Assembly (NCBI GenBank): GCA_026874595.1
Contig: CM049319.1
Location: 64,100,417-64,164,416 of the forward strand
DNA from: Sipunculus nudus
Lineage: Eukaryota; Annelida; Sipuncula; Golfingiida; Sipunculidae
Length of the DNA: 64,000 nt
Direction: 5' to 3'
The stretch's first letter is position 1. Each line of letters begins with the position of its first letter. The position numbers were made by a program, and so were the translations under genes. Below are positions 1 through 64,000 of the stretch, in pieces. The notes below the pieces were generated by a model. That model had not been told where the DNA came from, did not search any database, and was given only the letters and a program-made list of their open reading frames with translations.

Positions 1-991
1 TCCGCATGCATGTGTTACCTGGGACTGGTGTGTGGCATCCTGATTGGAGAGAATACGTCGGGTAGTTACTGGATATTTGCTGTTGCGGGAGGAATGTTCC
101 TTTACATCTCACTTGTAGATATGGTAAGTTTGATAAACCACTGACAGAAATGCCACAAACATAATGTCCATGGACAGAATGGCCCTTTAGATTTTGTCTG
201 ATATATTGTCATTTGGCATTTTGTTTGTGAAGATTATGTCATGTATCCTAATGTCCTGTGTCAGAGGATTTTGATAAGCACCAACCTTGATGTTTCTCTT
301 AAAACAACCAGCTGTCAAGTGTATTACTTAATATATGGGATCAGTGACCTTGAAGATCATCATTGCAAATGAAATATTGTAATATATAAATTGTTTTTTT
401 TTTTTATTTATTAAATTAGATTTCTGTAACAATTTATTAGGCATGTCTGTGGATTATAAATACTGATAAGATTTGGTGCCTTATTCCTTCAATACAGTCA
501 ACTATTTTGGAAATAGCCAGCCAATTTATACAAGCATTGAAAAACTTCAGGGGCACCCCATGTTGGACAAACTATACTGTAATGTTTGGATTACTTTGTT
601 TTCCTCTATTAATTTATACACCCTTATTTTTACAGAAAGATTTTTTTTTAATATTATGAAACGATTATATACAAACTTGATATTGAGGGATTCTTTGTGA
701 TGACATCTTGTGTAAACAGAAAAACATTCCATAGTAATTTTCTTCAGACTTAGAGGAGCTCATATAGGAGAAGAGAATACATATTAAAAAAAATATTCTT
801 TAAAGAATAATGAGAAGTTTTTCTTCTTTCAGTTGCCAGAAGTGAACCATGCAGCAGAAATACACGGAAAAAACTCAACTTGTCAAAAACTGAAATTGTT
901 TGTCCTGCAGAGCATAGGTCTGATCGGAGGATTTGGTATAATTTTTGTTTTGTCAATGTTTGCTGGTGAGATAGATTTAACAAGAAGTTGA
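1..991 (+). CDS. ZIP (SLC39) zinc/metal-ion transporter, C-terminal two exons (partial)
   Basis: Two exons of a gene whose 5' part lies outside the window. Exon A (1-123) reads in frame 1, encodes a hydrophobic segment with the motif [12 protein letters not shown], and ends at a GTAAGT donor in phase 0. Exon B (833-991) follows a pyrimidine-rich TTCTTTCAG acceptor, starts LPEVNH, and gives 52 residues to a TGA stop at 989-991. FLYIS-DM followed by PE, a final membrane helix and a short tail (FAGEIDL) is the end of LIV-1-type ZIP transporters, closest from memory to ZIP8/ZIP14. These import Zn, Fe or Mn across plasma or endosomal membranes. The metal-binding helices IV/V are upstream and unseen, so the exact paralogue is not assigned. 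The antisense frame over 750-983 is a shadow. Confidence 0.87.
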
Positions 992-1043
992 CCTTCTGTG
1001 AAAATTGGTTATAAATAATAGCATGTCCATTACAGTGTACATG

Positions 1044-1099
<56 letters not shown>

Positions 1100-2013
1100 T
1101 TTGTATTGTTCACATAACGTGAATTCAATACATCGCAGTGATAGTGCTCTACCGTATGGGAGCGTTTATAAATAACTAAAGTACGGTTAGTTTGAATTCA
1201 TCAGTTTGTGCTACAGATCTTTAGCACAAACTGATGAAGTCAAACTAACCGTACTTTAGTTATTTTTATATATATATATATATATATATTATATATGTAT
1301 ATAACAGCTATGAATGTTTAGCACTACACAGCAATGGTATATTTTGCAAGCTATGGGTATTCAGGATTCGGTGTTTAAAATTTTCAGATATAATTTGTCA
1401 ATGCTGTTAACCTGTTTATGTTGTACAAATTATTCTGGTTATTAAATTAATGTTAAGTGACAGCTTGGCAATGAGTTTATAAACAGCATTCCATCTTATA
1501 TCTGGATAGTATTGTTGATTTATATAACTTTAATTATTTGTATATTTGGGATATCTTAAGGTAATATGATAGTCACTCTTTATAAAAGACTGGTTCCTGT
1601 GTAATTTCTTGTCATTAACAAACTGTCAGTAGTCACCCATGTTTATATAAAGACTTAAATACAAATGTCAGTATATGCACAAGCTCTGTCTAGTACAGAG
1701 ATAAATTGATTTGGGAAAAGGTCTTAAATATCAGCTTAAAATGGCTGGCTAATGGATTTTTTTCTTCTGTGAAGGGAGCAGGGAACCGGTCTATTATTGT
1801 AGATGTGGTATTGTAAAATATTTTGAAATACACACCATTTATATAGGAGGTTGTTATCTGTATATATTGGTACTTTCTCATACCTTGGACAGGGTCACAG
1901 TTCTTGTATACTCAGCAGATGTATAATATCTTTATGTATAATTCCCTGTAAGTATAATTTTCTTTATGTATAAATCAAAATTGCTTTCATATTATTGACC
2001 TACTACTATTTTT
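992..2013. other. 3' flank of the ZIP gene
   Basis: AT-rich noncoding DNA after the ZIP stop codon, presumably including its 3' UTR. It holds a TA microsatellite in two blocks (about 1049-1092 and 1267-1289) that brackets a long hairpin. No other gene is seen. Confidence 0.6.
1171..1264. repeat. 94-nt near-perfect hairpin inside a TA microsatellite
   Basis: The left arm starts AATAACTAAAGTACGGTTAG and the right arm ends CTAACCGTACTTTAGTTATT. The arms are about 43 bp each with only a few mismatches around a short centre (CAGATCTT). Blocks of (TA)n lie on both sides. It may be a minimal foldback element or the palindromic end of a larger element; no coding potential is seen. Confidence 0.7.
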
Positions 2014-4627
2014 AGCTCAGCTGACTATAAGTCATCTGAGCTATAGTCGTGGTCCATTGTCCGTCGTCCGTCCGTCTGTCCGTCCGTCCGTCCGTCCGTC
2101 CGTAGATGTGGCACGTTTTGAAACCGTAAGACCTAGGAATCCAAAATTCGGCATAATGTTAGATGTCCCCAAGATCTCCTACCAAGCCGAAAACTGGGTC
2201 TTTGCAACTTCGTTCCTTTGAGAAATTAAGGAAAAACCTCAATTTTTTACTAAAAACCTATTTTCACACTTCAGGACTGCCTAATATCAAAACCACTCAT
2301 CTGTTTTTCCTCATATTTACCATAAATATTCCTCTATATAGTTCCTATGTACATGCCAGAAATTATGTCTGTATTATTTAATTTAAAAAAGTTATGGGCC
2401 CAAACATAATGCATTTTGTTAAAAATCAGGAAAGATATTTGATCACTTAACACAAAAAATGTTAAAGCTATCGACCTTTTTTCCAGTAATATAACTTTAA
2501 TTAATCAAAATTAAATTATATACCCAAAATTAGATGAAAATCTTTTAAATTTTTTAAAATATTAATAAAAATAAAAAATTGGTACCTTAAATTTTGCCCA
2601 ACTTTGACCATGGCACGTTTTTTTCCTGTAAGTACTGTGGATTTAATTTTCTCAGCATGTTTTTGTTAGCATTTTGTCTGTATACACCAAAAATTTGAAA
2701 CCAGTTGATCAAAAACTGTAGATTTTAATAAGTTTTCAAGCACCATGTAACATATTGTTTACATCAAGCTAGTGTTATGCAGTTTGCAAGAGCTCAGCTC
2801 CCCAGCTTCAGCTCTTAGTTCCTTAAATTCGGCATACAGTTAGATGTCTCTAAAATCCCCTACCATGCCAATAATTTGGTCACTAGGACTTAATACCTTC
2901 GAGATATTAATGAAAAACTTCATTTTTCCATTAAAAACCCATTGTTACACTTCAAGACTGCCTAATATCAAAACCACTGATCTGACTTTAATCATAAATA
3001 ATATACATATTTTTCATTCTCTATGCACATGCCAGAATGATGTCAGTATTGCGTAATTGTTTTAAGTTATGGGCCCAAACATAATGCACTTTGTAAAAAA
3101 TCAAGAAATATATTTACTCCCTTAACAAGGGCATTGCTAAAGCTAGAGATTTTTTTGTCAGGGATGTAACATTATTTAATCAAGATTCAATTGAATACCC
3201 AAAATTAGTTCTGAATTTTTCAAATTTTATTAGTTATTAGTATAAATATAAAATTAGTACCTTTAATTTTGCCCAACTGTGACCATGGCACGTTTGTGTC
3301 CTGTGAGCACTGTTGATATCATTTTCATATCATGCACACATTAGGATTTCAGCTTTTTAGTTTAGAAAGCTGAAAGAAATTGGCCAAAAATTGTAGCTTT
3401 TATTAATGTTTTTTATGAGACCCTGTCAGACTTTGGCTCTCTCCAGCCCCTCTTGAGTCACCTGTATGTTGACCTTGTTGACCTTTCATCAAATTATGCA
3501 TGCTTGAGGCGAGGCATACAGGAATCCAGGCAGCTTATGGCCAGCCACAGTTGATCCAGGTGTCCAACCCAACTCATCTAGTAGTTTTAACCAACAACAT
3601 AACAATAAACAATAAATTAATAAATTTTTATTGGTTTTTAATAACAAATTAAAGAAAAATAGAAAAGGAATTTGTTAGTTTATAATAACAGGAAATTTAC
3701 TTGCAGTTACTGATGATATAAGAATCTTGTATCGATGGGTAGAATGTCACATATTCCAAATAACACCATGCAGTCACCTATGGCATTTTTCAGTTCAATT
3801 TTAATGATAAAGAAGTAAATCATATTATTCATTACTAATCATTGGGATCATATGAAGGAAATTAATGATAGACAAAGATGCAGTTGATAATATTAATCTA
3901 GTTTCCTACTGTGTCTAGTGTGTACATTGATGTGAAATTAGTCCAAAATGAATTTTTTACAGTTATTTTTTAATATAAATAAAAGCCATAAAACCAGGTA
4001 CTTATGATCATTATTTAAATGTGTGAATTTTGTATATTCTGGATTCTCAACATCATTGTTTGGTGAAAACTATATAAATACCAGACATGGTGCAAATACT
4101 TTGCAATTGTATTTAAATACGAATATGAATTTGTACTCCATTATAAAATTTCTTGCATAAAGAATGGGAATTCAGGTAAAAATGAAAGTATATGAATACC
4201 AGTGCAAATACTTTCAAAATGTATTCATGAATGCATTCATGAATATATTCTTTAATATTATTTTAATAATCACTTCAGTTATATCATATGATTCTCTTAT
4301 TATTTTAAATAAAAATTATATTTGGGACAATATTTGTAATTTTTTTTAATAAATAGTTAAACTCTTTTATTATATGTTCTGCTTATAAGTTATATGGCCA
4401 AGTCAAAATCTGTGTGACAATAGTACTCCATTTGTTAAATAAAATAAATGAAATCAATCCTCTTCCCTGTCTCCAAAGGTACTATCAAAATCATACATAA
4501 GCTAAACAACATCAACTCATAATACAGCTTATATTTATTACCACACAAAACCAGCATGTGCCTCATTTCTAAATAATATTTTTTTATCATATATAACAGC
4601 TGAGCGTCGTGACCCATAGGTCCCTTG
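2014..4627 (+). mobile_element. HP-family repeat, full-length copy 1 (subfamily A)
   Basis: One end is an imperfect hairpin, AGCTCAGCTGACT-ATA-AGTCATCTGAGCT, followed by TATAGTCGTGGTCC and a (TCCG)n microsatellite at 2061-2103. The other end (about 4598-4627) is CAGCTGAGCG followed by a palindromic TGACCCATGGGTC-type core, here with one change, and CCCTTG. The 2.6-kb body has two diverged direct units (about 2105-2820 and 2825-3400), each with the motif GACCATGGCACGTTT, then a unique AT-rich half. It encodes no convincing protein. It matches copies at 21023-23645 and 37269-39878 in inverted orientation. No target duplication is evident. It is probably a non-autonomous DNA element, possibly Helitron/Helentron-like. 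Confidence 0.75.
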
Positions 4628-4711
4628 TTTAAATAAAAAGATCTGAGAAATAGAATAATATTCAATTAAAACTGAAAGACAGTAGCAGATTTTGCATCTG
4701 GCACAGTATTT

Positions 4712-5264
4712 AGGTCAGCTGACTGAAAGTCACCTGAGCTATAGCGATCACCCTTTGTCCAGCGTCCGTCCATCTGTCCGTCCGTTAACCAGGCACAAAT
4801 CTTAACCGCTGGACCTGGAATCTTTTAATTTGACATCCAGGGAGGTCCATAAAAGATCTCCTTGGAAACCTGAAATAAGTCTCATATTCTGCAAGCTATG
4901 GGGCTCAGAAATACCCCCCAGAATAATTTGAAATTTGATACAAAAGCTCCAGTATCTGAATAACAAATGCATTGATCACCATGATTCTTTGCATGCATAT
5001 TCATTATGGACTGTTTCATCAGTTCCTGCAGACAGGTGGTGCCACCTGGATTTTATCAAATTTTTACACATTTTGTTTAAATTTTAGATTTTGAGACCTT
5101 AACAGGGCACAAATTGTAACCATTGCACCTAGAATCTTCTAACTTGTTATCCAGGGAGGTCCATGAAAAATCTTATTGGAAACCAGAAATTAGGTCTCTA
5201 GTATCTATATACTCTGATTGCATCAGTTGAATTCAGCTCTGCGTCATGACCCCTGGGTCACTTG
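4712..5264 (+). mobile_element. HP-family repeat, short copy 2 (subfamily B)
   Basis: It starts with a variant hairpin (AGGTCAGCTGACT with AGTCACCTGAGCT), followed by CCGTCC-rich sequence. It ends with the palindrome end (GCGTCATGACCCCTGGGTCA, then CTTG). The body differs from subfamily A: two units starting GGCACAAAT and containing GACATCCAGGGAGGTCC, shared with 14408-15825. It also contains a variant of the AGGTGGCGCCACCT palindrome near 5035. Confidence 0.65.
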
Positions 5265-5468
5265 TTTTCCTATTCTTTTGTTTAGGAGTGTTATGTATAA
5301 GTCTACTAGCACACCTGGCACACTTGTTTACCTGTGCCAGGGTGTTGAGGTCGCCTTTTCTGAGACCTGCTCCTGCCCTTCATGCATACATCATGCGCTC
5401 TTCACACAGTGGGTATACACTGCAGTTGTCCCATGCAGACATCCTTTTGTGTAACTGCTGCTTTGTAT

Positions 5469-5577
5469 AGCAAGGTTCTCTGGGTCTGGAAACCAGGGTG
5501 CATCAGAGCAAAGATTTCTAATCAGACCAATGAGAGCGCAGTATTGCATTGTGCATCCAGCACAAATTTTAAACATG
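5469..5577. repeat. Left arm of an inverted repeat split by HP copy 3
   Basis: About 109 bp that match, inverted and diverged, the segment 7213-7326. Shared blocks include ACCAGGGTG, TAATCAGACCAAT and ATTGTGCATCCAGC. The HP element at 5694-7217 lies between the arms, so an older foldback element was probably interrupted. Three more copies of the motif TTGGTCTGATT or its complement lie at about 5596-5680. Confidence 0.55.
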
Positions 5578-5693
5578 GGACAACCTCTCTCATTGGTCTG
5601 ATTACACTAGCACACCCACTCTCGTTGGTCTGATTCTTGGCATTGTGCCAAAACTGTTGTTATCAGACCAACAAGATCAGGTGTTGCATTTAT

Positions 5694-7217
5694 AGCACAG
5701 CTGACTATAAGTCATCTAAGCTATAGTCGTGGTCCTTTGTCCGTCGTCCGGCCGTTCGTACGTTAACAGAGCACTTTTTGAAACTTTGACCTATGAATCC
5801 TAAATTTTGCATACAGTTAGATGTCCCCAAAATCTCCTACCATACCGAAAATTGGGTCACTAGGACTTTGTTCCTGCGAAATATTAAGGAAAAACCTCCG
5901 TTCTCCATAAAAAAGACATTTTTACACTTCAAGGCTGCCTAATATCAAAACCACTGGACTGTTTTTGGTTATATTTAGTAGTCAAATTCTTCCATACATT
6001 TTCTATTAACATAACAAAAATTAGGTCAATACTGAGTATTGTTTTGAAGTTATGCAATTTTTTAAAAATCAGGAAATATATTTACTCACTTAAAATGAGA
6101 ATGCTGAAGCTGGAGACTTTTTTCTGGAATATAACTTTATTAAATTAAGATTCAATTGTTAACCCAAAATTATATCTAAATTTTGCAAATTTTTCAAGTT
6201 TTTAGCATAAATAAAAAATCAATACCTTAAATTTTGACCAACTTTGGCAATGGCACGTTTTTTCCCTGTAAGCACTGTTGATATAATTTTCACAGCATAT
6301 ATACATAAGGATTTAATCTTTTAAAATCTGAAATTTAAAAGGCATTGATTGAAAAGAGAAGCTTTTATTCAAGTTTTCATACACCATGTTCAGTGTTCTT
6401 TACATCAGGCCCACCTAGTAGTACAGCCTTCACTTGTATTATGTAACCCTCTCCAGGCAACTTGCCTTGATGTTGTTTGTCCCTCATTCAGCTAACAGTG
6501 TGTATACTTTATTTGAAAAGATGGTTTTATTTTATCAGATTTACTTAATCTTTTATTCCTGTGAATAAAACTGAGCATTTACTAAAAAAACTCCAATCTA
6601 CTAAAATAGTGATTCAAGGAATAATCTTGATGATGCCATGTTGTGGCATTATTTTCTTTTATATTCAGTTTAAACATTTGTGATTTAAAAATAATAAAAT
6701 ATATGTGTAATCATAATATGACCTGATATGAGGTACACTCTGGATAAATAATGATTGAAACTTAGAATTCTGATATTTTAACTTATATTTTCAGATTTTT
6801 TTATAACAAATTTATAAAACTTGTAAATAAAAAAAATGAATCTGATAAAAACTGTGAATGGGAAAAGTGGATATTCTAAAAATAATAGGCTTAAATATAA
6901 ACTTAAATGCATTATTCCCTTAAAAGCGAAATATAGGTTTTAGTCCATTCTGTCCACTTGCCTGTCCATCTGTAAATTTTTCATACGCATCATAGTATCT
7001 CAAAACTTTTACTGTTTTTCTTCATGACAGTCTTGTCAGAGTATTAGTTTGCAATCATATATTTAGAACTTTACTATAACCCTTTAGAAGGGCCCCTTTC
7101 TTCTTAGCTTCTCATATGCTTGTATATATGAAAAACATTACAATAGAATATTTTGCACATTTTGCATTTGCAAAAATTTCAAACTTCAGCTGAGCGCCAT
7201 GACCCATGGGTCCCATG
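5694..7217 (+). mobile_element. HP-family repeat, copy 3 (subfamily A, internally shortened)
   Basis: It begins with a hairpin variant (AGCACAGCTGACTATAAGTC and complement) and TATAGTCGTGGTCC, with a short TCCG tract near 5740. It carries one subfamily A unit (motif GGCAATGGCACGTTTT near 6247) and ends with CAGCTGAGCGCCATGACCCA then TGGGTCCCATG at 7217. At 1.5 kb it is shorter than the 2.6-kb copies. No gene is seen. Confidence 0.65.
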
Positions 7218-7326
7218 TTCAGATTTGGAGCTGGATGCACAATGTGATTCCACACTTTTATTGGTCTGATTAAAATTCTTTACTCTGTGCACACCCTGGT
7301 GTTCTGAATCTGAGAATCTTGCCATA
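7213..7326. repeat. Right arm of the inverted repeat split by HP copy 3
   Basis: Inverted partner of 5469-5577 (blocks GCTGGATGCACAATGTG, ATTGGTCTGATTA and CACCCTGGTG). It abuts the palindrome end of HP copy 3. Confidence 0.55.
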
Positions 7327-8040
7327 GAAAGCAGAGGTTACACCTGGGCCTCTGCAGTGTACAACTGCTACATGAGGAGCATTGGAAAAAAAGATCCATA
7401 ATTGTCCATAATTAAATGTGCAGCTTTCCTCAGCTGCCTTACTAGCAAACAATCATTGAAGTCATGACAGGCACCAGCGGGGTATCCCATGGATAAATCC
7501 GGGATCTAGGAAAAGGAGGGGGGGGGGGGAGGTCTGATATGCACTATTTAAAGGTCAGTAGTGACTATTTCTATTATTCCCCAGGATGCTGGCAAAATAC
7601 CAGATAATTTAATTGTCTTGGTACATTTAAAAAAATAATCTTGCTCCCAGTGTCTGTAGATCAGTTAATTTGCCTCACCACAGGGGACTAAAACCAATTT
7701 TGAAATTGTTACTTTGGGTAGGGTTCCCCTTAAAAATTAAGAAACCTGTGATGAAAGGTAATTTCTCCAAGTATAAGAGGGGGTTTAAATGACACCCCTC
7801 CCCTCCAGCTTCTGCCCCTGTATACTTTCAACATTTGATAGATACCTATTCCCAGTAAATTTTTATGTCAAGTGAAACGTTATATAAGTCTTAGAAATTG
7901 ATATAAACATTGGGAACACCCTTTGGCCAGGGGTTTCAATTATGTACCTGAACCCTTGCAGTTACAAATCTAGCACCATGTTACCATTACATCAATAGCA
8001 TGTCATTTTTATATCACAATAAATAAAAGTTATAATGATT
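7327..8040. other. Intergenic, no gene seen
   Basis: AT-rich noncoding sequence with a G homopolymer near 7519-7529. Open frames here are short and show no recognisable family. Confidence 0.5.
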
Positions 8041-9187
8041 CTTAACAGGATCATTTTATAGCTGATGGGATGAAGTTTTGCGGATACTATGTTTTTGACC
8101 GGGTTCCGCCGCAGCCACCGCGTTAGTTTCAGGAGAACTCCTCTGAGACTACTGGATGGATTTTTCCGAAACTTACACAAATTATCGGGTCACATGTGAA
8201 CTGGTGCCTAACCAAGTGGCCTTGACCTCTGACCTTTCCTCTCTGCCCAGCGTCCGTTTGTGCATCTGTTTCCACATATAATACCACATATCTCAGGAAC
8301 TGTTTGACCAGTCAGGAAAAAATTTTTACACAAATGTAGCCCTTGGATAGCTTTATAACATACATAAAAATGGTGGCACCACCTGTAGCCATTTTTGCAC
8401 AGCTTCCATCTGTTTGTCTGCCTTGGGTTAAAACCACTCATATCTCTGCAGTGGTTTGAACAAATTACCTGAAATTCAGCATGCCTATACATCCCGCATA
8501 GCTTTCTTGATTTTATGACAGGTGGCGCCACCTACATTCACATTCACACTGTAGACATCCATGCTTATATCTCTGGACTTGTTGGACCAATCAGGAAAAA
8601 AAATTTACACAAATGTAGCCCTTGGATAGCTTTATAACATACACAAAAATGGTGGCGCCACCTGCAGCCATTTTTGCACAGCGTCCATCTGTTTGTCTGC
8701 CTTGGGTTAAAATCACTCATATCTCTGCAGTGGTTTGATCAAATTACCTGTAATTCGGCATGCGTATACATCCTGGATAGCTTTCTTGATTTTATGACAG
8801 GTGGCGCCAGCTTCTTTCATGTTCAGGCTGCAGACATTAAGGCTTACATCTCTGGACTCGTTTGACCAATCAGGAAAAAAAATTTACACAAATGAAGCCC
8901 TTGGATAGCTTTGAAACATACACAAAAATGGTGGCGCCACCTGCAGCCATTTTTGCACAGTGTCCATCTGTTTGTCTGCTGTGGGATAAAATCACTCATA
9001 TCTCTGCAGTGGTTTGACTTTTCTACCTGAAATTTTGCATGTGTATACATCTTGGATAGTTTCTCGTTCAAATAACAGGTGGCGCCACAATCATGTTTTC
9101 CCCTTGCCACTCAATCCATGCCTCACTTCATCCATCCTACTCTGATTTTGGCGGATACACATAGCTCTTGTCGACTACCCGTATTCT
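8041..9187. repeat. Tandem repeat with 279-bp units and palindromic GGTGGCGCCACC motifs
   Basis: Three consecutive units are in register. The phrase GCCCTTGGATAGCTTT recurs near 8339, 8618 and 8897, a period of about 279 bp. Each unit also holds TATCTCTGCAGTGGTTTGA, GCCATTTTTGCACAG and one or two copies of the palindrome AGGTGGCGCCACCT. The flanks carry GCGGATACTATG (about 8083) and GGCGGATACACATAG (about 9150), related to the GGGATACTATG phrase of the repeat in ACTL6A intron 11. It is probably a non-autonomous mobile repeat; no protein is supported. Confidence 0.7.
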
Positions 9188-12100
9188 AGTTATCAATGTG
9201 GTTGGATATAAGATTTATTTTTGGCGGGGGAGAGAGTTTTATCATAGCACTTTTGCTGTGTTTTCTTAGGTACACCACTTGATACATATACAGCAAAATT
9301 GTATTGTAAATTTTATAACTAGGGATCGCACAGATATATACATGTACATTTATGGGTATGGTACGGATATGATAATTACCCGGCGGTTATGTGTTCACCA
9401 AAGATTGTCTGTCTGTCCATTTAATATCTCCAAAAGTTCTCAGTGACATTTTTTTAGAAGGATGAGCCCTGGGGTGATTATTTGTACATGTTTCCATGTA
9501 CATATTTATGAACACAACTTTTATGATAAAATGTAGGTGTTTGATACATGTAGCTCAATGCAGTGTACATTTTCATATTTGTGACTATAACTTGGTGGAT
9601 GTCATTTAATACTGTCTTACTGTATGTAAGTATGTGTGTTGAGATTTCCACCTGTGAAGCTGAGCTGATAAAATGACTGTGCTTTTATTAACCTGTGTAT
9701 TATAAGCAGGTCATATGACCATGATGAAATCTAAACTCAATACTCATTTATGATGGTGAGCGGGAAGCTTAGTGACTCATAAATTAGTTGATTATGTAGG
9801 AAATGGGAAATGTTTTTTTGGGGGGGGGATGGGGGATGTCCCCTGTGTCTTTAGTTGTGCCACTGCTAATTGTGATACAATTAGCAGTTTCATCACTCAG
9901 AATGACTGACAAGTAGCTACATTGTTTTAAATGACAGGATCCCAGGTATTTCCCTGCATAAGTGATGAGTAGCTTACAAAATTCATGCATTTCAGGTAAC
10001 TTTGAATTTCATAATTGCAGCCCCCCCCCCCCCCCCCCCCACCCCCCATTACAACTACTTTGGTCAGTCCCCTAGGGGGTCATAATATTGGGGTTCCATT
10101 GTAAAATTATATGAGTACCACCTACATGACCATGTATGAGCTTCGTTCCTTAAAATGCTTTACTGATGAATTACATATAACAGTTCCTGTATTCTAAAGA
10201 CTCCTGTATTTCCTGTATTTTTATTCTTCCAAATTTTTGACTGCACAATCATATTTCCAGTATAACTTTTACCTTCAGGGTCAACTTCAGCTGAGCAGAG
10301 TGTCCCATGGGTCCCTTGTTTTTTTTAACTTCATTGTTTGAATGTTATTCTCAAAACGTGTGATATGCAGTGGGGTTGACAACTTAATATTGTACTGGTT
10401 AAGACAGTTTGACCGATGGGTTTGCATGTTAATTGTTGTTGCAGCTTTATTTAATTAACAGCTGGGGTTTGTGTATTGATGTGTTTGGTAATTAGCTGGT
10501 TAGGATTAATATTTAGACTTATAGGTGATGCACACATTTGAGAGGATGCAAATGGTGTTGGTAGGAGAAATTATTTAACGTTTTTATACATATTTTTATT
10601 ATGTTGTTATAAAAGATTATATCATGAGATATGAAGTTTTACTGAAGTCATATGTCATACATTTTCATTTCACAGTGTCAGATGAATGTGAATCTTTTAT
10701 TGTTGAACCAAGGAGTTATAATACAGAGGAGATGGTACTTCAGTTGTTCGGCCGATCCAATGTGTTGTAGTACAATGGTTGGATATTTCATTGCAACATT
10801 TCCTGTCTACATATTAGATGATATCTTTTCATCAGTCCATCCTCAGAGTGCATGATTAATTAAATAAGTTTTGACAAATTAAAATGAGATACTAGTGATA
10901 ATAATTAATTTGGTATTCATCAAACATGCAGCCAGATTTATATATATGAAGGACTAAGAAGGAATCTTTTGACATGTTGTAGGTGTTATTCGGAAACTAC
11001 ACAAACACATTTAACTGTTGGCCTGTTTAATTTCAAATGACAACATACTTGTAGAACATAAAACAGAAATAAAGAAAATGTTTTGTTCCTTCACAGATAT
11101 TTTCATTGCAGTTTTCTAGATTACAGTAGATCTGCCACTCTGACATAATGTCAGACTGTAATTCCCAAAGTATATTGTATAGACTTAAATTATGTAGTAG
11201 TGAAAGACAGACAATGGCAGTTTCCATAATTTAGTACATCAAATATTCCTGTATACTATGGTTGACCTTCTGTTTGTGAGGGTTTAAAATTCTCCATTTT
11301 TGCAGAAATGAAATTATCAAGAAAAAGAAACCTACATGAATAGGAGGTCCCATCATTAAAAATCAGAATATATATGTACATATTATTATAACATTATACA
11401 TGTACTATATTATAACAAGAATATTATGTGTAATATTTCAAATTATCTTCCATTGATGGACAATGCTGTTCAATGTTCATTTGGTTCCCTTTCGATTTTC
11501 TAACTATTTTGGGCAAATATTAATTAATATACCCGATAATTCAGAATAAATATACTCTTTGTAAGTTATTTTATGATGGTATTGCGAAAATTGAACCCTT
11601 ATGAAAAACAATGAAAAAGTTAAAATAGCGAAAATTTAACTGCGCAGATATGAAGCCAACCATAGTCTACTGGTATGAGGAAATTATCAAATGTGAAATA
11701 TTGTGAAATCCACAGGATAAAGGGATTGGACTGTTTATCAGCATATGGTTTGCTGAATGTTATTTACTTGTATGCAGATTTTACTTGGAGAAGGTACCAT
11801 TAAAGAAAGTTTGCACTGTGTGGTGGGTCCATGTCAAACATTTAAGTCTTCAAGTAAGCCAAGTTCAGTTAGTTTTCTTCCCCATATCCCTTTCATGACA
11901 TTTTTTAATGTTCATTATGCATTTACCTTTGTAGAGCTTTTAATTATAATAGACACATAGAACAATAATAATACCAATAATAATGATGTTAATACATATG
12001 TTCAGTGGTGTTTATTTACAGGAAATACAAATGATAAAGATTTTCAGACCTACAAATGCAGGTATTTACCAAAATAATGATTGATCCAGCATTAATTTTC

Positions 12101-12685
12101 CTTTTAACATCTTGATAAACTTAAAAATGTATATATTACACATATATTAATAAAACAGAAAATACAAATTGTGGCACTTATATATTAACCAGTAACAGTC
12201 TACAAAATTGGCATGTGATTACAGACGAGAAAATTTTTATGTACGTTATTTAATTCACTGTGATGAGTTGCAAAAAGGTGCTCATTATATTACTTGCAGA
12301 TCTGAGGAAATCTTTATAGGAGTGCTGGTTTATTTGGGTTTGGGTATACTAAACTGAATTTGGAAATCACTAGTCGTGGAGTTCAATATTTTTTTTCAGT
12401 TCAAAGTTAAAAAGATGTCGCTGTAGGTAAACACCTGTGTTGCATTATGTGTACATATACAAGCATGATATAAATAATTGTGAATTATGTTAACATTATT
12501 TTTGCTTTGGGAAGCATGTATGTACATTAGAACACAGATTGATATTCCACAGATTGATATACCTCTTTACAAAACACTAAATATCAGTGTGATATTACTA
12601 TGATAAAGTAATAATTATTTGTATATTAGCTAGGCAATTAGTTATATTATTGATCACTAGGAACCAAAGATACTTAAAGATGGTG

Positions 12686-12751
<66 letters not shown>

Positions 12752-14407
12752 GTGTATATATATATATACAATAGATATATATATATATACACATAAATAT
12801 ATGTATGCTTCATCCTTATAAAGGACTTCTCTTAATAGTGACTGTCTTGGACAAAAAGTCAATAAAAGAAGCCCCTTGGAGGCAGTTGTTTGGGTAGATT
12901 CATAAACATATCAAAAGAAAATGTTGCTCAGGCTGAAATGACTTAAGTGGCTAAGAGACTTAAAGGAATTCAGATCTTTCCCCAACATTCTAAAAAAATC
13001 ATCAAAATTATTGAAATTGCACAATCCAGCTAAAAGGAAATATTTCGAGATTTTTATAAAAAAAAGACATTGTTCAAAAAACTCTCTGTTACCCTCTATT
13101 GTTTTTATATCGGTGGTTCAGCCAAGAGATCTTGTGGAGATGACCTTCTCCAGTAGTTGTGAAATAGAAGACGTATAAATGCAATAATTGGTGCATTTCT
13201 TTTTTATAGATATTGCATTATATTTTACTAATGGCCAGGCTTTGGTAGCTTCTCTTCCTTAGACCTTGCTTTATCAAGCCACTCTGTTCTTTTAATTAAG
13301 AACAAGGCCAATATCTGTCAATCTATCGAATCAAATAAACCAAATGTAAATCATACACAAGTCAAAACTGTTTGCACTCCATCTGAACAATAGATGCACA
13401 GAAATGGGGTAAGATAACAAGCCTTTATTTGATTGGTCAGATTTTTAATGCTTTTCTTGCTATCCTGAAAATTTTATCTAAAAATAGCATCAGATGTGTT
13501 TTCGGCTGCCATGTAGAGGAAGTGCTCACAAGTCATTTGATTGAGCCAGTGGTCATTTTTCTTGCAAAAGGAAACCAGAGCTGCTTGATGAAGAAAGGTC
13601 TCTGAAAATGTGGCTACCAAGCAAATAGGCAAATAGTGTGTCTTTTGTTAGATATTTTGTTAATGATGCTTGGTGACATGTTTTTATATTATTTGCATAC
13701 AGTATTTAAAGAGAACATGACTGCCACTTTTTGCAGTCACATGACTTCCTTTGAGGTGACCATGTGACCATTTTGACGAGGTCATGTGACTGACAACAGA
13801 CTCAAGGGATTTGGTAAAGATTGCACTGTGAAAAGTTAGACAGAAAATCTGTTACATCAGTTGATGCTTTAATTATATTATATCTAAGCAAGTAGCAAGT
13901 CCTAACCAGACTCAAAATATTAGTTTTGAAAGGTTTTGTATATTTTAACTGACATTGTAAGCAAGCAGGCTTGTTACCTCTTGTCTCTGTCTTTTCAGGG
14001 AGTATTTTGTCAGATAAGATAAAAAGGTGATTATGATGAATTTATACTTGTTGTTAAATGGTCACTAAAATTGCACTGACACAGTGTGCACTCAACTATT
14101 ATTACCTCCAACAGTAGAAAAAAACATCCAAATAAAGAAAATATGAATATTCATGGATGCACAATAAATTTATTAATGTATCTAAAACATGATGAGTGTG
14201 TAATGAATGTTAACTGATGGTTTACATTAAACTGTTTTGATCGGTCTTAGTCTTTTACTCTTTCCTTTGAGCATACACTTATGTTTGAAAGAAAGGATTC
14301 AAACAACTGAACATTTATTTAAATAAGGTGTGCTGTGTGTGTTTATCTGTAGTGTACAAGCTACAGTCTCTTGGCAATGTATTATACCTCTATAATCATT
14401 ACTTTTT
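9188..14407. other. Intergenic AT-rich DNA with repeat remnants
   Basis: No gene is supported in this 5.2 kb. It contains a poly-C tract (10020-10040), a G tract near 9822, a solitary HP palindrome end (10288-10318: CAGCTGAGC then GTCCCATGGGTCCCTTG), and a long TA microsatellite (12690-12748, continuing imperfectly to about 12790). Open frames over the TA tract are simple-sequence artefacts. Confidence 0.6.
10288..10318 (+). repeat. Solitary palindrome end of the HP repeat family
   Basis: CAGCTGAGC followed by TGTCCCATGGGTCCCTTGTT matches the right end of the HP copies, but no hairpin end was found upstream. It is a truncated or decayed copy. Confidence 0.55.
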
Positions 14408-15825
14408 AGCTCAGCTGATTGTTAGTCATCTGAGCTATAGCGATCACTCTTTGTCCGTCGGCCATCCGGCCGTCTGACTGTTAATAGGGCACAAATCGTA
14501 ACCACTGAACCTGGAATCTTCTAACTTTACATCCAGAGAGGTCCTTGAAAAGTCCTCATGAAAACCTGGAATTAGGTCTCTGTTACCCATATTCTACAAG
14601 CTATGGTGCTCCGAAATACCCCCCCCCCCCCCGAATAATGAAAAATTTGATACAAAAGCTCAAGTATCTGAACAACAAATGCATTGATCACCATGTTCTG
14701 TGCATGGATATTGATCTTGAGTTTTTCATCAGTTTTTGCAGACAGGTAGCGCCCTCTTTATTTTTTTCAATTTTTTACGACTTTTTTTCTCTATCTTTGA
14801 GACAATAAAAGATGCGGTCATCTGTGAGTAGGGCACAAATCTCTACACCCAGAGAGGTCAATGAAAAGTCTCCTTAGAAAACCTGGAATTAGGTCTCTGT
14901 TACCCATATTCTTCAAGCTATGGGGCTCCGAAGTACCCCCCCCCCCCCAGAATAATGAAAAATTTGATACAAAAGCTTGAGTATCTAAACAACTAATTCA
15001 TTGATCACAAGGATTCTTTGCATGGTTATTGATCATGGAGTGTTTCATCAGTAACTGCAGACTGGTGGCAGCAATTGGACTTTTTCCAATTTTTACGCAT
15101 TTTTATCTTTATTTTTGAGACCTTCAAAGATGAGGTTGTCCGTTAACAAGGCACAAATTGTAACCATTGGTCCTAAAAGCTTCTAACTTGACATCCAGGG
15201 AGGTCTGTGAAAAATATCCATGAAAACTTGAAATGAGGTCTCTGTTACCCATATTTTCTGCGCTATGGGGCTTATAAGCACCCCCAAGCATAATTAAAAA
15301 TTTGATACCAAGCAGGGCACAAATCATAACCATTGGACCTAAAATCTTCAAACTTAAAATCCAGGGAGGTCCATTGAAAGTCTCCTTTGAAATGTGAAAT
15401 GAGGTCTGTGTTACCCATATTTTCTGAGCTGTGGGGCTTATAAACACCCCTCAGATTAACTGAAAATTTGATTCCAAAGTAGGGCACAAATCATAACCAT
15501 TGGGCCAAGAATCTTCTAACTTGATATCCTGACAGTTCCTCAAAAGTTCTCCCCAGAAACCTGAAATTTGGTCACTGTGACCTATATTCTCAGTGTTTTG
15601 GGGTATGTTTGTGAACCCCAGATATAATACAAAATACACACAAATTGCTGGATTCCTCAGGAAAGGCTGTTTGGATTGACATCAAATTTGTTGTGCTTAT
15701 GGGTCTTGATGAACTTAAGCTGATAAATATGAACAATAATGCCACCTACATTATCTTAATTAGTTGCCTGTGCAAGGACATATTGTCAACATGTCAGTTG
15801 GCTGAGCGTCATGACCCATGGGTCA
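14408..15825 (+). mobile_element. HP-family repeat, copy 4 (subfamily B, expanded units)
   Basis: It starts with the hairpin end AGCTCAGCTGATT and partner AGTCATCTGAGCT, then TATAGCGATCACTCTTTGTC. It ends at GCTGAGCGTCATGACCCATG then GGTCA. Inside are five diverged units starting (A/G)GGCACAAAT near 14488, 14828, 15148, 15304 and 15481. Each is followed by a phrase like ACATCCAGGGAGGTC and, in most, TTACCCATATT and a C tract. The unit layout matches copy 2 (4712-5264), making subfamily B. Frames inside the repeat are not genes. Confidence 0.68.
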
Positions 15826-17588
15826 TTTTTTATTTTACCCTCCATTTATTTTAATCTTTATTCATTGAACCAGCTATGTCATGATTTATTTGCTCAGTGG
15901 TGCTATCCCTCACTTGATTCGAGCTGCAGCTTTTAAGGGAATATTTTTGTATTTGGACTTCAGAGGGAGCTCCTTTAAGGGACCTTGCAGACCTGAGGTG
16001 CAGCTATAATTAGATGTGCAGCCATAAAAAAAGAGATCTACAGTAATCTAGCTGCTGAAACTTGAATACCTAACACCATCAGCACCTGAATTGTGGTTCT
16101 AGAACTCTGGGGATACAATGAAACAATCTTTTGTTTGCCATGGTGCTTTACTGAATGAACAAGTCCTAAATTTAAAGGTCAACACTGAGAAAGTATCTCG
16201 CTCCATTAATTTTCAAACTCTAATAATTCATACTGAATTTTTTAAAAGTGTAATCTCTGTAACTTTAGTGCAAAGACTAGTGATTAATGCTACCAGAAAT
16301 CATCCGTCCTTTACAAAGCACGCTCAATTTTACCACCCTTAAAATTATAAAAAAGACCATAATTTCTTATGTGATCCTTTTATTTACAAAACTATTCCAT
16401 CAAGACAACACACTGATACTTAAAACTGGCAGTGTTATACAGAATGTTACAATAACACAAAAGTAAAAGGGTACCTGTACTAATGAGCATAATTTATTTT
16501 TATTTACGGTAACACCCCTTGTGCTTCTCAGCACTATCTGGCGTTCAAACTTTGAACAGTTCAAATGTTATAAATATCTCTCCTTTTGATTTGACAGGGG
16601 CTTGAATCTCATTTTAATATCACTGAAAGTAATATTAATTATGTTTCTATTTTATTATACAAGGTTATACAAAGGAAAAATCCATTATGAATGTCTTACT
16701 CATATATTAAGTGTTTCCCTCGATGAACACAAGAGGGCACTGAGATACAGAAGAGATATCTCTGTAATTAACAATGAAGACATTTTTAAGGTAGCCCCTT
16801 TGATTTGGAAATGATTATCTTTTGTTAATACTCTTGAATGAGAAAATGCTGACTGGTGAACAGATTCCTCTGTCTAAAATAGCAACCAAAAAAATGAATG
16901 TAAAGCTGCAAAATATCTATACATGCAAGAGATCCCAAATTTTTCACCAAATATACAAACTGTGGGGCTGTTTTTGATATATGCTGCATACTTGTAAATC
17001 ACAGCTAAAATACATTCAGGTTTTTCAGTTCAGTGACATATATCTGTTTATTTACCTTTTGTAACCCGACATGACAAACATTTCTCAGCATTCCATGACG
17101 GTTAAGAAAAAAAAAGTCTCCGCTGTTCTTGGACGACAAAAAATCTACAAAAAGAACTCAGGTGACAGGACTTGAAGTGTACCCATAAATGATAATGTGA
17201 CCTTGAACTCTTCAAACAGACCTTGACCTTTTATGACTGGATATGATGATAAAGCAAAGTCTAGAATCAGAACAAACCCCTCATTTGCAGCAGTATAAAG
17301 GTACCATTTGCCAGAAATCAAAGTTCTTGAAATATATATGACCTTTTACTTAATTCCTTGGGGCTATCTGGGGTAAATATGAATATTTTAGGTAAAAATA
17401 CATATAAGATGCCACCTTCTCTGCCATTACTCGTAGGGCACCAAATACCTTTATATAATGTGTCAAACTGGTGGTCCCTTCCCCGAGTGAGTGAGCAAAT
17501 GTCAAAGTTCAATAGGTCAAGGTTACATTCCCCGGGATGAACACAAGGGAAAAGGTTTTACTTTAAATATATCATGAAAGGTGAATGT
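15826..17588. other. Intergenic; 3' flank of ACTL6A
   Basis: No gene is seen. A minus-strand AATAAA (TTTATT at 17047-17052), about 0.54 kb beyond the ACTL6A stop, is one possible poly(A) signal; other TTTATT words exist further left. Short frames here show no recognisable family. Confidence 0.45.
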
Positions 17589-17669
17589 TTAAGGACATTT
17601 CCTCTCCACACAACTCTTGCCCCCTTCTTCATACTCTTGTTTGGAGATCCACATCTGCTGGAAGGAGCC
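17589..17669 (-). CDS. ACTL6A: ACTL6A exon 12 (last coding exon)
   Basis: Residues 399-424 and the TAA stop (17589-17591). It starts [15 protein letters not shown] and ends VERKCP, the typical ACTL6A tail. Acceptor ATTACAG; incoming phase 0. Confidence 0.95.
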
Positions 17670-20600
17670 CTGTAATGATAGTGAAGTGAATATAACAAGA
17701 GCACTCACATGATACACCTATCATAATACTTATGACCTCTGACCTCATTAAACATGCATGGATTTTGTTGGGAATCTAACTTGGACAAAACATTATATCA
17801 ATTAATATTTCTTTTGAATTAATCAGAAAATATGCATCATATTCCAGTCAGTTATTGCAATTACTACCACAAAGTAGCCTTGTGACCTATGAACACATCA
17901 GATGTGCATTTATGTTATGATAAGGCCTAAAAAATAAAAGGTATGGTTCTCAGGCACTGCATTCCTCAGTTTAAAAGAGATAAAATTATACAAATTTTGA
18001 TAAAATTTCATTGTATCCCCAGTCAAAGTCGGGGGGATACTATGTTTTCATAACGGTCCCCCTGCCGCATATAAATCTTGTTGACGAGATAACTCAAAAA
18101 ATATTTCACGGATCTTTACCAAACTTGGTATATGTATAGATATAGGTGAGAGGGCGATGCCAATTCAAAATGAGGTCATGACCTTTTCTAGGAGTGTCCT
18201 TGACCTCGAAAAGGTCCAATTTTGGGGAAAATCACACAAATTCTTAAATATTTCAAGAAATCTTGCATGGATTGATCCCAAAATCAAGCTGATCAAAGAT
18301 CATAGATAGGGTTGTCATGTTCCAGATTCTAGTGGCACCACCTTTTATTCCTTACTTGTTTTCGTGCCTTTTAATACCCCATAAATTGCCACTTGACAGT
18401 ACTGTGAGCATAATAAGTCAAAACTAATGGACAGATTTCTTTTATATTTTATATATATACATAGATATGGGTTATGGGATGATGTTTATTTAAAGTGGGG
18501 TCATGACCTTTCCTATGAGAGTGGCCTTGACCTTGAATATTCCCATATTTGGTGAAATTCACCGAAAATCTTTCATATCTCAGTAAGGGATACATGGAAT
18601 GATCCAAAAATCAAACTGACTGAAGATCTTGGATAGCTTTGTCTTTTGCAGAAGACAGGTGGCGCCACCTTGTGTTGTTTTCTTGTTGAAATGATGTTAA
18701 CGCAATAACTTTGTAAGAATTTAAGGTACAGTCACCAAACCCACAGGTTTGATGCATCTTATCAACGGCTAGGTCAAGTTCGAACATGGATGACCTTGAT
18801 GCATTGTTTCAAGGTCACAGCAGCGATTATGCTAAAAATGATATTAGGGCAATAACTCAAAAAGAATTTGTGGTACAGTCACCAGAGGCGTTAATGCTGA
18901 TATGATGTACAGGTGGCGCCACCTTTTGTTGTTTTCGTGCTTTCCAACCTTGTAATACCCCACCATTGCCACTTCACAGCACTGTGAGCATGATAAGTTG
19001 AAAACTAACGGACAGAATTCTTTCATATCTTGTATATAGACATGGGTTATGGAATGAGATATATTTCACTCTGGATCATGACCTCTCCTATGAGAATGAC
19101 CTTTACCTTAAATATGCTCATACTTATAAGAAACCATGGTGGCTTGCCAAGTGTCAGTCTCTGCATCTGAATTCAAGAGGGATCCTATTCTTCGAGGCTG
19201 GGATCCTATTCCTTGAGGCTGGGGGGGGAGTTAATTGTCTGGGGATACTATGGCACTTGCGGTGCCAAGAAATATCTAGTTTGTTATGTAGTCCTTTTTC
19301 TTGTTAAGCAAAATAAATCTAATATTATCATGCTTGTCCCATATCATTTGACATTTTTATCGAAACATACAAAAAAATTAAAAATAAATGCCCACCCACA
19401 TTGATTTATGAAAAAGTGCCTGAGAACCAAACCTTATATTTTGTTTAAACTTTAAACTGTTGGTAGGTAGTTATGGTGAGTTTTGTATATATCTATGAAA
19501 ACCTGATAAGTTATCACGTTGACACTAAAAGTCAACAGAAGGACAAACCCTGGGTAAATCACATTACGTCCTGTCTGAAATGGTCATATAAAAAATCTAA
19601 ATACTTTATAACACAAAAGATTTACTATAATTACTAAGAGCAAGAACATCTGATCAGATTGGATTGATCTGAACTATTCAAACACCCTCCAATTTCCAGT
19701 TGGAAAAATGGACCTATCTTTTTCATATATTTGAGTAATAAATTTTCTATAGATAAAAGTGTTATGTGACAAAATAAAGGGTGTTTTAGCCCTCCACTGC
19801 TGGCATTTTGTGAAGCTGTCACCAGGAACAGGTATAAGCTGAGTTTACCAGTACCTGCAGCTGCCAGCATAATTTCATTAAGTTGAAGTGAGGCAACTTT
19901 TTAGCGACCTGGATTGATTTGAGCAGAATGGAAGGTTCTCAAATAGATACATAGAGGCCTATTAAGGGGTTAAATTTTTTCAGAACTCACCAATGATGCA
20001 AGAATGGACCCTCCAATCCAGCTGCTGAACCGGCGCTCAGGACTGACAGAAGAATTAATCAACTTCAGTCGCATACTCTGAAAAATTAAACAAAGAATAA
20101 AAAAACTCATAACTGCAGGGACGTAGCATGGTCATGGCATGGGGTGGTGTGCTGTTAACCAAAACTGCTATTTCTTTCACATTACATGTGTATGTAGGGG
20201 GATGTGCTAGGTGATACTGTATCTTTAAAATTATACTAGCAGTTGGGTTTTCTTCTCCACAAAGGTTTACCTGCTTCCTCTCTGATTTTGCCCTTCAAAC
20301 TTGTGTACAACTGCTCTCTATTTAGCTGAATATTAATAATTTAATTTTTGCACCCACCAGTGCTCCCTTTCTCTTTTATGCTTGAGCCTGTAACACATTA
20401 GCCATAGATCGTGTCATGATGAGGCTGAGCTTTTCCTGGGGCCCTATAAAGGGTTTTCATGCATTTTGTGTGCCCTGGCCAATCATAATCTCCACTGATC
20501 CATTATAATACCTCCAATGAAATTTTACTCTCACAAAAGAAAGTAAAGGTTTTTAATTCAAGCACTAAATACAGACCACATTTCCAAGCACTTTCCACTG

Positions 20601-23600
20601 AGTCAATACAACAGGAATGTAACCCCCCCCCCCCCCCCACATCCCATAACCTATGCCCTTGTAACTGTAATGCACTGTTTTGCTATTTTCCTTTAATGAA
20701 GTGAATAATTTCTCTGACACAGCTGCCTATGTAGCAGTCTAGTGTTCCATTTTTTTTCTCAATGAAAGACCTGTGCTAATGGCCCGAGACTAATGTACAA
20801 TTCATTTCATTATTCCTGTTGAACATTTTTTAAAAATCCTGTTTGTTTTCTTCCCCTCCAAGACAATAACACAGACACTATTGTTGCTGATTTCCCTTGT
20901 AATCCCTTCTGAAACCATGTGTTGACAGAGTCGCCAATTGGCATTTGATGTCAGGTATCATACTTGTAGAAAAAAAGTGCGGTCTCTTTATATTTATACT
21001 GTAAATTTCTGTAATTTCAAAACAAGGGACCCATGGGTCACGGCGCTCAGCTGTTATATATGATAAAAAATATGATTTGGGAAAGAGGCATATGCTGGTT
21101 TTGTGTGGTAATAAATATAAGCTTTATTATGAGTTGTTGGTGTTTAGCTTATGTATGATTTTGATAGTATCTTTGAAGACAGGGAAGAGGATTGATTTCA
21201 TTTATTTTATTAACAAATGGAGTGCTATTGTCACACAGATTTTGACTTGGCCATATAACTTATAAACAGCACATATTATAAAAGAGTTTTACTATTTACT
21301 AAAATTTAATAACAAATATTGCGCAATATAATTTTTATTTAAAAAAATAATAAGAAGAAAATCATAAGATTTTTTAAAATAAAATATAACTGAAATGATT
21401 ATTGAAATAAAATTATAGAATATAATGAATACATTCTGAAAGTATCTGCACTGGTATTCAAATACTTTCATTTTTACCTGAATTCCCATTCTTATGCAAT
21501 AAAATTTTTTAATGCAGTACGTATTCATATTAGTATTCAAATACATTTGCAAAGCATTCGCACCATGTCTAGTATTTATTCAGTTTTAGCCAAACAAAGA
21601 TGTTGAGAATCCAGAATATACAAAATTCACAAATTTAAATAATGATCATAAGTACCTGGTTTTATGGCTTTTATTTATATTAAAAAAAATAAATGTAATA
21701 TATTCACTTTGGACTACTTTCACATCAATCTACACACTAGACACAGTAGGAATCTAGATTAATATTATCAACTGCATCTTTGTCTATCATTAATTTCCTT
21801 CACATGATCCCTAATGATTAGTAATGAATAATATAATTTATTTTTTTAACATTAAAATTTCACTGAAAAATACCATAGGTGACTGCATGGTGTTATTTGG
21901 AATAACATTGACATTGACATTCTATCCATCCATAAAAGATTCTTACATCATCAGTAACTGCAAGTTAATTTTCTGTTACTCATCAACTAACAAATTCCTT
22001 TTCTATTAATTTTTCTTTAATTTGTTATAAAAAACCAATACAAAATTATTAATTTATTGTTTTTTGTTATGTTGTTTTTAAAAACAACTACTAGATGAGT
22101 TGGGTTGGACACCTGGATCAACTGTGGCTGGGCATTAGCTGCGTGGCTGCCCCAGTGTATGCTTCTCTCAAGCATGCATAATCTGATGAAAGGTCAACGA
22201 GTTCAACATACAGGTGACTGAAGAGGGGCTGGATTAAGCCTGGGTCTGACATGGTCTCATATAAACATTAATAAAAGCTACAATATTTGGCCAATTTCTT
22301 TCAGCTTTCTAAACTACAAAGATGAAATCCTTATGTGTGCATGATATGAAAATTATATCAACAGTGCTCTCAGGAAACAAACGTGCCATGGTCAAATTTG
22401 GGCAAAATTTAAGGTACTAATTTTATATTTATACTAATAACTTATAAAATTTGAAAAATTCAGAACTAATTTTTGGTATTCAATCGAATCTTGATTAAAT
22501 AATGTTACATCCCTGACAAAAAATCTCTACTGCTTCAGCAATCCTTGTTAAGGAAGTAAATATATTTCTTGATTTTTTAAAAAGTGCATTTTGTTTGGGC
22601 CCATAACTTTAGACAATTACGCAATACTGACATCATTTCTGGCATGTGCATAGCGAATGTATAGAAAATATGTATATTATATATGATCAAAGTCAGATCA
22701 GTGGTTTTGATATTAGGCAGTCTTACAGTGTAACAATGGGTTTTTAATTGAAAAATAAAGTTTTTCATTAATATTTCTAAGGAATTAAGTCCTAGTGATA
22801 AAATTCTTGGCATGGTAGGGGATTTTCGAGACATCTAACTGTATGCTAAATTTAAGGAACTTAGAGCTGAAGCTGGGGAGCTGAGCTCTAGCAAACTGCT
22901 TAACACTAGCTTGATGTAAACTTGATGTGACATGGTGCTTGAAAACTTGAATAAAAAGTTTTTGATCAACTGGTTTCAAATTTTTTGTGTTAACAGAAAA
23001 AATGCTAACAAAAACATGCTGGTAAAATTAAATCCATAGTACTTACAGGAAAAAAACGTGCCATGGTCAAACTTGGGCAAAATTTAAGGTACCAATTTTA
23101 TATTTTTGCCAATATTTAAAAAAATTTAACAGATTTTGATCTAATTTTTGGTATACAATTAAATTTTGATAAATTAAAGTTGTATTACTGAATAAAAGTC
23201 CCTACCTTTAACACTTTTGGTCTTAAGTGACCAAATATCTTTCCTGATTTTTTTACAAAGTCCATTATGTATGGGTCCATAACTTTTTAAAATTAAATAA
23301 TACTTGCTTAATTTCTGGCATGTCCATAGGAACTATATAGAGGAATATTTATGGTAAATATGAAGAAAAACCAGATAAGTGATTTTGATATAAGGCAGTC
23401 CTGAAGAGTGAAAATAGATTTCTAATAAAAAATTTAGGTTTTTCCTTAATATCTCCAAAATACGAAGTCCTATTGACCCAATTTTTGGCATGGTAGGAGA
23501 TTTTTGGCATATCTAACTGTATGGCAAATTTTAGATTCGTAGGTCCAATGGTGTCGAAACGTGCCAGTCTTACGGACGGACAGACGGACGGACGACAGAA

Positions 23601-26600
23601 AATAGACCACGACTATAGCTCAGATGACTTATAGTCAGCTGAGCTAAAAACACACTGACAATCCACACAAGGTCATCATTACAGACTTAAAATAAGCTGA
23701 ACTAACTTCCTCACTATGGAAGTTAAGGTCTTACCGGTGGTGCTTTCGTGGTGAGGTCTCTGTTTAATCTGTCAACGAATCCATTCAGTAAAGTGTTTCC
23801 TCCTACCACAATCACACTGCTATATAAACTCTGAAGTTAAAAGGATAAGACAAAAGTTTTGATAAAGAGTGCATAAAGTACACCTCATAGTTTATTATAA
23901 AGATATATGATAAATTTCATCAACATTCAAGTCAATATTACGAATTTCAGCTCTGCCCTAGTGATTTTGAGGTACCAACAATGACTCCCACCCCCAGGGG
24001 CAATCTCTACTGTTTTTCCTACCCTGCCTCCATGATGCATAAATTTTATCTGCATATCCTTCAGAATGTTCAGTAATACAAGTTTACTGTAATCTAAGCG
24101 ACACCTCAGACAGCAATTGTTACTTTTAATTAACTGCAGCATAGCTCAGTATTTTTAATTAGTATAACAAGTTCATCCTGGTGTGAACTCAATTTTTTAC
24201 TGTGATACCTCTTAAGTTATACCTCAGACATAAATGGTTATTATTTCTTACATATTTTTGTAATGAAATATTTAATGAAAATGTATCAAACATGTTTTAT
24301 TCAAATAAATACATTGCTTTTGTTACTAACTAGATTTACGTGATCCATTCAGTTCCTTGCAAAGGAGCTCTGCCCCTGTTCACTGAGGGGGCTTCGGGCA
24401 GCCCTTCGACCCCAAACTTGATTGTTAACATTTTGGCAATCACCCAATATTTTGCTGAATACTGATAATTTTACATCATGATATTTATCGTAAGGGATGT
24501 CATAAATATCTGTACTGAAGTGAATATTTCTATTGAGCTTGTGTTGTTCCTCTCAAGTTTTATTAATGGTTTACTTCTGTAATATCATACTAACAATCAC
24601 TGAAGTGAGCTGGCCATGCCGTTTCAAATATACACACATATCACGACTGTCACTGCTTAGATCAACCAGTCCACTGACACCATTTAGTTTAATTTCATAA
24701 AATGAGCATGAGATCTTTCATATTATTAAGAGAAATGTTAAAAAGGAACCTAGATGCATGTTAGGCTGGCAAATAAGGATCAATTAGATATTTCACGGTA
24801 GCCACATGATCCTTTTTCATTTTACAATCAAATGTGAAATTATTGAAATTTATGTAAAGCAGAAGGAAAATGACACTTCATGACTCAATAATTTTTCCTG
24901 ATATTAGGATTCATTTTAAGTATTTAACAAATGGTATTTTGTTACTTTTTTCATATTTAAGGATGTCTTGAGTTTTCTTACCGGCCTGATATCAATGTCA
25001 CACATGCCAACACTGGTGGTGACAACAGGTCCTATCCCCAGCATGGTGTCCCCCGATGTGCCCTGAAAATCACAAGGAAACCTTTACACGTATAAAATTT
25101 AAGATTAAACTAATCCTTAAAGATTAAATTAATCACTGCTGGTGCATTTCTAACAGTCCCACCATGGCAGATATCCTCACAGGAATCACCTAATATCACC
25201 AGCATTTGCTTGTACCAATTATTTGTACTTTTAGGAAAATATCTTTCTGGAGAAAACAGGGTGTATGAAGTAATAGAGGATATGAACTAATGTGAACTTA
25301 ACAGTATTACTGGTGCCTTGCTTAAACTGATTCTTGCTATATATTCTTCAGAAGAAAATAAATCCTGTTGTTTTCATTATTATCTGATTTTGGAATTGAG
25401 TCTTTGTTAAGCTTTCTCAGGTCCAAAGAAATTAGACCCTCCTGTATCAAAACATTCAGAATAGATATCTTTAGGAAAACCCAGGAATAATTAAATTAAA
25501 CAAATTTCCAAATCAAAATCTTACATATGTGAAACATTGCAGCTAAACTATCAAAATAGAAAAAGTCATAACAAACAATCAAATTTTCAATTATTATCAC
25601 ACCATACTAACACAATCCTTGACCCGCAGCATTTCTTCCTATATGCTGTAACAAAAATTATGACTGGATATTTCAAAATGTAAACCTCAATAATAAAAAC
25701 ATACTTGATATGTCCTACCTTAATAACTGAAGGATCAAACAGTCCCTCTGGGATGTGGAAACGCTCAGTGCTGAAATCCTCTGAGTAACCATTAGGGAAC
25801 TCATAATGCTGAGTGGGCATGTTTACTATTTCCTCTTCATTATAGGGACTGTCTGACACTTGTAGGACAGATGCAGCAAAGTCCTGCAGCACGTCTTTCA
25901 CCATATAATCGTGGAATGATTTCGTAACGTTTGGCAGCTTCTCCTTCTTCTTCCATTTTGGTGGGTCTCCGATTGACACTGCCTCCTGAAATTTCATAGG
26001 ACCATGCATACTGTGAAGTGTGAAACAAGACTAGATGTGTCGGAACGACACGAATGCCCCCGCCTTGGGCAAATTAGAAACATTTGTAAAATTTTGAAAA
26101 ATTTGTTAAGTTCAGGAGGTGTAGTATGGTCAAAAGTAGGTCAACAAGGGCAAAATGCAAACTCGATCTGTAATGGGTCATTATCAAGAAACACACCAAA
26201 AATCATGCCAGTATATGCAGGCACTGTGAAAAAAAGTCCATACATGTGCATTTTCCATAAAAATTTCTGTCTTTCATGAAATTTTCTATGTTTAGGAGCC
26301 GTAAAACAATCAAAAGTAGGTCAACCGGGATGAAACGCGAACTCAATCTGTAACTGTCATTATCTGCCCACACATAAAAAATCAGGGTGGTATCTGCAGG
26401 CATTGAGGAAAAAAGTCAGTACATATGCATTTGTTATGAAAATTTATATTTTTCATGAAACTTTCTATGTTCAGGAGCAGTCAAATGGTCAAAAGTAGGT
26501 CAACTGAGACAAAACAAGAACTCGATCTGTAACTGGTCATTATCTGCCTACACACCAAAAATCAGGCCCGTATCTGCAGGCACTGCGAAAAAAAGTCCAT

Positions 26601-28888
26601 ACATGTGCACTTTTTTATGAAATTTTCTATGTTAGAGCACCATCAAACGGTCAAAAATAGGTCAACTGGGACAAAACGTGAACTTGATCTGTAACTGGTC
26701 ATTATCTGCCCACACACCCAAAATCAGGCCAATATCTGCAGGTATTGCGAAGAAAAGTCCGTACAAGTGTATTTGTCATGAAAATTTATATTTTACATGA
26801 AATTTTCTATGTTGAGGAGCTGTAAAACAGTCAAAAGTAGGTCAACTGGGACGAAATGCAAACTCCATCTGTAACTGGTCAATATCTGCCGACACACCAA
26901 AAATCAGGCCAATATCTGCAGGCATTTCGAAAAAAAATCTGAATATGTGTATTTGTCATGAAATTTCATATTTTTCATGAAATTTTCTATGTTTAGGAGC
27001 TGTAAAACGGTCAAAAGTAGGTCAACATGGACGAAACGCGAACTTGATCTGTAACTGATCTATATCTGCCCACACACCCAAAATCAGGCCAATTTCTGCA
27101 GGCAATGCAAAAAAAAGTCTGTACATGTGTATCTGTCATGAATATTTCTATTTTTCATGAAATTTTCTAAGTTTAGGTGCTGTAAAACGGTCAAAAGTAG
27201 GTCCACCGGGACGAAACTCGAACTCCATCTGTTACTGGTCTATATCTGCCCACACACCCAAAATCAGCCCAATATCTGCAGGCATTTCGAAAAAAAGTCC
27301 GTACATGTGTATCTGTCAAGAATATTTCTATTTTTCATGAAATTTTCTAAGTTTAGGAGCTGTAAAACGGTCAAAAGTAGGTCAACTGGAACGAAACGCG
27401 AACTTGATCTGTAACTGATCTATATCTGTCCACACACCAAAAATCAGGCCAATATCTGAAGGCACTGCGAAAAAAAGTCCGTACATGTGTATTTGTCATG
27501 AAATTTCATATTTTTCATGAAATTTTCTATGTTCAGGAGCCGTAAAACGGTCAAAAATAAGGCAACTGGGATGAAACGCGGACTCGATCTGTAACTGGTC
27601 TATATCTGCCAACACACCAAAAATCAGGCCAATATCTGCAGGCATTGCGAAAAAACATCTGTACATGTGTATCTGTAATGAATATTTCTATTTTTCATGA
27701 AATTTTCTAAGTTTAGGAGCCGTAAAACGGTCAAAAGTAAATCAACCGGGACGAAATGCGAACTCGATCTGTAACTGGTCTATATCTGCCCACAAACCAA
27801 AAATCAGGCCAATATCTGCAGGCATTGCGAAAAAAAGTCCGTACAACTGTTTGATTTCGGAATGACGGAAGGACAGACATGGGTAAAACTATATGCCCCG
27901 GCCACTTTGTGGCGGGGGCATAAAAAGTCCTCATATTAAATGTGGGTGAATACATGATTCTCAGACCTTGGGCCAATATGGCCTGATTTGAGAAGTGACT
28001 ACCATCAGGCCAAATACTGCACTGTGATGATTACAGCCATCAATACTTTTATACTGAACATAGTTAATAATTCTATACATAGCACTCTGAGAGAGTAATT
28101 TACACCATATAAAACAAATGAGCAATTCAAATTCAATAAATCCAAATTCCTCTGCTACCATTTAAGTTTCCCAGCTGCATGATAGGGAAATACAATTAAC
28201 AATGATAAAGTGGTAGACAAACTTCTCACCAGATAAATTCAACAAACATACCAGGAGATTTACCAATATATTTAGACATATTTTCTTCCCATGTTGTGGG
28301 TAACAAACATACTTTTGGTTTGTATTATTTATTCAAAGTAACCAGATATCTGTGTACACTGAGGCTCTGTCAGAAAGGAGGTAACTATTGTTTCATCTGA
28401 CAATGATATTGTCACTGTTATTTTTGTTATGAATCATTCTACCACTCTGAGCCAGTGGGCAGACTCTATAATCAACAAGTTATCTTCAAGGAAAAAACTC
28501 CTGCCATCAACTGTGAACACAATTGTGCCAAATGTTCATTATGATACATGAAATGACTGCTGAATAATTCTTTGCATTTTTGGTTATGTTTCCATGTGTT
28601 TGTAATATATGTATGTGTGTAATATACTGTGTAAATGCATGAAAAACTAGCAGTGTTCCCATGAGCTTGTATATGCATTTACTAATAAATGTATACATGT
28701 ATATTAGTACAGAGGAACTTGCAGGTCTTCCTCCAAGAGAGGGTGGAGTGACATCATTTTACCCTGAACAGCTGAGTTTACACAGACGCTGTGCATGAAA
28801 ATCAATCCTTTGGTGATTTTCATGCAAAAAACAAACACACTAAAGGATGCATGGAAACACCACAGTTACAAAATCATATGGGTGATTT

Positions 28889-28963
<75 letters not shown>

Positions 28964-30855
28964 GCACATGAAAACACAGCAATAGTGTCATAAGTAAGAC
29001 TGACAGTGATATAATATAATAATACACTGACCTTCCATCTGTGTTATAAACTCATGTTGAGTTTTCTTGTTATGTTTACCCTTAATTATTGATAATCTAT
29101 ATTTATTTGGAGTCTATATTGTATACTAACCTTGCTTGCAATCATGTAGGGAGGAATAACCTCCACGTTTTTCTCTTCCATTAGTTTACGACACTGTAAT
29201 GCGATGAAGTCACCGGCAAGAGGAGATTTTACAATACCTGGGTAAATGACAAGTGGATTCATAATATATTTACTACATTACAAATAGTCCATTTACCTTC
29301 TACAGTATTAATACAAAATAAACAAGATTTAGAAAAATAGTTGGATTTTACTCTATTTCAATACCCATTGAAACAGTTTTTCTGAAACTTAATGAAATAT
29401 TCTACTTGAAACATTATTTTATTATTTCTTAGTTTATGGTAGAACCCTTCTCTTTAAATATTCAAGACAAATAATTGGTAACTTTATGGTAAATTCTAAT
29501 AGTTATATTCTGAAAATATTTTATTTGCAATTTTAGGATAATTTGTACATTCCACCAGTTCAATACTGACTTAATACTTGGAATAAATTATTGGTAACAT
29601 CATGGTATAATCTACCAGTTACATTATTAGAACAGATAACTTGTAACTTTATGGTATGGTGTCTCACCTTGTTGGAGCACATAACCATCATACACTGGAA
29701 TAGCAGAAGTTAATGTGGCTCCACTGTCCAACACTAAACCTGTCGATCTTCCATTGGCAAAACTTGTAGTTATCAAGGAGAGTATAGTACTGGTACATTC
29801 AATGCTTAAACTATAACAGCATCACACGTAAATGCCATTGATCATGGTATCTACCTGACCACAAATTCTGAGTGATTTATAATGCCACAAGCAATTCCAC
29901 CAACAGATTTTAAATGGTGCTGATATAGGTACTGTATTTCAGAATGAGAATTAAAAAAAGTGGTGAATGTTTAGCTATGTGATCATATTTTCAACTGTGT
30001 TAAGCACCAAAATCCATGTGATATCTAAGCAAGAGCTTGCAAAGTTACAGTTTTGGTGGATACACTGGCATACCAAAGTGCTGTCATGAAGTGAGTACAT
30101 AAGAATTTTACTTGTTTAAGACTGAGTCAAAATGCAGTATGTATAACAGTTTACAAGAGACTTTTCTGGAACAAAAAAAATTAGCATATCTAACATCTGA
30201 CTGAATATATGTGTGGATCTGTGTAAATTTGTGCATGGTATTTTTTTCCTGGTAAAATACAGACAACTGATTAGCATGGTATTTTTTTCTTGGTTAAATA
30301 TAAACAACTGATTATTTGTAACTTTATGTTAGAGCATAAGTCATTTCAACTAATATTTTACATTTGAAATATTATTGATCAAATACCTTGACACATCTTC
30401 AGAGCTAATTGAAGCAATTTAACAGGAAATCAAAGGATACGCTGACAGTACAGCATTCTTGCACAGGAAGAAAGCTGGAATCTTGTATTTTTCAAACATG
30501 AGTTCTGTTAACTTTTCTCGTTTGGCTCGTACATTCCACTGTATAAGAAAAGACAAAACATATATTTATATACACAGCTTGTATATATATACGCATAAAA
30601 TAATGAAATTACTGAATACTGACATAAGTTAATGCAATATATAGTTAGAATATAATAGTGTATGTGTGTGAACCTTGTTTTTAAACCCAATGAAATACAG
30701 AGGAAAAGTGAGGATCCAATATACATTGTTGCTGCAATGGTTCTGCCTAATTCTAAACCCTGCACCATATACTTAACACAGGTGCTAACAATCAGAGAAA
30801 AAATAAAGTTCTAATAAAATTTACAAGCAATCATATTAATGCATAAAGGTAAAAA

Positions 30856-30902
<47 letters not shown>

Positions 30903-33900
30903 CTAAGTTGGTTCCAGTGCTTGCAGTATAGTGCTCGATACATCTAAGGTAGAGCAGATTAACTAAACGTTAAGCACGCCGCACCATTGTGTTATAACTC
31001 CGAGTTTCACGCCGCAGCATTGTGTTATAACTCCGAGTTTCATGCCGTTGCCGGTATCTGCACCCGGGCGATCATCAGATAACTGACGCTTGTTGGGGAC
31101 CCAGCTGTAACTGTTACTTTCTTTTTACACGGTTCGGTGGCTTCAGATGTCAGCATTTCGAAATTAATTCACTTCGCCCATTTAGTAGGATTATTGACTT
31201 GTTGCTTTTGTGGTGAAGTAGGCTGTATTTCTCCTCCATACAGAGATTACATTGGTCTATGGTTCGTTTCATTGTGTTAGTGTTGGATTATTTCATAGGT
31301 GGTAGAATATTTTATTTGTTTTCTCTTCAGGGTCCAAATGTGTTTCGGAAGTTCCATTTCTTTTTCATAACGTACACTGCGAAATGATTTTTTATGGATG
31401 TTGTACCGGGTTTTGAATGGGCCACTTGCCAATCCGATGTACTGAGCGGTCTGGTGTTCCGTTTTGACCGTCACTTTGTAAACAATATTGCTAGCAAGGC
31501 TATTCCTGTCTAAGGGACATGTGTTTTTCACCCTAAGTTGCAGTTTTTTTCGCTGGTTTCTTGGTTATTTTTTGCAGTGATTTCTTTGTTAAGCATCCAT
31601 TTCAATTCCGGAAACGGCGATATTGGACAACAAAGAAAGAAAAGAAACAGAGCTAGAAAGATAATTTGGTAAAACCCACCATACAGCAAGAACGTCAAAA
31701 CAAATGTCGGCTCACAATTCTTAAAACTGATAAAAAAACACTTCCCACGGGACAACAAACTACACAAAATCTTTAACAAAAATACAATCAAAATCTGCTA
31801 CAGTTGCATGAGAAATAAGATGCAAATAATACAAGCCCAGGGGTTCCTCTGGACAGTTTTTTTTTAGCCAGACAAGTGAAAAAAAAATTAGCCAACCAAG
31901 TTTTTTATTAGCCAAAACATGAAATTTTTAGCCATGTCCGAAAAGAAAGTTTAAATGAATGCAATATTCTTGAAGGCAATGATCTTTAATCTATATATAA
32001 ATCTAGTTGCATGTACATGTATGTATAATAATGTTTGAAAAGTGAAATAATAAAGTTCTGTTCATCACATTGTAACATTTGTATTGTACAATCTGTTCCT
32101 ATTAGACAACATTTAGCAATCTTCTTGTACAGGCACTGGCCCAAGCTTTAAAAGCTTCACTAAAGTTCATGCTTTCAATTTCTGGCCCTTCAATGATGAT
32201 TTTCATCAACCTATCCAAGTTTTCTGTTGCTAGTCTTGTCCGTGTTCTTGTTTTTATTAAGTTTTGCTGGCTAAAACCTCTTTCAACAGATACAGTTGAC
32301 ACTGGAATTGTGATGGCAATTTATGCAAGTTTTGATATCTGAGGAAAGTCCTCTGCATGTCCTACTGTTACAATTTTACAGAGGTGTTGCATATTTTGTG
32401 TGTTTCTGGCTAATGACCTAACAACCAGGCTTTTAAACTGGGCCAGCTCCTGCTCTGCACGTGTCTTGCTGAAGCCAGGAAGAAACTTGAAATGCTCACT
32501 AAGGAGCTGGATTGGACATAGCAGCCAGTACTCCCTTGTCTCCATCTTGCAGGAACCTTGTTTTCAGGTTTTCTGTTACAGTGCTAATAAACTTGTGACA
32601 ACAACTTATAGCCTCAGTTCTGTCCTTTTCAGAATCTCTGATAATATGAACATCCACTTTAAACTCGGAGGGGTTGGTTGGTGTCTGTGGAACATTTTCT
32701 TTGAATTTTCTGAAATTTGGCCCAGGATGCTTGTCCAGAAGTTCCAAAGCCTCAACACAACCTTCAATCTTGTCATTGATTATTGACACATCCAGGTTCT
32801 CTTTTTGAAATGATCTTGATAGCATGCAGAGCTGTGTCATAGCATCAGCCATAAATGATGCCACATGCAGGAATTTGTAGCTACTGCACTGCTTTAATAG
32901 GCCTTGTGCCTTTCCTGATTTGTCTTCCAGCAGAACTGAAAGCAGGGCTGAGTAATTTTTTAGCAGTGCATCAAGGGAACCTTCAAATGAGAGCCACCTT
33001 GTACCAAATACTTGATGAAACCTCTTAGATTTCTCAGTGTTACTAGCTGAATCTGCCTCTTTGATAAGTGCCTGCATGTCTTCAAGTCGGCCCATTTTTT
33101 GGGTGAATTTTCAAAATATTTGTACACAGTGTTAATGATATCCTGGAATTTTACCATATAGGGAATGCTGTCAGCTGCTTGGGCTGATGCTAGGGCTAGC
33201 CTGTGTGCAATACAATGGACAGATAACAAATAAGGAACTTCATTCCTTAATCTAGTGACTACCCCACTTTTGTGGCCAATCATGGTGGCCGCTCCATCAG
33301 TAGCAATCCCCACAAGGTATTCCAGAGGTAGACCCTTTTCCTTCAAAACCTCACGTACTGTGTCAAACAATGTTTCAGCATCTGCCTGTTTAACTCTTTT
33401 CACTGTAAGATAGTGAGTCTCCGGTATCCCATTGTGCACAAACCTAATGTACACAAGCATGTTCTGATTCACTGCCAAGTCAGTACTTTCGTCAATCATG
33501 ATACTGAAGTATGAAGCCTTTTTAAGTTTGTCACACAAATCTTCATCCAGCACTTGGCAAATGGCTCGTTGCATATCACAAACACTGCTGCTATGGGTGT
33601 AGTTTGTATGTTTGTCAACATCCAACTTGTGAAGAACTTCAACTCCCTGTAAAACACATCACGACCTAATATAATAAATATCCAGAAAAACTTATAATAT
33701 GAGTGATAATATGGGTATTTATAAGTTTGTTTTGTAAGCTTCACATTGTTTCCTACAAACGGGCTTCTAACTGTCATATGAATTATACGGAGTCCGCAAA
33801 TGAGTAATCAAACTGAGCTCAGTCACTTTACAAAATGATCACTACTACGCGTGTAAGTACGATCACTTGACAGACGGCAACTCGTGTAACTACCAGTTGT

Positions 33901-36900
33901 TTCAAGTTTTCTCACCAGGCGGCGATATCGGCGGGCCGAAAAGGGACAAGTAGCTGCACGTAAGTTGGAAGAAGACTCTACATAAAAAACAACCTATTAT
34001 CAGATAAGCTTTATTTGCTTAATACGTAATAAATATAGGAAAGTAATGAAGCGTTAAAATATATATGACCGAATACAATCCGAGCTCCCGTGCCCTCGTT
34101 CGGACCCGGTCACCCATCCAATAGTTAACCGTAGTCGACGACGCTTAACTATGTTGTTTCAGCCAACGGTATTACAATTGTACCACCACGCGTGCTTCCT
34201 CATATTACGTAAATATTATTGCTAAATATCCCGCGTGAATTGCACACGGGGGTATGCGCGTACCAAGGATGGTTTACGATATTGCTTAGTCACTGACACC
34301 CATTTGGAACTTTACCGCTTTACGATGTTTATATATTACGAAAAACGCATCTTTGTATCTTCAAACATTTTATTGCAAACAAGCCCAAGTTTGATATGGA
34401 TGCTCAGTGTAATAAGAATCTAGTCATATACAAACTGCGGTGCCCGCGAGAGACGGGCATTTCACCCAAACAACGTCAACAGAAAACATTGTCGGCAGCT
34501 GCGAAATTAGAGTACTTTTAGAAATTATGCTTTAAAAATATTTTTTGGGCCGAGAAATTAAAGGAACCGCTTAATTGGAATAAATATGGTATAAAGACAA
34601 ATTTTAAAGTGATCATCTAGGCTGATACATCATGTTTTAAATTACTAATACTTCGACGAAGTTTTCTGTCAAAGTATCACAAACCTGAGTGGAAAAACAC
34701 TTACTTGCAGTTTACAAAGTTTGTTCAGCTCAGGCAACAGATGATTTGGCAAGTGATGTTTTGCCAAAAAGTACACATTCCGTATTGCTGAGATCGCTGC
34801 CTGTTCATTTTTTCTCATAGCTCCAACCCTTGTCTGTTTGAGAGCGTCTGCCTGCTTCAGTTTTTCAATCGCTGCCTTGTGGCTGTGGTTTCCTGAAATC
34901 GGTATCATCGTTTGCATAACTTATGTCAGCATATAAGATTATACATGCTTCAAAGTAAGAATACAACATATGGATTCCAGGTAATTAGCGATAAGGATTT
35001 CCTATAATTAGTGTATTCTCATCGTACTTTGGATGTTTCATAACCTAAAAAAGCGTTAAAAACGTTTATTCAAACATCCAATGGACTACCTGTCAAACTA
35101 ATACGAAACATGCGTAGTGTTTACTAACAGTACACGATTGCTCTCCATATTTAGAGTTATTTACACGGAAGTGCTCCATTCATTGGCCTATGGCTTAATT
35201 ATTCAGTGACGTCTACATCAGAGTGTCACAATACGAGGCTATTGATCGATTGCACCGATCCCACCAGATAAAAATGCTCAGGAAAGTGTGGGAAAAGAAT
35301 ATATTGAACATTACCTTTGGAATTCAGGTGCTTGTTAATGTTGTCCATTTTGACACTTGTGCCCCTCGTGAACTAATTCGAAACTCCAGCTGCCATACAG
35401 TCCGCACATTTTATTTTGTGGTTGTCCCTATCGTAGACAATCCACGGGTATGATAATTTCCAAGAGGCCTGGAAATGACGCTTCGACTCTGTCTGACAGA
35501 TGTTCTGTTTCTTAGCATCATCATGACTTTGACCACTATTTTCTGTGCTAGTCTTGCCTGCTTCAAGACCCTCTGATTTGTCAGATGTTGATGTCTCACA
35601 AGATGCCTTACAGGCAGATGTCAATTCAACTTTTTTCGCTTTTTTTTGCGAGGCCTGTTCAGGTTCCGTCGACTCATATTCTTGACGTTTTCGTTTCACT
35701 CCAGAAGATGTAGTAGGTCCAGCAAAAAATGATGAAATCGCTGCCTGATTGGGTTTACTTTCTTTTTTATCGAGCTTGCATGGTCGACCCATTTTGCTGA
35801 ATGAACATGAGTGACTGTTGCCCGTGAATGTCAGCATTGGACTTATATACAATCTAGCGCAGGAGAACATTGCTTGACCACTGCTGGGCTGGGGAAGTTA
35901 ATTAATATTCAAGTATTTCCTGCATGCATAGGCCTTTGAAAAGAGCCGACTGACGCTCGTGACTGACGGATCTTTAATCTAATGGCTTGACCGGGGCGCG
36001 GGGGGTATGCATGCACGTGCTGTCTCAGTAGGAGAGGGCGGTAATTAGCCTTCTGATCTGGAAGTGGGTCTCGGGGGTGTGATTATGATATACACACTGC
36101 CGCTGTGAGACCAGAAAGAAAAAATTATCCATGGCTCAAGGCCAATGAAAATTCGCCAACAGTTTTTCGCCAGAGGAATTATTTATTAGCCAAAACAGTT
36201 TTATTTTCGCATTTGGCGAATTTTGCGAGCGCCAGCGGAACCCCTGCAAGCCCATAACAAAACAAGGGACCCATGGGTCATGGCGCTCAGCTGTTATATA
36301 TGATAAAAAATATGATTTGGGAAAGAGGCCCATGCTTGTTTTGTGTGGTGATAAATAAAAGCTTTATTATGAGTTGTTGCTGTTTAGCTTATGTATGATT
36401 TTGATAGTATCTTTGGACACAGGGAAGAGGATTGATTTCATTTATTTTATTAACAAATGGAGTGCTATTGTCACACAGATTTTGACTTGGCCATATAACT
36501 TATAAGCAGCACATATAATAAAAGAGTTTTAACTATTTATTAAATTTAATAACAAATATTGTGCCAATATAATTTTTATTTAAAAAAATAAGAAAATCAT
36601 ATGATTTTTTCAAATAAAATATAACTGAAATGATTATTGAAATAATAATGTAGAATATATTCATGAATGCTTTCATGAATACATTTTGAAATTATCTGCA
36701 CTGGTATTCAAATACTTTCATTTTTACCTGAATTCCCATTCTTATGCAATAAAATTTTTTAATGCAGTACCTATTCATATTCATATTCAAATACATTTGC
36801 AAAGCATTCATTCAGTTTATTCAGTTTTAGCCAAACAATGATGTTGAGAATCCAGAATATACAAAATGCACAAATTTAAATAATGATCATAAGTACCTGG

Positions 36901-39900
36901 TTTTATGGCTTTTATTTATATTAAAAAAAAAATAAAGTAATATATTCACTTTGGACTACTTTCACATCAACCTACACACTAGAAACAGTAGGAATCTAGA
37001 TTAATATTATCAACTGCATCTTTGTCTATCATTAATTTCCTTCATATGATCCCTAATGATTAGTAATGAATAATATGATTTATTTTTTTATCATTAAAAT
37101 TTCACTGAAAAATACCATAGGTGACTGCATGGTGTTATTTGGAATAACATTGACATTCTATCCATCCATAAAAGATTCTTACATCATCAGTAACTGCAAG
37201 TTAATTTTCTGTTACTCATCAACTAACAAATTCCTTTTCTATTAATTTTTCTTTAATTTGTTATAAAACAAGGGACCTATGGGTCACGACGCTCAGCTGT
37301 TATATATGATAAAAAAATATTATTTAGAAATGAGGCACATGCTGGTTTTGTGTGGTAATAAATATAAGCTGTATTATGAGTTGTTGTTGTTTAGCTTATG
37401 TATGATTTTGATAGTACCTTTGGAGACAGGGAAGAGGATTGATTTCATTTATTTTATTAACAAATGGAGTACTACTGTCACACAGATTTTGACTTGGCCA
37501 TATAACTTATAAGCAGAACATATAATATAAGAGTTTAACTATTTATTAAAAAAATTACAAATATTGTCCCAAATATAATTTTTATTAAAATAATAAGAGA
37601 ATCATATGATTTTTTAAAATGAAATATAACTGATATGATTATTAAAATAATATTAAAGAATATATTCATGAATGCATTCATGAATACATTTTGAAAGTAT
37701 TTGCACGAGTATTCATATACTTTCATTTTTACCTGAATTCCCATTCTTTATGCAAGAAATTTTATAATGGAGTACATAATCATATTCGTATTTAAATACA
37801 ATTACAAAGTATTCGCACCATGTCTGGTATTTATTCAGTTTTCACCAAACAATGATGTTGAGAATCCAGAATATACAAAATTCACACATTTAAATAATGA
37901 TCATAAGTACCTGGTTTTATGGCTTTTATTTATATTAAAAAATAACTGTAAAAAATTCATTTTGGACTTATTTCACATCAATGTACACACTAGACACAGT
38001 AGGAATCTAGATTAATATTATCAACTGCATCTTTGTCTATCATTAATTTCCTTCATATAATCCTTCATGGTTAGTAATGAATAATATGATTTACTTCTTT
38101 ATCATTTAAAATGAACTGAAAAATGCCATAGGTGACTGCATGGTGTTATTTGGAATATGTGACATTCTACCCATCGATACAAGATTCTTATATCATCAGT
38201 AACTGCAAGTTAATTTCCTGTTATTATAAACTAACAAATTCTTTTTCTATTTTTCTTTAATTTTTTATTAAAAACCAATAAAAATTTATTAATTTATTGT
38301 TTATTGTTATGTTGTTGGTTAAAACTACTAGATGAGTTGGGTTGAACACCTGGATCAACTGTGGCTGGCCATAAGCTGCCTGGATTCTCCCCTCAAGCGT
38401 GCATAATCTGATGAAAGGTCAACAAGGTCAACATACAGGTGACTCAAGAGGGGCTGGAGAGAGCCAAAGTCTGACAGGGTCTCATAAAAAACATTAATAA
38501 AAGCTACAATATTTGGCAAATTTCTTTCAGCTTTCTAAACTAAAAAGCTGAAATCCTTATGTGTGCATGATATGAAAATTATATCAACAGTGCTCACGGG
38601 AAACAAATGTGCCATGGTCACAGTTGGGCAAAATTTAAGGTACTAATTTTATATTTATACTAATAACTTATAAAATTTGAAAAATTCAGAACTAATTTTG
38701 GGTATTCAATTGAATCTTGATTAAATAATGTTACATCCCTGACAAAAAAAATCTCTAGCTTCAGCAATGCCCTTGATAAGGGAGTAAATATATTTCTTGA
38801 TTTTTTACAAAGTGCATTATGTTTGGGCCCATAACTTAAAAAAAATACACAATACTGACATCATTTCTGGCATGTGCATAGAAAATGTATAGAAAAATAT
38901 GTATATTATATATGATCAAAGTCAGATCAGTGGTTTTGATATTAGGCAGTCTTAAAGTGTAACAATGGGTTTTTAATGGAAAAATGAAGTTTTTCATTGA
39001 TATCTCGAAGGAATTAAGTCCTAGTGACCAAATTCTTGGCATGGTAGGGGAAATCTAACTGTATGCCAAATTTAAGGAACTTAGAGCTGAAGCTCGGGAG
39101 CTGAGCTCTAGCAAACTGCATAACACTAGCAATATGTGACATGGTGCTTGAAAACTTGAATAAAATCTACAGTTTTTGATCAACTGGTTTCAAATTTTTG
39201 GTGTTAACAGTTGAAATGCTAACAAAAACATGCTGTGAAAATTAAATCCACAGCAGTTACAGCAAAAAAACGTGCCATGGTCAAAGTTGGGCAAAATTTA
39301 AGGTACCAATTTTTTATTTTTGCTAATATTTTTAAAAATTTAGAAGATTTTGATCTAATTTTGGGTATACAATTTAATTTTGATTAATAAAAGTAATATT
39401 ACTGGAAAAAAAGTGCTTAGCTTTAACAAGTTTTGTGTTAAGTGATAAAATTTCTTTCCTGATTATTTACAAAATGCATTATGTTTGGGCCCATAACTTT
39501 TTTAAATTAAATAATACAGACCTAATTTCTGGCATGTACATAGGAATTATATAGAGGATTATTTATAGGAAATATGAGGAAAAACAGATGAGTGGTTTTG
39601 ATATTAGGCAGTCCTTAAGTGTGAAAATAGGTTTTTAATAAAAAATTGAGGTTTTTCCTTAATTTCTCAAAGGAATGAAGTCGCAAAGACCCAGTTTTCG
39701 GCTTGGTAGGAGATCTTGGGGACATCTAACATTATGCTGAATTTTGGATTCCTAGGTCTTACGGTTTCAAAACGTGCCACATCTACGGACGGACGGACGG
39801 ACGGACGGACGGACAGACGGACGGACGACGGACAATGGACCACGACTATAGCTCAGATGACTTATAGTCAGCTGAGCTAAAAACAATACAAAATTATAAA

Positions 39901-42900
39901 TTTATTGTTTATTGTTATGTTGTTTTTCAAAACAACTACTAGATGAGTTTGGTTGGACACCTGGATCAACTGTGGCTGGGCATTAGCTGCCTGGCTGCCC
40001 CAGTGTATGCTTCGCTCAAGCATGCATAATCTGATGAAAGGTCAACAAGGTCAACATACAGGTGACTGAAGAGGGGCTGGATTAAGCCTGGGTCTGACAT
40101 GGTCTCATAAAAACATTAATAAAAGCCACAATATTTGGCCAATTTCTTTCAGCTTTCTAAACTACAAAGATGAAATCCTTATGTGTGCATGATATGAAAA
40201 TTATATCAACAGTGCTCTCAGGAAACAAACTTGCCATGGTCAAAGTTGGGCAAAATTTAAGGTACTAATTTTATATTTATACTAATAACTTATAAAATTT
40301 GAAAAATTCAGAACTAATTTTTGGTATTCAATTGAATCTTGATTAAATAATGTTACATCCCTGACAAAAAATCTCTAGCTTCAGCAATCCTCTTGTTAAG
40401 GGAGTAAATATATTTCTTGATTTTTTTAAAAAGTGCATTATGTTTGGGCCCATAACTTAAAACAATTACGCAATACTGACATCATTTCTGGCATGTGCAT
40501 AGCGAATGTATAGAAAAATATGTATATTATATATGATCAAAGTCAGATCAGTGGTTGTGTAACAATGGGTTTTTAATGGAAAAATAAAGTTTTTCATTAA
40601 TATTTCTAAGGAATTAAGTCCTTGTGATAAAATTCTTGGCATGGTAGGGGATTTTGGAGACATCTTGGGAGATGAGCTCTAGCACACTGCATAACACTAG
40701 CCTGATGTAAACTTGATGTGACATGGTGCTTGAAAACTTGAATAAAATCTACAGTTTTTGATCAACTGGTTTCAAATTTTTGGTATTAACAGACAAAATG
40801 CTAACAAAAACATGCTGTGAAAATTAAATCCACAGTACTTACAGGAAAAAAACGTGCCATGGTCAAACTTGGCCAAATTTAAGGTACCAATTTTATATTT
40901 TTGCCAATATTTAAAAAAATTTAACAGATTTTGAACTAAGTTTTGGTATACAATTAAATTTTGATCAATTAAAGTTGTATAACTGAAAAAAAGTCCCTAC
41001 CTTTAACACTTTTGGTCTTAAGTGACCAAATATCTTACCTGATTTTTTTACAAAGTCCATTATGTTTGGGCCCATAACTTTTTTATATTAAATAATACTG
41101 ACTTAATTTCTGGCATGTATATAGGAACTATACAGAGGAATATTTATGGTAAATATGAAGAAAACCAGATCAGTGGTTTTGATATTAGGCAGTCCTGAAG
41201 TGTGAAAATAGATTTCTAATAAAATATTGAGGTTTTTCCTTAATATCTCAAAGGAACAAAGTCCTATTGACCCAATTTTCGGCATGGTAGGAGACTTTGG
41301 GGACATCTAACTATATGGCGAATTTCAGATTCGTAGGTCCAGTGGTGTCGAAACGTGCCAGTCTTACGGACGGACAGATGGACGGACGGACGACGGAAAA
41401 TAGACCACCACTATAGCTCAGATGACTTATAGTCAGTTGAGCTAAAAAGCACTGCAAAAAATAACCAAGAAACCAGCGAAAAAAACTGCTCCCAGTAGGT
41501 CCATGGCAGCATATTTTCCAAAATTTAAACGAAGGGGAAGGTATAAAGAGTTCTGTGCAAAAAGTTGCAGGAGCCATCTCGCTGACTAAGGAGTGAATTA
41601 TAATGTATTACCTGGCACTTTGTATTTGTATGAGACATTTAATCCAAAATATGGCAAGACACTCCACAATGACTGTGATATATTCATCTCTGGAGAACAG
41701 AGATATAGCAATTCAAGCTGATAGTGTCAGTCAATGTAACATCATAAACACAACATCATTAGCATAATTAGGTTAAAAAGACCAAAGCATATGGGCTGTG
41801 GTGGTTTTGCCAGTTTTCACATGTGGTCTTCTCAGCTTTTGGTTCACCTAAGGGTAGTCTTAAAAGACAGGTGTTCTTATAAGACAGGTGGTCTTAGAGA
41901 CAAGTTCCACTGTATTACAAACATTGACTTGCCTTTGATCCTTGCTCATAATATTTTAGAGAATGTCCATATTACAGAGTTTATGGGTCAACTTTCACAG
42001 AACTGTCCATCTCGAAGATATAATGAAAGTGACCGTATAAGGAAGGTGCCCATACAAAGAAAGACACCATATAAGGGGATTGATCCTATAAGAGAGGTGC
42101 TTGTAAATGTAGGTTTCACTTAAGGTTACATATTGGAAGGAATTTAACCTAAAAAAGTGAAATAAATCAACCAAAATATTTTTGGTTCATAAAGTATAAT
42201 TTGTGTGTAGAATTTCACCCACATATGAAAATAAAAGGACACAGAATTTTGGTTTCAAATACTCATATATCTAAAAAGCTACCCAAATTTAAAATCATTC
42301 TTATTTTCAAGGGGACACTTACTATACTGGTAGCCCTTGGATAAGGATGAGAGCCAAAGGTGGACACAGTTACTGTGGTTATTTGTAGTTTCACAAATTC
42401 ATATAGGTCTGTATCCACAGCACTGTAAACCTGGGGTCTGTTGCATTAACATAACACCAAAATTAAGCCCAGCAGTAAGCCTTAATAAAATTCTTAAAAT
42501 TATGACATCTTAGTTATAACCCTCAGATAAAATCAATATGAATAAAGTAATCTTACTGCAACATGCCCAAGCTGACTTAATGCCATTATTAAGAGTGCAT
42601 ATGATGCATATGGTGACTGCTATAAGTTTTAAAAGGTCAGCTCCATGGCTCTCTGGCCAGGTGACAAATTGGGGGGGGGAGGGAAGAGTCCATTCACGTA
42701 ATAGGAGTGTAAGGTGGTGGGATATCCTACAAGCTTACCGTTTACCATACATGATGCTAAGATACTCACAGAGGCCTCTGACATTAGAACCGGATGTAGT
42801 TCTGCTTCTGAGCGGATGTGCTTCGTATATGTGTGGTCAATCAGTCTCTCAAAGTCATCCCAGTCTTCCACTGTTCACAATAAATTACATATGACAAGAT

Positions 42901-45900
42901 ATAATTAAGAACACACCTAGTAAGTTTTCAACAGACTGAAGACTTTCCTCATTACTGTCATCAGATATCAGAGTTAGAATACACATGATAGCTTATGGAG
43001 TCAACCAGGCCATGATTTTGTTTTTTATGATCTACCATGTGGAATTATGTCTGATTTCATGATAGTAGAACAACAATGAAGAAAGCATGAAAATGAAAGT
43101 ACAAAATTAAATTTACATAACAAATTTTTTAATTAAACATCATTTCTGCTTTGACTGAGTTAGGAATGAAATTCACATACAATGAACGTTGTAAAACTTC
43201 AAGTTTAATGTGACATAAAATCTCCTTACACAGCAGTCATGCTGCATTCATTCTTAAACTCCTTCCACTTAACCACCCCTTTCTACAACACTCTTGCTGG
43301 GTACCAGGGAAGTTAGCACAGTGTCAAGAATGTTTTGACCATTGCAAGTGGAGTATAACATGTTTCAGACTTGGTCAACATACAATATCAAACTCTCACT
43401 AGTTGGTAACAGTGATACAGCAAAGCTCACAACATCTGAGTCACATTGCAAGTCAGAGTCCTTGTAGTTGTGACAACCTGACTCAGTAGGCAATGATAAT
43501 TTGACTGGTAAGCCTACTTGAGTCGTGATACAAGCGTTATCGAGGAATGCATCACAGGGGTCTTCCATCATGTTGCATTCATATTGTGGTAAACAGCCCG
43601 AACCTTAATATTATGCTACGAATGATGAATTTACACAAGAGAATACATGTGAACTCACAACCCAAACTGACACACTGTCTCTATTATAACTAGTCATTTC
43701 CCGTTTGCGTACCAGTTGGTTTGGTCTTGTTACCCGTGTGAACCATGCGTATATTCACAAGGTCAGAAATTAAAAAAACTTGCCGAGGGGTTTACCAATA
43801 TGCTGAGTTAGAACTTTTCTTACTCATGTTTGGTATTGTTAGAAAGTACAGTAAAAAGATGCCAACAATTAGTCTGGTGTATGTCAATTGACAGTGTCCC
43901 TGTAGGCCATGAGGCAATGTCAAGAATAACAAAAATATTTGCATCCTCATGGGGCCTTTTAATCCGTTCCTCAGACCCAGCTTTAAGGTACTCTTGCAGC
44001 CAGTAATCTGGTTGTTATGATACCCATGTCCTTTATTCCAAATATTCTCCTTTCATGTAAGTTGGCCAAACCAAAGGTTTTTGGGATGACTTTTATTTAT
44101 ATTCAATTATTAATTTATTCAGAAACTTTATTTAATTAAGAAACATTATAAATATTATATTTCACTGAATAAAATTTAAAAAAAAAGGTTTTTTTTTAGT
44201 AAATAGTAACTCTTAGTATGAAATAATTCTCATGATCCATCATTTATTTAATGTTGTATTTATAATGAACCAGCTCTTTAAGGTGGCAGGACTGGTCCCC
44301 CCACCTGACCTGACTTTGTTTTAGTTTTCCCTTTGCATTGAACAATCTAATGCTTTAATACCCCCTAAAGTATACTTTTTCTGAAAGCTAAGAAAATTCT
44401 CTATAGTCTGTTGATAATAAACTTTGTTTCTGAGGAACAGGTTTGAATTTTAAGAATTTTAATTTAATTTTTAATATTTAACCAAAAACCGTTATTCCAG
44501 CTAAACTAAAGCAAATACAGAAAATTTTCTTAAATAAATCGAGAATTTAGATAATAATCCCAAGGCGTTTTTTTGTTTAGTGAGTTAAGTTTAATAATTA
44601 CAATTTTAAAGAGTATTTAATTTTGAAATCTTCACAAATCATTTCATTTTTTACTTTTACCTTAATAAAATCCTTCAAATTTAGTATAGGCGTAAAAATA
44701 AAAAAAAAGCTTTTTAGAAGACATATTAACAATTACATATATCAAAGATGGTATGATTCAGACAAGTAATTACTGAGAAAAAACGCTCTAAAGATAAGGT
44801 GTTCAGGTGAAATGATGTTTCAAGAAAATGGCCAAAAACTATTTTCGTAGAGATCATGTCCTACACACGTAACTAACCACAACTACATGTTGACAGTCAC
44901 ATGAATTTGGTCAAGACAGTGGTTCCTATCAAACCATGCTATAATAACATTGATTAATTGATAATTTGCTTTAAAAACGTATTAAAACAATAAAAGTTTG
45001 ACCTGTCACACCAGCGACTTGTCAAACACCACATGCATGGACTTCAGTAGGTGGAGCTTACAGACACATTCTTTCTTGTGCAGCGGTACACCATATGGGT
45101 CCTCACTTTGTAGTTGGCGGAAGGTTTTACTGTCTCCATCTCCTATATTAGAAGTGTATTTGAGTCCATGTTTATCCTCTGAGCTGTGGAATAGTGAAGA
45201 CATGCCTGATACCTCCATCATACTGGCGCAGCCTTCATGGTTGGATGGGCAGGTCTCCATGTGATCAGCAATGAAGGATAAGTACTCTAATGAGTTCTTG
45301 TCATCACAGGCGTGCTTTTGACAAATATGACAGTATGTTGTCATCACAATCCGGTCGAGTACTTTGCCTGTATCATCACTGATTACGCTAGCAATCCCGA
45401 CCTTTGATGACTTTCCCCGCGTCATCCATGATCCGTCCTCCGATACTGTACATTCGCCGTTGTCATTTATGCACTTGACTTGTTGTCCGGCCTCTGTCAG
45501 TTGTGCTTCGCAGGAGTTTGTAACAATATCTCTCAAAACTATCGTGTGATTACCCCAGTTTGATGATGAAAGGTGGGCTGGCAAATTCAGAAACGCAGCC
45601 AGTCTTGGTACGGCAGCTCTTCCCTTCCCGATTGCATGAAACACCAAATCACTTGACCTTTTGATCTCAGCATATGTCTGTCCCGGGGACGTGGGTACAT
45701 ACTGATAATTTTTATTTCTTTCTGACCTGACTTATCTCAGCATATGTCTGTCCCAGGGACGTGGGTACATACTGATAATTTTTATTTCTTTCACAGTTCA
45801 AGTTCGTACATTGGAGGCCCATGGTACTGCACCATCCCATTTCCTGTTTTTGGTCTTCCACGAGATCAACAGTTCCTTCACGACAGATAGCACATACAAC

Positions 45901-48900
45901 AGCCGCTGACAATAGTGCGTTTAGTTGATAACGCTGCCAAAGTTGATAGTTGTTGGCCTCCAGTTTTCCTTCATGCGTAAACATAGAGATGCCGTCATCT
46001 GACGTATCATCAGTTTGGCTATCAGTTTGATCACGAAGTAGGTTCGACCCGCTGAGACTTCTTGATATCATTCAACTGCTGCAGTTTTTCAAGTGGCATT
46101 CGGGATTTGTGTCATCGGCCCATCGTAGTTTTGTTTGGTATTGGCGTAATATTCATTTGTTGCAGTGTTGACAGTATGAATATCACAGGCGTCATGGTTG
46201 GGATATGAAGCAGCTTTTTATAAAGTAATTTTACGTATCTGTTGATAGGCTTACGATATAGCAGAAATAACATGATGTCAAGTAAAAATTTGTGCTTCGA
46301 CGTAACATACCCGAAAAAAGACAAAAAGGCCAATGACACTAACAGATCATTCAAAAGGACGGGTTTGTTTGCACACAAATAAGCGAGAGTTAGGGCTGCT
46401 CTCCAACACTTATCAGTTCTATGCTCAGCTAATTAGATTGGGCTATCAAACGTCGACCGTCAGTTCTTGCCACCTCGTGCACGGAGGTACTTGGCCCATG
46501 CATTAATAAACACTTGCACCTAGTGATTGGCTGAATGACCAAGGTGAGGGCTGGGGGCAGAGATTGACAGGCCTGTGGCAGGGCTGTAGTTAGTTTACAA
46601 TCACCCTGTCAACACATCTTGGAGTTTACTGAATAGAAATCACCCTTTTACACAAAATGCAACCGGCGACCCAAAATGTGTTCAGCTGCATTAGATCTGC
46701 CAAGTATTCAATATTATGTATACCTTATATTGAAAAAACACCAATTTTTAAGATTTTGACCAGTCCTGCCACCTTAAGGCTTTTTCAATTCATGATGTCA
46801 AAATATATATGCTTCCTTGTGTAAAATGTCCATGTAAAAACTTTTTGTTTTGCATATATTCTTGAGATAAAAACATTTTATTTTATATACCTATAGCTAT
46901 TGGTATGTGATTCTTTTGTTTTAACTGTTGTACCTGTATGTATCTCCATACAGTAATCATCCCAACCCACTCTGTCCCTACCTCTGATGAAGGGACACTT
47001 GCAATGTAGGGACACTTTGGCGATATCCCACATGTGTCACCTCATGACATGAACTGCTGTATACAGGTTGTCAGTGGTATACCATGAGAGTATGGTTTCC
47101 ACTTGAGTATACAGATGATAAATGATAATGCCAAATGAGTAGTGTAACTATATTCTCTAATTATTATAAAGCTTCTTAGCCAGGTGGGAAGTGGACTAAG
47201 ATAGCAATTTAAATTTGTTAGATACAGCTGAGTAAAAACGATGACACCAATGATGAATAATACAGCCTTGTCCCTTTTGATTTGATACTGATTCAGTGTT
47301 ATCATATATTAACCATGATGCTTTAGGAGAATTTACAAATTTGGTTGTGGTATACTGCAGTACCTGTGAGTAAATATGTAGTTTAAGGTTTTAAGGTAAC
47401 ATGACTGTGAAAAAAAAAAACTTAACATGACTGTGAAAAAAAAAACTTAAGGGGGAAAAAACATTTACCAAACCGTACCTATCTGCTTTGGAATGTCTTG
47501 GGTCTGCAGGTTAATCAAGCTCCTCATATTGATGTTATATAATGGGGAAATGGTGTGTAACCCTCTGAGAAACATTGTCAGCTTCAATCATGTTCATTAC
47601 CTTAATAGGTTTGTAACATGCAAATGTATGTCTTGTCCAAGGTATGTCTTGTATCAATTGGACAAGTGTGTGCCACTAAATAAATAAACAAGAGTGATTA
47701 CCTAGACCTTCTTTCAGGCAGTTTTTCAGCTCCATGTTCTGTCTGGCTACTTTGAGATTCACTGTGTCTATGTAGTACTTTTTTTCTGGTGCTGCATCTG
47801 TTTCCATCTTCACATCCTTATCCCCACCTTCAACTACCCCCATAACAGTCGGGATCTCAGCCTGTCAAACATAAGTGAAAAATAAAAATTACAGCAACAC
47901 AAGTAAGTCCCTCAAATATAAATCTGATGATCATTTATATATCTGATCTGTAGTCTTTTTTATATTTCTTAATATTTAATTCTCTAACACTTATTTTGTG
48001 TTCAATTAAACTTGCATAAAATGTATGAGAAACATGTCTTAATCAATTGATATGCAATTCATGAGCAAAAGGCAAATCAAATTTTAGGACATTCAATAAA
48101 ACCAATCTGAAATCTCCAAAACAGAGTTTACAGAAAAGATCCAGGACACATGGACATATAAAATTTCAGAACAATCCTGTGAAATATCACTCTGTTTATA
48201 AACATTTTGTGAAAAAGATTCCATAGCGATGGCTATTATTTTTGTAGCTATCTCACTCAAATCTTCTGTGAGAGAACCAAGATCACAGCCTCTCAGCTCA
48301 CAAAAGTCAACATCACACAACAAGAAATGTATCATGAGTACATCTTGTTACCATTGTTGGTAGATTTTATGACACAAACAAAAATAAGCTCACCTAAGGG
48401 GCTTTCAGACTGACAATGAAAGAATCATGCTCTCACTGTGCATTCTATTTAAAATACAAGATACTTTTTTGTATGGATTAACAAGTTATTTATTGTATTT
48501 TTATAAATACTTGTCACATTCAATCCTACTTTGGGCATATCTTCTCCTGCATATCCAGCTCTAAATGAGTAGGAACCAACATCAAACACCAGAGCCCCCA
48601 CCTCATCTGAAAGAAAATAAAATTACTTGTACATATAAACCAGATAAAAAAGACCTTGAACGTTATCTTATACATATGAATCAGGTGATGTCATTGCATT
48701 TGTTACACTGTTATTATCATTATGTGTCACTTTGCACAGGTGTGTATCACAAATGAAATTAATGAATTACGACTGAAACATCAAATATGTTGGGCATATT
48801 TTGATCCCCACTTGTTTGTATCCCATCCCTGATTTGATGCAGACAGGCACACAAGTACAAAAAATAGTCCAAATGGCAAAGTAGGTTGACAAATCCGAAA

Positions 48901-50943
48901 CTGAGAATGTAAAAGGACCTATTATCTAATGTTGGAAATCAATAATCATAGATAATATTAAATTAATTTTAACTAAAAGGACAACAAAGACATCTTCTAT
49001 CAGAGACATCTAGAGGATAACTCAGTGCACCTCAGTGTGACTAAACATGCATGTATTACTCCAATAAATATTTGGTATCTTATCTATAGTCATATTTGTA
49101 TTCATATATCTCTTTGGAACTGGATTTCCTTTCCTGGTATATCAATAACATCTTCAAAAAGTGTCCGGTCATAAAACATTCCACAGCATGTCCGCCTTGA
49201 TGCTTTTTGAGGTGTTGCATGAAATGTTATATGAGATTATTGTTCCCTCTCCTGAGATTTGTTTACAGGGTCAGCATAGGTTTCAGCACGGCAGCTCCCA
49301 ATTTAAGTTAAATATATACACTGACTTCATGATTAATTTTGCAAGTGACTTACAGGTGGCTCATCAACATTAGGTTCAAATTAATTGGAAAACCCCACTT
49401 CTGTATTACAACTTGTTAACTGCAAATTATGCGGTGCAGGTATCCAGTTCCATGGACATCCGCTGCATAAAAAGCTTTTAGAAAACAAGAGAACATAAAT
49501 CCTGTACCGGACATAAATTCATATAAAATCAAATATTATGTATAAGACAAGGAAACTAATGCATTTAGGGACAGTAAATGTTAAATTGTTAATGTGTTCT
49601 AATGAACAGGAAATTTCACTGAAATTCCTGCTTTAGTGCCTTAACTGTACTCACTCTAAAAGTTTAGCTTCCCTGGACCTGACAGTTGTTTCTAAAGTTG
49701 CAACAATCACCAGGTGGCGCATATGATGCATCATTCTCCATACAGAAGATTGATCATGAATGACAAGGATAAACACAACAGATCTTGACTCTGTGATGGA
49801 GTTTGATGATGGGTATAACATTCACAAGGGGGGGGGGGGAATCCCCACCAGTGTGTTTTTACCAGTAGGGATGGAGACCTACCTGATTTAATTGCTCAAG
49901 GGACATAACAATGTTAAAGTTGTATGTAAACTTACCATATGATAAAATGTTTGTATTCTTATGTCTGACACATTTTTAACCAGGATATAATTGTTTTTAT
50001 TGTCAACTGGAATGTTTCAGTTTTCAAACACCATTCACTAGGGCTCTCTCACAGCAGAGGGAAACAAAGCGTGGGGAGAGAGCACGGAAGCTTGGGCTAA
50101 CAGCCCAGTCAGTCATATGTACCTCTAATGATCATGAAACTGCAGGTTCAGACCCTGATGGTATAGTGTCATGTCTACTCTTCTTTCATGTATTATGTAT
50201 TTATGATGAATTTGTAGGCAGGAGCTGATAATAGACCAAGTTGTGGCTCTGTTATAAACACAGAGCCACAGGTCCCTGCCTTCATTTATCTAGCAGACAG
50301 GAGCGCATGCAGGTGACAATGATGTTCCCATTTTAAGGACATTTAGCCTGTTGTTTAGCCCGGGGATATTGGCTGGTGATTGTTTTAGGCTAGCCATCCA
50401 TGTGCACTGCACGGGTTACATCATCACTGCCAACTTACTGGCCCACCCAGCTGAAACAATCCAGTGTTTTTCCTTGGTAACAAGGCTGCCTTTGGCCAAT
50501 AGTGTATGGAGTGGTCCAGTTACAGGACACTCACACCATGTACCAGAGATGATGTAACACATGCATGTACACTGGAATACAGGAACTCTCAGCCCCAGAG
50601 ACACTCGGCCCAGAGACACTCGGCCCCAGAGACACTCGGCCCCTGAGACGCTTGGCCCCAGAGACACTCGGCCCCTAGTCAGCAGGACCCAGGGACACTC
50701 GGCCCCGTCCGGTCGCCGCCCCCAGAGACACTCGGCCCAGGGCATCGGGTCCGATACTGGCCTCGCGAAACCCCTCAGAAAACAACCTTCCCGTAGTTAT
50801 CTCTTCTGGATTGTTATCCCCTCACTTGATGAGCCACTCGAATTGGAGAAGTTCCTTAGTCGTGGTGGCCTGCATGTAGGCCCTAGTTGAACGCCACGAA
50901 GCAATTAAAGTTAATTTTCCATAAAATAAAAAATATAGCACAT

Positions 50944-50989
<46 letters not shown>

Positions 50990-53569
50990 TGTATATAAAA
51001 ATTAAAACCATGCTTATTTCTGAAACAATATCCGTATAGTAATCCATATGATTTTTTATCATATTCCACAAATTATATGTATTTTACACACAATAGAGAA
51101 TGAATGGCCAGGTGTTATGTCTCCTCTTAAATTATTAGTTTTCGTAAGCTTATGTGGTAACTTTCATATACTTCATTCATACTGTGGTATTTGGAACGTT
51201 TTCTATTTCGGTTTGTGTATATATTGGCTATTATCATAATCAGGAACTACATATTTAACATTAAACACTCTTTTCAATTAATAAATACTTTTACCTTCAC
51301 TTTCTCTCGTTTTTTGTTTTGACTCATTAAACCCTTCCCTAATGAACCTAAGACGGTAAAAAAAACAGGCTTCCAATCTCTGACTTCCGACTCAGTATAT
51401 CTACGGGAAGGTTGTTTTCTGAGCCTGGGTTTTTCTAAGCTAGTATAAGACGGGGAGCTAGTATCAGACCTCTGGCCCGGAAGGGATAACTACGGGAAGG
51501 TTTTCTGAGGGGTTTCCCGAGGCTAGACCCCTGGGCCGAGTGTCTCTGGGGGCGACGACCGGACATGGGCCGAGTGTCGCTGGGTCCTACTGACTAGGAG
51601 CCGAGTGTCTCTGGGGCCGAGAGTCGCTGGGGCCGAGTGTCTCTGGGACGAGTGTCTCTGGGGCCGAGAGTTCCCGTTACCTGTACACTGCCTCTTGAAA
51701 CAACCAGCACATGGGCACTTGGATAGGCACCCAACATCAGGTGTAGCCTAATCCGGTCCGCTAGATAAATGAAGGCTGGGACCTGTGGCTCTGTGTTTAC
51801 AACAGAGCCACAACTGGGTCTAAAGCTGGCAAGTGAAATAGTAAGGGAGAAAAGATTGTAGGTCACGTGTGATCTATGGTGGCTCCTAATTCTTGTGGCC
51901 ATCATACTTATTTGATTAGTAGTCCAGATTCTTGTGACCATCAGACTTATTTTATAAGTAAATTGAACCACTGTTACGGTGTATCTCATTTGGCACCACA
52001 GGATGGATACCAGTTGCATTGTCACCACAGTCATTTCGTCACCAATTTAAATGCAGTAACAGATGGTCAATTCGTCACCAATGATTTGTATGATAAAATG
52101 TCTATCTATTACAATTAAAATTCACAATGATAGCTATACTGAAAAGTTTGTTTGGTTGTTGATTTTTTTAATAAATGGCCCAGGATACACTATGCAAGGA
52201 GTGGATTACATGTAAATACAAACATTGCACAGCATGGCCTCTGCATGGCCACCATGGTATTCAGGGCTATTTACGTCACCTCTCACCGTAAACGATTCCC
52301 TCATGGCAGCCCGTTTGAAATTTTTTTTTAATTTCATACATGCAGGTGTTTCCTTTAAATAAAATCCCAACCACAATAGACATAGAGGAACAAGCTGCCA
52401 AAAGAACTTCTGAAATCTGAACTGGCCTTACTCTTCTTTTTGCAGTAACTATTTTCCTGGCCATAGCTCACTTGGCCTGAGAGTAGAATCAGTACCTGCA
52501 TTGTGGACTCATTATATCACAACAAATGAGTAAGGAAGTAATATTTATACAACCAAATAGCCCTTTATTGCCTATTTTAGGTTTAGAAATACAAATTAGG
52601 ATTCATTTTACAAATATATTTCGTCTGGTGTATATATTAAATACCGCTAGTAGCATATTGTTGGTATCCAAATCCAGTGGGCAGCCATAATTTTTTAAAA
52701 CAGATAATTACGGTATGGTGAACAATCTCCGTTCAGACTACCGTAAAGTATACCGGTCTGACCATGGGGGGTTTCCCCCCACATTAAAAGCACTTAATAA
52801 TATTTCTTTTTTGTTGTAGGAATTCTAAGAGGGTATGGGGGGTTTCCCTCCCATCTTTTAAGTAGTTAATAATATTTCTCAATAAATATTTTCATGATAT
52901 TTACAACTGCCGTTAGGTGGCGCTATTTATTACTCCACACCCAGATTTAAAAGCCCTCTTTTTCCTGTGACCTTCACATCGTCTTGCATGGTGTAATGGC
53001 ATTAGTGTTCGAGTACTGAGCTATGCTGCACAGGATCGATTCCAGCGAGGACCAACGTCTGCCCTTTCATGTGATATTTATGATTTATAATGTATACATA
53101 TAATTACACATTCTGACTAATAATAATGTCTTTCATCGACAGATAACACGCGTTAGGAAATATAAGAGAAGACAATAAGTGGTAGCAATATTTTATTCAA
53201 CTGTCCCAAATGTAGGTACTGATTGTTAATTCGCTCCGTTCACTCTTCTGTCATTCAATATTCTGTTTTTCTATCATCCCAATGCATTTAAATTGCTGAT
53301 TTTAAGAACACGCCAGATCAAGTCCAGTCTTACGTATCCTGATCGTCACCACGTCACCAATTTCCTTTGGTGACGGAATGACTGATGTGACGAAACGACA
53401 GGTTCCCCCCACATGACAACTGACAATCTAAAAAGCTTGTATTATCGCCCATACATGAGCCCTGGCACATCTCCTTGTACTGGGGACCTAGATTTCTATA
53501 AATGTGCAAAAGCAAACATTAAAACTATTTTTGAAAATACCTACCTCCTCCATACACTCCCCCACTCAT
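17589..53569 (-). CDS. ACTL6A: Actin-like protein 6A (BAF53), complete 12-exon coding region
   Basis: The protein is a nuclear actin-related subunit of BAF/SWI-SNF, INO80 and TIP60-type chromatin complexes. Twelve exons on the minus strand: 53569-53545, 48606-48530, 47861-47702, 42870-42770, 30538-30441, 29762-29668, 29237-29131, 25985-25719, 25062-24982, 23830-23735, 20077-19991 and 17669-17589. They total 1275 nt, giving 424 residues plus TAA, with GT/AG at every junction and no frame break. Motifs: start MSGGVYGG; phosphate-1 [15 protein letters not shown]; phosphate-2 [12 protein letters not shown]; adenosine loop [14 protein letters not shown]-terminus [18 protein letters not shown] and ending ERKCP. 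Vertebrate ACTL6A is about 429 residues, so the gene looks full length. The ATG at 53569 has A at -3; an open frame extends upstream, but the conserved N-terminus fixes the start. Introns are loaded with transposons. Confidence 0.97.
18010..19265. repeat. Tandem-unit repeat in ACTL6A intron 11
   Basis: It begins near CAGTCAAAGTCGGGGGGATA and ends near GTCTGGGGATACTATGGCAC, so GGGATACTATG occurs at both ends. Inside are three diverged units, each with GGTCATGACCT(T/C)TCCTA and a following CCTTGACCT-like phrase (near 18172, 18498 and 19073). Two clean copies of the palindrome AGGTGGCGCCACCT occur near 18657 and 18911. No protein is supported. It resembles the organisation of 8041-9187. Confidence 0.6.
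19991..20077 (-). CDS. ACTL6A: ACTL6A exon 11
   Basis: Residues 370-398 ([10 protein letters not shown], then [16 protein letters not shown]), part of actin-fold subdomain 1. Phase 0 at both ends; acceptor TTTTTCAG, donor GTGAGT. Confidence 0.96.
20078..21022. other. ACTL6A intron 10, right-hand part
   Basis: Noncoding intron sequence. A poly-C tract lies near 20622-20638. Nothing else is recognised before the HP element that begins at 21023. Confidence 0.5.
21023..23645 (-). mobile_element. HP-family repeat, full-length copy 5 (subfamily A) in intron 10
   Basis: Inverted relative to copy 1. The palindrome end is at 21023 (CAAGGGACCCATGGGTCA, then CGGCGCTCAGCTG). The hairpin end is at 23617-23645, preceded by GGACCACGAC-type sequence and a (CGGA)n tract near 23575-23597. 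Collinear with copies 1 and 7 over about 2.6 kb. It supplies an uninterrupted version of the site at which copy 7 is inserted in copy 6. No coding sequence is seen. Confidence 0.75.
23735..23830 (-). CDS. ACTL6A: ACTL6A exon 10
   Basis: Residues 338-369, containing the actin adenosine-binding loop [20 protein letters not shown]. Phase 0 both ends; acceptor AACTTCAG, donor GTAAGA. Confidence 0.97.
23831..24981. other. ACTL6A intron 9
   Basis: Noncoding. A GC-richer patch near 24350-24420 (GCTCTGCCCC, then GGGGGCTTCGGGCAG) can form a small imperfect hairpin, but no family is recognised. Confidence 0.45.
24982..25062 (-). CDS. ACTL6A: ACTL6A exon 9
   Basis: Residues 311-337 ([20 protein letters not shown], then CDIDIRP). 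Phase 0 both ends; donor GTAAGA, acceptor ATTTTCAG. Confidence 0.97.
25719..25985 (-). CDS. ACTL6A: ACTL6A exon 8
   Basis: Residues 222-310, the longest exon (89 codons). Family blocks [27 protein letters not shown] and IPEGLFDPS are clear. This is the ACTL6-specific subdomain 3/4 region, more diverged from conventional actin. Phase 0 both ends; donor GTAGGA. The open frame continues into intron at both ends, but the splice sites agree with the family. Confidence 0.97.
26030..27925. repeat. 180-bp tandem array with hairpin termini in intron 7
   Basis: About ten units. The word (A)AAACGGTCAAAAGTAGGTC or a close variant recurs at roughly 26123, 26303, 26481, 26643, 26822, 27001, 27181, 27361, 27541 and 27721, a 180-bp period apart from one unit about 18 bp short. 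Each unit contains ACTCGATCTGTAACTGGTC, AAAATCAGGCCAATATCTGC and TTTTTCATGAAATTTTCTA. Left terminus: TGTCGGAACGACA hairpin then ATGCCCCCGCC. Right terminus: CCCCGGCCAC-TTT-GTGGCGGGG hairpin then GCAT. ATGCCCCCGCC and GGCGGGGGCAT are inverted ends. It looks like a non-autonomous mobile element with a satellite core; frames inside are artefacts. Confidence 0.82.
27926..29130. other. ACTL6A intron 7, upstream part
   Basis: Noncoding. It contains a compound microsatellite (TACA)n(TA)n at 28891-28960. Nothing else is recognised. Confidence 0.5.
28891..28960. repeat. (TACA)n(TA)n microsatellite
   Basis: About 36 bp of TACA units followed by about 32 bp of TA units. Confidence 0.9.
29131..29237 (-). 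CDS. ACTL6A: ACTL6A exon 7
   Basis: Residues 186-221 ([20 protein letters not shown], then [10 protein letters not shown]). The first codon is split with exon 6. Acceptor TTTACCCAG, donor GTTAGT. Confidence 0.97.
29238..29667. other. ACTL6A intron 6
   Basis: AT-rich noncoding intron of 430 bp, with loosely repeated phrases such as ATTGGTAAC and CTTTATGGTA. No mobile element or gene is recognised. Confidence 0.5.
29668..29762 (-). CDS. ACTL6A: ACTL6A exon 6
   Basis: Residues 154-185 with split codons at both ends. It carries the phosphate-2 motif [19 protein letters not shown]. Donor GTGAGA. Confidence 0.97.
29763..30440. other. ACTL6A intron 5
   Basis: AT-rich noncoding sequence with a diverged pair of direct repeats (GCATGGTATTTTTTTC near 30234 and 30275). 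No gene or known element is recognised. Confidence 0.5.
30441..30538 (-). CDS. ACTL6A: ACTL6A exon 5
   Basis: Residues 122-153 ([18 protein letters not shown], then [13 protein letters not shown]). Acceptor TTATACAG, donor GTATCC. Confidence 0.97.
30860..30899. repeat. TA microsatellite at the edge of the Penelope-like remnant
   Basis: About 40 bp of TA, immediately followed by the GC-richer sequence (30900-31100) that contains the hammerhead motif. Confidence 0.85.
30984..31090 (-). ncRNA. Hammerhead ribozyme motif (Penelope-type) with a duplicated 3' half
   Basis: On the minus strand the conserved box CTGATGA (31072-31078) follows GTTAT (31079-31083). It is followed by a CG-rich arm (CCCGG...CCGG), then GAAAC (31037-31041), a short TCGGA loop, GTT and ATAAC (31024-31028). 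GTTAT pairs with ATAAC as stem I. AC and GT close a tiny stem III, leaving a GUU cleavage triplet before ATAAC. The base of stem II is imperfect (U-U, C-A), the main doubt. The GAAAC-to-ATAAC half occurs again as a direct repeat about 37 bp away (near 30987-31004). Penelope-like elements are known to carry such ribozymes in their terminal repeats, and this one sits downstream of a Penelope GIY-YIG frame on the same strand. Confidence 0.62.
31277..31590 (-). pseudogene. Penelope-like element fragment, GIY-YIG endonuclease end
   Basis: The frame from 31531 to the stop at 31277 encodes [20 protein letters not shown], then [20 protein letters not shown] and PKHIWTLK. This matches the C-terminal GIY-YIG-like endonuclease of Penelope-like retroelements: VYK as the GIY-type strand, YIG, and the R-Y-N-H-K block. 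The upstream part (31538-31590) encodes the linker [14 protein letters not shown] and is joined only through a frame shift. The reverse transcriptase is absent on this strand. It is a truncated, inactive copy within ACTL6A intron 4. Confidence 0.75.
31612..31838 (+). pseudogene. Penelope-like element fragment, connector region, interrupted by hAT
   Basis: The plus-strand frame reads [11 protein letters not shown], a stop, then [35 protein letters not shown] and [15 protein letters not shown]. This is the region between the RT and GIY-YIG parts in Penelope-like ORFs. It stops where the hAT element begins, and the next residues (A-H-N-K) resume at 36248-36262 beyond it. It lies head-to-head with the minus-strand fragment at 31277-31590. 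The in-frame TAA after IIW and the truncation make it a pseudogene. Confidence 0.72.
31839..36245 (-). mobile_element. hAT-superfamily DNA transposon in ACTL6A intron 4
   Basis: The ends are AGGGGTTCCTCTGG (31839-31852) and CCAGCGGAACCCCT (36232-36245), short inverted repeats of the CAGGG...-type seen in hAT elements. They are flanked by ACAAGCCC (31831-31838) and GCAAGCCC (36246-36253), a 7-of-8 match for the 8-bp duplication typical of hAT. The 4.4-kb body contains the broken transposase gene at 32102-35792. Subterminal sequence has repeated TTAGCCAA/TCGCCAA words at both ends. It inserted into the plus-strand Penelope frame. Confidence 0.85.
32102..35792 (-). pseudogene. hAT transposase (ZNF862/ZMYM-like family), broken, with two introns
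   Basis: Three exons with canonical sites: 35792-35315 (start [10 protein letters not shown]; a basic N-terminus, then KRHFQASW and the zinc-binding KCADC), 34892-34705, and 33646-32102. Exon 3 carries the hAT catalytic blocks MIDESTD and [16 protein letters not shown], then [22 protein letters not shown], and the C-terminal dimerisation block [13 protein letters not shown] with RTRTRLA. Breaks: in-frame TAG at 35373-35375, a one-base loss in an A run near 33092, a shift near 32505, and in-frame TAA at 32321-32323. Families like this also gave rise to host genes, but the stops and flanking inverted repeats show an inactive transposon gene, not a domesticated one. Confidence 0.85.
36263..41443 (-). 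mobile_element. HP-family repeat, copy 6 (subfamily A), split by copy 7
   Basis: The palindrome end starts at 36263 (CAAGGGACCCATGGGTCA). Sequence collinear with copy 5 runs to about 37268, is interrupted by a complete copy 7 (37269-39878), and resumes at about 39886 to the hairpin end at 41443. The right half has a (CGGA)n tract near 41368-41390. Excluding copy 7 it is about 2.6 kb. It is inserted in the plus-strand Penelope frame between AACAAAA and AGCACTGC, with no clear target duplication. Confidence 0.75.
37269..39878 (-). mobile_element. HP-family repeat, copy 7 (subfamily A), nested in copy 6
   Basis: Full-length copy: palindrome end at 37269 (CAAGGGACCTATGGGTCA, then CGACGCTCAGCTG), a (CGGA)n tract at about 39785-39820, and the hairpin end at 39850-39878. 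Left flank TTGTTATAAAA and right flank AACAATACAAAATT correspond to an uninterrupted site in copy 5 (TTATAAAAAACCAATACAAA). It therefore inserted in an A/T run without an obvious target duplication. It shares the variant palindrome (CCTATGGG) and flanking details with copy 1, so these two are closest. Confidence 0.78.
41448..41489 (+). pseudogene. Penelope-like remnant beyond the nested stack
   Basis: The plus-strand frame encodes [14 protein letters not shown], the same linker as the minus-strand copy at 31538-31590. With A-H-N-K at 36248-36262 it continues the frame that stops at 31838, so the hAT and HP elements lie between parts of one Penelope copy. Similarity ends after the Cys codon. 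Confidence 0.65.
41490..42769. other. ACTL6A intron 4, upstream part
   Basis: Noncoding. 41820-42120 has recurring phrases AGACAGGTG, GTCTTA and TATAAG(G/A), suggesting another degenerate repeat, but no ends are defined. A G tract lies near 42671. Confidence 0.4.
42770..42870 (-). CDS. ACTL6A: ACTL6A exon 4
   Basis: Residues 88-121 ([15 protein letters not shown], then [11 protein letters not shown]). The split first codon joins G from exon 3. Donor GTGAGT, acceptor TGTGAACAG. Confidence 0.97.
42871..44277. other. ACTL6A intron 3, right-hand part
   Basis: Noncoding apart from one short unidentified frame at 43365-43571. No mobile-element ends are recognised before the TTAA-flanked transposon. 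Confidence 0.45.
43365..43571 (-). other. Unidentified short open frame in intron 3
   Basis: A 68-codon minus-strand frame from ATG 43571, open further upstream to about 43612, rich in Cys, Asp and Ser ([20 protein letters not shown]). The composition is more protein-like than neighbouring frames, but no domain or family is recognised, and it lies antisense to nothing known. It could be a decayed exon of a transposon or retrocopy, or chance. Confidence 0.2.
45006..46071 (-). pseudogene. Mutator-like (Kolobok-type?) transposase, truncated
   Basis: Two minus-strand frames. The first, 46071 to the stop at 45712, has an N-terminal zinc-like CAICREGTV block and C-x4-C spacing, and ends [16 protein letters not shown]. 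The second, 45647-45006, has [20 protein letters not shown], then [27 protein letters not shown] and [14 protein letters not shown], ending just after [12 protein letters not shown]. WxxRG(K/H)xS..G, NHEGSSxxME and GDGDSK are hallmarks of the animal Mutator-like transposase domain. The frame stops (45006) where the C-terminal half should follow. A 70-bp-period duplication (45664-45793) separates the two frames. TTAA ends suggest the Kolobok superfamily; this is inference. Confidence 0.72.
45664..45793. repeat. Direct duplication, 60-bp units, 70-bp period
   Basis: ATCTCAGCATATGTCTGTCC...TTTTTATTTCTTTC occurs at 45664-45723 and again at 45734-45793 with one difference (CGGGGAC versus CAGGGAC). 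It lies inside the transposase reading frame and breaks it. Confidence 0.9.
46112..46378 (-). other. Hydrophobic open frame in the 5' part of the TTAA transposon
   Basis: An 88-codon frame with a Leu/Phe-rich stretch ([20 protein letters not shown]). No family is recognised. It may be a chance frame in the 5' noncoding region of the element or an unrecognised leader exon. Confidence 0.15.
46778..47701. other. ACTL6A intron 3, upstream part
   Basis: Noncoding. 47398-47452 has two direct copies of ACATGACTGTGAAAAAAAAA. No gene is seen. Confidence 0.45.
47702..47861 (-). CDS. ACTL6A: ACTL6A exon 3
   Basis: Residues 35-87. It starts AEIPTVMG and contains an acidic/charged variable loop ([18 protein letters not shown]) before [16 protein letters not shown]. 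The loop aligns in position with the variable insert of vertebrate BAF53 and is the least conserved part. Acceptor TTTGACAG, donor GTAATC. Confidence 0.95.
47862..48529. other. ACTL6A intron 2
   Basis: 668 bp of AT-rich noncoding sequence; no repeat family or gene recognised. Confidence 0.5.
48530..48606 (-). CDS. ACTL6A: ACTL6A exon 2
   Basis: Residues 9-34 with the actin phosphate-1 motif [18 protein letters not shown]. The split first codon (G/AT) joins exon 1. Acceptor TTTTCTTTCAG, donor GTAGGA. Confidence 0.96.
48607..50231. other. ACTL6A intron 1, first part
   Basis: Noncoding. Short poly-G at about 49830-49840. A B-box-like word (GGTTCAGACCC) lies near 50142, but no tRNA fold is supported. 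Confidence 0.45.
50590..50742. repeat. 16-bp minisatellite, left arm of the foldback
   Basis: About eight copies of CTCGGCCCCAGAGACA and variants. The complementary array (GGCCGAGTGTCTCTGG) lies at about 51532-51672 in the other arm. Confidence 0.88.
50945..50987. repeat. TA microsatellite
   Basis: About 42 bp of TA in the centre of the foldback element. Confidence 0.9.
51826..53544. other. ACTL6A intron 1, upstream part
   Basis: Noncoding. It contains two related phrases (GGGGGGTTTCCC(C/T)CCCA near 52766 and 52838, each followed by TTAATAATATTTCT about 20-30 bp later), a short direct repeat, and a weak tRNA-like segment at 52981-53054. No gene is seen. Confidence 0.45.
52981..53054 (+). 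repeat. tRNA-like segment, possible SINE head
   Basis: A tRNA-sized stretch with an A-box-like TGGTGTAATGGCATTAGTG and a B-box-like GGATCGATTCC about 30 bp further on (one change from GGTTCGANTCC), followed by GAGGACCA. The acceptor and T stems pair only partly, so this is at best a degenerate tRNA-derived SINE or pseudogene. Confidence 0.3.
53545..53569 (-). CDS. ACTL6A: ACTL6A exon 1 (start codon)
   Basis: 25 coding nt: MSGGVYGG plus one base, then donor GTAGGT. The N-terminus is almost identical to vertebrate ACTL6A/B. Context AAACATGAG has a purine at -3. A run of in-frame codons continues upstream to 53827, but those residues resemble nothing in the family and are treated as 5' UTR. Confidence 0.93.
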
Positions 53570-53828
53570 GTTTGTAAACAAAGTGTATATCCCTTTTTTC
53601 TTTGTGTTGTTCTGAGGGAAGCCGGTCGCTCGGTAATCTTCGGTATTGACCGTCTGCTTTCGGTACGTACTAAAACCTGGATGTCGGATGTCGGATGCCA
53701 AGTGGGACAATCGATACATGTATGTTCGATACAAGCAAGTTTTAATTATTGTCAGTGTATACAAAAAGTACAACATTACCCATAGGCTGTTATTACCGCC
53801 GAGTTGGGCATCAATCACGGATGCCATA
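53570..53828 (-). promoter_or_regulatory. ACTL6A 5' UTR and putative proximal promoter
   Basis: 259 bp between the ACTL6A ATG and a foldback element. It is GC-richer than surrounding intron DNA. No TATA box or initiator can be assigned with confidence; called from position only. Confidence 0.35.
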
Positions 53829-54715
53829 TAATAAGATAAGATAACATTTATTAGCCTTCAGTTCATGGGAATTTGTTGTTGACTTGGAATTAATTACATA
53901 AAAAAACAAAATAAATCAATACATAACAATAACACGGAACGTATTTGATTATGCATGTCGAAATAATCATGTGAAATTGATAAAACAGATAATTCTGCAG
54001 GTAAAACACATTATTCAAAACATTAAATATCTAGAGGGTTGTGAGTTATTAATTTAAGTTTAATACTGTATAGCACAAAAGATTTTTTTTAAAGCGAGTA
54101 GTTTTACAGAATGTTTCATCTAAGCATTTACCTTAAGGTAAAAACTGAACTCTGAATGCAAGGGATGTAGTGTGTTGTTCATGATCTTTGATATGAAGGC
54201 ACTGGAGTGCTGGTTTAAAAATATATCTGATAAGTTAAAGAAACAGTTAAATAATACCAGGAAGAGAAGTTGTAGTACTTCTCTTGCCACACACCAGGAA
54301 ATCTGTGAAACCAAAACAATGGCCTTCATATCAAAGGTCATGAATGACACAACGCATCACAACTACAACTACAACACAACTACATTCAGAGTTAAGTTTT
54401 TTACCTTCAGGTTAAAGCCTTGATACAATATCCTGCAGAACAACTCGTTTAAAAAAAACTCTTGTGCCATACAGTATTTAACTTTTTAACTGGTAGTCCT
54501 CTAGATCTTTAATTGTTTAATTGTGTTTTACCTGCATAATTATCTGTTTTATGATTTTTACTTGTTTATTTTTACATGCATAGTCAATATGTTTTTTGTT
54601 ATTTTTATGTACTATTTTTATGTATCTATTTACTTATTTATTTCTATGCAATGAATTGCAAGTCAAAGACAGATTCCTGCAACTGAAGGCTAATAGTTGT
54701 TATCTTATCTTATCT
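53829..54715. mobile_element. Foldback/MITE-like element, about 0.89 kb, upstream of ACTL6A
   Basis: Inverted arms run nearly the full length. Outer: TAAGATAAGATAACA...TTAGCCTTCAGTT against AACTGAAGGCTAA...TTATCTTATCTTA. Middle: AACAGATAATTCTGCAGGTA against TACCTGCATAATTATCTGTT. Inner: TCATGATCTTTGATATGAAGGC-type against GCCTTCATATCAAAGGTCATGA (about 54180 and 54322). The centre is about 54200-54310. No transposase is present, and short frames in it are artefacts. Confidence 0.85.
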
Positions 54716-54847
54716 TACCTTATCTCGGGCAGCTGCTTGTAAATATGCAAAGGCATATACATATTCATTCATAGATTGCACTGTAAATACTAGTATATAG
54801 CTATGTTTTAATTATTCTCCTGATGGCTGGTATATGGCATCCTGGCC

Positions 54848-54931
54848 CGATTTAATAGGACTCAATATTATAAGGCCCTGCCATATATTGATACATGGTA
54901 GGGTCTAATAGTATTGAGTCAGATTAAATCG
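54848..54931. repeat. 84-nt hairpin with 37-bp imperfect stem
   Basis: The left arm starts CGATTTAATAGGACTCAATA and the right arm ends AGTCAGATTAAATCG. The loop is about 10 nt (ATATTGATAC) with about six mismatches in the stem. The size is like a microRNA precursor or a tiny foldback element. Function unknown. Confidence 0.6.
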
Positions 54932-55037
54932 ATCGAGGTTATGGCAACCGAGATTGTCCGGCTCGGCAATCTGACTTGGCATCCGACTTTTAGATTGTAC
55001 CTCCGCGTTTCACCAGCAGCGACGGTTGTATCTAAAA

Positions 55038-55166
55038 GGGATCACCCTAAACGCGGGTCCGTTCCGCGCACGGACCCGCGCTCAGACAGCGCGGAACTCA
55101 TCTCCCTAAAGGCGGACCTACGCGGACCAGTGCCCTTCCTCAATATAGGTTTTTGTTTTGATTATT
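55038..55166. repeat. MULE left terminal inverted repeat
   Basis: Inverted match to 60330-60466. The inner edge is GTTTTGATTATT; the right copy has a few extra bases within its GC-rich hairpin. Confidence 0.9.
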
Positions 55167-56403
55167 AGTAAATAAAGTTGATTATTAACGAAAGCTGTGT
55201 TTATAACAGTTCTCGATGACTCATATTGGTCTTTTATATAATTTTATATTATAATAAAATGTATATTTGATAACTATAACATTTAATCAACGTCTTTTTG
55301 ATAAAGTATATCTTCATCTAGACGTTCGAGTCAGAACTGCATAAGCATAACAAAAACAAGAAAAAATATAACAATACATTTTGATCATCGTTGCATTCTG
55401 TTTATTAACATTGAACAAAATCATTTCAATAGTCATAATTCACAAACAAGAGGCAGACACACATATAATTCATTAATATACATAAATCTCACAGAAAAGT
55501 AGGTATGACTACATTGAAGCACTGTCACAGATATTATATTCAAGCACTTGCAAAGATCTAGAACTTACAGAATTGTTATAAATTTACTTTAAAATATTTG
55601 AATACATAAAAGATGCCCTTTTCACTAAAGACCAACAGAATCATGATAACATCCTTACATAAATATGCAAGTATCATGTGCATATAATTCATCACAGCTG
55701 ATAAATATTTGCTCGTAAAAAAATCAATATTATATGAAATTGATAAGCTAAGTACATTTGTAAAATGTGAACCTAAAATTATTATACAGTAACACATTAT
55801 ATACTATATTCAAGCACTTTCAGGGATATAGGATGAAAACTTCTAGAATTGCGATAACTCGCGTTTAAAATAAATAAATAGCAACACCGTTGTTTGAATT
55901 AACACATGCAGCACTTTGCGGTGACTATTATAAGAAATTCATTTGTAAGGTGTAAGCGTACAAACATATGCAGTTAATATCATTGAGGCAACTCATAATT
56001 AAAATATATTTGTTGCATCATTAGAAAGTACTAACTTAATCATTTACTACCTCTCTTTCATTCTCATAAAACATACACAAACTTACAAAATTACAACTAC
56101 AAAACACGATAGTTTTACTAACAATACTTCATCTGTTGCCATATCAACATAAACTCCCTATAATCAATTATGGTCCTCCCTGTAACATGATCTCCTAATC
56201 GTCTAACCTAAGAAATAAATCTGACTGAAGAAATTAGATCCAAATGAAGTCACTACACTTAACATATACCTAAATGATTTAGGTCTACACCAATCATATA
56301 TATCACATTGTAGTCTACCTATACCAAGCAAATTGGGTCGACATTGATTTAAAAATGCGACCATGTATCGTAAACATGATCCAAATCATTTCAAGCATTG
56401 TGC
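55167..56403. other. MULE interior, 3' noncoding part
   Basis: AT-rich sequence between the left TIR and the transposase pseudogene. It contains two related phrases near 55532-55556 and 55806-55832 (ATATTCAAGCACTT). No gene is seen. Confidence 0.5.
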
Positions 56404-59400
56404 ACAGTATTTCCTCTTTCCAAAAGTTGTCACTTTTTGGCATGATTTGTGGGACCAGTTTGTGCAACCATATAATTGTCGCCTGTAGTCATGTTTTCTC
56501 CACAATCTGGATAACCACACTGACAATTAATGTTCACAGTGACACGGTATGATTTGAAGCTGATTGGCCTAGAACCTTTCTTTTAGGAAAACATTCCATT
56601 TTCCCTTGCTCTAAACAATAAACTAAGTGACTCCTAAGCATATCTTGATCAAAAATAGAATTTGTTTTTCCGATTTGTATTCCATTAAACTTTGTGAAGC
56701 AAAATTCAACGGTATTTGCAATAGCAAAGAGACCACAGTCTACCATATATCTCTGTTGGTTAAGTATAGGTATGATGCATTCAATTTTCTTTTTGCCAAA
56801 TCCATATATCATAGCGATCTGTATTTGTAAACCAGTTGTGAGTTCCCCCCTGGTCAGGCTGTCCATAACGTACACTGGGCCATCTTTCTCACGCTGGAAC
56901 GTCATCACCCAGTGATAATTGCCAGTGTGGTGAATTTGAACGGTTGGCGCTGTCCTTGATTCAAGTTTTTCGCCAGCGCCATTTACCCATTTTTTTATGT
57001 TGCATCTAAAGTAGGGGCCATCACTGCAGACTGGAACCCATTAATATCTCTAAACTCATCGCTCAACAATTTTTGTACAGCGTGAATGTGTTGGTCACTG
57101 AGAGCGCCTGATTTGTGTTCAATGACAGCCTTATGCTTTTTATTTAAACCATCTACCCATTTTGTCAAGGACAGGCGGCGTTTTTTACCCTTCGTGGCTT
57201 GCGGTTTGTTTTCTATATTGGCCACTGACCTTGATCCCGATTTCCCAGATTTTGATTCCGACTGTTTTTCCGTTTCTAATGGACTCTTGTTTACGTTATT
57301 CAGGATTTGACCGACACTTTGATCAGTGTCTGATTGCAAATTTGGTAAATCGTCTGAGCCCATGTCTTATTTCCTTCGTTTAGCACCTGAATTGGATAAT
57401 CTGAATTGCACTTTCTTTGAGACACTTTTCATCTTTCTGGCACAGTGAACCCTGATAGAAGCATTGACAGTTGGGGTTAACATAGAGGAAACAATGGGAG
57501 AACCAGAAACAGGGTTTGCACTTGCAGGTGAGACTGGAGACTCTGGAATATTAATTGAAGAAGAAGTTGGACCTGGAGTAGAGGTGTATGGTTCAGTGAC
57601 TTACACTGAGTCCGGAGCTGGATCTACAATTGTTGTGTCTGGGTCATAATCCAGAACTCTCGGTTTTTTCCTACCCGATGTTTTGTCAACCCTTTTTCTT
57701 CGATTTTTTCTGAGCTGTTTCAAAGACAGCTTTTTGCCCTTCCCCTCTGCTTCCATGCCAACTGGCTGCCATTATGTGGTGGCATGTCGCAGTTGACCCA
57801 CACCTACAAGTCTCTTTTGGAAAGAGAGTAACAGCATATGGCTTGGCACTGGACCCCTTTACCATAAAGCAAGTCATATCATGAACAAATGTTATGCGTT
57901 TTTGTTCTACGACACATTTCGCTAATGACAGCTGTGATTTCCTCTCCCTGTTTTTTAATTTCCAATTCCCCCTCTATTTTAGTTGCATCTTGCGCATCAC
58001 CATGGTCTTTATTCTCTACCCCTCCGAATTCAGCATCTCTAACAAGCGCTACAATTTTTTCAGGGCTACAAACTGTATCCGGCCAAACACACAGTTCTGG
58101 GTCTTCCTTATAATTAGCAAAGTTGAATTCCTCCCTCAGTACATAGTTTCCCGAATCACTAAACCCCCTGAGTATTTCATTCATATAGAAATTTTGTAAA
58201 TGGTAGAATGAGAGGACCGCGCAATCTACTGGCATTTCCTGCCACTCGTTGAACAATTTGATGACCTTGTTAAATGATTCAGAACTGGTGTTTGTGACCC
58301 CCGAGAAAGCATTGTACAGTCCCCAACGCTCTACCACCCATTTTGCTGCCGATTCCAGTATATCATCCCTCAGGTGATTTTCATAGTAGTCTAACATTGA
58401 TTTTGACCATTTTTGAGAATACCTGGAAAATTTCTCCTCATACTGGGCCAAATTTTCACTTTTCATCAAGTTTTCAACATCCCTGGCATAAATGCCTATA
58501 TCAACATTGCCCCCCTCTTTGGCTCGCAACCAAACTGACATGTCAGTGGTCAGATGATTCCAGCAGTAGAGTGTGTGTGCTTTAGGCAAAGTGCTTTTGA
58601 TCGCACTTGTGATGCCTGCTTCCCAGTCAACTATGATGGGGAACGGTTTTTTTTTTGCTGAGGACAGGGATATTTTCTTGGACACAGCTGAACAGTTTGT
58701 TATGCATCTTTTTGAATTTGTGATCATGAACCATGAATGCCAAAGGAATAGTGGGCGTTGTGTCTTGAGGACTTGTTTTGAACATGGGGTGTTGAAAAGA
58801 GAGTACCGAAACATAAAAGTCACCCAGGTTGAATGTGGTGTCATAGGCTAGAGCGAGAGATTTTGCCTCAATTTGGAGTAAATCATTCAGCTGTTCAGCG
58901 ATCTCATCAAGAATCACAATACATGTAAACTCTGGCCACTAATCAATAACTTTAACATATTTGTCTAGATGCATGGACAACTCATACAAATTGTTCACAT
59001 CATCTGTGCCTAGCCTATTCTTTGCGTCTACGTTTTCCTTAGCACGCTGAGCTTGTTTCGGGTTTCTACAATTGGCGATGCCTTGCCTAGAGCCAACATT
59101 TGTGCCTGTAACAGAATTCTTGTATGTTTTGTTTGGTTTTTGGTATGTGGCCCGCTTTTTCAGAGAATTAATTACCGAAGGATAGGTTATCTTGTGAGGT
59201 CTAGAATTGGTTTTGCTTTTCGCATGTGGCATAGGTTCGGCAACTGTGGCATCACCAATGTAGTGCACTAAAACAATATGAGGGTTTTCATCCAGAGTAT
59301 ATGCATATTTTTTTAAATTCAGAATTAACACCAGTACTTGTCCGTATCACAAAGTATGTCTTACGCATGTAGGTATTCTTTTTTGGAAATGACCTGTTCC

Positions 59401-59537
59401 TGTTGTTTCTCGAAATGAGCCCATCACACCTCCAGTCGTCTACCTTTTCTTTGTTGTTCATAGAGTTGTACAGATAAACCTTCCCTCCCTGTGGTGCCAC
59501 TGGTGCCTCAGTGCAACACAATTCCAGATTTGGGTAA
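56404..59537 (-). pseudogene. MULE transposase pseudogene: CG-1-like, DDE, SWIM, Ulp1 and PHD domains
   Basis: Read on the minus strand. After acceptor TCTCCACAG (59538-59546): GYPNLELCC, PQGGKVYLYN, DDWRCDG, then ENPHIVLVHYIGD (59537-59230), like the CG-1 DNA-binding domain of CAMTA proteins. DDE part (58917-57882): LAYDTTFNLGDFY, VDWEAG, CWNHL and TNTSSESFN, the D-D-C2H-E pattern of MULEs. SWIM: CRCGSTATCHH (about 57797-57829). A charged linker, then a Ulp1/SENP-like protease: HW (H), VMDSL (D), NQQRYMVDCGLFAIA (Q, C). A degraded PHD finger ends it (56404-56545: CQCGYPDCGENM, WSHKSC, YCAQC). Breaks: one extra base in A runs at 59308-59314 and 58647-58656, in-frame TAG at 58939-58941, and shifts near 57910, 56992 and 56530. 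Confidence 0.85.
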
Positions 59538-59615
59538 CCTGTGGAGACAATTAGTTCTGTTAATAGTTAATTTTTATTTTTAATCTTGAAGTTAAGAACA
59601 ATTACAAATTGATAA

Positions 59616-59662
<47 letters not shown>

Positions 59663-60329
59663 GAATATATGAAAATTATGATTATTTCTAATCTTGAAAA
59701 ATTTACGTGCCGTTACAGGTTATTTCTATAAAATTATTTCTTAAATAGCTGGTTAATATGATTGCTTTGAATTTATGAGGAAGAAATTGTTACAAAATAA
59801 TGAGTAAATAATTCTAAGTTGGTTCACAATTTTAAAAGGCAATTTTCTTTTATCTTTTCATTATGTACGTATTATTTGGAATTATGAGCTTGAGTTTTTG
59901 ACAAAATATCTATTATATCTTTCAAACATAATGATTTAGATTAACTGCTCAACACGCAGAGCTTTGAATACTGGATTTTGAACGATAATAATACTAATAA
60001 CAACAACAACTATTATATTATAATTTATTATTAAAATTATTATTAAATCACTACTAAAGGTTATGATACCGTTTGAATTGAAAAGCTTATTATGCTCAAT
60101 ATTGAGTATGATGATAATGAATTCAAATACAATCTACTTCATTGGTTTCAGGGAAACAGAGTACATGTACGGCTAAGACAGTAAATAGAGCTCGAGATCC
60201 AAGTAAGGTTTTGCTACAGAAAAAAAATTGTGATTACATTTTTTATTTTAATGAACTTTAACTCCGCATTCGTTAATAGGGACATGTACAAAAGGCACGA
60301 CATTTGTTGAATATCAAATATTAATCAGA
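59538..60329. other. MULE interior, 5' noncoding part
   Basis: AT-rich DNA with a TA microsatellite (59618-59658) and AATAAT/AACAAC runs (59985-60050). An upstream coding exon is expected because the gene enters through a splice acceptor at 59538, but none could be identified. Confidence 0.45.
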
Positions 60330-60466
60330 AATAATCAAAACAAAAAGCATATATTGAGGAAGGGCACTGGTCCGCGTAGGTCCGCGTTTAGGGAGAGGAG
60401 TTCCGCGCTGTCTGAGCGCGGGTCCGTGCGCGGGGCCGCGCACGGACCCGCGTTTAGGGTGATCCC
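60330..60466. repeat. MULE right terminal inverted repeat
   Basis: Partner of 55038-55166. It contains a palindromic block GTGCGCGGGGCCGCGCAC, followed by GGACCCGCGTTTAGGGTGAT and CCC. Confidence 0.9.
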
Positions 60467-60475
60467 TATCTAAAA

Positions 60476-60720
60476 CCCGGAGATCTCCGGCCGGAGATCA
60501 AAATAAAACCCGGAGATCGCGATATCTGAATTAATAAGGCAGCAATTGGTATTAAACGTTCCCCTTGACACTTCTAAATGACATCCGCATCGAATATGAT
60601 ACTTAATTTACAAGTGCACAAGGTATTTATTCAGTTATCCACGGAAACCTCACCCGGAGACGACCCGGAGATCGTCCGGAGACCGCCATCTTGCCCGGAG
60701 ATCCGCCAATGAGTGCTTCC
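60476..60720. repeat. Cluster of CCCGGAGATC motifs
   Basis: At least seven copies of CCGGAGA(T/C) occur in 245 bp, including the palindrome GATCTCCGGCCGGAGATC at about 60483-60500. It lies between the complete MULE and the second, partial one. It could be the subterminal region of an element or a regulatory cluster; no gene is seen. Confidence 0.55.
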
Positions 60721-61289
60721 CACTGATTCCCACTCGCCACAACAGATGCCGCCACATACATGTCTGACTTCCCCGCTCTGATATGTTATATCGTTTACGA
60801 GTCTAATTGATTGGAACTGTCACTAAAATACGTATATTGTTTAAAAAACTGTTTAATACACTAATCACATATTCTGTTTACCAATTTTCTATTTCTGAAA
60901 ACTCTTGAATGTTTGTAATATGTTTATAACTAATTATATTTTCTTGCATAGTATACAGAATATTTTCTTTTAGTATAAATTTTATAGTAAAATATGTGAT
61001 AATATATAAAATAGTTTAATTTGATAATTACATAGAGAAATTATCGTAACCTCAACTATCCTTAATTTTTTAATGGTATAAAGGGTATGCATTAAATATG
61101 GAAATATAGAAATTATAAAACATATAAAATAGTATGTCAAATATGAGGTTTACTTAATATTGAAATATCGAAATTATAAAAAATATAAAAACTATGTCAA
61201 AAACAGCGTATCCAGTTAGATTATGGTGTTTTGGCTAATTGGCACATGAGCACCTTAAGGGTACCTGCCTCATAGCCGCGTAATTTGTT
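60721..61289. other. AT-rich spacer before the second MULE-like gene
   Basis: Noncoding. A diverged direct repeat of about 55 bp (61097-61141 and 61159-61203; phrase GAAATTATAAAA(C/A)ATATAAAA) is present. No element end could be fixed. Confidence 0.5.
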
Positions 61290-64000
61290 TTAACTTAATA
61301 ATGATTGCATTATATTCTCTGTATTTCTGCTCTGGGAATGCATATTCATTGTTTGCTCCGATATATCTTCAGGTACATTTGCACAAATATTATGCCACCA
61401 TATATCACAAATTGAACATGTTATCATATTTCCATAAAAATAGTCAGGATATTTGCATGGACAGTGTAATATTATCTCATGGTGCACATGTTTAACCTTG
61501 ACAGGACGTTTTCGCTGAATTTTTGGAAACGGTGTGAAATTTTTTTGCTCTAAATAGTTTTTTAAATGGGTTTTCATTCTATTTTCATCATATACCAAGT
61601 CACTAATTTTATCATTTAACCAACTGTTCGGCCTATTGTTGGAAAATTCAACCGCGTTGGCGATCGCATATACCCCACAATCTGAGTTATTATTCTGCAA
61701 CACGGCATTCACTACCGAAACATGCAATTTAGATTGCTCCAAATTGTAGTTTTTTGGCAAAGCTGTATTTCTGTTGAGGAAGTAAGACTCTTTGCAGCCC
61801 CACGCAAACTATCTATTATAAACAGACCCCTCTCATCTGGTCGGACCGATATAAGCCAATGTGAATGTCCAGTGAAATGTATTTGTACACACGGGCCTTT
61901 ACGAGAACCTATATTTTTAAAACCTGTTTCTGGCACGATCCATTTGTTTCGTTCATCATTGAAGCAAGGTGTCAGAGTAGTATCTTGGAATCCGATTATT
62001 TCTGGATATTGGTTTTTGTAAAATTATTTGCGCAGCACGAATATGTTTATCTGAAAGCCAGGAATCGTTTTCTATTTCTCCTTTGTTTTGAACTGTTAGT
62101 CCGAATTCATGCAGCCAATACCTCGCTCGGCATGTCTCCTTTTCTGGCGAATAATGTACTAAAATTAGCGATATCGGATTTGCTTTTCCCTTTTAAAAGG
62201 GGCATAATCAGGGGCTAGTCTTTGCCTATTCGTTCACTTTATCAGTTCAGTTTTACTTTATACAAATGTTTCCCAGCAAAAATATCCAAGCACACGGTCT
62301 TATATCCTCGCATTCGGCTGTTTGACACAATGTTACGGCTCTGCGTGTTGGTAAACACAGTCTGTTTACCAAAAGAAGACCGCGTGACCGGAGGTCCGAT
62401 AAAGAGGGATAACACGCGGTGTTTCAGCCAGCGCGAACATGTATTATATTTTTTGGGTCAAGTCAGGCAGGGCATCTCTTGATTGATACGTGTTTTGGCT
62501 CAGCGATGCACATGACCCCACGCGTTGTGTTTATGCCGACACCTGTCATCGCGCCCGGTCCACTGTTTTTAACATTCGTTTTCAGGAGAAAGCAAACGGT
62601 TTCAGGGCAATATTTTGGCAGGTACAGATTTATTTTAAATGGAAGAAGTTATTCTTCGTGTTTACTCACCATGCTTTATTGGTGATTGGGTCCCTTTAAC
62701 TGAAACGTTGTTTTCTATAATGTCGACAATAATTTCGTTTTAGCGAGAGTCGATTTCTTTTTTGTTTTTGTTGGTATTATCTTCGGGGATTTCTTACGAA
62801 TATCGCTTAGCGGGCGATTAAATTCGTCAGAGATCTCACAATTTTCCTGTGTTATTTTATTTATGGTCTGTTTAGGTGTAGAGGACGCACTTATTTCAAA
62901 AGATTGTGTATCGATAATGCTTTCCGGCATCCCTACTGGACTACAATTTGGAGTTGGAAGCGAGGATGAACTGTCGTCTTTACTTTTTTCTTTACTGTTA
63001 TTATTATTCTCGCCAAAATCAAGTCTAATTCTCACTCGTTTCCGTTCTGAATTTTTCAAAATTGATTTTGGTGTTTTTTTAACTGTAACATTATTAAATG
63101 GGGTTTTGGCCGGGGTAGCTTGTGTCTTAATTTTATCAACAGTACCCTGTTTAGTTTTTTTTTTTTTTGTTTTGTTTCGAAACGGGAACCGGGTCATCTA
63201 GCTCGGGAGATTGCATGCATGCAGAGATCTATCTCTAGTCGAGGTTATCATGGAAACATCGGTATCGAGAGCATGCAGCTTCAAATTCGTACACGAAATC
63301 TGATTTTCTCGGCTGTTTTCTACCCGTTTTTCTAGCCACCCTTTTCTTACTACGCCGAGACAATAGTGAAACATTTAGTTTGCGTTTTTGATCGATTACA
63401 TCCATACCTATAGATTTCCTGGCTGCAAGAATATGGTAGCAAATATTTGTTGCTGCGCACTGACATTTTTCTTTTGGGAACAGAGTTACCGTATATTTAT
63501 TGTCATTGTTGCCCTCCACAATGAAAGTACTAAATTTCGCAACTAATTCTATTTTCCCGTTATTGATTATATCTTGTGCCCTTTCAAGTTGTGTCAGGTA
63601 TTTTCTAATGAATTCCGAATTTATGTTTTCCTCTTTCTTATCTCCGCATCAGCATGCAACAAATCTGATTGAAGTGACGGGGGATCAGACATGAACTGGT
63701 TTATATCGTTTTTACCTTTTCAACTATTAGTCCCGGGGCGCATGTATTCTTGGGGAATGGTTGATCCTCAGGGTTTTCTAATAAATGCATTTATTCTGAC
63801 TTTAAATGATAGGAACCTAAATTACAATAACCCCGCAAAACTTCTTTCAGATAATAATTTTGAAGATAATAAATGCACAGCGTCAAAGATTGTTGGTGCT
63901 TCTTTCCAATTTCTTAGACGTTTAATTACAGCATTAAACGATTCAGCTCCGTTGTTGGTAACTCCGAAGGCACTGTCATACACGTTACACTCTTCTAAAA
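61290..64000 (-). pseudogene. Second MULE-like transposase gene, partial and broken: DDE, SWIM, Ulp1, PHD
   Basis: It runs off the right edge. In minus-strand order: MULE catalytic end AFGVTNNGAESFNAVIKRL (about 63910-63975); SWIM finger KCQCAATNICYHILAA (about 63433-63480); a lysine/serine-rich linker (63197-62715, SILKNSERKRVRIRLDFGE); then a Ulp1-like protease with SHWLISV (H), LFIIDSL (D) and LQNNNSDCGVYAIANAVEF (Q, C). A PHD finger follows (CPCKYPDYFYGNMITC, then CDIWWHNIC). Stop at 61290. Frame breaks lie near 61755, about 62000 and about 63640, and 62222-62714 has no clear coding (possible intron). Protein similarity to 56404-59537 is clear, but the DNA is strongly diverged, so it is a different lineage. 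Confidence 0.8.

Follow-up and report, generated by a model that had tools for sequence, protein, structure and literature searches.

What is a protease doing next to a transposase? In the stretch analysed here (the window; 64,000 nucleotides of the Sipunculus nudus genome), two minus-strand genes each carry the remains of a MULE transposase followed by a Ulp1-like protease and a PHD finger, raising the question of whether the last two belong to the transposase protein or to a separate host gene. A preliminary description, made from the sequence of the window, had reported a MULE transposase, a SWIM finger, a protease and a PHD finger in the same order in both copies, each with an H-D-Q-C set in the protease; Pfam searches and queries from an intact relative (L039) found the pieces collinear on the minus strand, and the four residues are seen in the alignment. 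The extent given at that stage, 56404-64000, has to be replaced: the elements occupy 55038-60466 (element 1) and 55024 to about 66329 (element 2), one nested in the other. The explanation that we consider probable, taken as a whole, is that these are two dead cut-and-paste elements of one branch of the Mutator superfamily, the younger, element 1, having landed inside a terminal repeat of element 2, the older one, and that their intact form encodes one protein running from a CG-1-like domain to a PHD finger.

Two nested elements

Element 1, bearing copy 1, is 5,429 bp long and ends in inverted repeats of ~130 bp and a perfect 9-bp duplication (Table 1). Element 2, bearing copy 2, runs ~2.3 kb beyond the window end, and its target-site duplication agrees at 8 of 9 bases. 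Element 1 is inserted 14 bp inside the tip of element 2, separating that tip from the remainder of the element. Both genes are broken. Most of the copy 2 DDE domain lies past the window, where L043 covers its second half, without residues 1-97 of the DDE query. The features of the Mutator (MULE) superfamily were all found, namely a MULE DDE domain, a target-site duplication of 8-11 bp and terminal inverted repeats; the duplication measures 9 bp in element 1, L039, L040, L042 and L045, 8 bp in L041, and 9-10 bp in L046, whose tips are imperfect.

Table 1. Features of elements 1 and 2, in window numbering.
Feature	Position	Strand	Basis or remark
Target-site duplication, element 2, left copy AGCAGCGAC	55015..55023	.	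right copy AGTAGCGAC ~2.3 kb past window end
Left tip, element 2: GGTTGTATCTAAAA (relatives GGGTGTATCTAAAA)	55024..55037	.	same tip in L030 and L043
Target-site duplication, element 1, left copy TATCTAAAA, 9 bp	55029..55037	.	sequence
Left terminal inverted repeat, element 1 (GGGATCACCC...)	55038..55166	.	91% over 138 columns with 60330-60467
Decayed PHD finger, copy 1; frameshifted, one zinc ligand gone	56388..56520	-	relatives L041 and L042 retain PHD
Ulp1-like (C48) protease, copy 1; H, D, Q, C present	56582..57072	-	Pfam, L039 query, alignment
SWIM-like CxC..CxH region, copy 1	57610..57901	-	41-45% to L039; motif only
MULE DDE transposase domain, copy 1	58137..58863	-	Pfam, read-through, L039 query
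CG-1-like N-terminal domain, copy 1	59170..59509	-	Pfam 1.7e-4, under cut-off; sister families pass
Right terminal inverted repeat, element 1	60330..60466	.	sequence comparison
Target-site duplication, element 1, right copy TATCTAAAA	60467..60475	.	sequence
Remainder of long left terminal repeat, element 2	60476..61202	.	also found at each end of L034 and L036
PHD finger, copy 2	61368..61520	-	Pfam, L039 query
Ulp1-like protease, copy 2; internal frameshift	61521..62017	-	Pfam, read-through, L039 query, alignment
SWIM-like region, copy 2	63298..63561	-	sequence, L039 query
DDE domain, C-terminal part, copy 2	63734..63986	-	L039 query; runs on past window (L043)

One protein in an intact relative

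An intact relative, L039, lies in the same assembly. Its single open frame, 1,248 aa from stop to stop with the first Met at residue 80, holds in order a CG-1-like domain, a MULE DDE domain, a SWIM-like motif, a Ulp1-like protease and a PHD finger; against Pfam, MULE (3e-8, 34.4 bits) and PHD (1.8e-5) score above cut-off, and CG-1 (4.8e-4, 20.3 bits) and C48 (0.054) under it. A sister copy on another chromosome, L040, is 99.74% identical over 8,524 bp. Because of this single frame and its 99.7% sister, we conclude that the domains form one transposon protein in this branch; the frame also rules out a distinct host gene lying next to the transposase. Neither such a gene nor a failure of profiles to find C48 or PHD was seen in the loci examined. 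L039 and L040 additionally carry a NADAR-GDSL gene, which was not found in the window or in eight other loci searched. The assembly holds many broken relatives, and scans of viral and prokaryote contigs found no relative. A COX1-family match on C123 looks like a bacterial cbb3-type subunit.

Domain queries from L039, run against the window copies and relatives, match copy 1 in the order CG-1, DDE, SWIM, C48 and copy 2 in the order DDE (C-terminal part), SWIM, C48, PHD. On single pieces the Pfam matches in the window all fall below curated cut-offs (copy 1: MULE 7.7e-4, C48 0.0076; copy 2: C48 4.5e-4, PHD 0.0012). On read-through translations, with X placed at every break, copy 1 passes for MULE (28.2 bits; cut-off 27.6) and copy 2 for C48 (22.0 bits; cut-off 20.7). 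The PHD finger reported for both copies holds for copy 2; in copy 1 it is decayed, matching neither Pfam (read-through) nor the L039 PHD query, and is picked up only by a profile of relatives, in two pieces (2.2e-6 and 2.8e-7). L041 and L042, close relatives of copy 1, match the L039 PHD. The SWIM finger is seen only as a CxC..CxH motif, which we take to be that of a SWIM zinc finger and which occurs in all four pieces tested, but the Pfam SWIM profile matches none of the four. In the DDE domain, 64 and 69 residues lie between the first and second Asp. The PHD of L039 scores 3.7e-8 in a further profile search; ASH1L, ING1 and PHF2 are the closest to the PHD, and a Met and a Trp of L039 align with PHF2 as putative cage residues. 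Met and Trp are cage residues of PHD fingers that read methylated H3K4.

The H-D-Q-C catalytic set of the protease is kept in both window copies, L039 and L042. Counted by eye over 20 displayed rows, several of them from one family, His is present in 17/17, Asp in 14/17 and Cys in 15/19 of the rows covering the column. The earlier label of a SUMO-type protease is too specific. The L039 domain alone scores alike with RickCE (0.0012), C48 (0.0029) and YopJ-type (0.003) profiles, and the PDB matches are Ulp2 (0.0012), SENP8 (0.0026), a ULP-type protease (0.025) and OtDUB (0.05), the last being a deubiquitinase. There is nearly an even chance, on these scores, that the CE-clan domain is a deubiquitinase, a deNEDDylase, a YopJ-like acetyltransferase or a self-cleaver of the transposase, and not a deSUMOylase; on the other side, the C48 profile is clearly best in the read-through of copy 2, where the YopJ type reaches 17.1 bits. 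C48 scores 13.2-17.9 bits in L039, L041 and L042, under the Pfam cut-off. An AlphaFold model of the copy 1 protease from three window rows was unreliable (mean pLDDT 37.9) and was left unused.

The preliminary description had overlooked the CG-1-like N-terminus. CG-1 is the DNA-binding domain of CAMTA transcription factors. Its profile gives 21.8 bits in the copy 1 read-through and 20.1 bits in L042, below the cut-off of 23.5, and passes in L032 (31.1 bits) and L048 (26.5 bits), with pieces joined across gaps; two of five sister pieces pass in all, and three fall short. Run against the genome, the CG-1 profile has a single match, a host CAMTA-like exon (L064), to which the transposase CG-1 aligns weakly (28% over 65 columns; hhalign E 0.014, probability 3.2%), and a PDB search with the CG-1 alignment gave 0.53 at best. 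We found no published description of a CG-1-like domain in a transposase. CGCG boxes, the motif associated with CG-1, are dense in the element-1 family, at 5-9 per arm against 0.5-1.9 expected; the arms (TIRs) of L039 and L045 have none, and two L046 stretches have 0 and 1, the second of which spans 2.2 kb and does not form a clean arm. Being dense only in element 1's family, the CGCG box is ruled out as a general CG-1 target.

Co-occurrence, constraint and rival readings

The combination of transposase, protease and PHD finger is largely known, and CG-1 is otherwise known from gene regulators. A PHD finger on an animal MULE, which had struck the first account as unfamiliar, has precedents: the available portion of Bao 2010 (PMC2836005) describes Mutator elements with Ulp1 in hydra and lancelet and has a figure legend in which the Ulp1 and PHD domains of transposases from Ginger1 and Mutator are aligned, and the available portion of Dupeyron 2019 (PMC6446971) gives Rehavkus a PHD, a 9-bp duplication and inverted repeats of 26-400 bp. 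These precedents lend real, if less than even, plausibility to ordinary animal Mutator or Rehavkus-type elements, with Ulp1 and PHD already known, CG-1 an unlisted N-terminal DNA-binding domain and nothing new in mechanism. A PHD finger in the transposase protein, as in Rehavkus, is found in L039 and, as a match below cut-off, in copy 2. Against this reading, Table 1 of Dupeyron 2019 lists neither CG-1 nor Ulp1 for any group, and the minisatellite before the 3' TIR, a Rehavkus trait, was not found by TRF in element 1, L039, L042 or the L043 part of element 2. TRF returned only a TA run in element 1, short arrays plus a 103-bp repeat in two copies in L039, only TA, TC and ATT runs inside the L042 element, only GA runs in L043 within element 2, and in L041 a 148-bp unit (x1.9) spanning TIR and flank. 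The same portion of Dupeyron 2019 states that the transposases of another lancelet MULE report were not confirmable.

C48 lies downstream on the same strand at 44 of 104 MULE loci (six of these loci forming a single tandem array), where random placement predicts about 0.02, which rules out a chance domain order; at 60 loci the 6 kb downstream contain no C48 match, and at six a match lies upstream or on the opposite strand. CG-1 lies upstream of a MULE at 23 of 27 places. Across three family pairs, protease and DDE core are under equal constraint (pN 0.40, 0.41 and 0.44 versus 0.40, 0.40 and 0.41), with pS at 0.76-0.86 and synonymous sites saturated; in the single pair measured, constraint on the PHD tail is weaker (pN 0.52, pS 0.68). 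C48 dN/dS is 0.42, 0.46 and 0.52 within the element-1 family, in part through pseudogene drift; 0.21 (L042-L052) and 0.24 (L052-L053), both with dS above 1.6; 0.51 (L053-L028), 0.59 (L042-L062) and 0.66 (L045-L031); and 0.11 for copy 2-L046 at dS 4.6. A value of 1.17 for copy 2-L033 was discarded because the L033 row mixes frames, and the remaining C48 pairs gave no dS. PHD-tail values range from 0.30 to 1.74, the maximum, from the frameshifted L046 tail, being set aside. Together, the L039 frame, the co-location and the constraint in three pairs bear out the original proposal that protease and PHD finger are part of the transposase protein.

It is very unlikely that the two domains are functionless host passengers, captured in Pack-MULE style: transposons do capture genes, and the NADAR-GDSL gene may be such a capture, but protease and PHD share the frame of the transposase and are present in distant families, and the protease, constrained like the DDE core, has a pN about half of the saturated pS in the three pairs, disfavouring a pure passenger. 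A domesticated host gene, suggested by the long open frame of L039, is scarcely credible given the TIRs and duplications flanking that frame, the near-identical copies on two chromosomes and the many broken relatives.

A candidate mechanism and known systems

We count as established the nesting, the inverted repeats, the 9-bp duplications, the single frame in a relative, the domain order and the protease constraint; the protease substrate, histone reading and an anti-silencing role we infer. In the intact protein (CG-1-like domain, DDE, SWIM-like zinc site, poorly conserved linker, CE-clan (Ulp1-like) cysteine protease, PHD), the CG-1 domain and SWIM-like site would bind the terminal repeats, the DDE domain would cut and join with a 9-bp stagger, the PHD finger would anchor the complex to histone H3, probably in its K4-methylated form, and the protease would remove SUMO, NEDD8 or ubiquitin, as a ubiquitin-like modifier, at the site, its targets perhaps being silencing or repair proteins or the transposase itself.

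That protease and PHD finger are parts of the transposase protein is settled for this branch, and near-identical copies in one assembly let the question be studied. More tentatively, and judging from sequence, we suggest jointly that this animal Mutator branch may carry a chromatin-access kit on one protein (an end-finding CG-1, a CE-clan protease stripping ubiquitin-like marks and a PHD docking on the histones of active genes) and that the CG-1 domains of CAMTA and of transposases may share an origin; CAMTA may therefore be a transposase-born regulator, or the transposase may have taken the domain from CAMTA. If true, a transposon combining histone reading with the removal of ubiquitin-like marks would offer a compact model of target choice and opening, CG-1 would connect CAMTA with those regulators whose DNA-binding domains also occur in transposons, and the common origin would become testable by a tree.

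Among known systems, CAMTA factors (host exon L064) have the CG-1 domain and collinear motifs in common with these elements. To our knowledge, they have no transposase, protease or PHD finger. The RAG transposon (RAG1L/RAG2L; PMC4411706, available portion) also places a PHD finger beside a DDE transposase, but on a second protein, with a Transib-type transposase and without a protease. The hydra and lancelet Mutator (MuDR) elements are likewise Mutator transposons encoding Ulp1; compared by description, the available portion of PMC2836005 mentions no CG-1 for them, and its legend is silent on which rows have PHD. Rehavkus (Repbase; PMC6446971) shares the 9-bp duplication, long TIRs, PHD finger and Mutator-like DDE; again by description, that portion lists neither protease nor CG-1 for it, and at 0.6-0.7 kb the terminal repeats of element 2 and of L045 are longer than its 400 bp. 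Ginger1, in the available portion of PMC2836005, also has a C-terminal Ulp1, and in one family, Ginger1-9_HM, Ulp1 plus PHD, but it pairs an integrase-type transposase with CCGG/CCGT target duplications, whereas the elements described here pair a MULE transposase with 9-bp duplications.

Two broken genes and the nesting of their elements

Both minus-strand genes of the window are confirmed, and both are broken. The preliminary description had read them as two copies of one domain order, and this reading holds: tblastn places the pieces of copy 2 in collinear order on copy 1 (plus a few weak chance matches elsewhere), and single open pieces match the Pfam profiles of MULE (7.7e-4) and the Ulp1-like protease C48 (0.0076) in copy 1, and of C48 (4.5e-4) and PHD (0.0012) in copy 2. 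The protease and PHD finger it had named are both found, but these single-piece scores lie below the curated cut-offs; in read-through translations with an X placed at each break, Pfam gave MULE 28.2 bits in copy 1 (cut-off 27.6) and C48 22.0 bits in copy 2 (cut-off 20.7). The SWIM finger was not borne out by its profile, which matched none of the four pieces tested; all four carry a CxC..CxH motif. An extra stretch of copy 2's gene, absent in relatives L029, L033 and L037, is either an insertion in copy 2 or a deletion common to those three.

An inverted repeat flanked by TATCTAAAA on both sides defines the span of element 1, which carries copy 1. Beyond its right end, the DNA matches terminal repeats belonging to another family (L025, L029, L030, L033, L034, L036, L037 and L038), whose tip is GGGTGTATCTAAAACCCGG in L030 and also in L043, where element 2 continues outside the window. 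In the window this tip is split, with GGTTGTATCTAAAA to the left of element 1 and TATCTAAAACCCGG to its right; element 1 therefore jumped into element 2, 14 bp from its tip, and copy 1 and copy 2 stand as guest and host. The flanks of element 2, AGCAGCGAC and AGTAGCGAC, are alike at 8 of 9 bases.

Coordinates of elements, duplications (TSD) and neighboring features; unprefixed positions follow window numbering
Feature	Position	Details
Palindrome, left flank of element 2	54841-54938	48-bp arms, 79% complementary, 2 bp apart
Element 2	55024 to ~66329	
TSD of element 1	55029-55037 and 60467-60475	TATCTAAAA; flanks inverted repeat
Inverted repeat of element 1	55037-55166 and 60330-60467	91% over 138 columns
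Element 1	55038-60466	5,429 bp
Extra stretch in copy 2's gene	62198-62694	~500 bp
Additional terminal-arm copies, far end of element 2 (L043)	65635-66329	both orientations, foldback-like
TSD of L039		TGCTGCCCC, 9 bp, read by eye
TSD of L040		CCATTACCA, 9 bp, read by eye
TSD of L042		CTTTTCCCC, 9 bp, read by eye
TSD of L045		CTTATGCTG, 9 bp, read by eye
TSD of L041		AAATATCT, 8 bp, read by eye
TSD of L046		GGGAACGTG(G), imperfect tips, read by eye
Second open frame	L039:7961-9064 and L040:7709-8812	
Repeat at end of L041	L041:8692-8976	148-bp unit x1.9, 100% identical
Tandem fragment copies	G000:C15:63405001-63431000	six, head to tail, ~3.7 kb spacing

Relatives in the genome and the domains of an open protein

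The window lies at C14:64100417-64164416 of a 1.43-Gb assembly, and querying this assembly with the transposase core (DDE) piece of copy 1 gave 124 matches. Two loci of the element-1 family, L041 and L042, share ~96% DNA identity with element 1 over 3.5-3.7 kb blocks; the repeat in L041 spans element end and flank, and is a duplication later than the insertion. At C14:61.53 Mb, L039 (37% protein identity) keeps a 1,248-aa open frame, measured stop to stop with the first Met at residue 80, in an 8,993-bp element with 285-bp TIRs (98%). Its sister copy L040, at C17:19.1 Mb, has a frameshift in the CG-1 part, and the sister elements share 99.74% identity along 8,524 bp. GGG opens the tips of element 1, L039, L040, L041, L042 and L045; the left tip of element 2 is GGT, with GGG in its relatives.

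In the L039 protein, MULE (3e-8) and PHD (1.8e-5) score over the Pfam cut-offs, and CG-1 (4.8e-4) and C48 (0.054) fall under them. The protease domain alone matches RickCE (0.0012), C48 (0.0029) and YopJ-type (0.003), all families of the CE clan, and the PHD alone scores 3.7e-8. Against PDB, a profile of the protease-PHD tail finds the PHD fingers of PHF2, Spp1 and ASH1L (4e-6 to 6e-5), with weaker matches to Ulp2 (0.0012) and SENP8 (0.0026); phmmer with the protease alone finds a ULP-type protease (0.025) and OtDUB (0.05), a match to Ika8 (0.00026, 23 residues) being set aside. The PHD alone is nearest to ASH1L, ING1 and PHF2, and its Met and Trp, presumably part of the K4-methyl cage, align with PHF2. 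The second open frame within the TIRs of L039, 99.5% identical in L040, encodes a NADAR domain (1.4e-30) and a GDSL hydrolase (6e-8), and was not found in the window or the 8 other loci tested.

The N-terminal match to CG-1, the DNA-binding domain of CAMTA factors, goes beyond the features named earlier. Copy 1 (1.7e-4, 21.8 bits), L042 (20.1) and L039 (20.3) score below the cut-off of 23.5; of five pieces tested, two pass (relatives L048, 26.5 bits, and L032, 31.1 bits; positions 10-114 of 116), two score 18.2-18.5 and one has no match. A CG-1 profile search of the genome, with six candidates scored, matched none of the transposon copies; its one match is a host CAMTA-like exon at C15:62.2 Mb, which resembles animal rather than plant CAMTA, the ground for calling the host an animal, and to which the transposon CG-1 aligns weakly and collinearly (E 0.014, probability 3.2%, 28% over 65 columns). 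The motif of CG-1 is the CGCG box. Such boxes number 5-9 per arm across the TIRs of the element-1 family and do not fill those of L039, L045 or L046, so the idea of end binding draws support from one family only.

The C15 tandem fragment (L047, L016-L020, L022, L053-L058) carries DDE, SWIM-like and protease parts, and in L047 two of the tandem units share 99.4% identity across 2,162 bp. Protease residues 110-156 have 22 genome-wide matches on many contigs, all at 67% identity over the same stretch, which may be a short non-autonomous family with a protease tail. A further MULE family has open frames of 607 aa by the dozen, most of them with an equal score of 47.6 bits, and is probably a recent burst. 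COX1-family matches with long open frames lie on small contigs C60-C89 and C123; that on C123 we take to be a cbb3-type subunit from a bacterium, and bacterial contigs are therefore probably part of the assembly.

Co-location, constraint and proposed working

For the L039 family, the single open frame answers the host-neighbor question: there, a separate neighboring host gene as the source of protease and PHD is ruled out. Among 104 MULE loci (merged matches of the DDE search), compared with 92 of 150 C48 matches, 44 are followed on the same strand by a C48 match, mostly 1-2 kb away, where random placement would give ~0.02, the loci not being independent (one tandem array accounts for six); a further 6 of the 104 counts are for a C48 match upstream or on the opposite strand, and 60 loci lack a downstream one. 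CG-1 places lie upstream of a MULE in 23 of 27 cases.

The 20 merged rows displayed, many of them decayed and several belonging to one family, were counted by eye: among those covering each catalytic residue, His is retained in 17 of 17, Asp in 14 of 17 and Cys in 15 of 19. The changed non-synonymous fractions of protease and DDE are alike in three family pairs (0.40/0.40, 0.41/0.40 and 0.44/0.41), where saturation is reached at synonymous sites (0.76-0.86); in a fourth pair, L041-L042, the changes are too few for a comparison. In the single pair measured, the PHD tail is under weaker constraint (pN 0.52, pS 0.68, 61 codons). Identities to L039, leaving out L040, are 34-50% for DDE (59% in one 24-residue piece), 24-42% for C48 (54% in one 22-residue piece) and 31-37% for PHD (47.5% in L047, on the opposite strand). 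The linker shows 24% identity in L046 and, in copy 2, 38% across 39 residues; beyond these and L040 it was undetected in the other relatives compared. Together, these data show a transposon with TIRs, 9-bp duplications, a single frame and constraint. In its proposed working, CG-1 and the SWIM-like site would bind the element ends, DDE would perform strand transfer, the PHD would dock on K4-methylated H3, and the protease would remove a ubiquitin-like modifier.

Comparison with known elements

The available portion of one study reports Ulp1 from hydra and lancelet Mutators, and a figure legend there aligns Ulp1 and PHD domains from a yeast protein and from the TPases of Ginger1 and Mutator, the PHD-bearing rows being unspecified (Bao 2010, PMC2836005). 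The accessible part of a later study describes Rehavkus as having a PHD finger and a 9-bp TSD, includes no Ulp1 or CG-1 in the table entry of any group, and could not confirm lancelet transposases of another report (Dupeyron 2019, PMC6446971). Words starting PHD, SWIM, protease or Ulp1 are absent from the available main text of a 2026 arthropod MULE survey (PMC13359780), as are CG-1 and CAMTA from the accessible part of a survey of transposon-derived animal regulators (PMC10027918). A literature search for 'CG-1 domain' with 'transposase' returned, among the indexed text, a single match, a CAMTA review; a broader one had none with 'CG-1 domain' among the best 20 of 390. NADAR domains are published, in the part available, for brown-alga Gypsy elements and oyster LINEs (PMC12477816), and the titles of the best 20 of 16,244 records on NADAR and transposons include no Mutator case. 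We do not file the element as Rehavkus because the Rehavkus minisatellite was not found here and the comparison is by description, not by sequence kinship. The element belongs to the Mutator superfamily, and has both a PHD finger and a 9-bp TSD in common with Rehavkus.
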